DNA of 64,000 bases from Pseudidiomarina marina (lineage in GTDB: Bacteria > Pseudomonadota > Gammaproteobacteria > Enterobacterales > Alteromonadaceae). The translations under genes and the position numbers were made by a program. Positions 1 through 64,000 of the stretch are shown here, in pieces; position 1 is the first letter of the stretch; each line of letters begins with the position of its first letter. The DNA lies in contig NZ_PIPZ01000002.1 of NCBI RefSeq assembly GCF_003987045.1, positions 124,001 to 188,000 of the forward strand. The letters are read 5' to 3'. A model generated the notes under the pieces. The model worked only from the letters and a program-made list of their open reading frames with translations. It was not told the DNA's origin and did not search any database.

Positions 1-1
1 G

Positions 2-907
2 GCGCAATTGGCGTTTCGAGTTGGTGGTGAAATTACTGAGTTTCCGGTCAAAGCCGGTAACGAGGTGAAGCAAGGTGATTTAATTGCCAAGCTCGACCCC
101 ACCGATTACCAACTGGTGTTGGATCAAGCACAGGCGCGGTTTGAGTTGGCGCAGGCCCAATTTCGCCGTACTGAGAACTTGGTGGAGCAAGGCGTTATTT
201 CACCGCAACAGTTTGATGAAGTGAAATCGAATTTAGAGGTTGCACGGGCAAACCTTGAGACGGCGCGAGCGAACGTGCGATACACCGAGTTACGGGCGCC
301 ATTCGCTGGCACGATAGCGCATGTCTTCGTGGAACGCTATGAAACGGTGCAACCGCAACGAGCGATAGCAACATTGCAGGTGAACAATGCAATTGATGTC
401 AGTATTCGCGTCCCTGAGGGACTGTTCGCCCGCGTTCAACGCAATACAAACTATCAACCCGATGTGATTTTCGCGGCAGCGCCCGAGCAACAGTTTAAAG
501 CAACGCTGAAAGAGTGGGATACCACCGCGGATCCTGCCACCAACACCTACAAGGTGGTGTTTACCCTACCAACGCCAGAGAACTTAAACGTTTTGCCAGG
601 TATGTCGGCAATGGTTGCGGTTGACGCGCAGGCGGTTTCTCAGCAACGCGATGCCGCACTGATTGTTCCCGCCTCGGCGTTGTTCTCGCCAAGCACTCAG
701 GCTCCTGAACAAGGCCATTTTGTTTGGGTTTACGATGCCGAAAGTCAACGTGTTAGTCAGCGTGAGGTGAAACTACGTGCGCTGACAAATCGCGGTGCTG
801 AAATCATTGAAGGGCTGGTGCCCGGTGAGCAGATTGTTATTGCGGGCGTGCATGCCATTTCTGACAACCAACGCGTGCGGCCTTGGGTGAAGGAGCGTGG
901 TCTGTGA
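2..907 (+). CDS. RND efflux periplasmic adaptor (membrane fusion protein), 5'-truncated
   Basis: The reading frame is already open at the left edge, so the true start and signal peptide lie outside the window; about 301 residues are visible. The visible part begins in the lipoyl/barrel-sandwich half (AGNEVKQGDLIAKLD), continues through an alpha-helical hairpin rich in Gln, Ala and Glu (about residues 35-95), returns to the second lipoyl half (LRAPFAGTIAHVFVE) and then has beta-barrel and membrane-proximal domains. This is the AcrA/MexA-type adaptor that links an inner-membrane RND pump to an outer-membrane channel. Its stop overlaps the start of the downstream pump gene by 4 bp (GTGA), so the two are translationally coupled. 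No outer-membrane factor gene is seen. The family is clear; the substrate cannot be read from sequence. Confidence 0.9.
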   Translation, partial: AQLAFRVGGEITEFPVKAGNEVKQGDLIAKLDPTDYQLVLDQAQARFELAQAQFRRTENLVEQGVISPQQFDEVKSNLEVARANLETARANVRYTELRAPFAGTIAHVFVERYETVQPQRAIATLQVNNAIDVSIRVPEGLFARVQRNTNYQPDVIFAAAPEQQFKATLKEWDTTADPATNTYKVVFTLPTPENLNVLPGMSAMVAVDAQAVSQQRDAALIVPASALFSPSTQAPEQGHFVWVYDAESQRVSQREVKLRALTNRGAEIIEGLVPGEQIVIAGVHAISDNQRVRPWVKERGL

Positions 908-3900
908 TAAATATTGCTCGCTTCAGTATGAAGCGCAGCACCACCAGTTGGATGCTGTTGCTAATTCTGTTTCTCGGTGGTTTGGTTGCTCTGCAAAATA
1001 TTGGGCGATTAGAAGATCCTGAGTTTACCTTAAAACAAGCAGTGGTAATTACTCAGTACCCAGGCGCCACTGCGCAGCAGGTAGAAGAAGAAGTCACCTA
1101 TCGGCTTGAAAATGCCATTCAAGAGCTGAGCTACGTTGACCATATTACCTCGGTATCGCAGCCGGGCTTAAGCCAAATCATGATTGAAATGCACAGTACG
1201 CTGCGCAAACATCAAATGCCGCAGGTGTGGGATGAATTGCGTCGCAAGGTGAATGATTCGCGCAAAACATTGCCGCCAGGTAGTGGCGAGCCGATGGTAA
1301 AAGATGACTTTGCCGATGTATACGGAATGACCTTTGCCATTAGCGGTGACGGTTATAGTTATCAAGATATTGCTGACTACACCGACTATTTGCGCCGTGA
1401 ACTGGTGCTAGTGAAAGGTGTTGGCAAGGTCATGGTGGCAGGCAAGCAGAACGAGCAGGTGATTGTTGAAGTGTCGCGCGAAAAACTGGCGAATTTTGGC
1501 ATCCCACCGCAACAACTGGTGAATTTACTGCAAACCCAAAATGCTGTGAGTGACGCCGGCCGCGTGCAAGTTGGTCAAGAGCGAATTCGGCTACAAACCA
1601 GTGGCGAGTTTGACAGTGTGGATGAACTGGCGAACTTGATGATTAGTAATCCTGGTGCCGAGGAACGCATTTTGTTGCGTGACGTGGCGACGGTAACTCG
1701 GGATTATCAAGAAATTCCAACCCATTTAGTGCGCTATAACGGACGTGACTCGTTGTGGCTTGCGCTGTCATTTGCTGAAGAGGTGAACGTGGTAGAGGTT
1801 GGCGCGCGAGTGATGGCGAAGCTTGAAGAGCTTCGCTTTGCGCAGCCGGTTGGTATGCAGGTTGATAAAATTTATGACCAACCGTCGGAAGTTGATAACT
1901 CGGTCAACAACTTCCTGATCAATCTCGCTGAAGCCGTTGTGATTGTCGTTATTGCGCTACTGTTAACCATGGGTCTGCGCTCTGGTGTGCTGATTGGTGG
2001 GGTGCTACTGATCACGGTACTCGGTAGCTTCATCTTTATGTATTTAATGGATATTCAACTGCAGCGGGTTTCACTCGGCGCCCTAATTATTGCGTTGGGA
2101 ATGTTGGTGGACAACGCGATTGTGATTGCCGAAGGTATGTTGGTTGGTGTTCGCCGTGGTTTGTCGCGCATTCAGGCAGCCAGCGACGTTGTTCAACAAA
2201 ATATTTGGCCGTTGCTCGGCGCTACAGCCATAGCAGTTATTGCCTTTGCGCCCATTGGGCTTTCCCGTGATGCCAGCGGTGAGTATGCCAACTCACTGTT
2301 TTGGGTGTTGTTTATTTCGCTACTACTGAGTTGGTTCACCGCCATTACATTGACCCCATTCTTGGGCAATATTTTATTCCGCAAAGATGCGCGTGCACGC
2401 TCGGCTCGCGAGCAGCCAGAAGATGACGACCACGTTTATAATCACTGGGTATTTCGCGGTTATCGTGTCATGTTGCACCGGTTCTTGGCTTGGCGCAAAA
2501 CGACCATCGCGGTGATGTTACTGTTACTTGTTGTTGCAGGGTACGGCTTCACAACCACCAAGCAATCGTTCTTCCCACCTAGCACCACGCCCATGGCGTT
2601 CATTGATTTGTGGTACCCGCAAGGCACGGATATTCGAGCCACCGCGCAGCAAGTTAAACAGCTTGAGCATTACTTAAACGAACGAGCTGAGAACGAAGGG
2701 TTAGTCTTTTCGGCGGCAACTATTGGTCAGGGAGCTCCCCGTTTTACGCTGACTTATATGGTGGAGAAATCTTATGAGAGTTATGCGCAGCTTATTTTGC
2801 GAGCTGAAAACACCGAGCAGCTCGAGCATATACTTCGCGACTTTGCAGATTATTTACGCTCTGAACAGCCCGATGTTGAATATAAAATGAAGCCGCTTGA
2901 AATGGGACCGACACAGACTGCCAAGATTGAGGCGCGTTTTAGTGGTCCAGAGCCAATTGTGCTACGTCAACTTGCGGCTCAGGCACGAGAAGTGATGGCA
3001 CAAGATTCGGGTATTCGTAACCTAAGAGATAATTGGCGCCAGCGTACCAAAGTTTTGGAAACTGATTTTAATGAGGCTGCAGCGCGTCGCCTCGGCATCA
3101 CCAAAGCTGATGTCGATGATGTACTGAAACGAAACTTTACAGGTCAAACGGTCGGGGTTTATCGCGATGGTACTGAACTATTACCAATTGTTGTGCGAGC
3201 ACCAGCGAACGAGCGCAGTGACATAGATAATTGGCAAGAACTGCAAGTGTATAGCTCAGCCCTAGAGCAACATGTTCCATTAGGTCAGGTGGTGCGTGAT
3301 GTAACGCTATTAGCTGAAGATAATTTGATTATCCGGCGCGACCGCAAGCGGACGGTGACCGTAATGGCCGACCATGACATTTTCGGCGAAGAAACCCCGG
3401 CCATGGTTCTTGCGCGCATTCGCCCTGCTATTGAAGCAATAGAATTACCGGCCGGTTATGAGCTGACTTGGGGAGGCGAATTTGAAGCCTCAAATAAAGC
3501 CACCGGCGCTATCTTCCAAGCGCTACCGCTGGCATTTTTAGTGATGTTTATTATTACCGTGCTGCTGTTTAGTTCGATTCGGCAGGCCGGCGTGTTATGG
3601 ACCACCGTGCCATTAAGCGTTATTGGCGTCACCTTAGGTCTTGTTCTGACCAATCAACCGTTCGGCTTTATGGCACTACTGGGCTTCTTGAGTTTGTCGG
3701 GTATGTTGATTAAGAACGGGGTGGTATTACTCGAGCAAGTTCGCGTCGAATTACACTCCGGCAAAGAAGCGCTACAAGCCTTGGTTGATGCTTCAGTCAG
3801 TCGTGTGCGGCCGGTTACGATGACCGCAGCAACGACGATAGTTGGTATGATTCCGTTGTTGTTTGACGACTTTTTTGTCAGCATGGCGGTAGTTATAATG

Positions 3901-3978
3901 TTCGGCCTCGGCTTCGCCACCTTGTTAACCTTGGTGGTGGTTCCTGTTATGTATGCTTTGGTGATGCGCGTTAAATGA
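904..3978 (+). CDS. RND efflux transporter permease (AcrB/MexB-like superfamily)
   Basis: This is a proton-driven inner-membrane RND pump of 1024 residues, the usual length. I start it at the GTG at 904, which overlaps the adaptor stop as GTGA and gives an N-terminus beginning INIARFSMKR; a TTG 21 bp upstream would add seven residues unlike the family. A first transmembrane helix follows (residues about 10-30), then a large periplasmic porter region, a block of helices at about 335-500 with the conserved GMLVDNAIVIAEG segment near residue 400, a second porter region, and a C-terminal helix bundle from about 870. The adaptor lies upstream, and the MBL gene starts inside its stop codon (ATGA). 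It is drug/solvent type rather than heavy-metal type by sequence feel. Substrate unknown. Confidence 0.92.
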   Translation: MINIARFSMKRSTTSWMLLLILFLGGLVALQNIGRLEDPEFTLKQAVVITQYPGATAQQVEEEVTYRLENAIQELSYVDHITSVSQPGLSQIMIEMHSTLRKHQMPQVWDELRRKVNDSRKTLPPGSGEPMVKDDFADVYGMTFAISGDGYSYQDIADYTDYLRRELVLVKGVGKVMVAGKQNEQVIVEVSREKLANFGIPPQQLVNLLQTQNAVSDAGRVQVGQERIRLQTSGEFDSVDELANLMISNPGAEERILLRDVATVTRDYQEIPTHLVRYNGRDSLWLALSFAEEVNVVEVGARVMAKLEELRFAQPVGMQVDKIYDQPSEVDNSVNNFLINLAEAVVIVVIALLLTMGLRSGVLIGGVLLITVLGSFIFMYLMDIQLQRVSLGALIIALGMLVDNAIVIAEGMLVGVRRGLSRIQAASDVVQQNIWPLLGATAIAVIAFAPIGLSRDASGEYANSLFWVLFISLLLSWFTAITLTPFLGNILFRKDARARSAREQPEDDDHVYNHWVFRGYRVMLHRFLAWRKTTIAVMLLLLVVAGYGFTTTKQSFFPPSTTPMAFIDLWYPQGTDIRATAQQVKQLEHYLNERAENEGLVFSAATIGQGAPRFTLTYMVEKSYESYAQLILRAENTEQLEHILRDFADYLRSEQPDVEYKMKPLEMGPTQTAKIEARFSGPEPIVLRQLAAQAREVMAQDSGIRNLRDNWRQRTKVLETDFNEAAARRLGITKADVDDVLKRNFTGQTVGVYRDGTELLPIVVRAPANERSDIDNWQELQVYSSALEQHVPLGQVVRDVTLLAEDNLIIRRDRKRTVTVMADHDIFGEETPAMVLARIRPAIEAIELPAGYELTWGGEFEASNKATGAIFQALPLAFLVMFIITVLLFSSIRQAGVLWTTVPLSVIGVTLGLVLTNQPFGFMALLGFLSLSGMLIKNGVVLLEQVRVELHSGKEALQALVDASVSRVRPVTMTAATTIVGMIPLLFDDFFVSMAVVIMFGLGFATLLTLVVVPVMYALVMRVK

Positions 3979-4727
3979 ACATAAATGTGTTAGGTGCCAG
4001 TGGTGGCTTAGGCGGCCTCACTGGCAGTACTTGCTTGCAGGTTAATGAATCGATTTTGATTGACGCCGGTACGGGCGTCACGCAGTTACTGCTAAAACAA
4101 ATGCAACAGGTGCGTCATATTTTTCTGAGCCATAGCCATAGTGACCACATCTGTTGCTTACCCATGCTACTGGGTAACTTATTTAACGTTGCCGACGCTG
4201 GCGCCCCCGTTACTGTGTATGGTTCTCATGACACGTTAGAAGCGATTCGCGAACATGTTTTTAATTGGGTGGTATGGCCGGATATGCGCGAACTACCATC
4301 AAAAGATAAGCCGCTGTTACGCCTACAAGAGATTAACGCCGGCGAACAAATTTGTATTGATGATGTGTGTATAGAATCATTTCGCACTTATCACACGGTG
4401 CCCACTTTCGGTTTTGCGATTCGCAAAGAGAATCAAACCACGGCGTTTGTGGCCGATACGGGGTATGCCGAAAGCGTAATTGAGAATATCAACGCCTTAG
4501 GTCCGCTTGATGACATCATTTTAGAATGTTCATTTCCGAATGAGCTCGAGGCCATTGCCCAACAATCCTGTCATCTCACGCCGCAGTTGTGCTTGCAGTT
4601 ATTGGAAGGGCTGCAAGAGCAGCCCCGCCGCGTGTGGATTAACCACTTGAAACCCGATGTGGCTGATGCGGTGCATAAGCAACTTCGGGAGATTCAGCCA
4701 CCGCAAGGGTGGCAGGTTCTGCTTTAA
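3975..4727 (+). CDS. MBL-fold metal-dependent hydrolase (class II cAMP phosphodiesterase-like)
   Basis: This 250-residue protein has a metallo-beta-lactamase fold. The zinc motif HSHSDH is at residues 53-58, preceded by a strand ending in the Asp-containing IDAGTG segment, and a further metal-ligand Asp is likely in VADTGY (about residue 157). A late His lies in INHLKPD. The compact size and the opening NINVLGASGG resemble class II 3',5'-cyclic-nucleotide phosphodiesterases and related tRNase Z-like hydrolases. There is no signal peptide, so it is likely cytoplasmic. The start overlaps the RND stop by 4 bp (ATGA), so it is probably in the same operon as the efflux pair. Whether it cleaves cAMP is inference; other phosphodiester or ester substrates are possible. 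Confidence 0.75.
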   Translation: MNINVLGASGGLGGLTGSTCLQVNESILIDAGTGVTQLLLKQMQQVRHIFLSHSHSDHICCLPMLLGNLFNVADAGAPVTVYGSHDTLEAIREHVFNWVVWPDMRELPSKDKPLLRLQEINAGEQICIDDVCIESFRTYHTVPTFGFAIRKENQTTAFVADTGYAESVIENINALGPLDDIILECSFPNELEAIAQQSCHLTPQLCLQLLEGLQEQPRRVWINHLKPDVADAVHKQLREIQPPQGWQVLL

Positions 4728-4728
4728 A

Positions 4729-4751
4729 CGTTATTGGTTATTCGTTATTCG
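4729..4751. repeat. CGTTATT heptamer repeat, copy 1
   Basis: Three tandem 7-bp units (CGTTATT, GGTTATT, CGTTATT, then CG) begin just after the MBL stop codon and end before the TA operator. The same heptamer occurs in tandem upstream of pdhR and between dciA and lpxC. Here it is in one orientation only. Confidence 0.8.
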
Positions 4752-4768
4752 TGGATGGCACTTTAAAT

Positions 4769-4792
4769 AAAGTGATACTATAGTGATACTTT
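4769..4792. promoter_or_regulatory. Candidate operator of the first TA operon
   Basis: AGTGATACT occurs twice, at 4771-4779 and 4782-4790, 11 bp apart (one helical turn). The 24 bp also form an imperfect palindrome: AAAGT, 3 unmatched bases, ACTATAGT, 3 unmatched bases, ACTTT. It lies 24 bp before the antitoxin start, where Phd/YefM-family antitoxins normally bind to repress their own operon. Binding is inferred. Confidence 0.55.
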
Positions 4793-4815
4793 ATGACGAC
4801 TAATGAGAGTGTGTT

Positions 4816-5073
4816 GTGAAAGTTGAACTGGTTACTAACTTGAAACGCCAAGCCACCAAAATTCTTGCCGAATTACATGAAACCAAGGAACCCGTGTTGA
4901 TCACTGAGCATGGACAACCTTCGGCTTATCTGGTGGATGTGCAAGATTACGAATTTTCGCAACGCCGTTTAAGACTTCTCGAAGGGTTGGCTCGCGGTGA
5001 ACTCGATATACTTGAGGGACGAACGTTAACCCAAGACGAGGCGGAGAATGAACTTAAACAATGGCTGAAGTGA
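4816..5073 (+). CDS. Type II antitoxin, Phd/YefM family
   Basis: This small 85-residue protein begins KVELVTNLKRQATKIL and contains the Phd/YefM-type middle EPVLITEHGQPSAYLVDVQDYE, in which the antitoxin folds as a DNA-binding dimer. The acidic, flexible C-terminus (about residues 55-85) is the part expected to wrap the toxin. The start is a GTG at 4816 with a GAGAG-type ribosome site about 6 bp upstream. The gene overlaps the toxin start by 13 bp, so the pair is translationally coupled. The role is to neutralise the downstream ParE/RelE-like toxin and, with it, to repress the operon through the repeat at 4769-4792. The family is assigned from sequence; pairing comes from the gene order. Confidence 0.85.
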   Translation: MKVELVTNLKRQATKILAELHETKEPVLITEHGQPSAYLVDVQDYEFSQRRLRLLEGLARGELDILEGRTLTQDEAENELKQWLK

Positions 5074-5363
5074 TTTGGACACAGTCCGCACTTGCCGATA
5101 CACATGCCATCGCTAGCTACATTGCTTTAGATAACCCGTCTGCAGCTGCCGCACTCATAGAAAAGAAACTCTCAAGCTGTCGACAGTTAGAGCAACTCCC
5201 GCAACGCGGTCGAATTCCACCCGAACTACAGAGCTCGGTTTATCGTGAATTAGTGATCCCGCCGTGCCGCATTTTTTATAAATGCGAGCAACAGCGGGTT
5301 GTCATTGTGCACGTGATGCGCGACGAGCAACAGCTACGTCTGTTTATGCTCGGCGCGAGCTAA
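5061..5363 (+). CDS. Type II toxin, ParE/RelE superfamily
   Basis: This 100-residue protein has the ParE/RelE layout: an N-terminal IWTQSALADTHAIASYIA segment (strand then long helix), a second helix with QLEQLPQRGRIPP, and the C-terminal strands RELVIPPCRIFYKCEQ and VVIVHVMRDEQQ. The RIFY and HVMR segments match where RelE/ParE family members keep a basic strand and a conserved His/Arg. It could be a gyrase poison (ParE) or an mRNA interferase (RelE); sequence alone does not decide. Its last 30 bp overlap the 3' end of cusA on the opposite strand, so the TA pair appears to have been joined tightly onto the metal-efflux operon. Confidence 0.85.
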   Translation: MAEVIWTQSALADTHAIASYIALDNPSAAAALIEKKLSSCRQLEQLPQRGRIPPELQSSVYRELVIPPCRIFYKCEQQRVVIVHVMRDEQQLRLFMLGAS

Positions 5364-8300
5364 CGTATAACGGTGGTAGAGCCAATAGACGGCTGGTATA
5401 ACAAATAGGCTCAATAACGGTGCTGCGACCATGCCACCGATCATCGGTGCGGCGATGCGCTGCATCACTTCGCTACCGGTACCGTGAGTTAGCATAATCG
5501 GCAACAAGCCGGCGATGATAGTGATCACTGTCATGGCCTTCGGCCGCACTCGTTGTACCGCCCCTTCTATAATGGCATCGTGTAAGCCTTGTTCGGATCG
5601 CGAATTACTATCATGCCATGCATTGTTCAGATACAACAGCATCACCACGCCGAATTCGGCGGCTACACCAGCCAACGCAATCATCCCGACAACGACAGCA
5701 ATCGATAAGTTGTAACCAAGCAGCCAAATAAACCAGAGGCTACCCGCCAACGCCAGTGGTAACGTCGCCATAATCAACACCGCTTGTTTGAATGAGCGGA
5801 AGGTTAAGTACAGCAAAATTAGAATAACCGCGAGAGTGACTGGCACCACCTCTTTAAGCTTAGCCTGCACGCGCTCTATCGATTCATACTGCCCGGACCA
5901 ACTCACGCTATAACGTGGCGGCAGTTGGTACTCACTGACAATTGGTTGCGCCGCGGCTAAAACGTCACCGACGGCAACGCCATCTGCTACATCAACAAAA
6001 ATCCAGCCGGTCGGGCGCGCATTTTCACTGCGAATCATGGCCGGTCCCTCGGTCACCTCAACCGTTGCAACTTGCTCAAGTGTAACCCAAGCCCCATCTG
6101 TACTTACCAATGGCAAAGCTTTCAGGCGTTCGACATGATCTCGCTCAGCACGTGGATAACGCAGTGTGATTGGATAACGCTCGGTGCCTTCAACAGTTTC
6201 AGCAATGGTTGCCCCACCAATGCCAAATTGAATTGCCGTTTGAATGTCAGCCTGACTTAAACCGTAACGCGCCGCACGCGCAAGATCAGGACGAATTTCA
6301 ATGTAGCGACCACTTGCTGGACGCTCAGCGAAAACGGATTTAATCCCCTCGACATTTTGCAGACGCTGTTCCAGATCCGCACCAATTCGCTGAATTTCAC
6401 TTAACTCAGGCCCTGCAATTTTTAACCCGAGCGGCGTTTTCAATCCAGTTGAAAGCATATCAATGCGTGTTTTGATCGGTTGTACCCACGCATTAGTGAT
6501 ACCCGGAACGCGCACCGTCGCATCAAGTTCTGCAATAATATCGTGAATCGTAATCCCTTCACGCCATTCGCTTTGTGGCTTCAATTGAATAGTGGTTTCG
6601 AGCATCGTTAAAGGTGCCGGATCGGTTGCTGTTTCAGCACGACCGGTTTTACCAAACACGGTATCCACCTCAGGAACTTGCTTAATGAGTCGGTCGGTTT
6701 GTTGCAGTAGCTTGCCCACAGCCGCAGGGCTGATGCCCGGCATCGTGGTTGGCATATAGAGCAAATCGCCTTCTTGCATGGTCGGCATAAACTCGCTGCC
6801 AAGCTTACTGTAAGGGTAGTAAGCACTTACTGCAGCAAGAACTGCAAGGACGATTGTAACGCGCGGCCAGTTCAATACCACGTTCAATAACGGTCGGTAC
6901 ATTGCAACCATGATACGAGTAAGCGGGTTGCGCTGCTCACTAATTATTTTACCGCGGACGAAGTAACCCATCAGAACCGGAACAAGCGTAATGGACAACA
7001 ATGCGGCAGCCGCCATCGCGAACGTTTTAGTGTAAGCAAGCGGTGCGAATAAACGCCCTTCTTGCTGCTCTAACGCGAAGACAGGTACAAAACTCAAGGT
7101 AATAATCAGCAGTGATAGGAATAGCGCTGGCCCCACTTCTGCTGTTGCTTTTGCCATCACCTGCCAATGCTCAGCACCTCGCGGTTCGTCGCCGTGTTGT
7201 TCGCGGTAACGTTCTAGATGCTTGTGAGCGTTCTCCACCATAACAATCGCCGCGTCCACTAACGCGCCAATAGCAATAGCAATTCCACCTAAACTCATAA
7301 TGTTGGCGTTGATACCGAGCCAGCGCATCACCACAAAACTAATCAATACAGCCAAAGGCAAGGTAATGATGGCAACCAACGCTGAGCGCATGTGCAATAG
7401 AAACAGCACGGTGACTAATGCGACAAATGCCATTTCTTCAATCAGTTTATTAGTTAAGTTATCCACCGCCCGCTCAATAAGCTGTGAGCGATCGTACACA
7501 GGTGTGATTTCAACGCCTTCAGGAAGCCCCTGCTGCAGGGTTTTCAGCTTATCGCGTACACGTTCAATGGTGGCTAGCGCGTTCTCGCCATGACGCATCA
7601 CGACAATACCGCCAACCACTTCACCTTCACCATTAAATTCCGCGATACCACGGCGGCTCAGTGGTCCACGACGCACGGTCGCCACGTCATCAAGAGTAAC
7701 TGCATTGCCGGCAGCGCTACGCACATTCAACGGCAACTGCCGCAAATCTTCCAATGACTGAATATAGCCGGTGCCGCGCACCATAAACTCAGCTTCAGCC
7801 ATTTCCACAATGCCGCCACCGACTTCTTGATTGGCTGTCTGAATAGTCTGTCGAACATCGCTGATGGTTAAGCCATAGGTTTGCAGGCGCTGTGGTTCAA
7901 TGACCACCTGATAAGCCTGCACCATGCCACCTACTGTGGCGATTTCTGATACGCCACTCACGCTTTGAAGCTCTTGCTTTAAGAACCAATTTTGTAAACT
8001 GGTCAATTGCCCAAGATCATGCTTGCCGGTGCGGTCGGTAAGGACATACTGAAATACCCAACCCACGCCGCTGGCATCTGGCCCTAACTCTGGCGTCACG
8101 CCTGTTGGTAACTGCTCTTGTGCTTGGCTCAAATATTCGAGTACACGGCTACGCGCCCAGTAAATATCGGTGCCGTCTTCAAACAAAATATATAAGTAGG
8201 AATCACCGAAAAACGAATATCCACGCACTTCTGAAGCGCCCGGCACTGCGAGCATCACGTTAGCCAACGGCCACGTTACTTGTTCTTCTACCAATTGAGG

Positions 8301-8471
8301 GGCTTGGCCCGGATAACTGGTTTTAACAATCACTTGAACATCCGAGAGATCAGGAATCGCATCTAGCGGTGTCGTGGTCATTGCACGCCAACCGAACCAA
8401 GCAGCGAGCACTGCCGCAATGATAACTAATACGCGGTTGCGAAGTGAGGCATTAATGATGTGCGTGAGCAT
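5334..8471 (-). CDS. cusA: CusA/CzcA-family heavy-metal RND efflux pump
   Basis: This 1045-residue inner-membrane pump belongs to the heavy-metal efflux branch of RND transporters. It opens with a transmembrane helix (residues about 12-32) followed by a [14 protein letters not shown] segment typical of CusA/CzcA/SilA. The helix IV signature [17 protein letters not shown] lies near residues 402-418, and the second half repeats the porter-plus-helices layout ([18 protein letters not shown] near 555). It exports metal ions, most likely Cu(I)/Ag(I) given the partner with a heavy-metal-binding domain, but a czc-type substrate (Zn, Co, Cd) is not excluded. It starts 20 bp inside the cusB end. No cusC-type outer-membrane channel is in the window, so that component must come from elsewhere. 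Confidence 0.9.
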
Positions 8472-9681
8472 CAGTTGCCTCCTGTTCGCCGGTAGCTCGG
8501 CTATTTAACAACGTTGCCTCTGAATCAAGTAAAAACTGGCCTGAAACAACCACTTGTTCGCCTTCTTCGAGTCCATGCAAGATTTCTGCTTGCTCACCAA
8601 TGACGAGACCAACGTGCACGTCACGTTGCTCAAAGGTATTGTCGTTGGTTTTTACGATGACGCGATTGTTTGAGCCCGTCACAATTAAACTGCTCAGCGG
8701 CACAGTTAACGCATCGCGCTTAGGCCCACCATAAAGTTCTACTTGTGCTTGCATTCCTACCAATAAATTACTGCCGACTCGGCTGTTTGGTAATTTAATA
8801 CGTACACGTTGGGTGCGAGCTTGTGCGTCGAGCGACGGATAGATGTATTCAATTTCGGTTTCATAACCGTCTAAGTTAGCTTGTGGCAGGGTCACATCAA
8901 CCGGTGCGCCGACGCTCAGCCAATCACTGTATCGCTCAGGAACATCGGCTATCAGCCAAAAACTCTCGTCGCCTGTTAAGGTCAGCATGGATAGACCGGG
9001 TTCAACATACATGCCATCGACCACGTTCAATTCAGTAACCACCCCAGCTTGCGGTGCATAAACGGGTACCCGGTACATAATTTCACGGGTTTTCTCAATT
9101 TCTTTGATTAACTGAGGTGCAAAGCCAAGCAACTCAAGACGAAGCTTGGCGTCTCGAATTAGCCGCGCGTTACTGGTGCCATTGGCAAGCGCCTGCAATA
9201 AGTCTTGCTGCGCAACAACTAAGTCACGACTATAAATATCATAGAGTCGATCGCCTTGTTTCACCGATGAGCCTTCGCTTCGTACATACAATTCTTCGAT
9301 CCACCCAGCGGCACGGGCATGCACATGATGACGCGCATTATCGTTCCACGCCACTTGCGCTATGGTTGGATAGTAACGCCACAGTGTGTCGTATTGCACG
9401 GTTGTGGTACGGATAGCTAAGTTTTGCTGCATCGAGCCGCTGACTTGTACCGTTTTTTCCTCTTGGCGCTGACGCGGTTCTAGATCCATGCCACAAATTG
9501 GGCACGAGCCTGGCTCGTCACTCACAATATGACTATGCATTGGGCACACATACTCTGTGCGCTTTTCAGTTGGTTCAGCTTGATCGCTGTGATTATGTTG
9601 TAGTTCGAACTCTTGTGTATGCCCTTGTGGCACAACAAAAACCAAACATAGTAACGCGGTAAGCAAACGTAAAATTGTCAT
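8452..9681 (-). CDS. cusB: CusB-family metal-efflux periplasmic adaptor with heavy-metal-binding domain
   Basis: This 409-residue adaptor is paired with the CusA-like pump. I start at the ATG at 9681, which has an AGGT ribosome site and opens straight into a signal peptide ([16 protein letters not shown]); the longer frame begins at a TTG at 9717 inside a hairpin. After the signal, a His-rich stretch leads to a heavy-metal-binding domain at about residues 44-69 (YVCPMH ... [13 protein letters not shown]) with Cys46, Met48, His49, Cys60, Cys63 and Met65 as likely ligands. Lipoyl, hairpin and beta-barrel regions follow, then a His-rich C-terminus (DAHAHH). Such a domain can pass periplasmic metal to the pump. 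Copper/silver is favoured from the Met/His/Cys ligands; this is inference. Confidence 0.88.
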
Positions 9682-9712
9682 AAAAAGACCTGCCAAAGTT
9701 AAAATTAAAACG

Positions 9713-9732
9713 CGCAAGCTACGTTGCTTGCG
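9713..9732 (-). terminator. Intercistronic hairpin between the small metal-binding gene and cusB
   Basis: A perfect 7-bp inverted repeat (CGCAAGC, 6-nt loop, GCTTGCG) is followed on the minus strand by a T-rich run (CGTTTTAATTTT). This is the shape of a weak intrinsic terminator or attenuator. It could lower cusBA expression relative to the upstream small gene, or protect that gene's mRNA 3' end. Confidence 0.45.
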
Positions 9733-9747
9733 TTAGAACAGTTTTAA

Positions 9748-10119
9748 TTAGGCAGACATTGGGGGGCGCAACTGGCCTTCTTGACGCGACAATGGCACCG
9801 CTTGCAGATTTGGCCACTGTTCATAGATAGTCATGTTGGGTTCTACCTGCATGGTGGCAATGAGACCACTAGCAGAAGAACTACAATGGTGTTGGCAGTC
9901 GCCACAGCTATTGTCACACTCAAAGTGAACATTAGCTGTTGCTTGCGCCGGTTCGGTATCACAGCAATCATGATTGGCATGCATATCCGTCATGTCGTGC
10001 GATTGTGCGTGGTGAGACATTGATTGTTCTGATGGTACCGACATGACCTCTCCGGCTTGCCCCGCGAACGGCGCTAGCAATAGGCTTACGATAATCATCA
10101 GTTTCATCAATGTTTGCAT
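9748..10119 (-). CDS. Small exported His/Met/Cys-rich protein, putative periplasmic metal-binding protein
   Basis: I do not recognise a family for this 123-residue protein. Residues 1-22 form a signal peptide ending in an AGQA cleavage site. The mature part is dense in metal-ligand residues: His36, His37, His41, Met43, Met46, His47, His50, Cys52, Cys53, His65, then a Cys cluster C68-x3-C72-x2-C75-x3-C79 with His77 and His78. The last 40 residues are ordinary and end in RPPMSA. It is the first gene before cusBA on the same strand, where cusC or a CusF-like chaperone is found in other genomes, so a role in capturing or presenting copper or silver is plausible. No clear ribosome site precedes the ATG; Met5 and Met8 are alternative starts. 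Confidence 0.65.
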   Translation of the reverse strand: MQTLMKLMIIVSLLLAPFAGQAGEVMSVPSEQSMSHHAQSHDMTDMHANHDCCDTEPAQATANVHFECDNSCGDCQHHCSSSASGLIATMQVEPNMTIYEQWPNLQAVPLSRQEGQLRPPMSA

Positions 10120-10130
10120 GGTAGATAGTA

Positions 10131-10168
10131 TAAACCCACTTCTGGGTGAAATGCCAGAAGTGGGTTTA
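10131..10168. promoter_or_regulatory. Perfect 15-bp dyad between pepO and the metal-binding gene
   Basis: TAAACCCACTTCTGG and its exact reverse complement are separated by an 8-nt loop. On the minus strand the dyad ends directly in a TATACT hexamer about 10 bp before the ATG at 10119. It may be the pepO terminator (T tract weak), an operator of the cus operon, or both. Confidence 0.6.
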
Positions 10169-10213
10169 ATTAGATTGCTAAGAGCTGTTACCAGCTTTTA
10201 TTACCAAATTCTA

Positions 10214-12286
10214 TTACCAGATAGTAACGCGCTCTTCCGGCGGCAAGTAAAGCTTGTCGCCTGGCTTCACATCAAAGGCTTCGTAGAACGCTGGAATGTT
10301 TACTACGGTACCGTTGACACGATAGTCTGCAGTAGAATGCGGCCCACGAACCACTTGGTTGCGAACGAATTCATCACGCATCTTAGTGCGCCATACTTGC
10401 GCCCAACCTAAGAACACACGCTGCTCACCAGTGTACCCGTCCATGACTGGCGCTTCTTGGCCATTCAATGAATTTTGATAGGCACGATAAGCGATAGTTA
10501 AACCAGCTAAGTCACCAATGTTTTCACCCAGGGTTAATTTGCCCTGCAAGAAAGCATCTGGAATAACTTCATACTTGTCGGTTTGCGCAGCAAGCTTATT
10601 ACCACGCTCATCAAACGCAGCACGGTCAGCATCAGTCCACCAGCTGCTCAGGTTACCGTCGCCGTCGTATTTTGACCCTTGGTCATCAAAACCATGGCCT
10701 AATTCGTGTCCGATTACAGCGCCGATACCACCGTAGTTCACAGCGTCTTCAGCTTCCATATCAAAGAATGGCGGCTGCAAAATACCCGCTGGAAATACAA
10801 TTTCATTCCGCACTGGGCTGTAGTATGCGTTCACGGTTTGTGGTGTCATACCCCAGTCTTCATCTTTCACTGGCTGACCAATTTTGCTCACTTCTTCTTG
10901 ATAATCAAACGCATATGAACGCTTGTAGTTACCAACCAAATCGTCAGCTGCCACGACTAAATCGGAGTAATCACGCCATTCGCTCGGGTAGCCAATGAAC
11001 GGAGTAAACTTGCTTAGTTTTTCGAGTGCTTTTTCTTTGGTTTCGTCAGACATCCACTCGAGATCTTTGATTGATTCGCCGTAAGCAACAATTAAATTAT
11101 CAACCAATTCTTCCATGCGTGCTTTGGCTGCTGGTGGGAAGTATTCAGCCACGAAAAGCTGACCTAAAACTTCGCCCAAAGCGCCATCTGTTGCACGCAC
11201 GCCACGCTTCCAACGCGGCTCTTGTTCTGGGGTACCGTTCAGCACGGTGCCGTAGAACGCAAAACGGCGATCATTGATTTCTTCAGTCAATGCCGTTGCG
11301 TAACGTTCAACGGTTTTCAACGTCATGTAGTGTTTCCACGTTTCAACGTTAACATCGTCAAACATGTCGCCAAATGCTTCGAAATAGCTTGGCTGACGAA
11401 TAATAATTTCTTCGGCAACGTCAACGCCTGTCAGTGCTGCGTAGCTGTCGAAATCAAAACTATCCATGGCCTTCGCTAAATCAGCTTTGGTCATTTTGTT
11501 GTATGTTTTGTCGGCGTTGCGGCTCTCAATACGTGTCCAATGCGCTTCGGCAATTTTCGTTTCGAGGGCTAGAATTGCATCGGCGGCTTCGGCTGCCTCG
11601 GCATAATCAACAAGACCTAGAATATCGCTGATGTATTCTTGGTATTTCGCACGAATCTCAACGTACTTTTCGTCGTCACTCAGATAGTACTCACGATCGG
11701 GTAAACCAATACCAGACTGCGACATATAAATAGCGTTAACGTTCGGGTTTTTAGCGTCAGGATAAACATAGAATCCAAACGGTGAGCTCACGCCAAGCTT
11801 AGTTAACTCAGCCATGCGCGTGACAACATCCGCATGCGTTGAAACGTCTGCGGTTGCTTGTAAGTCAGCTGCAATTGGCGTGTAACCAAGGCTATTGAGT
11901 TTTTCAACATCCATGAAGCTATTGAAGAAGTCGCCAATTTTCTGAGCATTGCTGCCCGCTTCGGCATTGCTTTCTGAGGCTTCTTCAATAATTTTGCGCA
12001 AGCGTTCTTGGTTTAATTCAGCCAAATCTAAAAACGAACCGATACGCGACTTATCCGCTGGCATTTCAGTATTCTCATGCCACGTACCATTCACAAACAT
12101 GAACAGGTCGTCTTGTGGACGCACATCGGTATCAAAGTTTTCAAGTACCAAGCCTGACGTCAGCTGTTGCTGCGGTTGCTCTTGCTTGGCCTGCTGGTTT
12201 TGTTGTTCAGTTGATTGTTGCGGTGAGCACGCAGCTACACCTAACGCGAGCGCAACGCTCAGCGCAATGGTACTTACTTTGTTCAT
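10214..12286 (-). CDS. pepO: M13-family zinc metallopeptidase lipoprotein (PepO/neprilysin-like)
   Basis: This 690-residue exported peptidase has a lipoprotein signal with Cys20 as the lipidated residue (ALGVAAC), then a Gln-rich spacer. The N-terminal M13 domain spans about 50-450. The catalytic zinc motif HELGH is at residues 527-531 within VIGHELGHGFDD, and the third-ligand motif ENIGDLAGL follows about 60 residues later; a C-terminal LYLPPEERVTIW tail ends the protein where M13 enzymes have a conserved C-terminus ending in W. It should cleave short peptides in the periplasm. The start has a GGGGA ribosome site 6 bp upstream. It lies 15 bp behind the ferritin-like gene on the same strand, so co-transcription is likely. 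Confidence 0.92.
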   Translation of the reverse strand: MNKVSTIALSVALALGVAACSPQQSTEQQNQQAKQEQPQQQLTSGLVLENFDTDVRPQDDLFMFVNGTWHENTEMPADKSRIGSFLDLAELNQERLRKIIEEASESNAEAGSNAQKIGDFFNSFMDVEKLNSLGYTPIAADLQATADVSTHADVVTRMAELTKLGVSSPFGFYVYPDAKNPNVNAIYMSQSGIGLPDREYYLSDDEKYVEIRAKYQEYISDILGLVDYAEAAEAADAILALETKIAEAHWTRIESRNADKTYNKMTKADLAKAMDSFDFDSYAALTGVDVAEEIIIRQPSYFEAFGDMFDDVNVETWKHYMTLKTVERYATALTEEINDRRFAFYGTVLNGTPEQEPRWKRGVRATDGALGEVLGQLFVAEYFPPAAKARMEELVDNLIVAYGESIKDLEWMSDETKEKALEKLSKFTPFIGYPSEWRDYSDLVVAADDLVGNYKRSYAFDYQEEVSKIGQPVKDEDWGMTPQTVNAYYSPVRNEIVFPAGILQPPFFDMEAEDAVNYGGIGAVIGHELGHGFDDQGSKYDGDGNLSSWWTDADRAAFDERGNKLAAQTDKYEVIPDAFLQGKLTLGENIGDLAGLTIAYRAYQNSLNGQEAPVMDGYTGEQRVFLGWAQVWRTKMRDEFVRNQVVRGPHSTADYRVNGTVVNIPAFYEAFDVKPGDKLYLPPEERVTIW

Positions 12287-12301
12287 AGGTTCCCCGTTTT
12301 C

Positions 12302-12586
12302 TTAATGACCAATCACTTCTTCAGTGAATAGGTATTCTTTTAACTCTTCATCAAACACTTTGTCACGGCGCCGGATCCATTCGAGGGTCATGGCTGCGTG
12401 TTCTTTTTCTTCGTCACGATTGTGAATTAAAATTTTCTTTAATTCTTCATCTTCGCAGACGTCAATACGCTGGTTATACCAATCGACTGCTTCTAATTCT
12501 TCCATTAATGAAATAATTGCACGGTGCATGTCGCGGGTTTCGTCCGACAACAGCTCGTACGGCTCGTGATATCCTTCGTTGGCCAT
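12302..12586 (-). CDS. Encapsulated-ferritin-like (EncFtn) protein, short form without an evident targeting tail
   Basis: This 94-residue two-helix protein closely matches the encapsulated ferritin family. The first helix carries IISLMEELEAVDWYNQR (residues 24-40) and the second HNRDEEKEHAAMTLEW (55-70). Glu30, Glu60 and His63 fall where the Rhodospirillum rubrum protein has its ferroxidase residues (Glu32, Glu62, His65), with Trp36 and Tyr37 also matching. Such proteins assemble as decamers whose dimer interface oxidises Fe(II), and normally deliver iron to an encapsulin shell. Here the chain stops at FTEEVIGH, before the point where cargo proteins carry a C-terminal shell-targeting peptide, and no encapsulin gene is near. 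A GGAGG site precedes the ATG by 5 bp. pepO follows after 15 bp. Confidence 0.85.
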   Translation of the reverse strand: MANEGYHEPYELLSDETRDMHRAIISLMEELEAVDWYNQRIDVCEDEELKKILIHNRDEEKEHAAMTLEWIRRRDKVFDEELKEYLFTEEVIGH

Positions 12587-12642
12587 AAATGCCTCCGTTG
12601 TTGCTATCGTGAGATGTCAGTGATTGTTGCAATAACCTTTCT

Positions 12643-12679
12643 ACCATAAGCTATGCGCCATTTGTTCACAACACAAATG
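12643..12679 (-). promoter_or_regulatory. Predicted promoter and operator of the EncFtn-pepO unit
   Basis: On the minus strand, TTGTGA (12666-12671) and TATGGT (12643-12648) are separated by 17 bp. The -35 element sits inside an inverted repeat, CATTTGT, 7 bp, ACAAATG (12659-12679), itself flanked by direct repeats of CTATGCG at 12651 and 12680. The layout suggests repression by a dimeric regulator; which one is unknown. Confidence 0.5.
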
Positions 12680-12728
12680 CTATGCGAAGTAACGCAATCG
12701 GCAGATTTTTTGTCGCAAAATATTTCGT

Positions 12729-12765
12729 AGCCCGGCGTTTTACGCCGGGTCGTGGCAAAGCCACG
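12729..12765. repeat. REP-like palindrome A plus adjoining hairpin
   Basis: AGCCCGGCGTTTTACGCCGGG forms a 7-bp stem with a TTTTA loop (stem 12731-12749), and CGTGGC-AAA-GCCACG follows at once (12751-12765). It is the reverse complement of copy B at 12945, so the two form a converging pair around the terminator and tandem repeats. Confidence 0.75.
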
Positions 12766-12784
12766 GTGAAAATTCAAAAATTAC

Positions 12785-12821
12785 CCACAAAAAAACCCCG
12801 TGAGGTGAGTCACGGGGTTTT
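12785..12821 (-). terminator. Rho-independent terminator of the pdh operon
   Basis: On the minus strand AAAACCCCGTGA and TCACGGGGTTTT (12-bp stem, 6-nt loop) are followed by a run of T residues. It lies downstream of lpd after the tandem repeats. Confidence 0.85.
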
Positions 12822-12950
12822 GGCATTAACAGCGCTGCGCGCTACCCGGCAGTAGCATCGCGATACTGGCCGGCATTCACAGCGCTGCGCGCTACCCGGC
12901 GGTAACATCGCGATACTGGCCGGCATTAACAGCGCTGCGCGCTACCCGGC
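12822..12950. repeat. 50-bp tandem repeat, 2.6 copies
   Basis: Units start at 12822, 12872 and 12922 with GGCATTAACAGC or GGCATTCACAGC and run through GCTGCGCGCTACCCGGC and ATCGCGATACTGGCC; only a few bases differ between the copies. The third unit is cut by, or merges into, REP-like palindrome B. Each unit contains half a REP-like element (CTACCCGGC), so the array looks like local amplification of a broken REP unit. Confidence 0.85.
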
Positions 12951-12967
12951 GTAAAACGCCGGGCTAC
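12943..12967. repeat. REP-like palindrome B, overlapping the lpd stop codon
   Basis: CCCGGCGTAAAACGCCGGG (12945-12963) is followed by CTAC. The lpd stop codon TAG is read from that CTA (12964-12966). The 34-bp context GCTGCGCGCTACCCGGCG...CGCCGGGCTAC is shared with copy D at the lpxC stop. Confidence 0.8.
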
Positions 12968-14388
12968 TTTTTCGCTTTTTTGTTCGGGAGGTCGGTGATT
13001 GAGCCTTCGAACACTTCTGCGGCCAAGCCGACTGATTCGTGTAGCGTTGGGTGAGCGTGAATGGTGAGCGCGATGTCTTCTGCGTCGCAGCCCATTTCGA
13101 TAGCCAAGCAGATTTCGCCAAGCAATTCACCCGCGTTTGAACCAACAATGGCACCACCGATGATGCGGTTGTTCTTATCGAACAACAACTTGGTGAAGCC
13201 GTCGGTTGCGCCTTGCGCAATCGCACGACCAGAAGCTGACCATGGGAATACCGCGGCTTCGTACTCAACGCCTTGTTCTTTGGCTTCTTTTTCAGTCAAG
13301 CCTGCCCACGCCACTTCAGGATCAGTATAAGCAATTGAAGGAATCACTTTCGGATCGAAGAAGTGTTTCTTGCCAGCAATGACTTCGGCAGCCACGTGAC
13401 CTTCGTGAACAGCTTTGTGCGCTAACATTGGTTGACCAACAATGTCACCGATAGCGAAGATATTCTTCACGTTAGTGCGCATTTGGTTGTCGACTTCAAT
13501 GAAACCACGATCTGTCACTTTCACGCCGGCATTTTCTGCGCCAAGCTTCTTACCATTTGGTGCGCGACCGACAGCAACCAATACGGCGTCGTATTTCACT
13601 GGTTTCTCAGGTGCTTTGTCGCCTTCGAAAGTGACGTGAATGCCGTCTTTCTTGGCTTCAACTTTCGCCGCCTTGGTGTTCAACATGATGTTGTCGAACT
13701 TCTTCGAAATTGACTTGGTGAATGCTTTGATGATGTCTTTATCTGCTGGCGGAATCAGTTGCTCGGTCATTTCAACCACGTCAACCGTGGCACCTAACGC
13801 GCTGTACACACAACCCATCTCGAGGCCGATGATACCGCCACCTAAGATCAACATGCGGTCTGGAACGAAAGGCAATTCGAGTGCATCGGTTGAATCCCAA
13901 ATGCGCTCATCGTCGTGCGGCACAAATGGTAGTTTGATCGATTGCGAACCAGCCGCGATGATGGCGTGCTCAAAGTTCACCACAGTTTCGTTGCCGTCTG
14001 CGTCTTTCACTTTCAGTTGCTTGTCGCTAGCGAATTCGCCCACGCCATTCACAACTTTCACTTTACGCATTTTCGACATTTGACCTAAGCCACCGGTTAA
14101 CTGACCGATCACTTTTTCTTTGTGCTTGCGAATTTTGTCGAGGTCGATTTTTGGCTCGCCGAATTCCACGCCTTCAGCACCCATGTGCTTCGCATCTTCA
14201 ATGTGCTTCGCAAGGTGCAACAAAGCTTTTGAAGGAATACAGCCTACGTTCAAGCACACGCCACCTAAGGTGCTATAGCGCTCAACCAATACGGTTTCTA
14301 AACCTAAGTCAGCAGCACGGAATGCTGCAGAGTAACCACCTGGGCCGCCACCGAGAACGACAACTTGGGCCTTCACTTCTTTGCTCAT
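12964..14388 (-). CDS. lpd: Dihydrolipoyl dehydrogenase (E3)
   Basis: This 474-residue FAD flavoprotein reoxidises dihydrolipoamide in the pyruvate and 2-oxoglutarate dehydrogenase complexes, passing electrons to NAD. The FAD-binding GGGPGGYSAA is at the N-terminus, the redox disulfide is Cys45/Cys50 in GGVCLNVGCIPSKAL, a second dinucleotide-binding GGGIIGLEMG lies mid-chain, and the catalytic HAHPTLHE is at about 444-451. It is the last gene of the pdhR-aceE-aceF-lpd operon, 69 bp after aceF; the gap may hold a separate promoter. The TAG stop lies in a REP-like palindrome, so the lysine-rich tail (NKKAKK) may end where that element begins. Confidence 0.97.
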   Translation of the reverse strand: MSKEVKAQVVVLGGGPGGYSAAFRAADLGLETVLVERYSTLGGVCLNVGCIPSKALLHLAKHIEDAKHMGAEGVEFGEPKIDLDKIRKHKEKVIGQLTGGLGQMSKMRKVKVVNGVGEFASDKQLKVKDADGNETVVNFEHAIIAAGSQSIKLPFVPHDDERIWDSTDALELPFVPDRMLILGGGIIGLEMGCVYSALGATVDVVEMTEQLIPPADKDIIKAFTKSISKKFDNIMLNTKAAKVEAKKDGIHVTFEGDKAPEKPVKYDAVLVAVGRAPNGKKLGAENAGVKVTDRGFIEVDNQMRTNVKNIFAIGDIVGQPMLAHKAVHEGHVAAEVIAGKKHFFDPKVIPSIAYTDPEVAWAGLTEKEAKEQGVEYEAAVFPWSASGRAIAQGATDGFTKLLFDKNNRIIGGAIVGSNAGELLGEICLAIEMGCDAEDIALTIHAHPTLHESVGLAAEVFEGSITDLPNKKAKK

Positions 14389-14419
14389 ATCAACCTCGTT
14401 AGAATTCGGGAAAAACGTT

Positions 14420-14456
14420 GGGGCTGATTATAACAGCCCCGTGCTCATTTGTTTAA
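14420..14456 (-). promoter_or_regulatory. lpd: Hairpin and possible internal lpd promoter
   Basis: GGGGCTG and CAGCCCC form a 7-bp stem (14420-14440). Its loop region contains a perfect TATAAT on the minus strand (14427-14432), with TTAAAC 18 bp upstream (14451-14456). It may be a promoter for lpd alone, as known in E. coli, an attenuating hairpin, or both; the two functions would compete. Confidence 0.45.
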
Positions 14457-14457
14457 T

Positions 14458-16224
14458 TTATAGAACCAATTTGCGAATATCTGAAAGCACTGCGCTTAAG
14501 TACACGCTAAAGCGCGCTGCTACGGCACCATCAATCACGCGGTGGTCATAGCTCAAGCTCAACGGCAACATCAAGCGTGGTTCGAAGTCTTTGCCGTTCC
14601 ATTTCGGCTTCATTTCGCTCTTCGATACACCCAAAATTGCGACATCTGGCGCATTCACAATTGGCGTAAAGGCCGTACCACCAATGCCGCCAAGGCTAGA
14701 AATTGAGAAACAACCGCCTTGCATGTCTTGTGCTTTTAGCTTGCCGTCGCGTGCCTTGGCACTGATTTCAAGCAACTCGTCAGACAATTCGTAGATGCCT
14801 TTTTTGTCCACATCACGAATCACTGGGACGACGAGGCCATTTGGCGTATCCACTGCAATACCAATGTGCACGTATTTCTTCATGATGAGGTGCTCGCCAT
14901 CATCTGCCAGCGACGAGTTAAATACTGGGTACTCGCGCAATGCTTTGGCAACAGCCTTCATGATGAATACCAATGGCGTAATTTTAACGCCGTCTTTCTT
15001 CTTCGCTTGCAGCTCGTTTTCTTGCTTACGGAATGCTTCTAGTTCCGTGATATCCGCCTCATCAAATTGCGTAACGTGTGGAATGGTTACCCAGTTGCGA
15101 TGCAGATTCGGGCCTGAAATTTTCTGAATGCGCGTTAATGGCACCTCTTCAATTTCGCCAAACTTGCTAAAGTCTACTTTCGGAGGCGCAATCACTTGCA
15201 AGCCGCCAGCGCCTTGACCGACGCCACTCGAGGCCGTCGCTTTCGGGCGTGACAACTCGTACTTCACGTACTCTTGCACGTCTTCTTTCAAAATCCGCTC
15301 TTTGCGACCTGAACCTTTTACTTTGTTCAAATCCACACCGAATTCGTGCGCTAAGCGGCGCACAGCAGGCGATGCGTAAGCCAAGCCTTCGGCTTTCGAT
15401 TTTTTGTCCAGCGGATGATCAGGGACTGGCGGTTTGCGCTCGCTGCTCTTTTCTTCGCTTTTGGGCTTGCTTTCGTCTGATGAAACGGCAGTTGAAGACG
15501 TGTCAGCATTCGCGTCAGCTTCGCTGTCACCCGGCGTGGAACGCCGGGCTACGCCGGTGTCAGACACCGAGCCAGTCGATACTTCGAGCATCACAACGAG
15601 TGAGCCTTGTTTGACTTTATCACCAACTTTCACTTCCACCGATTTCACCACGCCTGCTTCTGGGCTTGGTACATCCATGGTTGCTTTGTCAGTTTCAAGC
15701 GTGATCAAGCCATCTTCAGCGCTGATTTCGTCACCTTCGCTGACGAGCACCTCAATTACGTCAACTTCACCATCTTCGCCGATGTCTGGGACCGTGACCT
15801 CGATGACTTTTTTCTCGCCGGCTGACTTGCCTTTGTTTGCTGGCTTGCCTTCGTCGGCTGATTCAGCTTTGGCTGGTGACTCATCTTGGTCTGCTGAGTC
15901 GGTAGATTGGGTGTCAGACCCCGCTTGCGCGGTGTCAGACGCCGGTTCATCTGATGTGTCGGCGTCGGCATCGTCGTCAGAAGACGACGATGCTTCAAAC
16001 ATCGCTAAAAGGTCGCCCTCTTTGATTTTGTCGCCGACTTTTACTTTCAGTTCAGCGACAACACCAGCGAACGGTGCAGGAATATCCATCGACGCTTTGT
16101 CGCTCTCGACAGTAATTAGCGAATCTTCTGCTTCAAGGCTATCGCCCTTACTAACTAGTATTTCGATGACTTCTACTTCATCACCGCCCACATCGGGGGC
16201 TTTTACTTCTTTTAAATCTGCCAT
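14458..16224 (-). CDS. aceF: Pyruvate dehydrogenase E2, dihydrolipoyl acetyltransferase
   Basis: This 588-residue core enzyme moves the acetyl group from lipoate to CoA. Two lipoyl domains are seen, with lipoylated Lys43 (ESDKASMD) and Lys180 (ETDKATMD); E. coli AceF has three. The subunit-binding domain is near residue 280 ([20 protein letters not shown]) and the catalytic DHRVIDG near 560. The linkers are rich in Ala, Ser, Asp, Glu and Lys. Two linker stretches look made from repeat DNA: residues 95-104 and 218-232 are encoded by copies of a GTGTCAGAC repeat and a REP-like palindrome, yet the frame stays open. It lies between aceE (21 bp upstream) and lpd. Confidence 0.96.
15530..15567. repeat. 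REP-like palindrome C and GTGTCAGAC repeat inside aceF
   Basis: CCCGGCGTGGAACGCCGGG (15530-15548) plus CTAC matches the palindromes at lpd and lpxC, and GGTGTCAGACACC, itself palindromic, follows at 15555-15567. Both lie in frame in the linker after the second lipoyl domain. GTGTCAGAC recurs in the first linker at about 15912 and 15933. Confidence 0.75.
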
Positions 16225-16245
16225 TATTGCCTCCGCTCCCGTTGC

Positions 16246-18915
16246 TTACGCGTACAGTGGGTTGATTTTGTTGGTATCAATGCCGAAATCTTTAATGGCT
16301 TTTTCTACCATTTTGGCATCGATATCGCCCGCTTTCGCCAGCTCGGTCAGCGCAGCAACAACAATGTAGTGCGCGTTCACTTCAAAGTGACGACGTAAGT
16401 TTTCACGGCTATCCGAACGACCGAAACCATCTGTACCCAACACGCGATAAGGCGTTGGTACCCACGCACGAATTTGATCTGCGTATTGCTTCATGTAGTC
16501 GGTTGCTGCAATGGTTGGGCCTTTCGCTTTGCTTAACAGCTCAGTGACGTACGCAGTTTTCTGCTTTTTGCTAGGATGTAGCATGTTATAACGCTCAACG
16601 TCATACCCATCTCGCGCCAACTCGTTAAACGACGTTGCGCTATAAACTTTAGCGGTAATGCCAAAGTCATCCGCCAACAATTTAGCCGCTTCACGCACTT
16701 GCTGCAAAATGGTGCCCGAGCCTAGCAACTGCACTTCGCCCTTCGCGCTCTTGGCTTTGTGCGTTTCAAACTCATACAAGCCTTTGAGAATACCTTCTTC
16801 CACACCTTCAGGCATTTCTGGTTGTTGGTAGTTCTCGTTCATCACGGTGATGTAATAGAACACATTTTCTTGCTCGCCATACATGCGACGCAAGCCGTCC
16901 TGCACAATCACCGCCACTTCGTATCCGTAAGTTGGATCATACGTAATACAGTTTGGCACGGTGTTAAACAAGATGTGGCTGCTGCCGTCTTGGTGCTGCA
17001 AACCTTCACCGTTCAGTGTGGTACGACCCGCTGTACCACCGACCAAGAAGCCGCGTGCTTGGCTATCGCCCGCAGCCCACACCAAGTCACCCACCCGTTG
17101 GAAACCAAACATAGAGTAATAGATGTAGAACGGAATCATCGGCTCATTATTGGTTGAGTAACTGGTTGCTGCCGCTACCCATGACGCCATTGCGCCCAGC
17201 TCGTTGATACCTTCTTGTAGAACTTGGCCTTTTTTATCTTCACGATAGTAAGCCACTTGATCTGAATCTTGTGGTTCATACTTCTGGCCTTGGCTAGAGT
17301 AGATACCGACTTGACGGAAAAGGCCTTCCATACCAAAGGTACGTGCTTCGTCCGGAATAATCGGCACAATGCGTTGACCAATTTTCTTATCTTTCAATAA
17401 TGCGGTTAGTACACGCACAAACGCCATGGTGCTCGAAATTTCGCGCTCGCCAGAGCCTTTGGTCACCGCTTCAAATGCTTTCAACGATGGAATTTCAAGC
17501 TCAACCGACGTTTTCGGTAAGCGCTTCGGCATGAAGCCGCCAAGCGACTCACGACGCTCGCGCATGTACTTCATTTCATCGCTATCTTCAGGGAACTTGT
17601 AGAACGGAATATCTTCAAGCTCACTGTCTTTAATAGGAATGCTGAAACGATCGCGGAAGTGTTTGATCGCTTCCATATCCATTTTCTTCACCTGGTGGGC
17701 AATGTTCTTACCTTCACCAGCGGCACCCATGCCGTAACCTTTGACGGTTTTCGCAAGAATCACCTGCGGGCGACCTTTGGTGTTTACTGCTTTATGATAA
17801 GCCGCATACACTTTCATTGGGTCGTGACCACCACGATTTAAGCGCCAGATATCTTCGTCGGTGAGGTTCGCTACCATGGCCTTGGTTTCTTCTGTTTTAC
17901 CGAAGAAATGCTCACGGGTATACGCGCCACCTTTTGCTTTATAGTTCTGATACTCACCGTCAACGCTGTCTTGCATGATTTGTGCAAGCTTGCCTTCGGT
18001 GTCGCGATACAACAATGGATCCCAGTAGCGACCCCAAATTACTTTAATAACTTCCCAGCCTGCGCCTCGGAAGGTACCTTCAAGTTCTTGAATGATTTTA
18101 CCGTTACCACGTACCGGACCATCCAAACGCTGTAAGTTACAGTTGACGATGAAGGTCAGGTTATCGAGACCTTCGCGCGTTGCTAGGCCAATTGCACCCA
18201 AGCTTTCTGGCTCATCGACTTCGCCATCACCTAAGAAGCAGTAAACGCGTTGGTTCGAGCAATCTTTAATGCCACGATCAGTTAAATATTTCAGATAGCG
18301 TGCTTGATAGATTGCTTGAATTGGACCTAAGCCCATTGATACCGTTGGGAACTGCCAAAAATCAGGCATCAAATGTGGATGCGGATAAGAAGGTACGCCT
18401 TTACCATCAACTTCTTGACGGAAGTTATTCAATTGTTCTTCGCTAATGCGACCTTCCAAGTAGGCTCGCGCATAAATTCCCGGCGACACGTGTCCTTGAA
18501 CAAACAGGTAGTCGCCACCGTCTTGATCAGTCGGTGCACGGAAGAAATGGTTAAAGCCGACATCGTATAACATGGCCGACGATGCGAAACTTGAAATATG
18601 ACCGCCAAGCTCGAGTTCTTTCTTCGAACCACGCAATACCATTGCCAAAGCGTTCCAGCGAATCGCCGCACGAATACGCGCTTCAATTGTGCGGTCGCCT
18701 GGCATGGTTGGCTCTTGGCTTGCTGGAATGGTGTTCAAGTACGCTGTCGTTGCGTTATATGGCAAGTACGCACCACTGCGGCGCGCTTTCTCAATCAGAC
18801 TTTCAAGCAAGAAATGGCCACGCTCGGGGCCGTCTTCTTCCAACACGACCTCGAGGGCTTCAAGCCACTCACGCGTTTCTTGCGGGTCGATGTCGTCTTT
18901 TAAATGGTCAGTCAT
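16246..18915 (-). CDS. aceE: Pyruvate dehydrogenase E1 component (homodimeric type)
   Basis: This 889-residue thiamine-diphosphate enzyme decarboxylates pyruvate and acetylates the E2 lipoyl group; the length matches the E. coli enzyme (887). The cofactor motif starts at GDGEVDEPES near residue 233 and ends with NCNLQRLDGPV. I start at the ATG at 18915 (MTDHLKDDID) with an AAGGA-type ribosome site; the longer open frame to 19002 runs into pdhR and would add 29 unrelated residues. It is 10 bp after pdhR and 21 bp before aceF. Transcription is probably controlled by PdhR through the box at 19771-19785. Confidence 0.97.
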   Translation of the reverse strand: MTDHLKDDIDPQETREWLEALEVVLEEDGPERGHFLLESLIEKARRSGAYLPYNATTAYLNTIPASQEPTMPGDRTIEARIRAAIRWNALAMVLRGSKKELELGGHISSFASSAMLYDVGFNHFFRAPTDQDGGDYLFVQGHVSPGIYARAYLEGRISEEQLNNFRQEVDGKGVPSYPHPHLMPDFWQFPTVSMGLGPIQAIYQARYLKYLTDRGIKDCSNQRVYCFLGDGEVDEPESLGAIGLATREGLDNLTFIVNCNLQRLDGPVRGNGKIIQELEGTFRGAGWEVIKVIWGRYWDPLLYRDTEGKLAQIMQDSVDGEYQNYKAKGGAYTREHFFGKTEETKAMVANLTDEDIWRLNRGGHDPMKVYAAYHKAVNTKGRPQVILAKTVKGYGMGAAGEGKNIAHQVKKMDMEAIKHFRDRFSIPIKDSELEDIPFYKFPEDSDEMKYMRERRESLGGFMPKRLPKTSVELEIPSLKAFEAVTKGSGEREISSTMAFVRVLTALLKDKKIGQRIVPIIPDEARTFGMEGLFRQVGIYSSQGQKYEPQDSDQVAYYREDKKGQVLQEGINELGAMASWVAAATSYSTNNEPMIPFYIYYSMFGFQRVGDLVWAAGDSQARGFLVGGTAGRTTLNGEGLQHQDGSSHILFNTVPNCITYDPTYGYEVAVIVQDGLRRMYGEQENVFYYITVMNENYQQPEMPEGVEEGILKGLYEFETHKAKSAKGEVQLLGSGTILQQVREAAKLLADDFGITAKVYSATSFNELARDGYDVERYNMLHPSKKQKTAYVTELLSKAKGPTIAATDYMKQYADQIRAWVPTPYRVLGTDGFGRSDSRENLRRHFEVNAHYIVVAALTELAKAGDIDAKMVEKAIKDFGIDTNKINPLYA

Positions 18916-18925
18916 ACTTCTGTCC

Positions 18926-19681
18926 TTACCCTTGCTGAGTTCGGCGTAGCGAACGCTGAATTCGTGATTGTTCACGATTCGAGGCGAGCAACGCATGTTC
19001 AATATAGGCTAGCAACTGATGACAAGCTTCTCGCGCCTGTTCGGGTTCACCAGCCGTGATGGCAGCAACTATTTGCTGCCGATGTTCATGTAACTGCTGC
19101 ATGACGCCGGGCTTGTGCGCGAGGTCCTGCAGGTTTTGCTGAATATTTTTCTGCAACAATGGCAGCATACTGCGTACCAAGTGCAATAGGATCACATTGT
19201 GCGAGGCTTCGGTAATTCGCAAATTAAACTCGGTCAGTGCCTGCGCCTGTGCGGCAAGCTCCGCGCCGGGGTCTTGCTGTAGCTTCTCAAATGCTGCGTT
19301 GATGGCTTCAATATCAGTAGCCGTGCCGCGCATCGCTGCATAATAAGAAGAGATGCCTTCAAGCGCATGACGAAACTCAAGCAAATCAAATTGTGATTCT
19401 GGATGTTGCGCCAGTAAGTCTAGCAAAGGTTCGGCAACACGCTCTTGCATGTTATCGCACACGTACGTACCGCCGCCTTGACGTCGCTCAACTAAGCCGC
19501 GCGCTTCGAGTTTTTGAATGGCTTCGCGCAAACTTGGGCGTGACACCGAGAACTGTGCCGCGAGATCGCGCTCAGACGGCAACCGCGCTCCTGCTTCGAG
19601 CGTGCCGTCGACGATCATGGCTTCGATGCGCTCCATGATGACATCGGAAAGTTTGGTCTGTTGTATGCGCTGGAAAGTCAT
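18926..19681 (-). CDS. pdhR: GntR/FadR-family pyruvate-responsive repressor
   Basis: This 251-residue regulator has an N-terminal winged helix (LPSERDLAAQFSVSRPSLRE, residues about 38-57, then a GLVERRQGGGTYV wing) and a C-terminal FCD ligand domain with the expected His residues (e.g. in LEFRHALEG). In E. coli PdhR represses its own operon and pyruvate relieves repression. Being first in an operon with aceE-aceF-lpd and having a matching box upstream support that role here. Its leader also carries the CGTTATT heptamer repeats in inverted orientation, between the operator and the start codon. Confidence 0.95.
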   Translation of the reverse strand: MTFQRIQQTKLSDVIMERIEAMIVDGTLEAGARLPSERDLAAQFSVSRPSLREAIQKLEARGLVERRQGGGTYVCDNMQERVAEPLLDLLAQHPESQFDLLEFRHALEGISSYYAAMRGTATDIEAINAAFEKLQQDPGAELAAQAQALTEFNLRITEASHNVILLHLVRSMLPLLQKNIQQNLQDLAHKPGVMQQLHEHRQQIVAAITAGEPEQAREACHQLLAYIEHALLASNREQSRIQRSLRRTQQG

Positions 19682-19689
19682 AGAAAACC

Positions 19690-19761
19690 CGTTACTGGTT
19701 ATTCGTTAGTCGTTATTCGTCAGTGGTACTTCGAGTAACGAGCAACCAATAACGAATAACG
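19690..19761. repeat. CGTTATT heptamer repeats, inverted pair, in the pdhR leader
   Basis: Four tandem 7-bp units at 19690-19719 (CGTTACT, GGTTATT, CGTTAGT, CGTTATT) face four units in reverse orientation at 19732-19761. The pair could form a long imperfect hairpin in the 5' untranslated RNA of pdhR. Confidence 0.75.
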
Positions 19762-19770
19762 CTTTTGCTT

Positions 19771-19785
19771 TTTGGTCATACCAAT
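19771..19785 (-). promoter_or_regulatory. PdhR operator
   Basis: The minus strand reads ATTGGTATGACCAAA, one base from the E. coli PdhR site ATTGGTATGACCAAT and with the palindromic TTGGT/ACCAA halves. It lies about 90 bp before pdhR. Confidence 0.8.
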
Positions 19786-19833
19786 AGACCAACATTTTAG
19801 ATCAGTGACGCGAAAAAACCAAACAGATTCCGC

Positions 19834-20616
19834 TTACAGCCAACCACCAATCGTCAATAACGCCACGAAAACGATATATAACAAGAAGTTACGCTTAACG
19901 AGTGCGGTGGTGGTCGGAGCAGTGAGGTCATCGGCAAGCTCAGCAACTTTGGTCAGGGCTATGAAGTTGTTTTGTGGTTTGTTGCCCACTGAGTTCAGCC
20001 ATGTTGCTGCGGCTTTCGAGAAATTACCCACTAATAAGAAGCCTAAAGTCATTAAGCGTGTTGGTAGCCAATCGATAATTTGATGAACAACTTGCCAACG
20101 AGGGCTCTTATTGTGACGCATGTCGCGTAGCGTGGCGTAAACCAGTGCGCCTGCCACGCCTAGCAAGACGAAATAAATCATCACGGCGAAGTAATGGCGT
20201 AAGTGTATCCATAAAATAAGGTGTTCAACTGGTGCGGCTTCGTGACGACCTGAAGCCTGCTGCAACAGTTTCAGTTGCTTTGCTTGCTCAGCGCCGTCTT
20301 CATCATGTTCTGCTTGCAAGTAAGCTTTGTATGCTGCGCGAGCAGCTGGTGCTTGAATGGCGCTAAGTAAACCTGCGGTGCTTACTACAAAGGTCAATAA
20401 GACGTTATCGAGCAGCAGTAATACAAAGCCGATCAATAGCGCTGGGATAATTGCCCACAGAACATAACCCAGATCATTCTGGCGCCAGCCTTCAAGTTTG
20501 GTGTTGCTTACTTGCCAATGTTGCCAGCGCAGAATAATACGACGCCAGTGCAAATTGCGCGTGATTTCTAGCGTGCGTTCTAATGAATATGCAAGCAATA
20601 TTGCCAACAAGTACAT
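19834..20616 (-). CDS. ampE: AmpE-like inner-membrane protein
   Basis: This 260-residue membrane protein of the AmpE/CobD-like family has hydrophobic segments at about residues 52-80, 137-160 and 240-258, and a conserved AY-LER-like start (LAYSLERTLEITRN). It follows ampD by 2 bp, as in other gammaproteobacteria, where ampDE affects beta-lactamase induction through wall recycling. The biochemical role of AmpE is not well established. The assignment rests on position and sequence together. Confidence 0.82.
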   Translation of the reverse strand: MYLLAILLAYSLERTLEITRNLHWRRIILRWQHWQVSNTKLEGWRQNDLGYVLWAIIPALLIGFVLLLLDNVLLTFVVSTAGLLSAIQAPAARAAYKAYLQAEHDEDGAEQAKQLKLLQQASGRHEAAPVEHLILWIHLRHYFAVMIYFVLLGVAGALVYATLRDMRHNKSPRWQVVHQIIDWLPTRLMTLGFLLVGNFSKAAATWLNSVGNKPQNNFIALTKVAELADDLTAPTTTALVKRNFLLYIVFVALLTIGGWL

Positions 20617-20618
20617 GC

Positions 20619-21167
20619 TTATACCCTTTCGCTAACAAGTTGTTTGAAGTAAGCCCAATCAAATGCCGGGCCTGGGTCAGTTTTTCGCACCGGCGCAATA
20701 TGTTGGTGCCCTACTATACGATGCCGCGTTAACGCTGGGTAGTGTTGCAGCAGATGTTCGACCACTTCAGCTAAGCGCGCATATTGCGCTTTAGTGTAAG
20801 GCTGGTCATCGGTTCCCTCAAGTTCAATGCCTATACTAAAGTCGTTGCAACGGCGCCGGCCGCAATAGTTTGAGCGTCCTGCGTGCCAAGCGCGACGATG
20901 AAATGGTACGTACTGAAGGAGCTCGCCATCGCGTCTAATTAAACAATGTGCAGAAACGCGCAAGCCTTCGAGTATTTTGAAATCAGGGTGTGCCGTGCTG
21001 TCGAGTGTGCCCATAAATAAGTCATCGATATACGGGCCACCGAACTCGCCCGCCGGCAAACTAATACCGTGAACCACCAGTAAACTAATGTCTTCAGGAT
21101 CCGGTCGCTCATCGGCATGCGGCGATTCGCGCTTGGTTGCTTTCTCTAGCCAGCCGTTGTTAATCAT
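20619..21167 (-). CDS. ampD: 1,6-anhydro-N-acetylmuramyl-L-alanine amidase
   Basis: This 182-residue cytosolic zinc amidase removes peptides from 1,6-anhydromuropeptides during wall recycling; loss of AmpD derepresses ampC in enterics. The first zinc His is in LLVVHGISLP near residue 34, and the second His and the Asp are in HQHIAPVRKTDPGPAFDW near residues 153-165. There is no signal peptide, as expected. The start is only 8 bp behind the toxin gene upstream on the same strand, leaving no room for its own promoter, so ampDE is probably read from the TA operon or from a promoter inside it. Confidence 0.94.
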   Translation of the reverse strand: MINNGWLEKATKRESPHADERPDPEDISLLVVHGISLPAGEFGGPYIDDLFMGTLDSTAHPDFKILEGLRVSAHCLIRRDGELLQYVPFHRRAWHAGRSNYCGRRRCNDFSIGIELEGTDDQPYTKAQYARLAEVVEHLLQHYPALTRHRIVGHQHIAPVRKTDPGPAFDWAYFKQLVSERV

Positions 21168-21175
21168 AGATCATC

Positions 21176-21463
21176 TCAAAGTCTCGTTGGCAGCATACGT
21201 TGATGCAGTATTGCGTGAATGACTAAGGTGTTTTGTTCAACCATGTAAAAGATTATATGACTCTCAAACGGATAACTCTGATATTTAGAATCTAAATTTG
21301 TATTCAGTTTCCCTAGTTGAGGAAATTCACATAAAAGCTTTATTGTCGATTCAATTTGGTCAATGTAACTATTCGTTTTTAATGCTCCCCATTGACCAAC
21401 TGTATACTCCCGAATTTCGACAAGATCAGCTAGTGCTAACGACGTAAATTTATAATGAAGCAT
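21176..21463 (-). CDS. Type II toxin, ParE/RelE superfamily
   Basis: This 95-residue protein opens YKFTSLALADLVEIREYTVGQWG, typical of ParE toxins, with a central LCEFPQLGKLN and C-terminal strands ending HAILHQRM. It most likely inhibits DNA gyrase or translation when free of antitoxin. Its ATG overlaps the antitoxin TGA by one base (TGATG), which couples their translation. ampD begins 8 bp after its stop. The region is A+T-richer than its neighbours, which suggests acquisition by transfer. Confidence 0.88.
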   Translation of the reverse strand: MLHYKFTSLALADLVEIREYTVGQWGALKTNSYIDQIESTIKLLCEFPQLGKLNTNLDSKYQSYPFESHIIFYMVEQNTLVIHAILHQRMLPTRL

Positions 21464-21723
21464 CAGTCATATTTACCAGCAAGTATATCTGAAAATACAG
21501 TTTCTCCATCGTGAAGTAGACCCGCTCGCGCTTGCTCTTCAGATGCCTTTAGTCTTGCCTTCAATGCTTCGAGCTTCATTTGCTCAATTAATTCATATTC
21601 TTCAACTGACATCATCACAGCAACAGGCTTACCGTTCTTATTTATTCGTACGGGAGTACTCTGCACACTCATAATGAGTTCGCCGAAATGTGTTTTTGCT
21701 TCATTGGCGGTGATCGTCTTCAT
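21463..21723 (-). CDS. Type II antitoxin, Phd/YefM family
   Basis: This 86-residue protein starts at the ATG at 21723 (MKTITANEAKTHFGELI), which has a GGAG ribosome site 6 bp upstream; the longer frame to 21771 would cross the operator-like palindrome. The Phd/YefM core continues through STPVRINKNGKPVAVMMSVEEYE, and the C-terminal half is charged and probably disordered until bound by the toxin. It should act as toxin inhibitor and operon repressor. It is not closely similar to the antitoxin at 4816, so the two modules are not recent duplicates. Confidence 0.88.
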   Translation of the reverse strand: MKTITANEAKTHFGELIMSVQSTPVRINKNGKPVAVMMSVEEYELIEQMKLEALKARLKASEEQARAGLLHDGETVFSDILAGKYD

Positions 21724-21733
21724 GTTAACTCCG

Positions 21734-21753
21734 ATTAAATCGAACGATTTAAT
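21734..21753. promoter_or_regulatory. Candidate operator of the second TA operon
   Basis: A perfect palindrome, ATTAAATCG, AA, CGATTTAAT, lies 10 bp before the antitoxin start. Phd/YefM antitoxins usually bind such palindromes at their own promoters. Confidence 0.6.
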
Positions 21754-21790
21754 TAAATTAGTCCATTTCATTAAGCTCTTCCACTTTAAA

Positions 21791-21859
21791 TTTTGATTGC
21801 AAGATGGTTTTTAGTAATTTATTTTGATTACTTTTCTCCATGTAACTATATTTGATTAC
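21791..21859. repeat. Three TTTGATTRC direct repeats between the TA pair and the SatD-like gene
   Basis: TTTTGATTGC (21791), TTTTGATTAC (21822) and ATTTGATTAC (21850) are spaced by about three helical turns. They lie just before the SatD-like gene and downstream of nothing else on the plus strand, so they may be binding sites for a regulator of that gene, possibly the protein itself. Confidence 0.55.
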
Positions 21860-21883
21860 CTAATAAACTAAGGAAATTATCAC

Positions 21884-22513
21884 ATGTCTGCTCAATTTGC
21901 TGTGTTAATGGGAGATATTGTTGAGTCGCCCAATCAAAGTGCTGACAGTCGCCGGCATCTCGGTGCGCACATTGAGCTGGGGCTACGGCTGATTCATGAC
22001 TATATCCCACTTTCTTATGAAGTATTTCGTGGGAGTCGGTTCGTGATAGAAACTGAACACGCTGATCAATCTGTGACTATTGCGTTATTGCTGCGCTTAT
22101 TTCTTAAATCCAAGCAGCAACAAGAAGATTGGGATGTACGCATTGGCGTGGGTGTGGTCACGCAAGTATCAAATAACCATTCGACAGTTAAACGCCTTGC
22201 CGAACAGCTTTCTGAGAGAGCGCTGAATGCAATTAAAAAAGAACGCTTAGGTATTCAGACCGATAGTGAGCAGATAAATGAGAGGTTAAGGCTCACAACA
22301 AAGTTCGCCGATGCCTTATTGTCACAGTTAACAACGAAGCAAGCCCAAGTACTCAGTTACTACCTGCGATTTATGCCAATGACGCATCAAGCACTGGCGA
22401 ATAAACTGAAAAAATCGCGTGTGAATGTCACGCAAATACTCAACGCCACACATTACAAACTGTTTGAATTGTATTTGTTAGAAACCCGAGAAATTTTACG
22501 CAACGCCGATTAA
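21884..22513 (+). CDS. SatD-like protein with a C-terminal helix-turn-helix
   Basis: This 209-residue cytosolic protein begins QFAVLMGDIVESPNQSADSRR, like the GDIVxSR opening of SatD-family proteins. The next part (about 25-105) has an alternating alpha/beta pattern with FRGSRFVIETE where SatD relatives often have a GDxFQ-like motif. The C-terminal 60 residues look like a sigma-region-4-type helix-turn-helix (TTKQAQVLSYYLRF ... THQALANKLKKSRVNVTQIL). It may be a DNA-binding sensor, but the function is unknown. It has a ribosome site (AAGGA) and its own gap upstream with three TTTGATTRC repeats. It is inserted with the TA pair between ampD and nadC. Family call moderate. Confidence 0.55.
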   Translation: MSAQFAVLMGDIVESPNQSADSRRHLGAHIELGLRLIHDYIPLSYEVFRGSRFVIETEHADQSVTIALLLRLFLKSKQQQEDWDVRIGVGVVTQVSNNHSTVKRLAEQLSERALNAIKKERLGIQTDSEQINERLRLTTKFADALLSQLTTKQAQVLSYYLRFMPMTHQALANKLKKSRVNVTQILNATHYKLFELYLLETREILRNAD

Positions 22514-22525
22514 TCGCGAAGCGCC

Positions 22526-22554
22526 TTGTGGGAAGTGGCCGGTCGCCCTACAAT
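22526..22554 (+). promoter_or_regulatory. nadC: Predicted sigma-70 promoter of nadC
   Basis: TTGTGG (22526-22531) and TACAAT (22549-22554) with 17 bp between them lie 44 bp before the nadC start. Confidence 0.6.
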
Positions 22555-22567
22555 AAGCGCAATTTGA

Positions 22568-23464
<897 letters not shown>

Positions 23465-23467
23465 CTA

Positions 23468-23495
23468 TTGACGAATTTTATTCATCTGCTATGTT
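23468..23495 (+). promoter_or_regulatory. pilA: Predicted pilA promoter with extended -10
   Basis: TTGACG (23468-23473), a 16-bp spacer and TATGTT (23490-23495) preceded by TGC give a strong extended -10 sigma-70 promoter. Transcription would start near 23502, about 45 bp before the riboswitch. I see no sigma-54 type -24/-12 site, which pilA often has in other gammaproteobacteria. Confidence 0.6.
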
Positions 23496-23546
23496 TTAGG
23501 AGCAATGCGCAACTAAGTACCAGAAATGGGCTTGGGGGCCAGGCAT

Positions 23547-23650
23547 GCTTTAAAAGGCAAAGCCACTGAGAGGTGGTGACGCAAAACCTCCGGTCCAACT
23601 GGATTTAACCCTTCTGGGTTTCAGCGGATAGCGGGGCTGCAGGCTAAAGT
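23547..23650 (+). ncRNA. c-di-GMP-I (GEMM-I) riboswitch candidate in the pilA leader
   Basis: The 368-bp gap between nadC and pilA carries the GEMM hallmarks in order: AGGCAAAGCC, then a hairpin with stem CCACT/GGTGG and GAGA tetraloop (23562-23575), then TGACGCAAAACCTCCGG (about 23577-23593), a second arm with AACCC-TTCT-GGGTT, and CGGATAGCGGGGCTGC (about 23625-23640). The order, the GNRA loop, GACGCAAA and AGCGGGG match the aptamer that binds cyclic di-GMP. The outer P1 pairing is less certain (GCTTTA with TAAAGT). About 180 bp of leader follow before the pilA start, including a hairpin at 23748-23775 followed by TTTT that might be an expression platform. Family from pattern memory; not searched. 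Confidence 0.85.
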
Positions 23651-23747
23651 CTGGTGGATGAAGTAGCTTTCCGATGTATGTCGACAAAGCAAATACCACT
23701 TGTTCTTTCGGCTGATGCAGAAGACTTGTAGTGGTCCGTAAAGCGGC

Positions 23748-23784
23748 CATCCAAGTGCTGAAGTGCATCTGGATGCTACTTTTA
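23748..23784 (+). terminator. Possible expression-platform hairpin of the riboswitch
   Basis: CATCCA and TGGATG pair around a partly paired inner segment (TGC/GCA), followed by CTACTTTT. As a terminator it is weak, with a short T tract; it may instead shape access to the leader further downstream. Confidence 0.3.
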
Positions 23785-23832
23785 GACAACTACAATAACT
23801 AATAAGTTGAAATTACTTTCGGGAGATATTTC

Positions 23833-24351
23833 ATGAAAGCGCAAGTTCAAAAAGGTTTTACCTTAATCGAATTGATGATCGTTGTTGCGATTATCGGTAT
23901 TTTGGCGGCTGTAGCAATTCCTATGTACAGCGACTACACCCAGCGTGCAAAAGCTTCTACTGGCTTAGCTGCGTTGGCTAACTACAAAACTACTGTTGCA
24001 ATGTGCTATCAGACTTATGGCGCGTTGACTAACTGTAATGCGACGACCGGACCTGTAGTCGACGACCCTGCGACTCCAGAAGATGAAACAGCAGCAGGCA
24101 ACCCGACCCCTATTCCACCAGCAATTACGTCAGCGGATAACGTAAACGGGGTAACAGTTGCAGATGTTCAAGGTGGTTTGATCACAGCAACCTTGGAGGC
24201 TGTCGATGTTGATGGTCAACCAATCCAAGTAACAATCAAACCTGAAGCATCAACAGGCGGTGGTGTGCTCAATTGGACGATCGGATGTTCAGACTATACG
24301 AAAGGTTCTCGTGTTGATGGATGTTCTTCTGAGCCACAGGCTGCAGGTTAA
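23833..24351 (+). CDS. pilA: Type IV pilus major pilin
   Basis: This 172-residue prepilin has a short leader, MKAQVQKG, cleaved before Phe9 by PilD. Mature Glu5 lies in [18 protein letters not shown], the hydrophobic assembly helix. The C-terminal region holds a Cys pair typical of pilin disulfide loops ([13 protein letters not shown] near residues 156-168) and another pair in the alpha/beta loop ([11 protein letters not shown]). A GGGAG ribosome site is 7 bp before the ATG. pilBCD follow on the same strand after a terminator, and a c-di-GMP riboswitch candidate precedes the gene, so pilin supply may respond to the biofilm/motility signal. Variable middle residues are usual in this family. 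Confidence 0.95.
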
Positions 24352-24385
24352 TTGATTTATAACTATAATTAGATAATTATTATTA

Positions 24386-24420
24386 AAGCCTCAACCAGTA
24401 GTTTGGGTTGAGGCTTCTTC
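24386..24420 (+). terminator. Terminator after pilA
   Basis: AAGCCTCAACC and GGTTGAGGCTT form an 11-bp stem with a 9-nt loop, followed by CTTC. It would separate the highly expressed pilin from pilB, though read-through seems likely. Confidence 0.75.
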
Positions 24421-24442
24421 ATCTAGATGTTTAAGGTAAATC

Positions 24443-26140
24443 ATGCTGCATCACTCCCTCGCGGCGCTGTTGCTGCGTGACAAACTTATTCCTGAAGAAA
24501 AACTCACGAAATGCAGTGAGTATGCTTGGGAAAATAAACTTCCATTTAGCGCCTGCTTAATTGATCAGAAGCTTATTTCGCCAAGCGAGCTTGCCAACTT
24601 TTGTTACCTCGAATCAAATGCCCCTTGGCTTGACCTCGACGCTTTTAATCCTGATTACATCCCGCAAGAATTTATCAATGAACGCTTAATTCGTAAAAAC
24701 CATGCGATACCGCTGTATATGCGTGGCAGCGTGCTGTACGTGGCAGTTTCTGATCCCACACGGATTGAGACACTCGATGAATTTCAATTCCGTACGCGGA
24801 TGCAAACTGAAGCGGTATTAGTCGAAGAGAACAAGCTTCAAAAACTAATTGATACGGTTCTTGAGAATGACTCGTCTGCATTAGGTGTTACTGCGGAAGA
24901 CGAGCAAGAGCTTCGCGAAATTGATGCTGAAGGCGAACGTCAGGACGATAGCGGCGCGGTATCGGCCGATGTAAAAAACGATGCGCCGATTGTTATCTAC
25001 ATCAACAAGATGCTGCTCGATGCCATTAAACGTGGCGCCTCGGATTTGCACTTTGAGCCATACGAACAAGAGTATCGTGTCCGTTTTCGTATCGATGGTG
25101 TGTTACATGAAGTGGCTAAACCGCCAGTTCAACTCGCAGGCCGTATTGCTGCTCGCTTGAAAGTTATGTCACAGCTCGATATTGCCGAGCGCCGATTACC
25201 GCAAGATGGTCGTATTAAGCTCAAATTATCGAAACATAAAGCGATTGATTTCCGGGTCAGTACTTTGCCCACTTTGTATGGCGAAAAAATCGTTTTGCGG
25301 ATACTCGATGCTGCCGCAGCAATGATTGGTATCGAATCATTAGGTTATGAACCCGACCAGCAGAAACTCTACGAAGAAGCGTTAGAAAAGCCGCAAGGTA
25401 TGATTTTGGTGACGGGTCCGACAGGTTCGGGTAAAACCGTCTCGCTCTATACCGGTTTGAATATTCTGAACACCCCAGAGCGCAACATTTCGACGGCAGA
25501 AGACCCTGTTGAAATTAACTTAATGGGAATTAACCAAGTTCAGATTAATGTTAAAGCCGGTTTGACCTTCGCTGATGCACTGCGCTCTTTCTTACGTCAG
25601 GATCCCGACGTGGTGATGGTGGGTGAGATCCGTGACTTAGAAACCGCAGAAATTGCGATTAAAGCGGCACAAACCGGTCACTTAGTTCTCTCCACCTTGC
25701 ACACCAACTCGGCGGCTGAAACCCTGACACGTTTGATGAACATGGGCGTGCCGTCGTACAACATTGCGGGTTCGGTCACCCTGATTATTGCGCAGCGTCT
25801 TGCTCGTCGCTTGTGTAACACCTGCAAAGATGAAGAAAAGTTGCCGAAAGAAGAAATGTTGCGCCAAGGCTTTTCTGAAGAACAGGTAAAGACTGCGAAA
25901 ATATTCAAGGCGGTTGGTTGCGATCAATGCACCGGCGGGTATAAAGGTCGTACAGGTGTATACGAAGTTATGCCCATTACAGACAACATTGCAGACCTTA
26001 TAATGCAAGGGTCATCGTCACTAGAAATTGCAAAGCAGGCACGTCGAGACGGCATTAACTCATTACGCCAGTCGGCATTGTTGAAAGTATTAAAAGGTAC
26101 CATTAGCCTGGCAGAAGCCAACCGTGTCACCAACTTCTAA
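24443..26140 (+). CDS. pilB: Type IV pilus extension ATPase
   Basis: This 565-residue hexameric ATPase powers pilus assembly. The N-terminal MshEN/GSPII-like domain (about 1-140) is followed by the motor domain with Walker A GPTGSGKT near residue 329, an Asp box (EDPVEI), Walker B-like [16 protein letters not shown] and the His box [10 protein letters not shown] tetra-Cys zinc site is present (CNTCK ... CDQC near residues 455-495). The ribosome site AAGGT is 7 bp upstream. pilC follows after 31 bp. N-terminal MshEN-type domains in PilB/MshE relatives can bind c-di-GMP; whether this one does is open, but it would fit the leader RNA upstream. Confidence 0.96.
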
Positions 26141-26171
26141 TTAGTATAATCAGAATAATAAAGGTGCAGTC

Positions 26172-27398
26172 ATGGCCAAAAAGCCACAAGCCATCAAAGA
26201 GATTTCCGAATTTGCCTGGACGGGCATTAATAAGCGTGGGCAACGCGTCAAAGGCGTGATGCGTGCCGATAATGACAAGCACGTACGCGCTAAACTACGC
26301 GACCAAGGTGTCATGCCGAAAAGCGTCAAGAAGAAGGGCAAATCGTTATTTGGTGGTAAGAAAATTAACGGCGGTGATATCGCGCTGTTTACCCGTCAAA
26401 TCGCTACCATGTTAAGTGCGGGTGTTCCTTTATTGCAATCATTAGAGATGGTTGCTAAGGGTGTTGAGAATCCTAAAATTCGTGATTTGATGCTCACCAT
26501 TGCCAATGACGTCGCCGCCGGTTCACCGTTTGCCTCTTCGCTGCGTAAGCACCCAGATATTTTCGATACCTTGTACTGCGACCTTGTAGAATCGGGTGAG
26601 CAATCAGGTTCACTGGAAACGATTTTCGATCGTATCGCGACGTACCGCGAAAAATCAGAAGCACTCAAAGCAAAAATCAAAAAAGCATTGGTTTATCCGG
26701 CGTCGGTTATCGTGGTTGCAATTGTTGTGACCATTATCTTGCTGGTATTTGTGGTACCTCAATTTGAAGCGGTATTTAAAGATTTCGGTGCCGAGTTACC
26801 GGCTATGACGCAGTTTGTTGTCACCTTGTCCGAAATTGTGCAAGCCTACTTCCTCTATGTTGCGGCTGGATTCGTTGTCGCAGGATGGCTATTTAAGCGT
26901 GCCTATTCGAAAAGTCAAAATGTTCGAGATAAAGTCGATAAATATTCATTAAAAATACCGGTCATTAAAGAAATTTTAAATAAAGCCGCCGTTGCACGCT
27001 TTGCTCGTACACTTTCAACAACTTTCGCTGCGGGTGTGCCACTCATTAACGCCCTTGAATCGGCAGCTGGTGCATCAGGAAACGCCGTTTATCGCGATGC
27101 GATTTTGCGCATTCGTGAAGAGGTCACCTCCGGTATGCAAATGAATACGGCCATGCAATCGCAAGACCTATTCCCAACGCTGGCTGAACAAATGGTGTTT
27201 ATCGGCGAGGAATCCGGTTCACTGGATGATATGCTGGCGAAAGTCGCGAATATATATGAGCGTGAAGTGGACGACCTCGTCGATAACTTAACCGCCCTAC
27301 TCGAGCCGATGATCATGGTTGTGATTGGTGTGCTTGTTGGTGGTCTGATAGTCGCTATGTACTTACCAATCTTCTCACTCGGTAAGGTGGTTAGCTAA
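26172..27398 (+). CDS. pilC: Type IV pilus inner-membrane platform protein
   Basis: This 408-residue GspF/PilC-family protein has two homologous halves, with TRQIATMLSAGVPLLQSLEM near residue 75 and ARTLSTTFAAGVPLINALES near 280, and hydrophobic segments around 175-200, 225-245 and 375-400. It sits at the base of the pilus machine and works with PilB. It lies between pilB and pilD (1 bp gap to pilD). The initiator ATG has an AAGGT site. Confidence 0.95.
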   Translation: MAKKPQAIKEISEFAWTGINKRGQRVKGVMRADNDKHVRAKLRDQGVMPKSVKKKGKSLFGGKKINGGDIALFTRQIATMLSAGVPLLQSLEMVAKGVENPKIRDLMLTIANDVAAGSPFASSLRKHPDIFDTLYCDLVESGEQSGSLETIFDRIATYREKSEALKAKIKKALVYPASVIVVAIVVTIILLVFVVPQFEAVFKDFGAELPAMTQFVVTLSEIVQAYFLYVAAGFVVAGWLFKRAYSKSQNVRDKVDKYSLKIPVIKEILNKAAVARFARTLSTTFAAGVPLINALESAAGASGNAVYRDAILRIREEVTSGMQMNTAMQSQDLFPTLAEQMVFIGEESGSLDDMLAKVANIYEREVDDLVDNLTALLEPMIMVVIGVLVGGLIVAMYLPIFSLGKVVS

Positions 27399-27399
27399 C

Positions 27400-28266
27400 A
27401 TGGAAATCGTTTTTGACTACCCGGCACAAACTTGGTGGGTGACGGTTTTTGGCTTATTACTTGGTCTTGTAGTCGGAAGCTTTCTGAATGTTGTCATTGG
27501 CCGCTTTCCGGTGATGATGCAACGTCAGTGGCAGCGCGAATGTGCTGAGGTTAACGGCATTGAGCCAGAGCAACATGAACCGTTTAATCTTGCGAAACCG
27601 AATTCGCATTGTCCGAAGTGCCAAGCGCCAATTAAATGGTATGACAATATTCCTGTCGTCAGTTGGCTGGTATTAAAGGCAAAGTGCCGTAGCTGTGGAA
27701 CGAAAATTTCCGCACGTTATCCAGCCATCGAGCTACTCACTGGCATTATCTTTGCGCTAGTCGTCTGGAACCTGGGTTTCACTTTCACCACATTCGTGTA
27801 TTTATTCCTCGCGTGCTTGTTGATCAGCATGTTCTTTATTGATGCCGATCACATGCTACTGCCGGATCAAATGACTTACCTCATGTTATGGACTGGCTTA
27901 GGTTTTGCGATATATAGCGGTCATATCCCACTTAAAGACGCCGTCATTGGTGCTATGGCGGGCTATTTAGCGCTCTGGAGCGTCTACTGGGGCTTTAAAT
28001 TGCTGACTGGCAAGGAAGGCATGGGGTATGGCGACTTTAAGCTGCTAGCGGCCTTTGGGGCATGGCATGGCTACCAACTTCTACCAGTCACAATCATAGC
28101 GGCAGCAGCAAGCGGCGCTATCATTGGCATTGCGTGGCAAACGATTAACCGCAATAAACAAGGACAGCCCATTCCGTTTGGCCCGTTTTTGATTTGTGGT
28201 GGCGTTGTCGCCATGCTCTGGGGTGAGTCTTTACTCACTGGTTATCTCAACTGGGTTGCACACTAA
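27400..28266 (+). CDS. pilD: Prepilin leader peptidase / N-methyltransferase
   Basis: This 288-residue membrane enzyme removes the prepilin leader and methylates the new N-terminus. The cytoplasmic four-Cys site (CPKCQAPIKWYD ... CRSC) is near residues 70-105, and the two catalytic Asp motifs are FIDADHMLLPDQ (about 147) and GYGDFKLL (about 210). There are about eight hydrophobic helices. It should process PilA of this window and perhaps type II secretion pseudopilins. The gene follows pilC and overlaps coaE by one base (TAATG). Confidence 0.96.
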   Translation: MEIVFDYPAQTWWVTVFGLLLGLVVGSFLNVVIGRFPVMMQRQWQRECAEVNGIEPEQHEPFNLAKPNSHCPKCQAPIKWYDNIPVVSWLVLKAKCRSCGTKISARYPAIELLTGIIFALVVWNLGFTFTTFVYLFLACLLISMFFIDADHMLLPDQMTYLMLWTGLGFAIYSGHIPLKDAVIGAMAGYLALWSVYWGFKLLTGKEGMGYGDFKLLAAFGAWHGYQLLPVTIIAAAASGAIIGIAWQTINRNKQGQPIPFGPFLICGGVVAMLWGESLLTGYLNWVAH

Positions 28267-28877
28267 TGTTTGTTGTGGGCGTTACTGGCGGAATTGGTAG
28301 CGGTAAAACCACGGTCACCAATTTATTCCAGCAGCACGGTATTATGATTGTCGATGCCGATGTGATTGCGCGTCATATTATGGATAAAGGGGGCGAAGCG
28401 CTGAGAGCTGTCGTGCAACGCTACGGTGATAAGGCGTTGTTAGACGATGGTAACCTGAACCGAGCTTGGCTTCGTGAACGAATTTTTAAGCACCCTGAAG
28501 ACAAGCAATGGCTGAACGACCTCACCCATCCGCTGATTCGTGATCAAATTCTAAGTCAATTGCAGCAAGCAAAATCTGACTATGTGATTCTGTCGGCGCC
28601 ATTGCTGATTGAAAACCGTCTGACCAAACTTTGTGACCGAGTACTGGTAGTCGATGTTAGCGAAGCAACCCAGCTTGAACGCACCCAACAACGTGATAAT
28701 GTGAGCGAAGACCAAGTGCAGGCGATTATTAATGCGCAGGCTTCGCGCGAGCAACGCTTACAAGCAGCAGATAACATCATTCACAATGAAGGCGATGAAG
28801 CCGAATTGACGTCGCAAGTTGAGACTCTGCACGAGCTTTACCTACGTTTAGCACTAGTTAAACAGTCAACTCATTGA
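28266..28877 (+). CDS. coaE: Dephospho-CoA kinase
   Basis: This 203-residue kinase catalyses the last step of coenzyme A synthesis. The P-loop GGIGSGKTT is at residues 8-16, DADVIARHI at about 32, and the adenine-side LLIENRLTKLCDRVLVVD follows. It lies between pilD and zapD, a conserved order in gammaproteobacteria. Its ATG shares the A of the pilD stop. Confidence 0.97.
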   Translation: MFVVGVTGGIGSGKTTVTNLFQQHGIMIVDADVIARHIMDKGGEALRAVVQRYGDKALLDDGNLNRAWLRERIFKHPEDKQWLNDLTHPLIRDQILSQLQQAKSDYVILSAPLLIENRLTKLCDRVLVVDVSEATQLERTQQRDNVSEDQVQAIINAQASREQRLQAADNIIHNEGDEAELTSQVETLHELYLRLALVKQSTH

Positions 28878-28896
28878 AACTTCTTAATAAGCAGCT

Positions 28897-29673
28897 ATGA
28901 TAGAGCAGATGGATAATAATAATAATCATGCAACCATAGCTTACGAGTACCCACTTCTTGAGCGGGTGCGCACGTATTTGCGCCTAGAACATATCTTACA
29001 AGCGTTGCAGCCTGATACGCCGGTTACCCTGCAAAACTACACACGATACTTCAGTGCATTGTTTGCAATTCTCGATCTGTGCGAGCGCAGTGACGTGCGC
29101 ACCGACGTGCAAAAAGATCTTGAGCGTCGTAAAGCGCAGCTAAAAGTATGGGCGCAACACCCCGATGTGAATCAAGATTCATTAGAGCAGACCTTAAACC
29201 AGGTCAATCAAGCAATCCAAGCAATACAACCGATTAATCGAGTAGGCAGTAGCTTAAAGCAAGACCGCTTGCTGAGCGCCATTCGTCAACGCTTTGCGAT
29301 GCCGGGCGGCACCTGCAACTTCGATGTGCCACAGTTACATTTTTGGTTGCACCAACCGCAGCAAGTGCGCGATGTTGATACCATGCGTTGGTGGTCTGAG
29401 CTTGAGATTTTGGTGAATGGCTTATTGTTGGAATTAGAACTGATGCGTGGTCAGGCGCGTTACCAGACGGTAACCGCACCCAATGGCTTACTGCAAGAAA
29501 GTACCGAACCGCTGAGTTTATTACGTATTCGTGTGCCAGCCGATTTACCGGCCTACCCGGTGATTTCTGGGCACAAACAACGTTTTAGCATTCGCTTTTT
29601 GCGATATGAGCCAATTAATGGCAAAGCCTCTGTCGACGACGAGGTGAAATTCGAGCTGGCACTCTGCCCATAA
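28897..29673 (+). CDS. zapD: Cell-division protein ZapD (FtsZ-bundling)
   Basis: This ZapD-family protein of up to 258 residues crosslinks FtsZ filaments at midcell. Family features are YEYPLLERVRTYLRLEHIL near the N-terminus, a helical middle, and a C-terminal beta domain (FSIRFLRYEP). The start is uncertain: ATG at 28897 or 28909, neither with a strong ribosome site. yacG, its usual follower, is missing; the stop is only 26 bp from the end of the convergent mutT. Confidence 0.93.
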   Translation: MIEQMDNNNNHATIAYEYPLLERVRTYLRLEHILQALQPDTPVTLQNYTRYFSALFAILDLCERSDVRTDVQKDLERRKAQLKVWAQHPDVNQDSLEQTLNQVNQAIQAIQPINRVGSSLKQDRLLSAIRQRFAMPGGTCNFDVPQLHFWLHQPQQVRDVDTMRWWSELEILVNGLLLELELMRGQARYQTVTAPNGLLQESTEPLSLLRIRVPADLPAYPVISGHKQRFSIRFLRYEPINGKASVDDEVKFELALCP

Positions 29674-29699
29674 TCCCACTTATTCTGGAATCTCGTTAC

Positions 29700-30107
29700 C
29701 TATCGCGCGGTTTGCGCCTGTAACCGTTCAATAATTGGCTGGTTGGCTTCTGGAAACGGATAAGCATCAAGCTGATGCAAAGGCACCCAAGCCCATTCTT
29801 GCCCTTCTTGCTGACGTACTGCGCCGTGAAATTCAGTCACCACCCACACGTCTAGCAATACCTGCTTATCTGGGTAATCAAAGCTAATTGCCGTGAATGG
29901 CGCGGCAGCTTGCACCTTAATATTGCATTCTTCGAGAAGTTCTCGGCACAACGCTTGGTAAACATCCTCGTCGGCTTCAACTTTACCGCCAGGAAATTCC
30001 CATTTGTTGCCCTGATGAAGATGGGCGTGACGACGACTTATAAACACATCGCCGTCGGGGTTTTGAATCACCCCAACGGCAACGTGAATGCGTTTAGATT
30101 TTGCCAT
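29700..30107 (-). CDS. mutT: MutT-type 8-oxo-dGTP diphosphatase
   Basis: This 135-residue Nudix hydrolase cleans oxidised guanine nucleotides. I start at the ATG at 30107 ([14 protein letters not shown]); the longer open frame lies in secA. The Nudix box reads [17 protein letters not shown] then LEECNI, where the usual glycine of the EExGU motif is replaced by Asn. Its start overlaps the secA stop by 14 bp. In E. coli mutT also follows secA. Confidence 0.92.
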
Positions 30108-32793
30108 GGCACTGTTTAAATTTCTTACCAGAACCACATGGACACGGGTCATTACGACCGACCTGTGCAGCCGCTGCAGCTTGTTTAGGCGATGGTTCAG
30201 TGCCGCTGGTAGGCGCTCCTTCGTGCTGGTATTCTTTCTGCTGAGCAGCTTCTGCAGCGCGACGCTTCGCTTCAACCGCTTCAACATCTTCTTCCGCACG
30301 AACTCGTACTTTGCTTAAAATAGTTACTACTTCTAGCTTCAGTGCTTCAAGCATTTCAGCGAACAGTTCGAATGCCTCACGCTTGTATTCTTGTTTCGGG
30401 TTCTTTTGTGCATAGCCACGTAAATGAATACCTTGACGCAAATGGTCCATTGCCGCCAAATGCTCTTTCCAGTGCATATCGAGGCTTTGTAGCATAATGG
30501 TTTTCTCGAACTGGCGAATCACCTGCTCGCCTACCATCTGCTCTTTTTCTTTATATGCTTTTACTAACTCGTCAAGAATACGTTCGCGCAAGATTTCTTC
30601 GTGAAGCTTGTCGTCTTCCTCCAACCATTGCTGAATTGGCAATGGCAATGCGAAATCGGCTCGCAAGCGCTCTTCGAGACCTTCAAGATCCCATAATTCA
30701 ACGAGTGATTGCGGCGGAATGTATTCGCTGATGACGCGATCAACCACATCGGCGCGAATCGCCTCGATGGTTTCTGAAATATCACCTTCATCTAGCAATT
30801 CGTTGCGTTGCTCGTAAACGACTTTACGTTGATCATTTGCAACGTCATCATACTCAAGCAATTGCTTACGAATATCGAAGTTACGCCCTTCAACTTTACG
30901 CTGTGCGTTCTCAATCGCGCGGCTAACCCACGGATGTTCAATCGCTTCGCCACGTTTCATGCCGAGGCGCTTCATCATGGTTGCCATGCGCTCCGATGCA
31001 AACATCCGCATCAAACTATCTTCAAGCGAGAGATAAAAACGTGATGAACCCGGGTCACCTTGACGGCCTGAACGACCGCGAAGCTGGTTATCGATACGAC
31101 GTGATTCATGACGCTCAGTACCAATAATATGCAGGCCGCCTGACTCAATGACGGCATCGTGGCGCTTCTGCCATTCAGTTTTCACTTGCTCAATTTTTTC
31201 AGGCGTTGGGTCTTTCAGCTCAGCAATTTCTGTCTGTAAATTACCACCCAACACAATATCGGTACCACGACCGGCCATGTTGGTAGCAATAGTCACCGCA
31301 CCTGGCAGACCGGCTTGCGCAACAATTTCAGCTTCACGAGCGTGGAATTTTGCGTTCAGTACGTTATGTGGGATCTTTTTCTTCTTCAAAAGCTTAGACA
31401 GTAGCTCAGAGCTTTCAATTGAAATGGTACCAACCAAGACCGGACGCTTCGCGACACGGCATTCTTCAATATCAGCCACGATGGCTTCGTATTTTTCTTC
31501 GGCGGTGATAAAAATCAAATCCGCACGGTCATCTCGAATCATCGGACGGTTGGTTGGAATCACCACCGTTTCCAAGCCGTAAATGGATTGGAACTCAAAT
31601 GCTTCGGTATCGGCTGTACCGGTCATACCGGCGAGCTTGGTGTATAAACGGAAGTAGTTCTGGAACGTAATTGACGCCAACGTCTGGTTTTCGTTCTGAA
31701 TTTTCACGCCTTCTTTGGCTTCAATGGCTTGGTGCAAGCCTTCTGACCAACGACGACCTTCCATTGTACGACCGGTATGCTCATCAACAATCACAATTTG
31801 ATCGTCTTTGACAATATAATCGACGTCTTTTTGGAATAAGTGGTGCGCGCGCAAGGCAGCGTTCACGTGGTGAAGCAGCGTAATGTTAGCTGCTGAGAAC
31901 AGCGAATCGTCTTCAGCGAGTAGCCCACGCTCTTTCAAAATCTCTTCAACGTGCTCTTGACCATGTTCGGTCATATGCACTTGCTTCGATTTTTCATCGA
32001 CGGTGAAATCACCTTCGCCGCGCTCTTCTTCGGTATCCTCTTTTTCTTGACGTACAAGCAACGGAACAATCTCGTTCATCTTGATGTACATGTCAGAACT
32101 GTCTTCTGCTGCACCTGAAATGATTAACGGCGTACGCGCTTCATCAATTAAAATGGAGTCAACCTCATCCACAATCGCATAGTTCAATTCACGCTGAACA
32201 CGCTCTTGTGGGCTAAATGCCATATTATCGCGAAGGTAATCAAAACCGAATTCGTTGTTGGTACCGTAAGTAATATCGGCTGCGTAAGCTGCACGCTTAT
32301 CCGTTGGATTCATGCCTGGAATATTGAAGGCTACGGTAAGACCCAAAAATTCAAACAAAGGGCGGTTGGTTTCGGCATCACGACGAGCTAAGTAATCGTT
32401 TACGGTTACAATATGCACGCCCTTGCCGCTTAATGCGTTCAAGTAAGCCGACAATGTTGCGGTTAGAGTTTTACCCTCACCGGTACGCATCTCAGCAATG
32501 CGGTTGTCGTTTAAGATCATACCGCCGACTAACTGCACATCGAAATGACGCATTTTAAACACACGCTTCGATGCTTCACGCACTGTCGCAAATGCTTCAA
32601 CTAGTAAATCATCGAGTTTTTGACCTTGTTCGATGCGCTGTTTAAATTCGACGGTTTTTTGTTTAAGTTCTTCGTCACTAAGCGCTTCAAATTCAGGTTC
32701 AAGTGCATTGATTTGCTGAACTTTCTTTTGCAAACCTTTAAGAATACGATCGTTGCGGCTACCAAATACCTTGCGGAATAAACTACCTAACAT
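30094..32793 (-). CDS. secA: SecA preprotein translocase ATPase
   Basis: This 899-residue motor drives proteins through SecYEG. Walker A is in [10 protein letters not shown] near residue 105, [15 protein letters not shown] near 208, and the second nucleotide fold contains [10 protein letters not shown] and [12 protein letters not shown]. The C-terminus carries the zinc-binding SecB-interaction motif [17 protein letters not shown]. It is preceded by an M23 peptidase gene rather than the secM found in E. coli. Confidence 0.98.
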
Positions 32794-32829
32794 GTGAATC
32801 TATGTTCCTGTTGTAACAATCGAACGGCC

Positions 32830-33762
32830 TTAGTCAGCCGAACGATAGACATATTTATATGGGTCAATTTGACGATTGTTGCGTAGCACTTCGTAATGAA
32901 CATGTGGCCCAGTAGAGCGACCGGTGCTACCTAACAGAGCAATTTTCTGCCCGCGCGTGACAACATCACCTTCTTTCACCAATAATTCTTTGCTGTGGCC
33001 ATAGCGAGTTTTCAGCCCGCCGCCGTGATCAATTTCAATCAACTGGCCATAACCTGAACGCTCGCCAGCCCATGTCACGACACCAGCACCGGTAGCATAA
33101 ACGCCGGCACCTTCTTCTAAACTGGCGAAATCGAGACCTTTATGCATTGCCGGACGACCGTTGAATGGGTCTTTACGAATACCGTACTGCGACGACAACC
33201 AACCTGAGTCGACAGGACGACCAGCAATATAGCTCTCTGCTGAGATATGGTGACTCATCATCACCGACTCAAGTAGCGCGAGCTGTTTTTGTTTACTGGC
33301 AAGCTCACCCATCATGCCTTCAATTTGATCAATGACATCACGGCCATCAACTTTTGGTGCATCGGTAATCGATGCTTCCGGACCACCCATGATCTCAATC
33401 AGTGGCTGCTCAAAGGCAAACTCGCCGTTATCAAGATCCGCAACTGATGCTAACCGTTTGCCAAGCGCATCAAGGCGACGCAGTTGTGACTGCATTTCAC
33501 CTAAATAAATGGTCATGGCGGTGAGTTTTTTCTCGGTTTCGTCTTTTAACTCACGTACAGCTTGCTCTTGTGCAGCTAACGCGATTTTCTCTTCTGTAAT
33601 TTTCGCCCGGGCGGCTTCGGCGTCTAACCCCTGATGTTCCCATGGCTTCGTTACAGCAAGCACACCAAGCGCAGCAAGGCCGGCCAGCGACATCAAACGT
33701 CGACGGCTCAGCTCAAAGCTGAATTTTACTTTGGTGCCTCGGTAGAAGACTGATAAACTCAT
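32830..33762 (-). CDS. M23-family (LytM) metallopeptidase-like envelope protein
   Basis: This 310-residue protein has a membrane anchor or signal at about residues 23-43, a coiled-coil region (about 50-165) with Glu/Lys/Ala-rich heptads, and a C-terminal LytM/M23 domain (about 190-300). The zinc motif starts with MHKGLDFAS (His and Asp ligands) and ends with GPHVHYEVLRN. It would cut peptidoglycan cross-links or, if inactive, activate amidases as EnvC and NlpD do; the ligand residues look intact, so hydrolysis is possible. It is divergent from the dciA-like gene and upstream of secA, a common arrangement in gammaproteobacteria outside the enterics. Confidence 0.9.
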   Translation of the reverse strand: MSLSVFYRGTKVKFSFELSRRRLMSLAGLAALGVLAVTKPWEHQGLDAEAARAKITEEKIALAAQEQAVRELKDETEKKLTAMTIYLGEMQSQLRRLDALGKRLASVADLDNGEFAFEQPLIEIMGGPEASITDAPKVDGRDVIDQIEGMMGELASKQKQLALLESVMMSHHISAESYIAGRPVDSGWLSSQYGIRKDPFNGRPAMHKGLDFASLEEGAGVYATGAGVVTWAGERSGYGQLIEIDHGGGLKTRYGHSKELLVKEGDVVTRGQKIALLGSTGRSTGPHVHYEVLRNNRQIDPYKYVYRSAD

Positions 33763-33803
33763 GCAATCTCTCGCTGCTAATTATAATTAAATGGCACGCA
33801 AAC

Positions 33804-34280
33804 ATGGCTCGAAAACGACCTCGCGATATCCAACAACTGTTTGGCGGTCAGCGCTTACAGCGTTTTACTGACTTTACAGAGCAATACCAACGCTGGCAAC
33901 AGCAATTGCAACAATGTTTTGTTGCACTGCAGCTGTCGCCTCTGTTGGCACACTGTAAAGTGGTGTCGGTTCGTGCGCACACCCTCGTGCTCGAAGTCTC
34001 ATCGGCAGCTCTTGCTAGCCGTATAAAACTTCAGCAAAGCCGCATTATAACGTATTTTCAAGATGAATCTACGGGGCATATCTCTCGTATTGATGTGCAG
34101 GTACGTCCAAAAATCAGTACGCCGTCGCTTCAACCGACCGAAAAAGCACCGCAACCTGTTAAAAACGCAGGCAAAAATGATGATGAGACGGTAGCGAAAT
34201 TGAGGCGGCAGGCGGAGTTGTGCGAGGAGCCGTTGCGCTCGCAGCTACTCGCCTTGGCGGAGAAATACGAGAAAACTTAA
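33804..34280 (+). CDS. DciA-like (DUF721) protein, putative replicative helicase loader
   Basis: This 158-residue protein has the DUF721/DciA domain in the first 105 residues: a helical start, then HCKVVSVRAHTLVLEVSSAALASRIKL, typical of the KH-like part. The C-terminal tail (from about 105) is charged and probably flexible. DciA proteins help load DnaB where DnaC/DnaI are absent, which fits a non-enteric gammaproteobacterium. The neighbourhood with secA and lpxC is also typical. Its name is based on family; loader activity is inference. Confidence 0.8.
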   Translation: MARKRPRDIQQLFGGQRLQRFTDFTEQYQRWQQQLQQCFVALQLSPLLAHCKVVSVRAHTLVLEVSSAALASRIKLQQSRIITYFQDESTGHISRIDVQVRPKISTPSLQPTEKAPQPVKNAGKNDDETVAKLRRQAELCEEPLRSQLLALAEKYEKT

Positions 34281-34290
34281 AAGCGTTGTT

Positions 34291-34306
34291 CGTTATTCGT
34301 TATTCG
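34291..34306. repeat. CGTTATT heptamer repeat, left arm, dciA-lpxC gap
   Basis: CGTTATTCGTTATTCG, two 7-bp units, begins 11 bp after the dciA stop. It is complementary to the reverse-orientation array at 34389, about 80 bp away, and the two could form a terminator-like structure between the convergent genes. Confidence 0.75.
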
Positions 34307-34388
34307 TGAGTTTGGTTCGTTTGAGAACCTTGCTCACAGATAGCACACTTTTATTTACGCAGGTTTTGGTTTTTCGTTTTTTCTTTTT

Positions 34389-34425
34389 CGAATAACGAAT
34401 AACGAATAACGAATAACGATTAACG
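34389..34425. repeat. CGTTATT heptamer repeat, right arm (reverse orientation)
   Basis: Five 7-bp units, CGAATAA four times then CGATTAA, plus CG. This is the longest uninterrupted array of the family in the window. Confidence 0.8.
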
Positions 34426-34426
34426 G

Positions 34427-34462
34427 TGCTGCGCACCACCCGGCGTGAAACGCCGGGCTACG
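34427..34462. repeat. REP-like palindrome D, overlapping the lpxC stop codon
   Basis: CCCGGCGTGAAACGCCGGG (34439-34457) preceded by GCTGCGCACCA and followed by CTAC. lpxC ends with TAG read from that CTA. The context is nearly identical to copy B at lpd. Confidence 0.8.
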
Positions 34463-35372
34463 CGACGACGGGGTTGGCGAACGCGATTGGTGCCACTTCC
34501 GCTTCATCTTCAAACGTCACAAATTCCCACGCCTCTTGATTCTGCAAAACCGCACGCAACAACTGATTATTCAGAGCATGGCCCGATTTAAACGCGCGCA
34601 AGTTACCTAGAATTGCATAGCCACCCATGTATAGGTCGCCAATTGCGTCGAGAATTTTGTGTTTAACGAACTCATCGTCGTAGCGCAAGCCGTCGCTGTT
34701 AAGAATACGGAATTCATCTAGTACCACGGCGTTGTCAAAGCTGCCGCCAAGTGCCAGGTTGTTGGCGCGCAACATTTCGATGTCTTTCATGAAGCCAAAG
34801 GTACGCGCACGGCTAATTTCTTTGATGAAATTACTGCTACTGAAATCAATGCTCAGCACTTGGCCGGTGTCGGCAATTGCCGGGTGGTCGAAATCGATAG
34901 CAAAGTCGATGCGGAAACCGTTATGGGGTAGCAGTTCCGCCCACTTATCACCTTCTTCAACCCGAACCGGCTGTTTAATCTTGATAAACTTTTTCGCTGC
35001 GCCTTGCTCTTCAATTCCCGCGCTCTGTAGCAGGTATACAAAGGGGTGAGAGCTTCCATCCATGATCGGGATTTCGTGGCTGTCCACTTCAATAACAAGA
35101 TTGTCGATGCCCATTGCCGCAACCGCCGCAAGCAAATGCTCGACGGTAGATACACGCACGTTGTCATCGTTAATCAGACAGGTACACATACGCGTATCCC
35201 GCACTAACTCAGCGTTAGCAGGAATATCAACCGCAGGGTTCAAATCCACACGGCGAAACACCAGACCTGTATTCACAGGTGCTGGGCGCAGCGTGAGCTG
35301 AACCTTGTTGCCTTTATGCAAACCCACACCAGTGGTTGCAATCGGCTGCTTGATTGTACGTTGTGTAATCAT
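34458..35372 (-). CDS. lpxC: UDP-3-O-acyl-N-acetylglucosamine deacetylase
   Basis: This 304-residue zinc amidase catalyses the committed step of lipid A synthesis. I start at the ATG at 35372 ([21 protein letters not shown]); a TTG 24 bp upstream is less likely. Zinc-site segments are [17 protein letters not shown] (His) near residue 75 and [15 protein letters not shown] (His and Asp) near 238, with [12 protein letters not shown] near 265. It closes the dcw cluster after ftsZ, as in E. coli. The final residues ([12 protein letters not shown]) end at a TAG contributed by a REP-like palindrome. Confidence 0.97.
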
Positions 35373-35482
35373 GTCTGCTCTTCTCGTTCTTCTCAAAAGT
35401 TAAAGAAGTTTCCAGTCCTTTGACTAGCAAAAGGCGCAATAGTTTACCGGATTATCTAAAAAACCGCAAGAAAACCGCGTTC

Positions 35483-36709
35483 TTAATCGACTTGACGGCG
35501 TAAAAATGCCGGGATGTCGAGATAATCCATATCTTTGCCTTGATTTGCCTGAGGTTTTGACGCTGGCTTCGATGCCACCGGCTCTGCCTCCATAGGCTCT
35601 TCATCTACTTCTGGTTCCAACTGGCGTGCCGTAGCCGTGTTGCTGTAATTGTTACCAGCGGCTGAGCTACCAGCTGAAGTACGGTTACCATAGCTTGGCG
35701 CTGGTTCGCGACGATTAACCAGCGAGATATCAGGCTTTCGTTCACCACCAATTCCGGTAGCAACGACAGTAACGCGTAATTCTTCCGACATATCCATATC
35801 AATAACGGTACCGACGATAACCGTTGCGTTCTCAGACACGAAGCCTTTAACAACGTTACCGACAATCTCGAACTCTTCCATGCTCAAGTCCATACCAGCG
35901 GTGATGTTCAACAATACGCCACGAGCACCAGAAAGATCGATATCTTCCAGCAGTGGGCTGTTGATCGCCATTTCGGCCGCTTCCTGCGCACGATCTTCAC
36001 CACGTGCCACACCGGTACCCATCATCGCAGTGCCCATTTCGCGCATCACTGCACGAACGTCAGCAAAGTCGACGTTAATTAAACCATCACGGGTAATTAA
36101 ATCGGAGATGCCTTGAACCGCGCCTAATAATACGTCGTTTGCCTTGCCGAATGCATCCAACAAACTGGTGCCTTTACCTAAAACTTTCAAAAGTTTTTCG
36201 TTCGGAATGGTAATCAACGAGTCGACATAGCGAGCCAGCTGTTCAATGCCTTCTTTTGCTGCAGCCATGCGGCGCTGACCTTCGAACGGAAATGGCTTGG
36301 TCACTACCGCTACCGTTAGGATACCGAGCTCGCGCGCAACTTCCGCAACGACCGGTGCTGCACCAGTACCGGTGCCACCGCCCATACCGGCCGCGATAAA
36401 TACCATATCGGCGCCCTGCAACTGCTTGCGAATTTCATCGCGCGCTTCTTCAGCGGCCTGACGACCGACTTCCGGATTGGCGCCAGCACCGAGTCCTTTG
36501 GTGATGTCGCTGCCGAGTTGAATGGTCACATGAGCACCGTGATTACGCAGCGCTTGCGCATCGGTGTTGGCAACAATAAATTGCACGCCCTCAATGGACT
36601 CATTGATCATGTGTTTCACGGCGTTGCCACCGCCACCACCGACGCCGATGACTTTAATCACCGCGTCAGTATCAAAGTTGTTGAGTACTTCAAACACTTC
36701 TTCTGACAT
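35483..36709 (-). CDS. ftsZ: Cell-division GTPase FtsZ
   Basis: This 408-residue tubulin homologue forms the Z ring. The GTP-binding [12 protein letters not shown] is near residues 107-118, the T7 synergy loop segment [11 protein letters not shown] near 207, and the conserved C-terminal peptide [12 protein letters not shown] lies at the end, where FtsA and ZipA bind. It lies between ftsA (64 bp upstream) and lpxC. Confidence 0.98.
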
Positions 36710-36773
36710 GTTAATTCTCCTTTAACCTGCTTATTGTACTACCCCTAAATTCATATCCAAAATGTTGTTTTTA

Positions 36774-38006
36774 TTAAAACTCGCCCTTAAACCAGCTCAA
36801 TAAACGTTTCCCCATTCCTATAACGTTCGTTGAGCTTGCTTCAGTTTGACGATTTTGGACATCTTGTTGGCCATAACGTAACAAGCCAACCGCCGTCGCA
36901 TAGGTTGGATCTTGTACGTAATCGCTCAAGCCGTGCATGCCAAGTGGCTCGCCTAAGCGCACTGGCATTTGAAATATTTCTTCGGCAAACTCAATGGCTC
37001 CTTCCATGCGGCCGCAGCCGCCGGTGAGCACTATACCTGCCGCAATTTGATCTTCTAAACCGCTTTGCGTGATCTGGTCACGAATCAATTCGAATAGCTC
37101 TTGGTAACGTGGTTCGACCACCTCAGCTAAAATATGCCGTTCCATGCTACGTGATGGACGTCCACCCACGGATGGCACTTCAATATGGTCATCTTTACCA
37201 ACCAATTCGCGCAGTGCACATGCATATTTGGTTTTAATTTCTTCGGCATGATTCAATGGCGTGCGGAAGATTTTCGCGATGTCGCTGGTGACCTGGTTAC
37301 CTGCCGCTGGAATGACTGCGGTGTGACGCAATACGCCACCCGTGTAAATATTGATATCGATAGTACCTGCGCCCATATCGACCAGCGCCACGCCCAAATC
37401 TTTCTCGTCGTCAGTCAGTACCGCGTAGCTTGACGCCAATGCCGAGAAAATCAGACGGTCGACGCTTAATCCGCAACGCTCGACCGCCTTTTCGATATTT
37501 TTCGCCATGTCGTTTGCACAAGTAATAATATGGACACGGGCTTCCATACGCACACCCGACATACCGATGGGGCTTTTGATACTCTCTTGCGAATCAATAA
37601 TGAATTCTTGTGGCAGCACATGCAAAATGCGGCGTTCTTGCGCAATCGGCACCGATTTCGCAGCGTGGATCACGCTATCAACATCGTCTTGAGTCACTTC
37701 TGCTTCATTAATCGGCACCATACCTGATTCGTTCTGACACGCAATGTGACGACCGGAAATGTTCAGATAGACTGAGGCAATACGGCAGTCGGCCATTAGT
37801 TCTGCTTCTTCCACCGCACGCTGAATTGATTGCACGACAAGATTCAAATCGTTCACGCCGCCTTTGTCCATACCGCGCGCAGCTGCGGCACCAACGCCTA
37901 TAACGCTGATATCACCATCGGGCATGACTTCACCAATCAGCGCCACCACTTTACTGGTGCCGATGTCTAGCCCTACTACCATGTTCCGTTCTGCTGCTTT
38001 CGACAT
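36774..38006 (-). CDS. ftsA: Cell-division actin-like protein FtsA
   Basis: This 410-residue protein tethers FtsZ to the membrane. The phosphate-1 segment GLDIGTSKVVALIGE and phosphate-2 region LVDMGAGTIDINIY show the actin fold, and the C-terminus ends in an amphipathic membrane-targeting helix (GKRLLSWFKGEF). I start at the ATG at 38006 (MSKAAERN); the upstream 22 codons belong to the end of ftsQ. It is separated from ftsQ by one base. Confidence 0.97.
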   Translation of the reverse strand: MSKAAERNMVVGLDIGTSKVVALIGEVMPDGDISVIGVGAAAARGMDKGGVNDLNLVVQSIQRAVEEAELMADCRIASVYLNISGRHIACQNESGMVPINEAEVTQDDVDSVIHAAKSVPIAQERRILHVLPQEFIIDSQESIKSPIGMSGVRMEARVHIITCANDMAKNIEKAVERCGLSVDRLIFSALASSYAVLTDDEKDLGVALVDMGAGTIDINIYTGGVLRHTAVIPAAGNQVTSDIAKIFRTPLNHAEEIKTKYACALRELVGKDDHIEVPSVGGRPSRSMERHILAEVVEPRYQELFELIRDQITQSGLEDQIAAGIVLTGGCGRMEGAIEFAEEIFQMPVRLGEPLGMHGLSDYVQDPTYATAVGLLRYGQQDVQNRQTEASSTNVIGMGKRLLSWFKGEF

Positions 38007-38007
38007 G

Positions 38008-38745
38008 CTATTTTCTCTCTTGGTCTTCTTTCCACGCCACCGCAACGCCGGTGTCATAACGTAAATCGACATAATCTATTGGCTGCGTTTTATGGCGCAC
38101 TATGGTCGGGAATACCTCAATAAATCGCTGTACCCGTTCTAGTAAGCCTTCGCGGCCTAAGCGCAGACGAATGCCTGATAACAACTCAACATCCACTGCA
38201 AAACGCTCGGAGAGCGTCAGCGCCACCACCTGGTGGCCGTTAATTTCAAGCAGTTCATGCACTTGTTGATACTGCTCTACAGTTTCTTTGACTGCGTGTT
38301 CTGGGCCAAACAATTTCGGCAGTAACTCATCAATCACCGATTTGTCGACTTCAAACACTTCGCCCGTTGCACTAACTAAAGCATTCGGGCGGCTATTTTC
38401 GTTCCAATGGCCCAGCGGTTTCTGCTCAACCAAAAACACCTTTAAAATATCCGGCCATTCCTTACGAACCGATGCCTGAGCAATCCATGGCTCCGATTCA
38501 AGCCGTTCGCGAATGACATTCACATCCGCCGAGAAAAAACTGCCCAGTTCTTCTCCGGCCAACGCATCACGTACTTGTGTGCGCTGTAGATACTTCAGTT
38601 CGCCTTGCACCACTAACCGTTTCAACGGTACTTCATTGGCATCCATGGCGAGGTAATACAACCACGCGACTCCGGCTATGGCTCCGATGACGACGCTGAG
38701 AAAAAAGCTAAATCCCAGCCAAAACTGCCAGCGGACTGCCGCCAC
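38008..38745 (-). CDS. ftsQ: Cell-division protein FtsQ
   Basis: This 245-residue bitopic protein has one membrane helix at about 11-31 and a periplasmic POTRA domain (VPLKRLVVQGELKYLQRTQV, about 40-110) followed by a beta domain that binds FtsB/FtsL. The start is a GTG, one base after the ddl stop. It recruits the FtsQLB complex to the septum. Confidence 0.95.
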   Translation of the reverse strand: MAAVRWQFWLGFSFFLSVVIGAIAGVAWLYYLAMDANEVPLKRLVVQGELKYLQRTQVRDALAGEELGSFFSADVNVIRERLESEPWIAQASVRKEWPDILKVFLVEQKPLGHWNENSRPNALVSATGEVFEVDKSVIDELLPKLFGPEHAVKETVEQYQQVHELLEINGHQVVALTLSERFAVDVELLSGIRLRLGREGLLERVQRFIEVFPTIVRHKTQPIDYVDLRYDTGVAVAWKEDQERK

Positions 38746-38746
38746 A

Positions 38747-39670
38747 CTACACCTCGCTAAGTTCGAGAATGCGCTTCACCAGTTGCTCGAAGCTCATGCC
38801 AACCGCCTTCGCGGCCATCGGCACCAAACTCTTGGTGGTCATACCCGGCACCATGTTCGCTTCAAGTAACTTAAAATTCCCGTTGTGATCGCACATCACG
38901 TCAATGCGTCCCCAACCTTTTCCACCCACTGCATGAAATGCCGTTACCGCTAGTTGTTCTAACGCTCGCTCTTCAAGTTCACACAAGCCCGCTGGGCAGT
39001 GGTACTGGGTGTCACCCGCTTGATACTTTGCATCGTAATCATAAAACTCGTGCGTTGACTGCACCCGAATAGCCGGTAAGGCTTGATCACCTAAAATTGA
39101 CACGGTGTACTCAGGACCGCTGAGCCAGCTTTCAACCAGAGCCTCGCGGTCATATTTGTGCGCCAGCGCGACAGCTTGCTCAAGCTCTGCAGCATTGCGA
39201 GCTGGGCTCATTCCAATACTGCTGCCTTCTTGCGCCGGCTTCACCATCACTTTGCCACCCAAATCGGTGATCAGTGCTTGCCAATCGACCGCACGTCCTC
39301 GCGCAATCACGGCACTTGGCGCCACCGGCAAACCAGCCGCTTGCCAAACTTGCTTGGTACGTACTTTATCCATCGCTAGCGCGCACCCTAACACGCCACT
39401 ACCGGTATACGGAATGCCCAAATACTCAAGCGCACCTTGAATGGTGCCATCTTCACCGCCACGGCCATGCAGAACAATAAAGGCACGGTCAAATTGTTGC
39501 TCAACCAAGGCAGTCAAAGGCTGCTCTGCAGGGTCAAAACCTTGCGCATTAATGCCTTGTGCTTGCAATGCAGCGAGAACGGCCTGGCCCGAGCGCAACG
39601 ACACCTCACGCTCCGCTGAATGGCCGCCATACAATACAGCGACTTTGCCAAACTCAGTCTTCGCTACCAT
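38747..39670 (-). CDS. ddl: D-alanine--D-alanine ligase
   Basis: This 307-residue ATP-grasp enzyme makes the D-Ala-D-Ala dipeptide for MurF. Key segments are [16 protein letters not shown]-like at the N-terminus, [15 protein letters not shown] near residue 145, and [27 protein letters not shown] near 255-280. It overlaps the murC end by 7 bp and precedes ftsQ. Of the DdlA/DdlB pair this is the cluster-linked (DdlB) type. Confidence 0.97.
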
Positions 39671-41163
39671 GACTTGGATTCTCCTTGCAATTCATCCGCT
39701 TTATGCCGCAATTGTGTTGGCGCTAGCTGCGTAGCAACCAAATCGCGTGCAATTGCACCAATGTTTCCGGCGCCTTGCGCTAGCAACATATCATTCGGTT
39801 GCAGAACATCCGCTAATACTTTGTACAACGACGCACGATCACCTACGTAAATCGGTTCCATTTGCCCGCGCATACGAATAGCACGTGCTAAAGCACGACT
39901 ATCTGCGCCAGTTACCGGCGCTTCGCCGGCACTATACACATCCAACAGTAACAACACATCAACTTCGCTTAATACATTTACGAAATCATCAAATAAGTCG
40001 CGGGTACGTGAGTAACGATGTGGCTGAAACGCCATCACGATACGTCGATCTGGCCAACCTGCACGTGCTGCCGCAATCGTAACCGCCACCTCCGACGGAT
40101 GATGGCCGTAATCATCAACTAACAATACATCTCCCGATTGACCGTTATGCTCACTCGCAAACGCGCCGAGGTGCTCAAAACGACGACCAATACCGCCAAA
40201 TTTTTCCAAGGCGGCAATAATCGCATCATCGCTAACGCCTTCGTCGGTTGCTACGGCAATAGCAGCCAGCGCATTCAAGGCATTGTGCTTACCGGGTAGG
40301 TTGACGGTGACAGTTAACGGTTCAAAGCCATGACGATAAACAGTGAATGAGCTTTGCCCGCCGTTTTGCTGATAATTTGCTGCACGTACTTCGGCATCTT
40401 CGCTAAAGCCATAAGTAATAATTTGACGGCCAACACGTGGTAATAGATCGCGTACTACAGGATCATCGACACACATCACCGCTAAACCATAAAACGGTAG
40501 GTTGTGAAGGAAATCCACATAGGTATCGAGCAGCTTATTAAAGTCGCCGCCATAGGTGTCCATGTGATCCGCTTCAATATTGGTAACGACAGAAACCATT
40601 GGCTGCAAGTGCAAGAACGATGCATCGGACTCATCTGCTTCCGCAATCAAATATTTACTGGTACCTAAGCGGGCATTAGTGCCAGCACTATTTAGCAAAC
40701 CACCAATGACAAAGGTGGGGTCTAACGCCGCTTCAGCGAATACGCTAGCAATTAAGCTCGTGGTCGTGGTTTTGCCATGGGTACCGGCAATTGCTACGCC
40801 ATGACGGAATCGCATGAGCTCCGCCAACATTTCAGCACGGCGTACTTGTGGAATCATTTGCTCGTTGGCTGCCACAAGTTCTGGATTATCTGCTTTAATT
40901 GCTGATGACACGACAATTACATCGGCGCCTTGAATGTTCTCGGCCGCATGGCCGATAAAAATTTCGGCACCAAAATTACGTAAACGTTGGGTGTTTGCGT
41001 TCTCAGCTATATCTGAGCCAGCAATGGTGTAGCCTTGATTTAGCAATACTTCAGCAATGCCGCCCATACCCGCGCCGCCAATGCCGACAAAGTGAATGCG
41101 ACGCACGCGGCGCATTTCCGGCACACTGACCACTGTAAATGGGGCTAACTTCTCTTGCTTCAT
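39664..41163 (-). CDS. murC: UDP-N-acetylmuramate--L-alanine ligase
   Basis: This 499-residue Mur ligase adds the first L-Ala. The N-terminal [15 protein letters not shown] nucleotide-substrate loop and the ATP loop GTHGKTTTT (about residue 126) are present, and the C-terminal domain carries [11 protein letters not shown]. It lies 2 bp after murG and overlaps ddl by 7 bp. Confidence 0.98.
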
Positions 41164-41165
41164 TG

Positions 41166-42266
41166 CTATTTGCCTACTTTTATTTGTTCAGGATTTGCCC
41201 AACGCTCACATTGGCTAACTACTGCCTCTGTTGCGTTTGGATAAGCTGCTTGAGCTGCATTCTTACGCATTGTTTCGCGCCCTTCTCGGTCGCGCACTAA
41301 TTCAGTTAACAACTGCACCAAGGGTGTCACTTCTTTTAACTGTGCTTGCGGTAGTAACCGTGCTGCACCAGCTCGCACTAACTCATTAGCGTTCGCGGTT
41401 TGGTGGTCATCCACAGCATGTGGTAACGGCACGAAAATTGCTGGTGTTCCGACAACGGCCAGCTCCGCCACTGTTAACGCGCCAGCGCGACAAATCACGA
41501 CATCGGCATTGCTGTACGCGCTGTGCATGTCATGAATAAAATCTTCAACTTCGAGCGATGCGACTTGCGCCGCTGCATAGGCCTGTTTCACTTCTGCACT
41601 GCGACCTACTCCACATTGGTGGTGGACGCTAAGTTTCTGCTGCAGTTCAGTTTCTAACTGGGAAACGGCAGCGGGAACTGCTTCATTCAGCGCTTGAGCG
41701 CCAAGACTACCGCCAACAATGAGTAAGCGCACACTATCACTAAATTCTTTGTCCGCTATTGGCTTCAACCAATCAGCTCGTAATGGGTTGCCGACCACTT
41801 CGGCATCAGGCAACTGCGCTTTTGCCGCAGCAAAGCCAACCATCACGTGCTGCGCAATACGTGATAGTACCTTGTTAGTGAGCCCCGCAACCGCGTTTTG
41901 CTCATGCACTAACAACGGAATTCCTAATGACCGCGCAGCGAGCCCCGCAGGTCCACATACATAGCCACCGAATGATAAAAGTAACTGTGATTGATGCACC
42001 TTAAGTAATCGTCGACATTGACGAAACGCTTTAAACAGTCGCCATGGCGTGCCTAACTTACGCATCAAGCCGTGCCCACGCACACCCTGCATGGTTATCT
42101 GCTCGAGTTTAAAGCCGGCAGCCGGGACAACGTTACTTTCTAAGCGTTGTTCGGTGGTACCAAGCCACACCACTTCCCAACCATAACCGCGCAGTTGTTC
42201 AGCCACTGCCAGTGCTGGGAACACATGACCACCCGTTCCGGCAGCTGCAATCATCACACGATTCAT
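41166..42266 (-). CDS. murG: Lipid II synthase MurG (UDP-GlcNAc transferase)
   Basis: This 366-residue membrane-associated glycosyltransferase converts lipid I to lipid II. It opens with the glycine-rich [16 protein letters not shown] and has the nucleotide-sugar site [14 protein letters not shown] near residue 125, [11 protein letters not shown] near 190, and [15 protein letters not shown] near 258. It overlaps ftsW by 4 bp (ATGA). Confidence 0.97.
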
Positions 42267-43549
42267 GCGGCACCTCCGGCTTTCGCTGGGCTACGACGGC
42301 GCGGTGCCACTTTAATTTGACTCACCCGTACCTCGTAATCCACTCGTAGTAAAATACCGATGGCAACGCAGCTGATAAGTAAGCTGGTACCACCATAGCT
42401 AATCAGCGGTAATGTCAGCCCTTTCGTCGGTAAAATGCCCGCTGCAGCACCGATATTGACCATAGCTTGAAACGCAAACCAAATACCGATGCCATAGGCG
42501 ACGAAACCGCCATATTGATGACCCGCTTGTAATGCATTTCGCCCCAGTTGCATAACACGCAGTACCAAGGCAAACGACAGTACCAAAATCAAAACAATGC
42601 CGAAAAAGCCCAGCTCTTCACCTACCACAGCCATAATAAAATCGGTGTGCGCTTCAGGTAGGTACTGCAATTTCTGAATACTGTTGCCTAGCCCTTGCCC
42701 GAACCAATCACCGCGGCCGAAGGCCATTAACGATTGCGTCAATTGATACCCACTACCGAATGGATCTTCCCAAGGGTCTAAAAAGGAAATAACGCGGCGC
42801 ATTCGATACGGTTCTTTCACAATTAACAGCACAATCGCTGCAGCAAAGGCGACCATGACGCCAAAGAATTGCCATAACCGTGCACCAGCAAGAAACAGCA
42901 TGCCCACAGCAATACACGACATGACGACCAGCGAGCCAAAGTCTGGCTGCAATAACAGTAATCCGGCGAAGAAGAACAATACCAATAATGGCTTCAAGAA
43001 ACCCTTTAAGTTTTCTTGAACCTCTCCCACGCGGCGGGTTAAGTAACTCGACATATAAATCACGAAAAAGAGCTTAGCGACCTCAGCAACTTGCAATGTT
43101 AATGGCCCTAATTTAATCCAGCGTTTCGCCCCGTTCACTTCGTGACCGATAAACAACACCATGATCAACATGCCCATTGATATAAGCAGCAGACTGCTAC
43201 TACCACTCTCCCACCACTGCACCGGTATTTGTATAACTGTTAGCAATAATGCGATACCGACGCCCACATAAATGCCGTGACGGATCATGAAGTAGAACGG
43301 ATTGCCGGTCAGTCGCTCGGCCACTGGAAACGATGCTGACGTCACCATCACTAGGCCAATGGCGATTAGCGCTAAGGTCAACCAAAGTAGCGCTCGGTCA
43401 TACAATAACGCACTATCGTTGGCCACCCACCAGTCACGCCAACGCTGCCAAAGCGGCACGCTCATAGTATCAAGCGACTGCTGGATACCAAGTTCCAGCT
43501 GCTGCTCGGTGCTATTCGACGTACGCGCTTTATGCGCTTTTGCGACCAT
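42263..43549 (-). CDS. ftsW: Peptidoglycan glycosyltransferase FtsW
   Basis: This 428-residue SEDS protein polymerises septal lipid II with FtsI. It has about ten membrane helices; conserved parts are PYRMRRVISFLDPWEDPFGSG, the long-loop LPEAHTDFIMAVVGEELGF and ISYGGTSLL. I start at the ATG at 43549 because a GGAGG site stands 6 bp upstream; a GTG at 43570 lacks one. It overlaps the murD end by 20 bp. Confidence 0.96.
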   Translation of the reverse strand: MVAKAHKARTSNSTEQQLELGIQQSLDTMSVPLWQRWRDWWVANDSALLYDRALLWLTLALIAIGLVMVTSASFPVAERLTGNPFYFMIRHGIYVGVGIALLLTVIQIPVQWWESGSSSLLLISMGMLIMVLFIGHEVNGAKRWIKLGPLTLQVAEVAKLFFVIYMSSYLTRRVGEVQENLKGFLKPLLVLFFFAGLLLLQPDFGSLVVMSCIAVGMLFLAGARLWQFFGVMVAFAAAIVLLIVKEPYRMRRVISFLDPWEDPFGSGYQLTQSLMAFGRGDWFGQGLGNSIQKLQYLPEAHTDFIMAVVGEELGFFGIVLILVLSFALVLRVMQLGRNALQAGHQYGGFVAYGIGIWFAFQAMVNIGAAAGILPTKGLTLPLISYGGTSLLISCVAIGILLRVDYEVRVSQIKVAPRRRSPAKAGGAA

Positions 43550-44894
43550 AATGGGCCTCCACTGCGGCACGGAATCGTTCGCCCCGCTGTTCGTAATTTT
43601 TAAACATATCTAAACTGGCACAAGCTGGTGACAGCAATACCATGCTATTCGGCGTTGCAAGCTCGGCTGCGGTTGCGACGGCTTCTTCAAGTGTTTTGAC
43701 CCGCACTGCGTGCTCAATCTGGTTGGCGATGCGCTCGCCGTCTTTACCCAACACAATCACCACATCCACTTGCTTGAGAGCGGCACGAAAGTGAGCAAAA
43801 TCAGCACCTTTGCCATCACCACCAGCAATGAGTATCAGCTTGCCTTTTACTAACTGACGGGTGCCAAAAATGGCTGCTTCGGCTGCACCAATGTTGGTGG
43901 CCTTTGAATCGTTCACCCATTGAACTTGCTGATATTCACCCACGAGTTCACAGCGATGCGGCAAACCTTTGAAGCGACGCGCCGCATCAAGTACTTGATA
44001 AGGATCGACACCATAGGCATAAACCAATGCCAATGCGGCTTGAACATTGAGTAAATTATGTACGCCGGTTAACTGCAACTCACTCGCTTTCAGCAACGGT
44101 TTGCCAGCAAAACTAATCGCGAACTCACCTTCGTGCTCAACTAACCCGAATTGGTCAGGTCCATGCTCGCTACTTGGGGTTAGACCAAAAGTAAGCTGAG
44201 CATTCATCGGCACTAAAGACGGCGCCGTCATTTCCTGTTCCCGGTTCCAAACAGCCACGTCAACTCGGTTATAAATGCGATGTTTCGCATTCGAGTAGTC
44301 GCGCAAATCACTGTAGCGATCCATGTGGTCATCGCTGATATTTAAAATGGTGCCAGCACGCAAATGGAGATCGTGCATAAGCTCAAGCTGAAAACTCGAC
44401 AACTCAAGTACAAACACATCGGCTGGTTGCCCAACCAAATCCAATACCGGCACGCCAATATTGCCGCCCATGGCAACCTTCTTGCCGGCGGCGGTCAGTA
44501 AATCGGTGACCAAGCGAGTCACGGTGGATTTTCCATTCGAGCCAGTGATGCCAATAACCGGTTTGTTGGCATGGCGCGCAAATAAATCCATATCACCAAC
44601 AACTGGAATGGCGGCATCAATTGCGAGTTGTAACGCCGGCGTACGTAAGTCAACACCCGGGCTCACAACCAACAAGTCCATTGCCAAAATATGTCCGAGT
44701 TCCAACGCGCCAGTATGAACTTCGAGTTCGGCATTGAGCTCATTGAGCTCTTTCAACCCCGGAGGCTCGGCACGCGTATCGAAAACAACGGGTTCAATAT
44801 CACGCTGCAGCAAATAGCGCACACACGACAACCCTGTTTGGCCGAGACCGACCACACCGATTGCTTCATATGTATCTAATGCTGCTAATTTCAT
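43530..44894 (-). CDS. murD: UDP-N-acetylmuramoylalanine--D-glutamate ligase
   Basis: This 454-residue Mur ligase adds D-Glu. GVVGLGQTGLS is at the N-terminus, the ATP loop GSNGKSTVT near residue 115, NDSKATNIGAAEAAI near 322, and LLSPACASLDMFKNYEQRG near 420. It lies 3 bp after mraY. Confidence 0.97.
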   Translation of the reverse strand: MKLAALDTYEAIGVVGLGQTGLSCVRYLLQRDIEPVVFDTRAEPPGLKELNELNAELEVHTGALELGHILAMDLLVVSPGVDLRTPALQLAIDAAIPVVGDMDLFARHANKPVIGITGSNGKSTVTRLVTDLLTAAGKKVAMGGNIGVPVLDLVGQPADVFVLELSSFQLELMHDLHLRAGTILNISDDHMDRYSDLRDYSNAKHRIYNRVDVAVWNREQEMTAPSLVPMNAQLTFGLTPSSEHGPDQFGLVEHEGEFAISFAGKPLLKASELQLTGVHNLLNVQAALALVYAYGVDPYQVLDAARRFKGLPHRCELVGEYQQVQWVNDSKATNIGAAEAAIFGTRQLVKGKLILIAGGDGKGADFAHFRAALKQVDVVIVLGKDGERIANQIEHAVRVKTLEEAVATAAELATPNSMVLLSPACASLDMFKNYEQRGERFRAAVEAHYGRKSA

Positions 44895-44897
44895 TGT

Positions 44898-45980
44898 TTA
44901 TCTCAACTTCAAGGTTGCTAAACCAATCAATACGAATACCAAACTTAAAATCCAAAAGCGCACAATGACGCGTGGCTCTGGCCAGCCTTTTAATTCGTAG
45001 TGGTGGTGGATAGGAGCCATCCGAAACACACGTTTGCCACGTAATTTGTATGAACCCACTTGGAGCATGACGCTCAAGGTTTCCATCACGAACACACCGC
45101 CCATGATGAAGAGCACCAATTCCTGGCGCACCATGACAGCAATCACGCCGAGCGCGGCACCCAGAGTCAACGAGCCAACATCACCCATGAATACCAGTGC
45201 TGGGTAGGTGTTAAACCAAAGGAAGCCTAAACCAGCACCAAAAATCGCGGTACACACAATCAATAACTCACCAGAAAGCGGTAAGAATGGAATGTTTAAA
45301 TAGCTGGCGAAGTTAGCGTTACCCGACGCATAAGCGAATACCCCAAGCGCGCCAGCGACCATAATGGTTGGCACGATCGCTAAGCCATCAAGACCATCGG
45401 TTAGGTTAACGGCGTTGCTGGTTCCAACAATGACGAAATAGGCCAGCAAGATATACATAAGGCCGAGTTGCGGCATGACATCTTTAAAAAACGGCACCAG
45501 CAGTTGCGTTTCTGCGCCAACGGTGGCGTGGGCATACAAATAGACAGCGGCTAGCGTGGCAATTAACGATTGCCAGAAATACTTCCATCGAGCCGGAAGA
45601 CCTCGCGGATTCTTCTGCACGACTTTACGATAGTCATCGACAAACCCGACAGCACCAAAACCCAATACCACAGCCAACACGACCTGCACATAATGATTCG
45701 ATAAATCCGCCCACAACAAGGTAGAGATGACGATGGAAGCGATAATGAGCACGCCGCCCATGGTTGGTGTTCCGGCCTTACTTAAATGACTTTGTGGGCC
45801 GTCATCGCGAACCGCTTGTCCTACTTGCAAGCGTTGCAAGTATTTGATCAGTGTTGGCCCCATCCACAGGGAAATCAACAATGCGGTCAATACACTTAAA
45901 ATTGCGCGCATGGTTAGATACGAGATGACGTTAAACGCACTCGCAAACTGCGTGAGGTATTCCGCTAACCACACTAACAT
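44898..45980 (-). CDS. mraY: Phospho-N-acetylmuramoyl-pentapeptide transferase
   Basis: This 360-residue integral membrane enzyme attaches the pentapeptide sugar to undecaprenyl phosphate (lipid I). The conserved [10 protein letters not shown] (about residue 70), the DDYRK Asp pair (about 115), [10 protein letters not shown] (about 192) and the [11 protein letters not shown] loop (about 322) are present. It overlaps murF by 7 bp. Confidence 0.98.
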
Positions 45981-47416
45981 GCGTGTTTTCCTTCTGCTGA
46001 AGTCATTGGTTTTAATTCTTCCTGACGTTCTTGCAAGGCTTGCACCACGCGCTCCATACGGGCACTGCGCGAGCCTTTGACTAAAATGGTGATCGGCGCT
46101 GGTGCTTGATTCACTGTCGCGATAATCGCCGCAACGGCGCTGTCCAAATTTGAGAAGTGACGTCCGCCGCGACCATTAAACACTTCACTTGCGCTTTGAC
46201 TCAGCACGCCTAAGGTATACAAGTTATCAATGCCCGCCGTAATGGCGTATGCACCAACCTCTTCATGGTATTCACGGGCTTGGCTACCTAGCTCACCCAT
46301 ATCTCCCAAAACCATCATGCGATAGCCTGGGTATACCGCTAGCATGTCGAGCGCCGCTTTTACCGAGCCAACGTTGGCGTTGTAAGTATCATCAATCAAT
46401 TGAATGTGGTCATTTAGACGAATCACATTCAAGCGTCCAGCAACCGGTGTTAATTGCGCTAATGCTGTCTGCGCATCAGCGAGCGCACAACCTACCGCAA
46501 CTGCGGCGCGAATGGCTACCAGTGCGTTGTCAACATTGTGTAAACCAGGCAGACTCAGGGTGATATGTCCTGTTTGGGGCTGCTCACCGGTCAATTCGAC
46601 ATCAAATTCCGCGCAACCTTGCTGGTTAACTTGCACGTTGGATGCACGCACGGTCGGTTGCTCATCCGCCGCATCGACCACACGGCCGAACGTTTCGTGT
46701 TTGGTGCCCGCTAACATCTGTTTCCAACCCTGCGCAAACTGCGAGTGAAACGGTGTGAGTGCTAAGCCATGCGGACCTAAACCACGGAATATCTCCGATT
46801 TAGCCCGATACACACCGTGAATATCACCAAAGCCCTCAACGTGCGCTGGTGCGACATTGTTGATGATGGCCACGTCAGGCTGGGTTAAGCGAGTGGTGTA
46901 AGCAATTTCACCTAAATGATTAGCGCCGAGTTCAATAACCGCAAACTCGTGCTGTGGCTCAATTCGTAAAAGTGTTAATGGCACGCCAATGTCGTTATTA
47001 AAGTTACCAGCGGTTGCAAGCACTTCGCCACGTTGACGCAAAATAGCCGCTAGCATTTCTTTGACGGTGGTTTTGCCGCTACTACCGGTTATTGCAATGG
47101 TTTTTGGAGCCACTTTCGCTTTAACTGCTGCGCCGAGTAACCCCAACGCATAACGGGTGTCATTGACGATAATTTGCGGTGCCGCCATACAAACGTCATC
47201 GGTTAGTTCACGCTCCACCATAATCGCCGCGGCACCGCTCTGCAATGCTTGAGCAGCGAAATCGTGCGCGTCAAAATTGGGGCCCTTTAATGCAATAAAT
47301 AAGCAATCTTTCGGCAGCGACCGCGTATCGGTGCTGACGGCATCAATCGTGCGGTTTGCGCCAACTAATCGTCCTTCAACTGCGGCTGCTATCCATGCTA
47401 AGTCAATGCGAATCAT
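45974..47416 (-). CDS. murF: UDP-N-acetylmuramoyl-tripeptide--D-alanyl-D-alanine ligase
   Basis: This 480-residue Mur ligase adds D-Ala-D-Ala. The ATP loop [13 protein letters not shown] is near residue 110, followed by [28 protein letters not shown] lies near 340. It overlaps murE by 4 bp. The last residues (EGKHAC) are unusual but short. Confidence 0.97.
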
Positions 47417-48903
47417 GAGAGCTCCTCCGCTGTTGGTGTTGCAGTGATTTCCGCTACCAGTGCACGCTCGTTATAGTCAATGCGCTGTTGACCAATCACT
47501 TGGTAATCTTCGTGCCCTTTGCCGGCTAATAGCACCACGTCATTTGCTTTCGCTTGCGCGATCACTTGGCGTACCGCATTCTCGCGCCCCATAATCACTT
47601 GCACACGTTGGCGTGTTGGCATGCCGGCAATAATATCCTGCACAATTTGTTCTGGTGGCTCGGTACGTGGATTGTCATCGGTCACCACAACACGGTCGGC
47701 CATATCGGCCGCCACTGCACCCATTTGCGGACGTTTTCCACGATCTCTGTCACCACCGCAACCGAATACACACCATAGTTGGCCTTCGCAATGACGACGC
47801 AGGGCACTAAGTACTTGCTGTAGTGCATCAGGCGTATGCGCATAATCGACAATCACCAGCGGCTTACCGTGATGACCTCCGAACGCTTCCATTCGACCTG
47901 GCACAGCATGTAATTGTGCGCATGCCGCAGCAATTTTTTGTGGTTCTTGACCTAAACTGATAACGGCAGCAATAGCAGCCAGCAAGTTGTAAACGTTAAA
48001 GCCACCCAATAACGGCGACTGTACCGAAATTTGTTCAACGCGCTCAGCGTCATAACGCACATACAAATTAAACTGGGTGCCGTCATGATCATACTTGACC
48101 TGTTCCGCCCAGATACTGCGAGTAGCGTTTTGCGGCGTTAAACTGAAGCGCCAGCTGTCAGTGCGATCGGGCAACCAAGCGGCTACCGCCGAATCATCAG
48201 CATTCAGCACGCTGAATTGTGTATCTAACTCAGTAAATAACCGACGTTTGGCGCCAGCATAGTTCGCCATCGTGCCATGATAATCGAGATGATCACGGCT
48301 GATGTTGGTGGCCACGCCGACTTTAAAGTGCACAGCCTCAACACGACGCTGCACCAACGCATGCGATGACACTTCCATCGCTACCGCTTGGGCTCCTTCG
48401 CTACGCATCACATGCAATCGGTGTTGCACAGCAATGGCATCAGGGGTGGTGTGCGTTTCTGGTAACAATCGACCCGGGAAACCCGAACCCGTGGTACCAA
48501 TCACGCCACATGGCACCCCCAAAGCTTCAAGTAATTGCGCTGTAATATAAGTCACCGAGGTTTTACCGTTGGTGCCGGTAACGCCTATCACGCTGAGTGC
48601 TTGCGATGGTTCATGAAAAAATCGACCGGCGATAGCGGATAATTCATTCTTCAGCTGTGGTACTTCAACAACCCAGGTACGCCCCCGTAGCTCCATGCCA
48701 ACGGTTTCCGAATCGGCAAGCACCACGGCGGCACCAGCCTCAATTGCCGCATCAATAAATTGTCGACCATCAACCTGATAGCCAGGCACAGCAACGAACG
48801 CATCATTCGCTGCAACTTGGCGACTATCAAGCTTTAGTCCGCCAACTTTCACGGCCGGTAACTGTAACGGGTAATCTGGTAATAAGGTCATCAGATCAAT
48901 CAT
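47413..48903 (-). CDS. murE: UDP-N-acetylmuramoyl-tripeptide synthetase (meso-DAP adding)
   Basis: This 496-residue Mur ligase adds the third amino acid. DNPRTEPPE near residue 412 is the motif of enzymes specific for meso-diaminopimelate rather than lysine. The ATP loop is GVTGTNGKTSV near 110. I start at the ATG at 48903, which has GGAGG 5 bp upstream; a TTG at 48915 lies beyond that site. It overlaps ftsI by 8 bp. Confidence 0.97.
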   Translation of the reverse strand: MIDLMTLLPDYPLQLPAVKVGGLKLDSRQVAANDAFVAVPGYQVDGRQFIDAAIEAGAAVVLADSETVGMELRGRTWVVEVPQLKNELSAIAGRFFHEPSQALSVIGVTGTNGKTSVTYITAQLLEALGVPCGVIGTTGSGFPGRLLPETHTTPDAIAVQHRLHVMRSEGAQAVAMEVSSHALVQRRVEAVHFKVGVATNISRDHLDYHGTMANYAGAKRRLFTELDTQFSVLNADDSAVAAWLPDRTDSWRFSLTPQNATRSIWAEQVKYDHDGTQFNLYVRYDAERVEQISVQSPLLGGFNVYNLLAAIAAVISLGQEPQKIAAACAQLHAVPGRMEAFGGHHGKPLVIVDYAHTPDALQQVLSALRRHCEGQLWCVFGCGGDRDRGKRPQMGAVAADMADRVVVTDDNPRTEPPEQIVQDIIAGMPTRQRVQVIMGRENAVRQVIAQAKANDVVLLAGKGHEDYQVIGQQRIDYNERALVAEITATPTAEELS

Positions 48904-50644
48904 CTGCACCTCCAAAACCAGCCGCTTTTAACTGTGCATCAGCTAAATTATCCGGCGGAATATTCATCACGCGTAGCGCGTCGCTGACAATTTCTGCAAA
49001 GACTGGTGCCGAAACCTCGCTGCCATAATATTCGTCGCCACTTGGTTCATTCACCGTCACCACCACTGCTATTCGCGGATCGCTCACTGGCGCAATACCG
49101 GCAAACAAGGTGACATACTCTTCACCATAGCCTCCAGCTATCGCTTTACGCGATGTACCGGTCTTGCCCGCTACACGATAGCCACGAACCTTCGCTCGTC
49201 CACCAGAACCATTTGCAACCACACTCTCAAGCATGGTGAGAACCGTCTTCGCCGTCCGCTCCGAAATAACTTGTTCGCCTTCGGGCAAGCCTTCGCGGCG
49301 TTGAACGGTTAACGGCACACGTTTGCCACCATTAGCAATAATGGCGTACATCTGTGCCAACTGTAACGTGGTTGCTGACATGCCATAACCGTACGATAAG
49401 GTCGCGATTTCAAAATCAGACCAACGCTGACGGTTCTGTAAAATACCGAAACTCTCACCCAACATGGCTACCCCTGTGTCATTACCAAAGCCCACCGCCG
49501 CATAAGTATCCAACATACTGTTGATACCTGTAGCTAATGCGATTTTGGCAGTGCCAACGTTGCTAGAGTTCTCTAAAATTTGTGTAATAGTTTGCTCACC
49601 ACGATTAATTGGGTCACTCACTCGACGACCACCCAGACGCATCCAACCTGGGCTGGTGTTAATCACGTCGTCCGGTTGAATCACGCCAGCCTCCAATCCA
49701 GCGATCACAGCCAGCGGTTTCACCGTTGAGCCCGGCTCATAAGCGTCGGTAATCGCACGATTGCGTAATCTGTGTGGTTGCAAATCATGTCGATTGTTTG
49801 GGTTGTAGGACGGGCTGTTGACCATTGCGAGTACCTCGCCGGTTTTCACGTCAAGAATCACTGCAGAACCAGAAGTCGCCTGGTGATAGCGCACGGCCTT
49901 TTTGACTTCGGCATAAGCCAATGATTGCAAGCGTTGATCAATACTCAGCGTTAATTGTTGTGGTTGTTGCGCTTCGGTCACCCGTATTTCTTCAACAACC
50001 CGTCCTGCCGCGTCCTTGCGATAAACTCGCTCACCGGGTACCCCGGTAAGAACTTGATTGTAAATGGCTTCTAAACCTTCAATACCTAAGCCATCAATAT
50101 CCGTAAAACCAACAACATGCGCGGCGATTTCACCCGCCGGATAAAAGCGCCGTGATTCGGTTTTCAAATACACACCAGGAATAGCTAACTGACGAACGAA
50201 ATCGGCCACACCTGGGGTAACTTTACGTTCGAGATAAACAAAGCGGCGAGTTGGATCAGCCACTTTGCTAAGCAACTCATTCACATCGGTACGAAATACC
50301 TCTGCAAGAGCCAGCCAACGTTCACGATTTGCTAAGCCATCGCCTTCATGAACTCGTTTCGGGTCAGCCCAGACCGTCTGCACCGGAACACTCACTGCAA
50401 GCTCGCGACCGTTGCGATCTAAGATACTGCCGCGCTGCACGGTCGTTGCATCAGCACGAAGGGAGCGACGATCACCCTCAAAAATTAACCGTTCAGGTTC
50501 AATCAGTTGAATGTATGCCGCTCGTGCCACCAAACTTCCAAACACACCAAACACAATCAGCAAGGCGAAGTAGAATCGTCCCTTGCTTAAGTGTGGTTGC
50601 GCCTTCTTAACAGCGCGGCGGTTTGGTTTTGGTGTTACTGCCAT
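48896..50644 (-). CDS. ftsI: Septal transpeptidase FtsI (PBP3)
   Basis: This 582-residue class B penicillin-binding protein has one membrane helix at about 25-47, a non-catalytic domain and the transpeptidase domain with the active-site serine in YEPGSTVKPLA (about residue 302), ENSSNVG (about 357) and AGKTGTSRK (about 490). It crosslinks septal wall with FtsW and is the target of aztreonam-like drugs. It overlaps ftsL by 10 bp. Confidence 0.97.
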   Translation of the reverse strand: MAVTPKPNRRAVKKAQPHLSKGRFYFALLIVFGVFGSLVARAAYIQLIEPERLIFEGDRRSLRADATTVQRGSILDRNGRELAVSVPVQTVWADPKRVHEGDGLANRERWLALAEVFRTDVNELLSKVADPTRRFVYLERKVTPGVADFVRQLAIPGVYLKTESRRFYPAGEIAAHVVGFTDIDGLGIEGLEAIYNQVLTGVPGERVYRKDAAGRVVEEIRVTEAQQPQQLTLSIDQRLQSLAYAEVKKAVRYHQATSGSAVILDVKTGEVLAMVNSPSYNPNNRHDLQPHRLRNRAITDAYEPGSTVKPLAVIAGLEAGVIQPDDVINTSPGWMRLGGRRVSDPINRGEQTITQILENSSNVGTAKIALATGINSMLDTYAAVGFGNDTGVAMLGESFGILQNRQRWSDFEIATLSYGYGMSATTLQLAQMYAIIANGGKRVPLTVQRREGLPEGEQVISERTAKTVLTMLESVVANGSGGRAKVRGYRVAGKTGTSRKAIAGGYGEEYVTLFAGIAPVSDPRIAVVVTVNEPSGDEYYGSEVSAPVFAEIVSDALRVMNIPPDNLADAQLKAAGFGGADD

Positions 50645-50952
50645 GGCACTAGCACCTCCTGCTCAGCCTCAGCACGCACCATATCGAGGCGTTGCTGCGC
50701 AATCCGTTCAACTCGGTTGTGTTCAGTTAAGGTGTTCTGTTCAATCTGTAAATGACGCCATTCAATATCGATCTCATCGCGCTGCGAGAGTAGCTCGTCG
50801 CGCTCTATGGTGAGCAAGCGATGACTATGCGAAACGTAAATCACCGCCATGGCACTGCCGATGACCATTAAAAACAGCAAAACCAACACAAGGTGTTGGC
50901 GAAAATCGTCAAACAAAACAGCTACTAATGCAGGTACGCGGCTAGCTTTCAT
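50635..50952 (-). CDS. ftsL: Cell-division protein FtsL
   Basis: This 105-residue bitopic protein has a short cytoplasmic end, a membrane helix at about 20-42 ([20 protein letters not shown]) and a periplasmic coiled coil ([20 protein letters not shown]). It forms FtsQLB. It overlaps rsmH by 11 bp and ftsI by 10 bp. Confidence 0.94.
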
Positions 50953-51892
50953 AATCTAACCTCGCGGCAATGCGTAGCACGGAACTCCGTGCTCTTGGAT
51001 TTAGTTTTATTTCGGCCGCCGATGGCTTGATGGCCTTGCCGATGAGGCGCAGCGTTTGACCGCGATCAAAGTCCGCGTCTCGAATAGGTAGTCCAGCTGG
51101 AATTGCTCGGCCTTGTGCCTGAGCACGCATAAAGCGTTTGACCATGCGATCTTCTAAGCTATGAAAGCTAATCACAGCAAGTCGTCCGTCGGGTTTCAAT
51201 CCGCTGACAGCTGCGGTTAATGCTGTTTCAATCTCCTCGAGCTCACCATTAATGTGAATGCGAATACCTTGAAAGCTCCGCGTCGCTGGGTGCTTGTGTT
51301 TATCTTTGAATGGCACCGCTTGCGCAATCAATTCGGCCAATTCGCGTGTAGTGGCAAGAGGCTTCTCTTCGCGTTGCTTAACAATCGCTTGGGCAATTCG
51401 CCAAGCAAAGCGTTCTTCGCCATATTCGCGCAGCACAAATGCAATTTCGTCTGCACTAGCGCTGTTTAAGAAGTCCGCCGCAGTCATGCCGGTACTCGTA
51501 TCCATGCGCATATCGAGTGGTCCTTCGCGCATGAAACTAAAGCCGCGTTCGGCGTCGTCCAATTGTGGGGAGGAAACGCCAAGGTCAAATAATATTCCGT
51601 CGAGCTTGCCGCGCAATTGCTGCGTTTCAAGCACGTCATCTAATCGTGAGAATGGGGTGTGGATGATGGTAAACCGTGGGTCATCACGCAAGGCAGCGGC
51701 CGCAGCAATCGCGGTGGGGTCACGATCGAGTGCATAAAGTTTACCTTGCGAGTTTAATTCGGCCAGAATAGCGCGCGAGTGCCCCCCTCTACCGAAGGTT
51801 GCATCTAAATAAGTTCCGTCTGGTTTGATCGCAAGAGCCTCGATGGACTCTTGTAACAACACCGAGACGTGTTGTTGCGCTTCTGTTGTCAT
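50942..51892 (-). CDS. rsmH: 16S rRNA (cytosine-1402-N4) methyltransferase
   Basis: This 316-residue SAM-dependent enzyme (former MraW) methylates C1402 of 16S rRNA. Key segments are [13 protein letters not shown] at the start, [16 protein letters not shown] (SAM site), [14 protein letters not shown] and [15 protein letters not shown]. The ATG shares one base with the mraZ stop (TAATG). rsmI of this window makes the partner 2'-O-methylation at the same rRNA base. Confidence 0.97.
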
Positions 51893-52350
51893 TATAATGA
51901 GAAGTCTTGTAGTCGATCACTGTGTGCCAAGTCGTCTTCTTGCTCCGCTGCCATATCGGCTGCGATTTGTTCTTGCCATGCCGCTTCAGACCAAAGTTCA
52001 AACTTATTGAGCTGACCAATAATCATGATCTTCTTGCTCAAATCCGCATGTTGACGCAGGGTTGGTGCGATCAAAATGCGACCGTTTTTATCCATTTGGC
52101 AATCTTCGGCGTGACCCAGTAACAAACGCTGGAGACGACGCTCTGCGGGGTTCATGCTTGATAAGGTGGTGAGCTTCTGTTCAATCAATTGCCACTGCGG
52201 CAATGGATACAGCAATAAACAGGGTTGCTTAATGTCAATGGTACAGACCATTTGCCCGTCACAATCCAAAAGCAGACTCTTGCGATACTTTGCTGGTATC
52301 GCGAGCCGACCTTTGTCATCTAGACTGAGTGCTGCTGCGCCACGAAACAT
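51892..52350 (-). CDS. mraZ: Transcriptional regulator MraZ
   Basis: This 152-residue protein has two AbrB-like halves ([22 protein letters not shown] and [18 protein letters not shown]) and is the same length as E. coli MraZ. It forms a ring and represses the dcw promoter by binding TGGGN repeats. I start at the ATG at 52350; the longer frame reads through the operator. First gene of the cluster. Confidence 0.96.
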
Positions 52351-52358
52351 ATTATTTG

Positions 52359-52383
52359 ATCCACTATTACCCACAAATCCCCA
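52359..52383 (-). promoter_or_regulatory. MraZ operator: three TGGGN-type repeats
   Basis: On the minus strand TGGGG, 5 bp, TGGGT, 5 bp and TGGAT are spaced exactly 10 bp apart, directly before mraZ. This matches the MraZ binding pattern of three TGGGN boxes with 5-bp spacers, with one base changed in the third. Confidence 0.75.
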
Positions 52384-52392
52384 CAATGTGAC

Positions 52393-52422
52393 AGTCTAGG
52401 TGCCGATCTTTCCACCTGTCAA
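52393..52422 (-). promoter_or_regulatory. mraZ: Predicted dcw (mraZ) promoter
   Basis: A perfect TTGACA (52417-52422), an 18-bp spacer and TAGACT (52393-52398) place the transcript start near 52386, at the edge of the MraZ boxes. Confidence 0.7.
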
Positions 52423-52538
52423 GGAAAAATGATTGCTTTGCGATATGTAACAGCGCTTGACGGCAAGGATTAGGTAAAGGATGATGCGAATACTATGTCA
52501 ACAAGCATATAATTCTAATAACAAGCTTTCTCATATAA

Positions 52539-54786
52539 ATGAAGCAGATAGATGTCGTGAGTTTTCCAGATAAGTTCGGTAAGCAGTCCGAACGCTGGCG
52601 CTTATTGCGCTACCTTGTTGTTGTGCTCTTTATTGCATCGGCTTTATTGTACGCGGTGTATCTTGTCGTCGATGGTGAACGTCAACAACAACTGGAAATA
52701 GAAAAACGCCGAGCCAGCGAGCACTTAAGTGCAATGCGAGGCCAAATTGAACAGCGCTTACAAGCCAATATGTTAGCACTGCGCGCGTTGCGTCCTGAAA
52801 TTCTTTGGCAAGACACACCCGATCGCGTTCGCTTACAACACATCATTGATGAATTTCTCTCCTCTAATCTCGATATCATGCATGTTGCCCTCGCGCCCGA
52901 TTTGGTCGTTAAATTCGTCTACCCAGTCGAAGGTAATCAGTCATTAATAGGTTTTAATTACCGACTGGATACCGAGCAGTATGCGGGCATCTTGCGCGCA
53001 ATTGCGATAAAAGACGTGGTGTTGACCGGTCCGTTGCGTCTTAATCAAGGCCGTGATGCTCTGATTGCACGGATGCCGGTATTCCGTAATGACCGTACGT
53101 TGTGGGGTGTCGCTTCGCTGGTTATTGACCATGTGAATCTCTTAGAGGGTGTCCGATTTTATCAGCATCCGAATTATTCTTTTGCTATTCGTCATGTGCA
53201 AAATGATCTGAACCCGACCCCCACCGCATTTGCTGGTAATAACGATGTATTTAACCCTGATGCATTGGTCACTGAAATTGCTTTTCCTCGCGGTCGCTGG
53301 CAGTTAGCAGCTTATCCTCGCGACGGGCAGTGGGTCGCAAATAATGCCGATTTTTGGCTGCACTGGGCGATTGGTATCGGTCTTACGGCTGTTATTTTAT
53401 CGGCCTTTTTAATGCTAATTTTTACTCAGCATCGATTACGCGGCGCTATTTCGACTATCGCGTATCAAGCCCGCTACGATGGTTTAACGGATTTACCGAA
53501 CCGCAACTTCTTCTCGGAACAACTTGGCGCAGATATTCGTTCGGCCTTACGCTCGCAACAAAAATTCGCACTGCTGGTTCTCGATCTTGATCATCTTCGC
53601 GAAATTAACGACGTATTAGGCCATGAAGTGGGTGATGCTTTATTGCAACGTGTTGCCGAGCGCATTCGAACCAGTATTCGCGAAGATGATTTATTAGCGC
53701 GCATTGGTGGTGACGAGTTTGCGATAGTATTGCGAGATCTTAATGATCCGAGTGAAGCTGAAATTCGCGCTAAAGCGATTATGAGCGACTTACTTCATAC
53801 GCTGGACATTGAACATAACCATATCAATATGACCGCCAGTACGGGCATCGCCATGTTCCCGCACGATGGCCAAGAAGTTCAACAGCTATTAAAGCACGCG
53901 GAACTAGCGATGTATGCTGCGAAAGCGCAAGGCGCAATGAGTGTTCACTTCTTCGATGAACAGCTACGCCAAAGCACGGAGCGCGACATTAATCTGCACC
54001 ATCAAATTATTAAAGGAATTGAAGCGGAACAGTTTGAGGTGCACTACCAGCCGGTTATTGAAACGGAAACAGGCTTACTGACACGTTGTGAGGCTTTAAT
54101 TCGCTGGATACATCCAGAACGAGGCGCAATTTCACCCGCAGAATTCATTCCAATTGCCGAGAAGACCGGCGCGATCATTGGTTTGGGCGACTTCGTGCTG
54201 CGCCAGGTCGTTCGTGATTGGAAAAAGATGCATAGCGCCGGTCTTGATTTAGCAATTGCGCTGAATCGCTCGCCGCGTGAATTCAATGACCGTCAGGCGG
54301 CAACTCATTGGTTAAATGTGATTGCAGCAGCCGATGTACCGACCAATCGATTGATGTTCGAAATTACTGAGTCGATGCTTATGCGCAATAAAGAACGCCA
54401 GTTTGCTAACTTGCGTAAACTGCGAGACGCTGGTATTTCGTTAGCCATTGACGATTTTGGGACTGGGTACTCAAGCTTGAACTACCTGCGTTCGTACCCT
54501 ATTGACGTGATAAAGATCGACCGCAGTTTCTTACATAACGTACCACATCAGGGGCAACAAAAAGCCTTGGTTGAAGTGCTTATTCGTATCGCACACACGC
54601 TGAACATGAGTGTGGTTGCCGAGGGCGTTGAGCATGAGCAACAAGTCGAATTTTTGCAGCAGCAAAAATGTCATTACCAGCAAGGCTTTTTCTACGGCCG
54701 TGCCATGCCTCTAAAGGAATTCATTCGCTTTACGCAGCAATTTAATCGTGATGTGTTAGAGCGAACCAACTCAGAGAAAGAAGTGT

Positions 54787-54803
<17 letters not shown>
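52539..54803 (+). CDS. Membrane GGDEF/EAL bifunctional c-di-GMP protein
   Basis: This 754-residue protein has a membrane helix at about 23-43, a periplasmic sensor region (about 45-270; no family assigned), a second helix near 275-297, a GGDEF domain (intact RIGGDEFAIVL near residue 390) and an EAL domain (EALIRW near 517, EITESML, DDFGTGYSS, IKIDRSF, EGVEHEQQ, QGFFYGRAMP). Both catalytic motifs are intact, so it may make, break, or do both to c-di-GMP depending on the sensed signal. It is divergent from mraZ. A TATAAT at 52508 has no clear -35 and the start lacks a strong ribosome site. Its last codons and stop lie inside rnpB on the other strand. Confidence 0.93.
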
Positions 54804-55144
<341 letters not shown>

Positions 55145-55150
55145 AAGCGC

Positions 55151-55156
55151 ATTCTA
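55151..55156 (-). promoter_or_regulatory. rnpB: Possible -10 element of rnpB
   Basis: TAGAAT on the minus strand lies 7 bp before the predicted RNA 5' end and contains the rsmI stop codon (TAG), followed by a G+C-rich discriminator GCGC. No good -35 is seen inside rsmI. Confidence 0.4.
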
Positions 55157-56005
55157 CTGGTTATCTTGCTCAAGCGCTAGCTGATACAAGGTGTTTTTGC
55201 GCGCGCCATGTATTTCAGCTGCGAGCGCCGCCGCTTTTTTCAGTGGCAATTCGTTGCGCAGTAGGTTGAGTGTTCGCAGTGCTGCTGGATTTACATCATC
55301 GTGCTCCACTTCAGGTGCACCACCTAGAATGAGCACCATTTCACCGCGCTGTTGGTTGCTATCACTGAGCACTTGCTGTTGAACTTCGGCAACAGTGCCC
55401 GTTAAATAGGTTTCAAATTGTTTGGTCAGTTCACGTGCCAAGACCAACGGGCGTTCGCTACCAACTGTGGTCATCAAATCCGCTAAAGTATCCGTGATTC
55501 GGTGGGGCGATTCGTAAAAAACCAACGTTCGGGTATCGCTGACGAGCTGTTCAAGACGCTTGCGGCGTTGTTGTGGCTTGGCGGGCAAAAAACCCTCGAA
55601 ACTAAAGCGGTCGGTTGGCAAGCCGGCTCCCGACAACGCCGTGACAAATGCACAGGCGCCTGGCAAGGCAATGACTTTGATGCCAGCTTGACGGCACTGT
55701 TGTACCAACACATAACCAGGGTCAGAAATTAACGGCGTGCCGGCGTCACTAATTAACGCGATCGATTCACCGCGTTGCAATCGCTCAATCACTTGTTCAG
55801 CGCGCTGCCGCTCATTGTGTTCATGCAAAGCGAACAAGGTTGCGCGAATACCAAGGTGCTGCATCAATTGTCCGCTATGGCGTGTATCTTCAGCAGCAAT
55901 TGCATCACATGAGCGTAAGACAGTGATTGCGCGCTCGGTGATATCCGCCAAATTGCCAATTGGTGTTGGCACAATATATAAACAGCCAACGTTGTCGGTA
56001 CTCAT
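55154..56005 (-). CDS. rsmI: 16S rRNA (cytidine-1402-2'-O) methyltransferase
   Basis: This 283-residue SAM-dependent enzyme methylates the ribose of C1402. The start at 56005 ([21 protein letters not shown]) has an AGGGG site 6 bp upstream; the longer frame crosses the lpoA promoter. Conserved parts are [40 protein letters not shown] and FYESPHRI. It is divergent from lpoA, as in E. coli. Confidence 0.96.
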
Positions 56006-56036
56006 GTTAACCCCTTGTAAGAACCTCGCGGCGCGA

Positions 56037-56065
56037 TTGTGAAGCCTTGCCGTACGGTTTATAGT
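56037..56065 (+). promoter_or_regulatory. lpoA: Predicted lpoA promoter
   Basis: TTGTGA (56037-56042), 17 bp, TATAGT (56060-56065). The start of transcription would be near 56072, which favours the ATG at 56100 over that at 56085. Confidence 0.65.
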
Positions 56066-56099
56066 ATGACCCATTGCAAAAAACATGGGTGAATTCAAA

Positions 56100-57962
56100 A
56101 TGTCTGTTGCTATTGTGCCAAAGAAGTTGCTGTTGTGCATGGTTATTGTCGCGCTGTTCACTGCGCTCAATGGCTGTTCATCAGGGCCACGCGAACCCGC
56201 TTCCCAATCCACAACCAGTCAAGACAGTTCTGAATTCACTGCGGTGCCGCTAGACGAGCAATTTCGTTCAGCACAAAGTTGGCTCGCTAATGCACGATTA
56301 ATGGAAGGCAAAGAGCAAGTTGATGCGTTATTACAAGCAGCAGCAACGTTTCAACGAGATGGACAATGGCAACAAAGTGCTGTCGTGATCGCACAAATTC
56401 AACGTCACTTCGAAGCGGAGTCATTAAATAACGCCCAAAGACAGCTTATGGCACTGCTAGAGGCGCGTTTTGCAGGACACGACGGGCGCTGGAATTATGT
56501 CGAACAGCTTCTCGAGCCTTTGCTTCAGCCTCGCCTGTCGGTGGATTATCCCGAGCAAACCTTAGAACTAGCATTAAAATCAGCAAGCGCGCAACAAGAA
56601 TGGGAACTTGCAGCAAGCTACCAATTACAACTGCTGAATATCGCACCAGATTCGACTCAGCCGGAACAAGTTTGGGAAATTTTACGTAACGTACAAAACC
56701 CCGACCAAGTCACATTGCCGCCAAGCTTTGATCGTAGCCAACTGGTGGCGGGCTGGGCTAATTTAATGCGTACATTGCACCAAATTAGTGCAACGCCGTC
56801 TGAATTGGATGATGCACTTGCTCAGTGGCAAGCTAACTTCTCAGAACACCCGGCGCAATTTGTGGTTGATAACTTAATGGCGCTAACCGAACAGCCGCGC
56901 CATCGTGCCCTAGTTTTACTCCCGTTAACTGGACAGTACGCTGAGCAAGGCCTGGCGGTTCGTGACGGGCTCGTCAAAGCCTTAAGTCGATTACCGCAAG
57001 TACACGCAAAGTTTATCGATACCAACACGCTAGACTTTGCCGCGCTACCCGAGCTACTTCAGCAACACCAAGCCAATGTTCTAATCGGCCCGTTACTCAA
57101 GCCGAACGTTGCTGCAATTGATGCTTCGCAATTACCGGAAAGTCTGCCGTGGTTAACTTTAAATGAACCGGGCGAGGTGCTGATTCCAACGTTACCACAA
57201 CAGCACTTTTTTGCTTTGGATGCGGAAACTGAGATACGCCAAGCAGCTAAACATATGGCAAAACGCGGACATCGCCATCCAATTGTGCTTGCGCCGGAAA
57301 CCGCGCGAGGTCAACTACATGCCGAAGTATTCAAATCAGCATGGGAAGCAGAGTTCAATGATCCAATCCCTATTTCGATGGGCAACTACCGTAATACTGA
57401 GGAAATGAAAACAGCGGTTCAAGATCAATTGGGTGTAACCACCAGTGAAGCCAGAATAAATCAGGTAAAAATCGCTGCTGGCAAGATTATTGTCGATTCT
57501 CAAGCGCGCAGTCGGGCGGATGTCGATTCGGTCTATTTAGTTGGCGGTATTGAACAAACACGCCTTTTAAAGCCGTTCATTGATGTTAATATTTCGCCAT
57601 TTATGAAGGCGTTACCTGTGTATGCAAACTCTGGCAGCCATACGCTACGTAATGATTTAAGCGAAAATGATTTGGATGATGTACGCTTCACCGATGCACC
57701 GTGGCTATTGCCCGGTCACAGCGAAGCTCAGCAGCTAAACGATTTACTCGAATTAAGAAAGAATTGGGGTTATAACACAGCGCGGCTGGTCGCATTCGGC
57801 CATGATGCGTTGTTGCTCAGCCAACGCCTTCCTCTGCTACAGACAATGCCTGGCATTTCAGCACAAGGGCTAACTGGGGTACTCACGGTTCGCAATAATC
57901 AGGTAATTCGTGAATTAAATTGGGCGCGCTTCGACGGACACGAGGTTGTCGCCGGCCAATAA
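56100..57962 (+). CDS. lpoA: Penicillin-binding protein activator LpoA
   Basis: This 620-residue outer-membrane lipoprotein activates PBP1A. The signal ends in the lipobox LNGC (Cys25 counted from 56100). An N-terminal helical TPR-like region (about 40-250) is followed by an LppC/periplasmic-binding-protein-like domain ([20 protein letters not shown] near 276). A GGTGA site precedes the 56100 ATG; the alternative ATG at 56085 adds MGEFK and has no such site. yraN, diaA and dolP follow, as in E. coli. Confidence 0.93.
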
Positions 57963-57979
57963 CGCTAAAAGGACAAGGA

Positions 57980-58330
57980 ATGTCTCGAAAAGATATGGGA
58001 AATGACGGCGAAGAGATCGCCCGCGCACTGCTTGAGCGCCATGGTTTAGAGCATGTCGAAAGCAACTATAGTTGCGACATGGGTGAAATTGATTTAATTA
58101 TGCGTGAGGCGGATACCTGGGTTTTCATTGAAGTAAAAAGCCGTAGTAATGAGCATTTTGCTAGCGTGGTGGAACAGATTACCGCTGCCCAATGTCAAAG
58201 AATTCGACGCTGTGCGCAACTCTTTCTGATACAGCAAAATTTAAATGAACACGTGACGCGCATGCGATTCGATGTCGTGGCTATTGTGATGGACTACGAA
58301 CAAGCGCAGTGGTTGCAAGATGCGTTTTAA
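57980..58330 (+). CDS. yraN: YraN/UPF0102-family nuclease-like protein
   Basis: This 116-residue protein has a restriction-endonuclease-like core: GNDGEEIARALLERHG, then YSCDMGEIDLIMREADTWVFIEVKSRS with the D-ExK catalytic pattern (Asp in GEIDLI, E-V-K in FIEVK). Activity is not established for the family. The start at 57980 has an AAGGA-type site 5-10 bp upstream; the longer frame starts inside lpoA. Confidence 0.9.
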   Translation: MSRKDMGNDGEEIARALLERHGLEHVESNYSCDMGEIDLIMREADTWVFIEVKSRSNEHFASVVEQITAAQCQRIRRCAQLFLIQQNLNEHVTRMRFDVVAIVMDYEQAQWLQDAF

Positions 58331-58339
58331 CGAGGTGTT

Positions 58340-58909
58340 ATGCAGGACCCTATAAAGACTTTATTTACCGAATGTATTCAGACACAAATAGCTGCCGCCG
58401 ATATGCTGCAAGAGCCAATTGAGATGGCCTGCAATTTGTTGGTCGATTCGTTATTGAATGGGCGTAAAGTATACTGTTGTGGTGAAGGGCTTGCACACGC
58501 AACCTCAAGGCATTTCGCCCATATAATGCTTACCGGGTTAAGCTTCGAGCGCCCTCCATTTCCGGTAACCTCGCTGCACGCCGATTATGGTGCGCTTGAG
58601 TATGATCGGATGTTTGCACAGCAACTACAAGCGGTCGGGCAGCCAAGCGATGTCCTCATTGTATTTAATGCATCCGAGCGTGCACCTCGCGTAAGTCGAG
58701 CGATGGAGGCTGCGCTCAGCCGCGACATGCTGATCATCGCGCTAACCCAAAACAGTGACGTCGATATTGCCGGATTGTTAGGCCCTGATGATGTCGAGAT
58801 ACGTATTCCTACAAGTAATGCTGCTCGTGCCAGTGAGCATTTACTGCAAATATCTAACATGCTGTGCAGTGTTGTAGAGCATCGAATTTTCCCACAGGAG
58901 ACAGATTAA
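58340..58909 (+). CDS. diaA: SIS-domain protein, DiaA-like DnaA initiator-associating factor
   Basis: This 189-residue SIS-domain protein matches DiaA in opening (FTECIQTQIAAADML), in LLNGRKVYCCGEGLAHATSRHFA and in LLGPDDVEIRIPTSNAAR. E. coli DiaA binds DnaA and promotes timely initiation. The gene overlaps dolP by one base (TAATG). The conserved order lpoA-yraN-diaA-dolP supports the name. Confidence 0.9.
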   Translation: MQDPIKTLFTECIQTQIAAADMLQEPIEMACNLLVDSLLNGRKVYCCGEGLAHATSRHFAHIMLTGLSFERPPFPVTSLHADYGALEYDRMFAQQLQAVGQPSDVLIVFNASERAPRVSRAMEAALSRDMLIIALTQNSDVDIAGLLGPDDVEIRIPTSNAARASEHLLQISNMLCSVVEHRIFPQETD

Positions 58910-59484
58910 TGGCTGAACCTCGGAAGTTTTTGTCTGTTGCGGTATTCTGTACCGCGGTGGCGGTTAGTTTAAGTGGTTGTGCTGCAGCTCTCGTTGGCGC
59001 GACTGCAGTAGGTATATCTGCAGCAACGGATACGCGTAGCGTTGGTACTCAAATTGACGATCAAACCATTGAAGTTCGGGTTATTACGGCACTAAAACGC
59101 GAAGATCGCCTTGATAATTCTCGTGTCCAAGTTGTTTCATTTAATCGTTCAGTGTTGCTATTGGGCCAAGTAACGAATAGCTCCTTGCGCGATTTAGCAA
59201 GTCATATCGTACGTAATACTCAAGGCGTCGATAGAGTTCACAATGAACTTAAAGTGGCGCCCGTGATATCACTCGGTCAAATTAGTAAAGACACTTACAT
59301 TACCAGTAAGATTAAAGCGAAATTTATTGCCGACGAGAATATCAAAGCCAGCGATATTAAAGTGGTTACGGAAAATGGTGAGGTCGCTTTAATGGGGTTT
59401 GTCGAACGCGACATCGCGCGTCAGGCCATCGACATAGCGCGCAACATCAACGGTGTCACACGCGTTATTGACGCTTTCGAATAA
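58909..59484 (+). CDS. dolP: Dual-BON-domain outer-membrane lipoprotein DolP
   Basis: This 191-residue lipoprotein (former YraP) has a signal ending in LSGC and two BON domains (about 48-115 and 125-190; GVDRVHNEL and GVTRVIDAF close each). DolP maintains outer-membrane integrity at division sites. The start at 58909 has an AGGAG site 8 bp upstream. Confidence 0.93.
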   Translation: MAEPRKFLSVAVFCTAVAVSLSGCAAALVGATAVGISAATDTRSVGTQIDDQTIEVRVITALKREDRLDNSRVQVVSFNRSVLLLGQVTNSSLRDLASHIVRNTQGVDRVHNELKVAPVISLGQISKDTYITSKIKAKFIADENIKASDIKVVTENGEVALMGFVERDIARQAIDIARNINGVTRVIDAFE

Positions 59485-59496
59485 AAGAGATTTGAA

Positions 59497-59970
59497 TTAT
59501 TTCACAACCCGCAAATGAGAGCCGGAAGATTTTTTCTTCTGGCTTTCTTTTTTCTTGGTGTCGGTTTCTTTTTCTGCTTTTTCGCTTTTTGCACTCTCCG
59601 CCGTAGCTTCACTAACAGGCGTTATCGCGCTCGGATTGTCGTAATCTGGTTCAGGTTCAAACATCGTCCCTGCGCCATTTTCCCGCGCATACATGGCAAG
59701 AATGGCCCCCATTGGCACGATGACTCGGTGCGGGCTGCCGGAAAAGCGAGCATTGAATTGAACCGTATTGTTGTCAGCAGTAAAGTTAGTTACTGCGGTA
59801 GGAGAAATGTTCAAAATGATTTGTCCATCTTGAACAAATTGCCATGGCACCTGACAGCCAGGGTAATCAGCGTCAACCGCAAGGTGTGGTGTGAGCTGAT
59901 TATCCAGAATCCACTCATACATCGCCCGCACTAAGTACGGGCGACGTGGTGTCATCGCTTCGTCACTCAC
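59497..59970 (-). CDS. sspB: ClpXP specificity-enhancing factor SspB
   Basis: This 157-residue adaptor brings ssrA-tagged proteins to ClpXP. The N-terminal substrate domain (about 1-115) contains RPYLVRAMYEWILDNQLTPHL and NFTADNNTVQFNARFSG; the lysine-rich linker leads to a C-terminal ClpX-binding peptide (SHLRVVK). It overlaps sspA by 4 bp. Confidence 0.95.
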   Translation of the reverse strand: MSDEAMTPRRPYLVRAMYEWILDNQLTPHLAVDADYPGCQVPWQFVQDGQIILNISPTAVTNFTADNNTVQFNARFSGSPHRVIVPMGAILAMYARENGAGTMFEPEPDYDNPSAITPVSEATAESAKSEKAEKETDTKKKESQKKKSSGSHLRVVK

Positions 59971-60596
59971 CGACCTAAGTCTCGCTCAATATCAGTCAGT
60001 GACTCTTGAAATGATTCGCGCTCAAACACACGAACCATATAGGCTTTCACTTCTTTCGCACCAGTACCTTCTAACTGGATACCGTACAATGGCAAACGCC
60101 ACAACAACGGCGCCAGGTAGCAGTCTACCAAGCTGAACTCTTCACTCATGAAAAACGGTGAATCCGCGAACAGAGGTGCCAGTGCAAGAATACCTTCGCG
60201 TAATTCTTGACGCGCTGCATCTGCACCCTTTCCACCTGCCAAAATTTTATCCGCCAACGCATACCAATCGCGATCAATGCGATACATCATTAATCGACTC
60301 GTGCCACGCGCAACCGGATAAACCGGCATCAATGGCGGATGCGGGAAACGTTCATCAAGATATTCCATGATGATATGAGCGTTGTATAACACTAACTCAC
60401 GATCCACCAACGTTGGCAACGCATCTGCATAGGGGTTGAGCTGCATTAAGTCTTCCGGAAGGTTATCCGGTTCAACAAAAGTAATCTCAACGCCCACGCC
60501 TTTCTCAGCGAGTACGATACGTGTTTGATGGCTGCGTAAGTCATTTACGCCCGAATATAAGGTCATCACTGACCGCTTGTTTGCCGCAACCGACAT
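59967..60596 (-). CDS. sspA: Stringent starvation protein A
   Basis: This 209-residue GST-fold protein binds RNA polymerase and affects stress and virulence genes. MTLYSGVNDLRSHQTRIVLAEKG is near the N-terminus, and there is no GST catalytic residue expected. I start at the ATG at 60596 with GGAG 7 bp upstream; an ATG at 60608 contains that site. Confidence 0.94.
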   Translation of the reverse strand: MSVAANKRSVMTLYSGVNDLRSHQTRIVLAEKGVGVEITFVEPDNLPEDLMQLNPYADALPTLVDRELVLYNAHIIMEYLDERFPHPPLMPVYPVARGTSRLMMYRIDRDWYALADKILAGGKGADAARQELREGILALAPLFADSPFFMSEEFSLVDCYLAPLLWRLPLYGIQLEGTGAKEVKAYMVRVFERESFQESLTDIERDLGR

Positions 60597-60613
60597 GTTG
60601 TTCTCCATAAAGC

Positions 60614-61363
60614 TTATTTCACGTCCTTAAAGAATTCGCGTTTCAGCAGTACTGCGAAAATTAAAAAGACCAGTAGGAAACCGAACACGTACCAACCCAT
60701 ACGCTGCTGTTCCAACATCATAGGTTCACCGGTGTAAACCAAGAAGTTAGTCAAGTCGAGCGCTGCTTGATCGTATTCAGCATCAGTCAACATACCGCTG
60801 CCGTCGGTTTTAATGCCCACGTAAACATCTTGCATTTCACCGTCAATCATTTTCTCTTCGGTGGTTTTACGTGGAATACCTTGCAACTCTTCGAGCACAT
60901 GCGGCATACCCACGTTCGGGAATACCGTGTTATTCACGCCAAATGGACGCGACTCGTCCACATAGAATGAACGCAAATAGGTGTAAATCCAATCTGCGCC
61001 GCGCACACGAGCTACCAAGGTTAAATCAGGTGCCGCTGTACCAAACCAGTTACCCGCGTCTTCAGTGGCCATGGCATTGGTCATCAAGTCACCGACTTTC
61101 TCGCCAGTAAACTGAAGATTCTCAATACCTAACTCTTCAGGGATCTCTAAATCACGGAAGGTACGGTTATAGCGCTGATACTGCATTGAGTGACAGCCCA
61201 AGCAGTAGTTCATGAACAACTGTGCACCACGTTGCAGTGACGCTTTGTCATGCAAATCGATGTCAGCTTTGTCCAGTGGTACTGTTGGGCCAGCTGCTAA
61301 TGTTGCAACTGACCACAGTGATGCTGCTACCAGCAGAGTGCTTTTGATTAACTGTTTCATCAC
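60614..61363 (-). CDS. petC: Ubiquinol-cytochrome c reductase, cytochrome c1
   Basis: This 249-residue subunit has a signal peptide (residues 1-24), a heme c site CLGCH at residues 54-58, an axial Met in a NAMATEDAGNW-like region or later (not resolved), and a C-terminal membrane anchor at about 222-241. It passes electrons from the Rieske centre to cytochrome c. It overlaps petB by 4 bp. Confidence 0.95.
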   Translation of the reverse strand: MMKQLIKSTLLVAASLWSVATLAAGPTVPLDKADIDLHDKASLQRGAQLFMNYCLGCHSMQYQRYNRTFRDLEIPEELGIENLQFTGEKVGDLMTNAMATEDAGNWFGTAAPDLTLVARVRGADWIYTYLRSFYVDESRPFGVNNTVFPNVGMPHVLEELQGIPRKTTEEKMIDGEMQDVYVGIKTDGSGMLTDAEYDQAALDLTNFLVYTGEPMMLEQQRMGWYVFGFLLVFLIFAVLLKREFFKDVK

Positions 61364-62622
61364 TTAGTAATCCTCTCTGGAACTGGCTTCGTGTTTTCAT
61401 TCTTGCTGTAGAAGAACAACAAGACGAAGAACGCAAAGTACAAGAAGGTGAAGATACGAGCGAACATGGTGTAAACCTCTGTCGCTGGCTTCAGACCCAG
61501 ATAACCGAGTGCAATAAAGCTAATTGCAAACACAGTCAGGTTTACTTTGTGCAACGTGCTACGGTAGCGAACTGAGCGCACTTTACCACGATCCAACCAA
61601 GGCAGTACGAATAGCGCAACGATAGCACCGAACATCAAAATAACACCGAGCAGCTTGTCAGGTACCGCGCGCAAAATTGCGTAGAACGGCGTGAAGTACC
61701 AAACTGGTGCGATATGTTCTGGTGTTTTCAGCGGGTTCGCCGCTTCAAAGTTAGGTGGCTCAAGGAACAGGCCGCCCATTGCCGGAGCAAAGAAAATGAC
61801 ATAACAGAAGAAGAACAAGAAGATAGCGACACCCACTAAATCTTTCACGATGTAATACGGGAAGAATGGGAATGCATCAACAATGTCGTACTTCTTAGTA
61901 AAACGCTCATGGAAGGTAAACTTCGGCTTCTCTGAGTCTGGCACCGAGCCCTTCGGTTTCTTAATTGAGATACCTTCAGGGTTGTTCGAGCCAACTTCGT
62001 GTAGCGCGATGATGTGTAAGAACACCAAGATAACCAACACTAATGGCAATGCAATCACGTGCAGTGCAAAGAAGCGGTTCAGCGTCGCACCTGAGATTAC
62101 GTAGTCGCCACGAATCCATAGTGTTAAATCGTCACCAATAATTGGAATCGCACCGAACAACGAGATGATTACCTGTGCACCCCAGTACGACATCTGACCC
62201 CATGGCAACAAATAGCCCATGAAGGCTTCGGCCATTAAGACAAGGAAGATGAGCATACCGAACACCCACAGCAATTCGCGCGGCTTCTGGTAAGAGCCGT
62301 ACATCATGCCACGGAACATGTGCAAGTAAACCACCACGAAGAACGCCGACGCGCCGGTTGAGTGCATATAGCGAAGTAACCAGCCGTACTCGATATCACG
62401 CATGATAAATTCAACTGAAGCGAAAGCGCCTTCAGCTGAAGGGACGTAGTTCATGGTTAACCAGATACCGGTCAAAATTTGGTTGACCAAAACCAACGTT
62501 GCTAGCACACCAAAGATGTACCAGAAGTTAAAGTTTTTTGGAGCTGGATATTGAGCTAAGTGGATATTCCACGTTTTGGTCATCGGAATACGTTCGTCAA
62601 ACCATGCAATGAGTTTATTCAT
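61360..62622 (-). CDS. petB: Ubiquinol-cytochrome c reductase, cytochrome b
   Basis: This 420-residue membrane protein has the heme-ligand His pairs in HSTGASAFFVVVYLHMFRG and FALHVIALP ... FLHIIALHE, and the quinol-site motif as PVWYFTPFYAILR in place of the PEWY of mitochondria and alphaproteobacteria. PVWY is known in gammaproteobacteria. It overlaps petA by one base. Confidence 0.97.
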   Translation of the reverse strand: MNKLIAWFDERIPMTKTWNIHLAQYPAPKNFNFWYIFGVLATLVLVNQILTGIWLTMNYVPSAEGAFASVEFIMRDIEYGWLLRYMHSTGASAFFVVVYLHMFRGMMYGSYQKPRELLWVFGMLIFLVLMAEAFMGYLLPWGQMSYWGAQVIISLFGAIPIIGDDLTLWIRGDYVISGATLNRFFALHVIALPLVLVILVFLHIIALHEVGSNNPEGISIKKPKGSVPDSEKPKFTFHERFTKKYDIVDAFPFFPYYIVKDLVGVAIFLFFFCYVIFFAPAMGGLFLEPPNFEAANPLKTPEHIAPVWYFTPFYAILRAVPDKLLGVILMFGAIVALFVLPWLDRGKVRSVRYRSTLHKVNLTVFAISFIALGYLGLKPATEVYTMFARIFTFLYFAFFVLLFFYSKNENTKPVPERITK

Positions 62623-63212
62623 TAGGCTTGCTCCCCATCTTCACCCACCAAAATGGTGTTATCGTTGATGTAGTAATGAGGCGGAACCACCAAGTTATAC
62701 GGTGCAGGAACGCCTTGGAATACTCGACCAGCGATATCGAAGGTAGAACCGTGACACGGACAGAAGAAGCCTGCCTGAGCCCCCTCAACGTATTCACCCA
62801 TGCCTTGATCGAGGAACTGTGGCGAACAGCCTAAGTGCGTACAAATACCGACGGCAACAAAGAACTCTTCTTTGCGCGAGCGGTGCAAGTTTTTCGCATA
62901 CTCAGGTTGTTGTGGTTCATCAGAATTTGGGTCACGGAGTTGGTCGTTCACGGCTTCAAGCGATGCCAACATTTCAGGGGTACGGCGTACCACCCAAACC
63001 GGCTGACCACGCCATTCAACACGAATCAATTGACCCGGCTCGGCTTTTCCAATGTTCACTTCCACTGGGGCACCCGCGTTTTTAGCTTTTTCGCTCGGGT
63101 TCCAAGACGCAATGAAAGGAACGGCAACACCAACCGCGCCCGCTGCACCGACGACAGATGTCGCGACGGTCAGGAAACGACGGCGGCCTTTATCTACAGG
63201 CGCATTGCTCAT
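62622..63212 (-). CDS. petA: Ubiquinol-cytochrome c reductase, Rieske iron-sulfur subunit
   Basis: This 196-residue subunit has a Tat-type signal anchor (KGRRRFLTVATSVVGA) and the cluster motifs CTHLGCSP and CPCHGSTFD near residues 130-160. I start at the ATG at 63212 (MSNAPVDKG), which gives the family's usual length; the longer frame to 63287 adds 25 residues through the leader hairpin. Confidence 0.95.
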   Translation of the reverse strand: MSNAPVDKGRRRFLTVATSVVGAAGAVGVAVPFIASWNPSEKAKNAGAPVEVNIGKAEPGQLIRVEWRGQPVWVVRRTPEMLASLEAVNDQLRDPNSDEPQQPEYAKNLHRSRKEEFFVAVGICTHLGCSPQFLDQGMGEYVEGAQAGFFCPCHGSTFDIAGRVFQGVPAPYNLVVPPHYYINDNTILVGEDGEQA

Positions 63213-63284
63213 CCACTTACTCTCCAGTTTGGACGCTTCGCGAGACATAGCCGCGAAGTCAGTAATTAGCTGCTGCGATAGGTC

Positions 63285-63305
63285 CACCTAAAGTGATTTT
63301 AGGTG
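63285..63305. promoter_or_regulatory. Inverted repeat in the petABC leader
   Basis: CACCTAAA and TTTAGGTG (8-bp perfect arms, 5-nt spacer) lie 70 bp before petA, between the predicted promoter and the start codon. It may be an operator or an mRNA hairpin. Confidence 0.5.
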
Positions 63306-63327
63306 AACGGCAAAAAAATGCCTTCAG

Positions 63328-63356
63328 ATGATAAAGAAATGCCCTGATTTTTACAA
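63328..63356 (-). promoter_or_regulatory. petA: Predicted petABC promoter
   Basis: TTGTAA (63351-63356), 17 bp and TATCAT (63328-63333) on the minus strand, just after the rpsI terminator. Confidence 0.6.
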
Positions 63357-63367
63357 GGATAAAGACA

Positions 63368-63395
63368 AAAAACCCGGCACAAAGGCCGGGTTTTT
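63368..63395 (-). terminator. Rho-independent terminator of rplM-rpsI
   Basis: AAAAACCCGGC and GCCGGGTTTTT form an 11-bp stem with a 6-nt loop, followed by more T residues on the minus strand. Confidence 0.88.
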
Positions 63396-63418
63396 GACGT
63401 AGTCGAGATTCCGAAGAA

Positions 63419-63811
63419 TTAACGCTTCGAGAACTGTGGACGCTTACGTGCTTTATGCAAGCCGACTTTCTTACGCTCAACTTGACGCGCGTCACGAGTT
63501 ACATAACCCGCGCGACGTAAGTCACCACGTAAAGCTTCGTCATATTGCATCAGTGCACGGGTGATACCGTGACGCACTGCGCCTGCTTGACCACTTGCAC
63601 CACCACCTTTAACAGTGATGTATAAGTCGAATTTTTCAACCATATCGACCAACTCGAGTGGTTGACGAACAACCATACGAGCAGTTTCACGACCGAAGTA
63701 TTCTTCTAACGTGCGGTTATTGATGCTGATGTTGCCGCTGCCTGGACGCAAGAAAACGCGTGCAGTTGAGCTTTTGCGACGACCAGTACCGTAGTATTGA
63801 TTCTGTGCCAT
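63419..63811 (-). CDS. rpsI: 30S ribosomal protein S9
   Basis: This 130-residue ribosomal protein has [17 protein letters not shown] at the start, [16 protein letters not shown] in the middle and the basic tail [11 protein letters not shown] that reaches the decoding centre. The start at 63811 gives the standard length; an ATG 9 bp upstream is too close to the GGAG site. Confidence 0.98.
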
Positions 63812-63828
63812 AGTCTTCATGCTCCGTC

Positions 63829-64000
63829 TTAAATTTCAAGTTGTTTTGGTTGCTGAGCAACATGATTGTGCTCTGCACCAGCGTACACTTTCAGTTTACG
63901 GAACATGGCACGACCTAGTGGACCACGAGGTAACATACCTTTCACCGCTTTCTGAATTACCATTTCAGGCTTCTTAGCAATCAACTTCTCGAAGTTGATT
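63829..64000 (-). CDS. rplM: 50S ribosomal protein L13, C-terminal part
   Basis: The last 56 codons are visible, running off the right edge. The minus-strand frame reads [20 protein letters not shown], then [19 protein letters not shown] and a TAA. It lies 17 bp before rpsI, the usual rplM-rpsI pair. Confidence 0.95.

Follow-up and report, generated by a model that had tools for sequence, protein, structure and literature searches.

The window analyzed here, 64,000 nucleotides of the Pseudidiomarina marina genome, carries a type IV pilus locus with the gene order nadC-(aptamer)-pilA-pilB-pilC-pilD. The upstream gene is nadC (TIGR00078, above cut-off); the gene after pilA encodes PilB (TIGR02538, above the equivalog cut-off) and is followed, by Pfam, by genes for a PilC-like T2SSF protein and then a PilD-like Peptidase_A24 protein. 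From this pil operon context we infer that the product of pilA is the major pilin. The pilA start codon lies at 23833, 188 nt 3' of the aptamer match; the preliminary description had put this gap at about 180 bp and had suspected an unusual expression platform within it, and we find there a conserved, structured module, E2. The features of the leader are the following.

23468-23495, plus strand: promoter-like site TTGACG-16-TATGTT, extended -10 (TG ahead of the second hexamer)
23502-23510, plus strand: GCARTGCGC, conserved 5' end of the predicted transcript
23538-23544, plus strand: GCCAGGC, outer P1 (5' strand), complementary to 23649-23655 in each of 20 leaders
23546-23644, plus strand: c-di-GMP-I aptamer (RF01051), 57.9 bits
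23547-23550, plus strand: GCUU, 5' strand of inner P1, pairs with ARGY at 23641-23644 in 20 of 20 leaders
23563-23576, plus strand: P2 hairpin CCACU-GAGA-GGUGG with GNRA-type loop GAGA, part of the RF01051 aptamer
23578-23585, plus strand: GACGCAAA block after P2
23587-23593, plus strand: CCTCCGG block
23630-23636, plus strand: AGCGGGG block, closing
23637-23720, plus strand: E2, conserved hairpin CUGCAGGCUAAAG...CUUUCGGCURRUGCAG, directly 3' of the aptamer
23640, plus strand: C expected to pair with the ligand (U in leader L032)
23641-23655, plus strand: 3' strand of P1, which is also the left strand of E2
23668-23674, plus strand: inner arm of E2 (P6), UUUCCGA, Shine-Dalgarno mask in the window's clade in the model only
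23704-23720, plus strand: E2 right strand, its complementarity to the Shine-Dalgarno context strong in some relatives and not significant in this leader
23726-23795, plus strand: third hairpin E3, outer helix UUGUAGU/ACUACAA (UUGUUGU/ACAACAA type in relatives)
23821-23825, plus strand: Shine-Dalgarno sequence GGGAG
23833-24351, plus strand: pilA, type IV pilin, above the Pfam cut-offs for N_methyl and Pilin

Three further features of the window were recorded. A toxin-antitoxin pair of the ParE / Phd-YefM type (21176-21771, minus strand) lies just upstream of the nadC-pilA region; a 209-aa protein (21884-22513, plus strand) has a weak match to a sigma-70 region 4 domain (25.4 bits, cut-off 24.1); and the bacterial RNase P class A RNA is encoded at 54785-55142 (minus strand, 328.6 bits).

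The promoter had been described as sigma-70 with an extended -10. The TG-preceded site is present, and TG[CT]TATGTT precedes the aptamer in all 20 pilA leaders examined; promoter-like sites as such are, however, about as numerous in shuffled versions of the region (3 observed against 2.0 +/- 1.8 expected). Spacing from the extended -10 would place the transcription start at about 23502. In some folds the 5' end GCARUGCGC pairs with GCGCA at the coding start; we set this pairing aside, as L032, L038 and L043 have two differing codons that disrupt it. Near the other end of the leader, an outer helix like that of E3 occurs in 13 of the 20 leaders folded.

The covariance search that the preliminary description had proposed gave a significant result. 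Infernal cmscan with Rfam 15 matched RF01051 (c-di-GMP-I, GEMM-I) over the full model (1-87 of 87), with a score well above the gathering score of 35 bits and an E value, computed for the 64 kb window, of 9.9e-09; across the whole genome (2.41 Mb, 10 contigs) the pilA-leader aptamer is the single RF01051 match (E 8.7e-11). The GEMM-I blocks that had been picked out by eye (CCACT-GAGA-GGTGG, GACGCAAA, CCTCCGG and AGCGGGG) are all present and in the right order. A permissive Rfam scan of 23440-23860 scored the element at 50.9 bits against c-di-GMP-I-GGC (RF03167), below that family's cut-off of 59, returned no c-di-GMP-II riboswitch among its matches up to E 10, and otherwise gave two chance-level matches to unrelated families.

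We take the C at 23640 to correspond to C92 of Vc2, in which the ligand-contact residues are G20, A47 and C92. The ligand-site motifs AAAAGGCAAA and GACGCAAA are kept in 21 of 21 leaders and the 3' C in 20 of 21, and in the window's leader, judged by sequence, all three are those of the c-di-GMP form. An A in place of G20 marks cGAMP selectivity (GEMM-Ib); position 20 is G, not A, in all 21 leaders. In GEMM-I the ligand pairs with the C directly before the 3' strand of P1 (PMC9262584). Assignment of the aptamer to the c-di-GMP-I class is near certain. It is a further member of an already known class, and its family membership predicts that it binds c-di-GMP.

Against this one RF01051 match the genome holds 28 GGDEF-domain matches. 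One GGDEF domain is located inside the window (53469-53936, plus strand; G000:C3:177469-177936). PilB (24443-26140, plus strand) has an MshEN domain (61.3 bits), the first motifs of which look degenerate by eye. The MshEN fold binds c-di-GMP in some ATPases, and a second c-di-GMP input at the protein level, via PilB, is possible.

We surveyed 97 genomes, including our own, for RF01051 and found matches in 58 of them, at 94 places in all. Of the 91 places that were read (the other three are in G054, G073 and G086), 21 have a type IV pilin gene directly downstream, and all 21 belong to the window's genus. The aptamer thus precedes pilA in 21 of 26 Pseudidiomarina genomes, our own included, a set that contains one genome labelled Idiomarina loihiensis and two metagenome-assembled genomes. 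The remaining five (G010, G016, G022, G025 and G023) have no RF01051 match. The pilA leader of G023 was not obtained from its contig; the other four leaders, read directly, contain neither the aptamer nor E2, indicating that the two were lost together. The leader of G025 retains the promoter, the 5' end GCATTGCGC and GCCAGGC, and everything from the aptamer to E3 is missing from it. L032, with changes at the ligand C and at the first G of GCCAGGC, comes from a genome that is 77% complete.

The survey also turned up GEMM-I aptamers before other genes. A second aptamer precedes a small secreted protein in two genomes of the genus, G006 (L025, 1501-1593) and G003 (L030), and a further one in G001 (L028, 1501-1584) precedes a secreted protein. 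The small secreted protein of L025 matches the Spore Coat Protein U domain, a frequent component of chaperone-usher pili; a further type of pilin may therefore answer to the same messenger. In two genomes of another family of the order (L050 and L051; G063 and G087), a GEMM-I aptamer with a long P3 lies before a protein starting MDWRNKMFLVIQNS.

Directly after the aptamer, 20 leaders share the same module: CUGCA-RGYU-ARRG-UCUG-GUGR, a variable inner arm, a CCAC-type segment, and GUCUUUCGGCU-RR-UGCAG. RNAalifold predicts 20 pairs for this module, E2, with 98.6% of cells paired over 18 distinct rows and double changes at three pairs (CG to UA in L035, GC to AU in L042, UA to AU in one row), each resting on one sequence. 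On both the pairing and the double-change measure, 0 of 500 shuffles scored as high, and sliding the strands against each other left at most 45% paired. L047, near-identical to L039, was left out of the alignments (A1-A3). A covariance model of E2 has matches in 20 of the 26 genus genomes, a count that includes the sequences used to build it. With stricter filters and 12 candidates scored per genome, it matched 16 of 345 genomes sampled across the family, and every one of these belongs to the genus. E2 had no Rfam match up to E 10, which argues against a known family, and no match in a phage collection, which argues against a phage origin; CsrA-type GGA motifs, considered by eye, are not kept in all leaders.

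The left strand of E2 has a second possible partner. Within an otherwise variable 5' stretch GCCAGGC is nearly invariant, and it is complementary to GUCUGGU downstream; GCUU, which directly precedes UUAAAAGGC or UAAAAGGC, is complementary to ARGY, the tetranucleotide immediately 3' of the ligand C. Over 20 leaders, 139 of 140 pairs can form in this outer P1 and 80 of 80 in inner P1, and sliding the partner lowers pairing from 98.6% to 19-55%. Because the strand AGGCUAAAGUCUGGU has two partners, the 5' strand of P1 and the right side of E2, P1 and E2 are mutually exclusive. Covariation was absent from P1 (402 to 500 of 500 shuffles as high, in an alignment with row L034 misaligned by one column at inner P1), and the P1 duplex energy beats shuffles of the 5' segment weakly, with 68 of 300 as good for our own leader and a range of 9 to 127 of 300. 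In five leaders of the window's clade (L001, L040, L041, L046 and L048), another 5' segment pairs better with the 3' strand of P1. Upstream of P1, ACCAGAAATGGGCTT at 23518-23532 looks like a duplicate of the P1 5' strand; in the window's clade it pairs better than that strand does with the left strand of E2.

One genome, G021, departs from this arrangement. Its leader (L026) has the same aptamer, the same AGGC after the C and the 5' partner GCUU, followed by a different 3' sequence, and because its platform is different it stands outside the E2 and P1 counts. The best local fold of that 3' sequence is a hairpin starting on the 3' strand of P1 (-15.0 kcal/mol), the right strand of which has no significant complementarity to the ribosome site of this leader (83 of 300 shuffles did as well). 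As an outlier G021 is informative: its modelled fold suggests that the design is kept with other letters.

An earlier version of P1 (GCC-AG-GCA with UGC-A-GGC) gave no consistent change at the Shine-Dalgarno sequence in constrained folding, and we abandoned it since it ties up the C with which the ligand is expected to pair. The choice of P1 was therefore revised after a first folding result, a freedom that is partly controlled by the shuffle test described below. When the final P1 or E2 is forced, the two ensembles lie 1.6 kcal/mol apart on average in favor of E2, with ligand energy not counted. Under these conditions the mean openness of GGGAG over 20 leaders is 0.23 in P1 and 0.45 in E2, and the Shine-Dalgarno sequence is less open in P1 in 16 of the 20; masking is absent from L029, L033 and L036 and practically so from L035 and L044. 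We then shuffled the last 45 nt in 16 of the 20 leaders, with L040, L046, L047 and L048 left out as near-duplicates. The mean P1/E2 difference in openness is 0.143, against 0.018 +/- 0.040 in 40 shuffled sets (largest 0.120). Singly, six of the 16 leaders have at most 3 of 40 shuffles as high, and the other ten have 5 to 33; because the leaders are related to each other, such counts overstate independence. Across the 60 nt before the start and a few codons after it, the largest positive change falls on the Shine-Dalgarno sequence itself, and several other positions shift equally far in the opposite direction.

The modelled mask differs among leaders. Six leaders of the window's clade use UUUCCGA of the inner arm, four others use the right strand of E2, and in five more the mask is partial. 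The right strand of E2 was rejected as a universal mask: it ranks first among the windows of 7 of the 21 leaders, our own not among them, and its pairing with the Shine-Dalgarno sequence of our own leader is not significant and no better than that of 30 of 273 windows, although it is strong in some relatives. The conserved UUUC before the Shine-Dalgarno sequence is kept also in riboswitch-less G025 and is able to base-pair with the beginning of the coding sequence. Folded freely, our own leader gives a probability of 0.00 for the outer helix of E2 and an openness of 0.03 for the Shine-Dalgarno sequence, and its ensemble lies 4 to 5 kcal/mol lower than each of the two forced states. Because the free fold favors neither the outer helix of E2 nor an open site, a real switch would need to act during transcription.

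In the mechanism that we propose, the aptamer, by its family, would bind c-di-GMP, and the ligand would favor P1, with GCCAGGC and GCUU holding the downstream AGGC and GUCUGGU to which they are complementary in 20 of 20 leaders. Since the same downstream strand forms the left side of E2, P1 would exclude E2. Formation of P1 would then release pyrimidine-rich arms of E2, which would mask the Shine-Dalgarno sequence and lower pilin translation at high c-di-GMP, whereas formation of E2 would leave it more open; both halves of this last step come from the folding model and are the weakest part of the scheme. The effect on the Shine-Dalgarno sequence is modest and is absent in some leaders, and no intrinsic terminator was found on the plus strand, so we rate the strand exchange between P1 and E2 as likely, and translational repression by c-di-GMP as our leading guess for the output, offered tentatively on the modelling. 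That a c-di-GMP-I riboswitch controls pilA in this way, taken as a whole, has in our judgment about an even chance of being correct.

The exchange could instead act on transcription, one of the two folds exposing a site of Rho-dependent termination, pausing or mRNA decay. The leader is long and has unstructured A/C-rich stretches (ACAACAAUAAUAAU) ahead of the ribosome site, and transcription is the level at which the known GEMM-I switches of Clostridioides and Geobacter work (PMC9262584); we nonetheless consider this unlikely, since no intrinsic terminator-like site was found on the plus strand of 23300-24460 and runs of at least four T between the aptamer and the start vary in position over 20 leaders and are missing in two. 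Quite improbable in our view is an output of the opposite sign, in which another fold would mask the start region without ligand and P1 would open it. Forced P1 is the less open state in 16 of 20 leaders, which speaks against it, even though free folds of several leaders already pair the Shine-Dalgarno sequence (0.03-0.05 open in L001, L041, L046 and L048). In C. difficile, pilA1 is raised by c-di-GMP via a class II switch (PMC6200980, PMC6366702), and the two Vibrio cholerae class I switches respond oppositely (PMC6366702), so the direction cannot be read from the aptamer.

E2 might also be a second sensor or a protein site, making the leader an integrator of two signals. Both of its strands are nearly invariant, as are loop and bulge positions (UCUG, the RR bulge, GURGC), and 20 of the 26 genus genomes keep it as a single domain. 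The double pairing with P1 already accounts for the invariance of the left strand, however, and an element without Rfam relatives whose matches among 345 family genomes all lie in one genus is unlike a widespread ligand class; we hold this reading to be very unlikely. The same low standing goes to a two-input RNA device, in which the aptamer and E2 would compete for one strand while E2 senses a metabolite, a protein or the state of the pilus; pilin supply would then follow both c-di-GMP and a second signal. That the aptamer is a relic devoid of regulatory effect, as its loss from the pilA leaders of G010, G016, G022 and G025 might suggest, is highly improbable given that the core residues at the ligand site are kept almost throughout and that aptamer and E2 are retained together.

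The preliminary description had further suggested that the riboswitch may replace control of the PilSR type. The genome contains nine matches to the sigma-54 activator family, five of them strong: NtrC, above cut-off; three that by eye are NorR-, TyrR- and PspF-like; and a response regulator whose best model, AtoC, scores far below cut-off and which adjoins a sensor kinase that, on visual inspection, does not resemble PilS. With the models applied, no clear PilR was seen among these matches, a weak result that leaves room for such a replacement.

If the strand-exchange scheme is true, a second messenger directly controls pilin supply at the RNA level in a Gram-negative bacterium. A comparison set of 21 natural leaders and four leaders without the aptamer is at hand, and the three-strand design of P1 against E2 is compact enough to be tested by single-strand swaps.

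We found no published account of this pilA leader, or of any Pseudidiomarina riboswitch, in a search of titles and the starts of abstracts that left most subscription journals uncovered. Among related systems, one parallel is Cdi-2-4 of Clostridioides difficile, a c-di-GMP-II riboswitch of pilA1 that turns transcription on by read-through (PMC6200980, PMC6366702). It shares with the Pseudidiomarina leader the placement of a c-di-GMP sensor ahead of a type IV pilin gene (PMC6200980, PMC6366702), whereas here the aptamer is of class I and no intrinsic terminator was found. The pilM riboswitch of Geobacter metallireducens is a GEMM-I switch with cGAMP as ligand and a transcription terminator (PMC9262584); there, too, a GEMM-I fold lies before type IV pilus genes and the aptamer excludes an alternative fold (PMC9262584), but its gene is pilM, whereas ours is pilA. 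Bc1 of Bacillus thuringiensis is of class I and has a long expression platform, with a reported effect on transcription and translation (PMC11218506). The likeness lies in this combination of class I aptamer and long platform (PMC11218506); Bc1 has two intrinsic terminators and another gene, and its platform, going by its description, is unrelated (PMC11218506). With the RF01051 switches Vc2 and Cd1, the pilA leader shares the aptamer core, the GNRA loop on P2 and a ligand-pairing C followed directly by the 3' strand of P1. It differs from them in that P1 is long and split, and in that the 3' strand of P1 doubles as the left strand of a hairpin conserved, among the genomes searched, only in this genus. 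The P1/E2 platform is a genus-specific variant and, if our reading is true, would add a case in which the closing helix of the aptamer has been rebuilt for a long, non-terminator platform.
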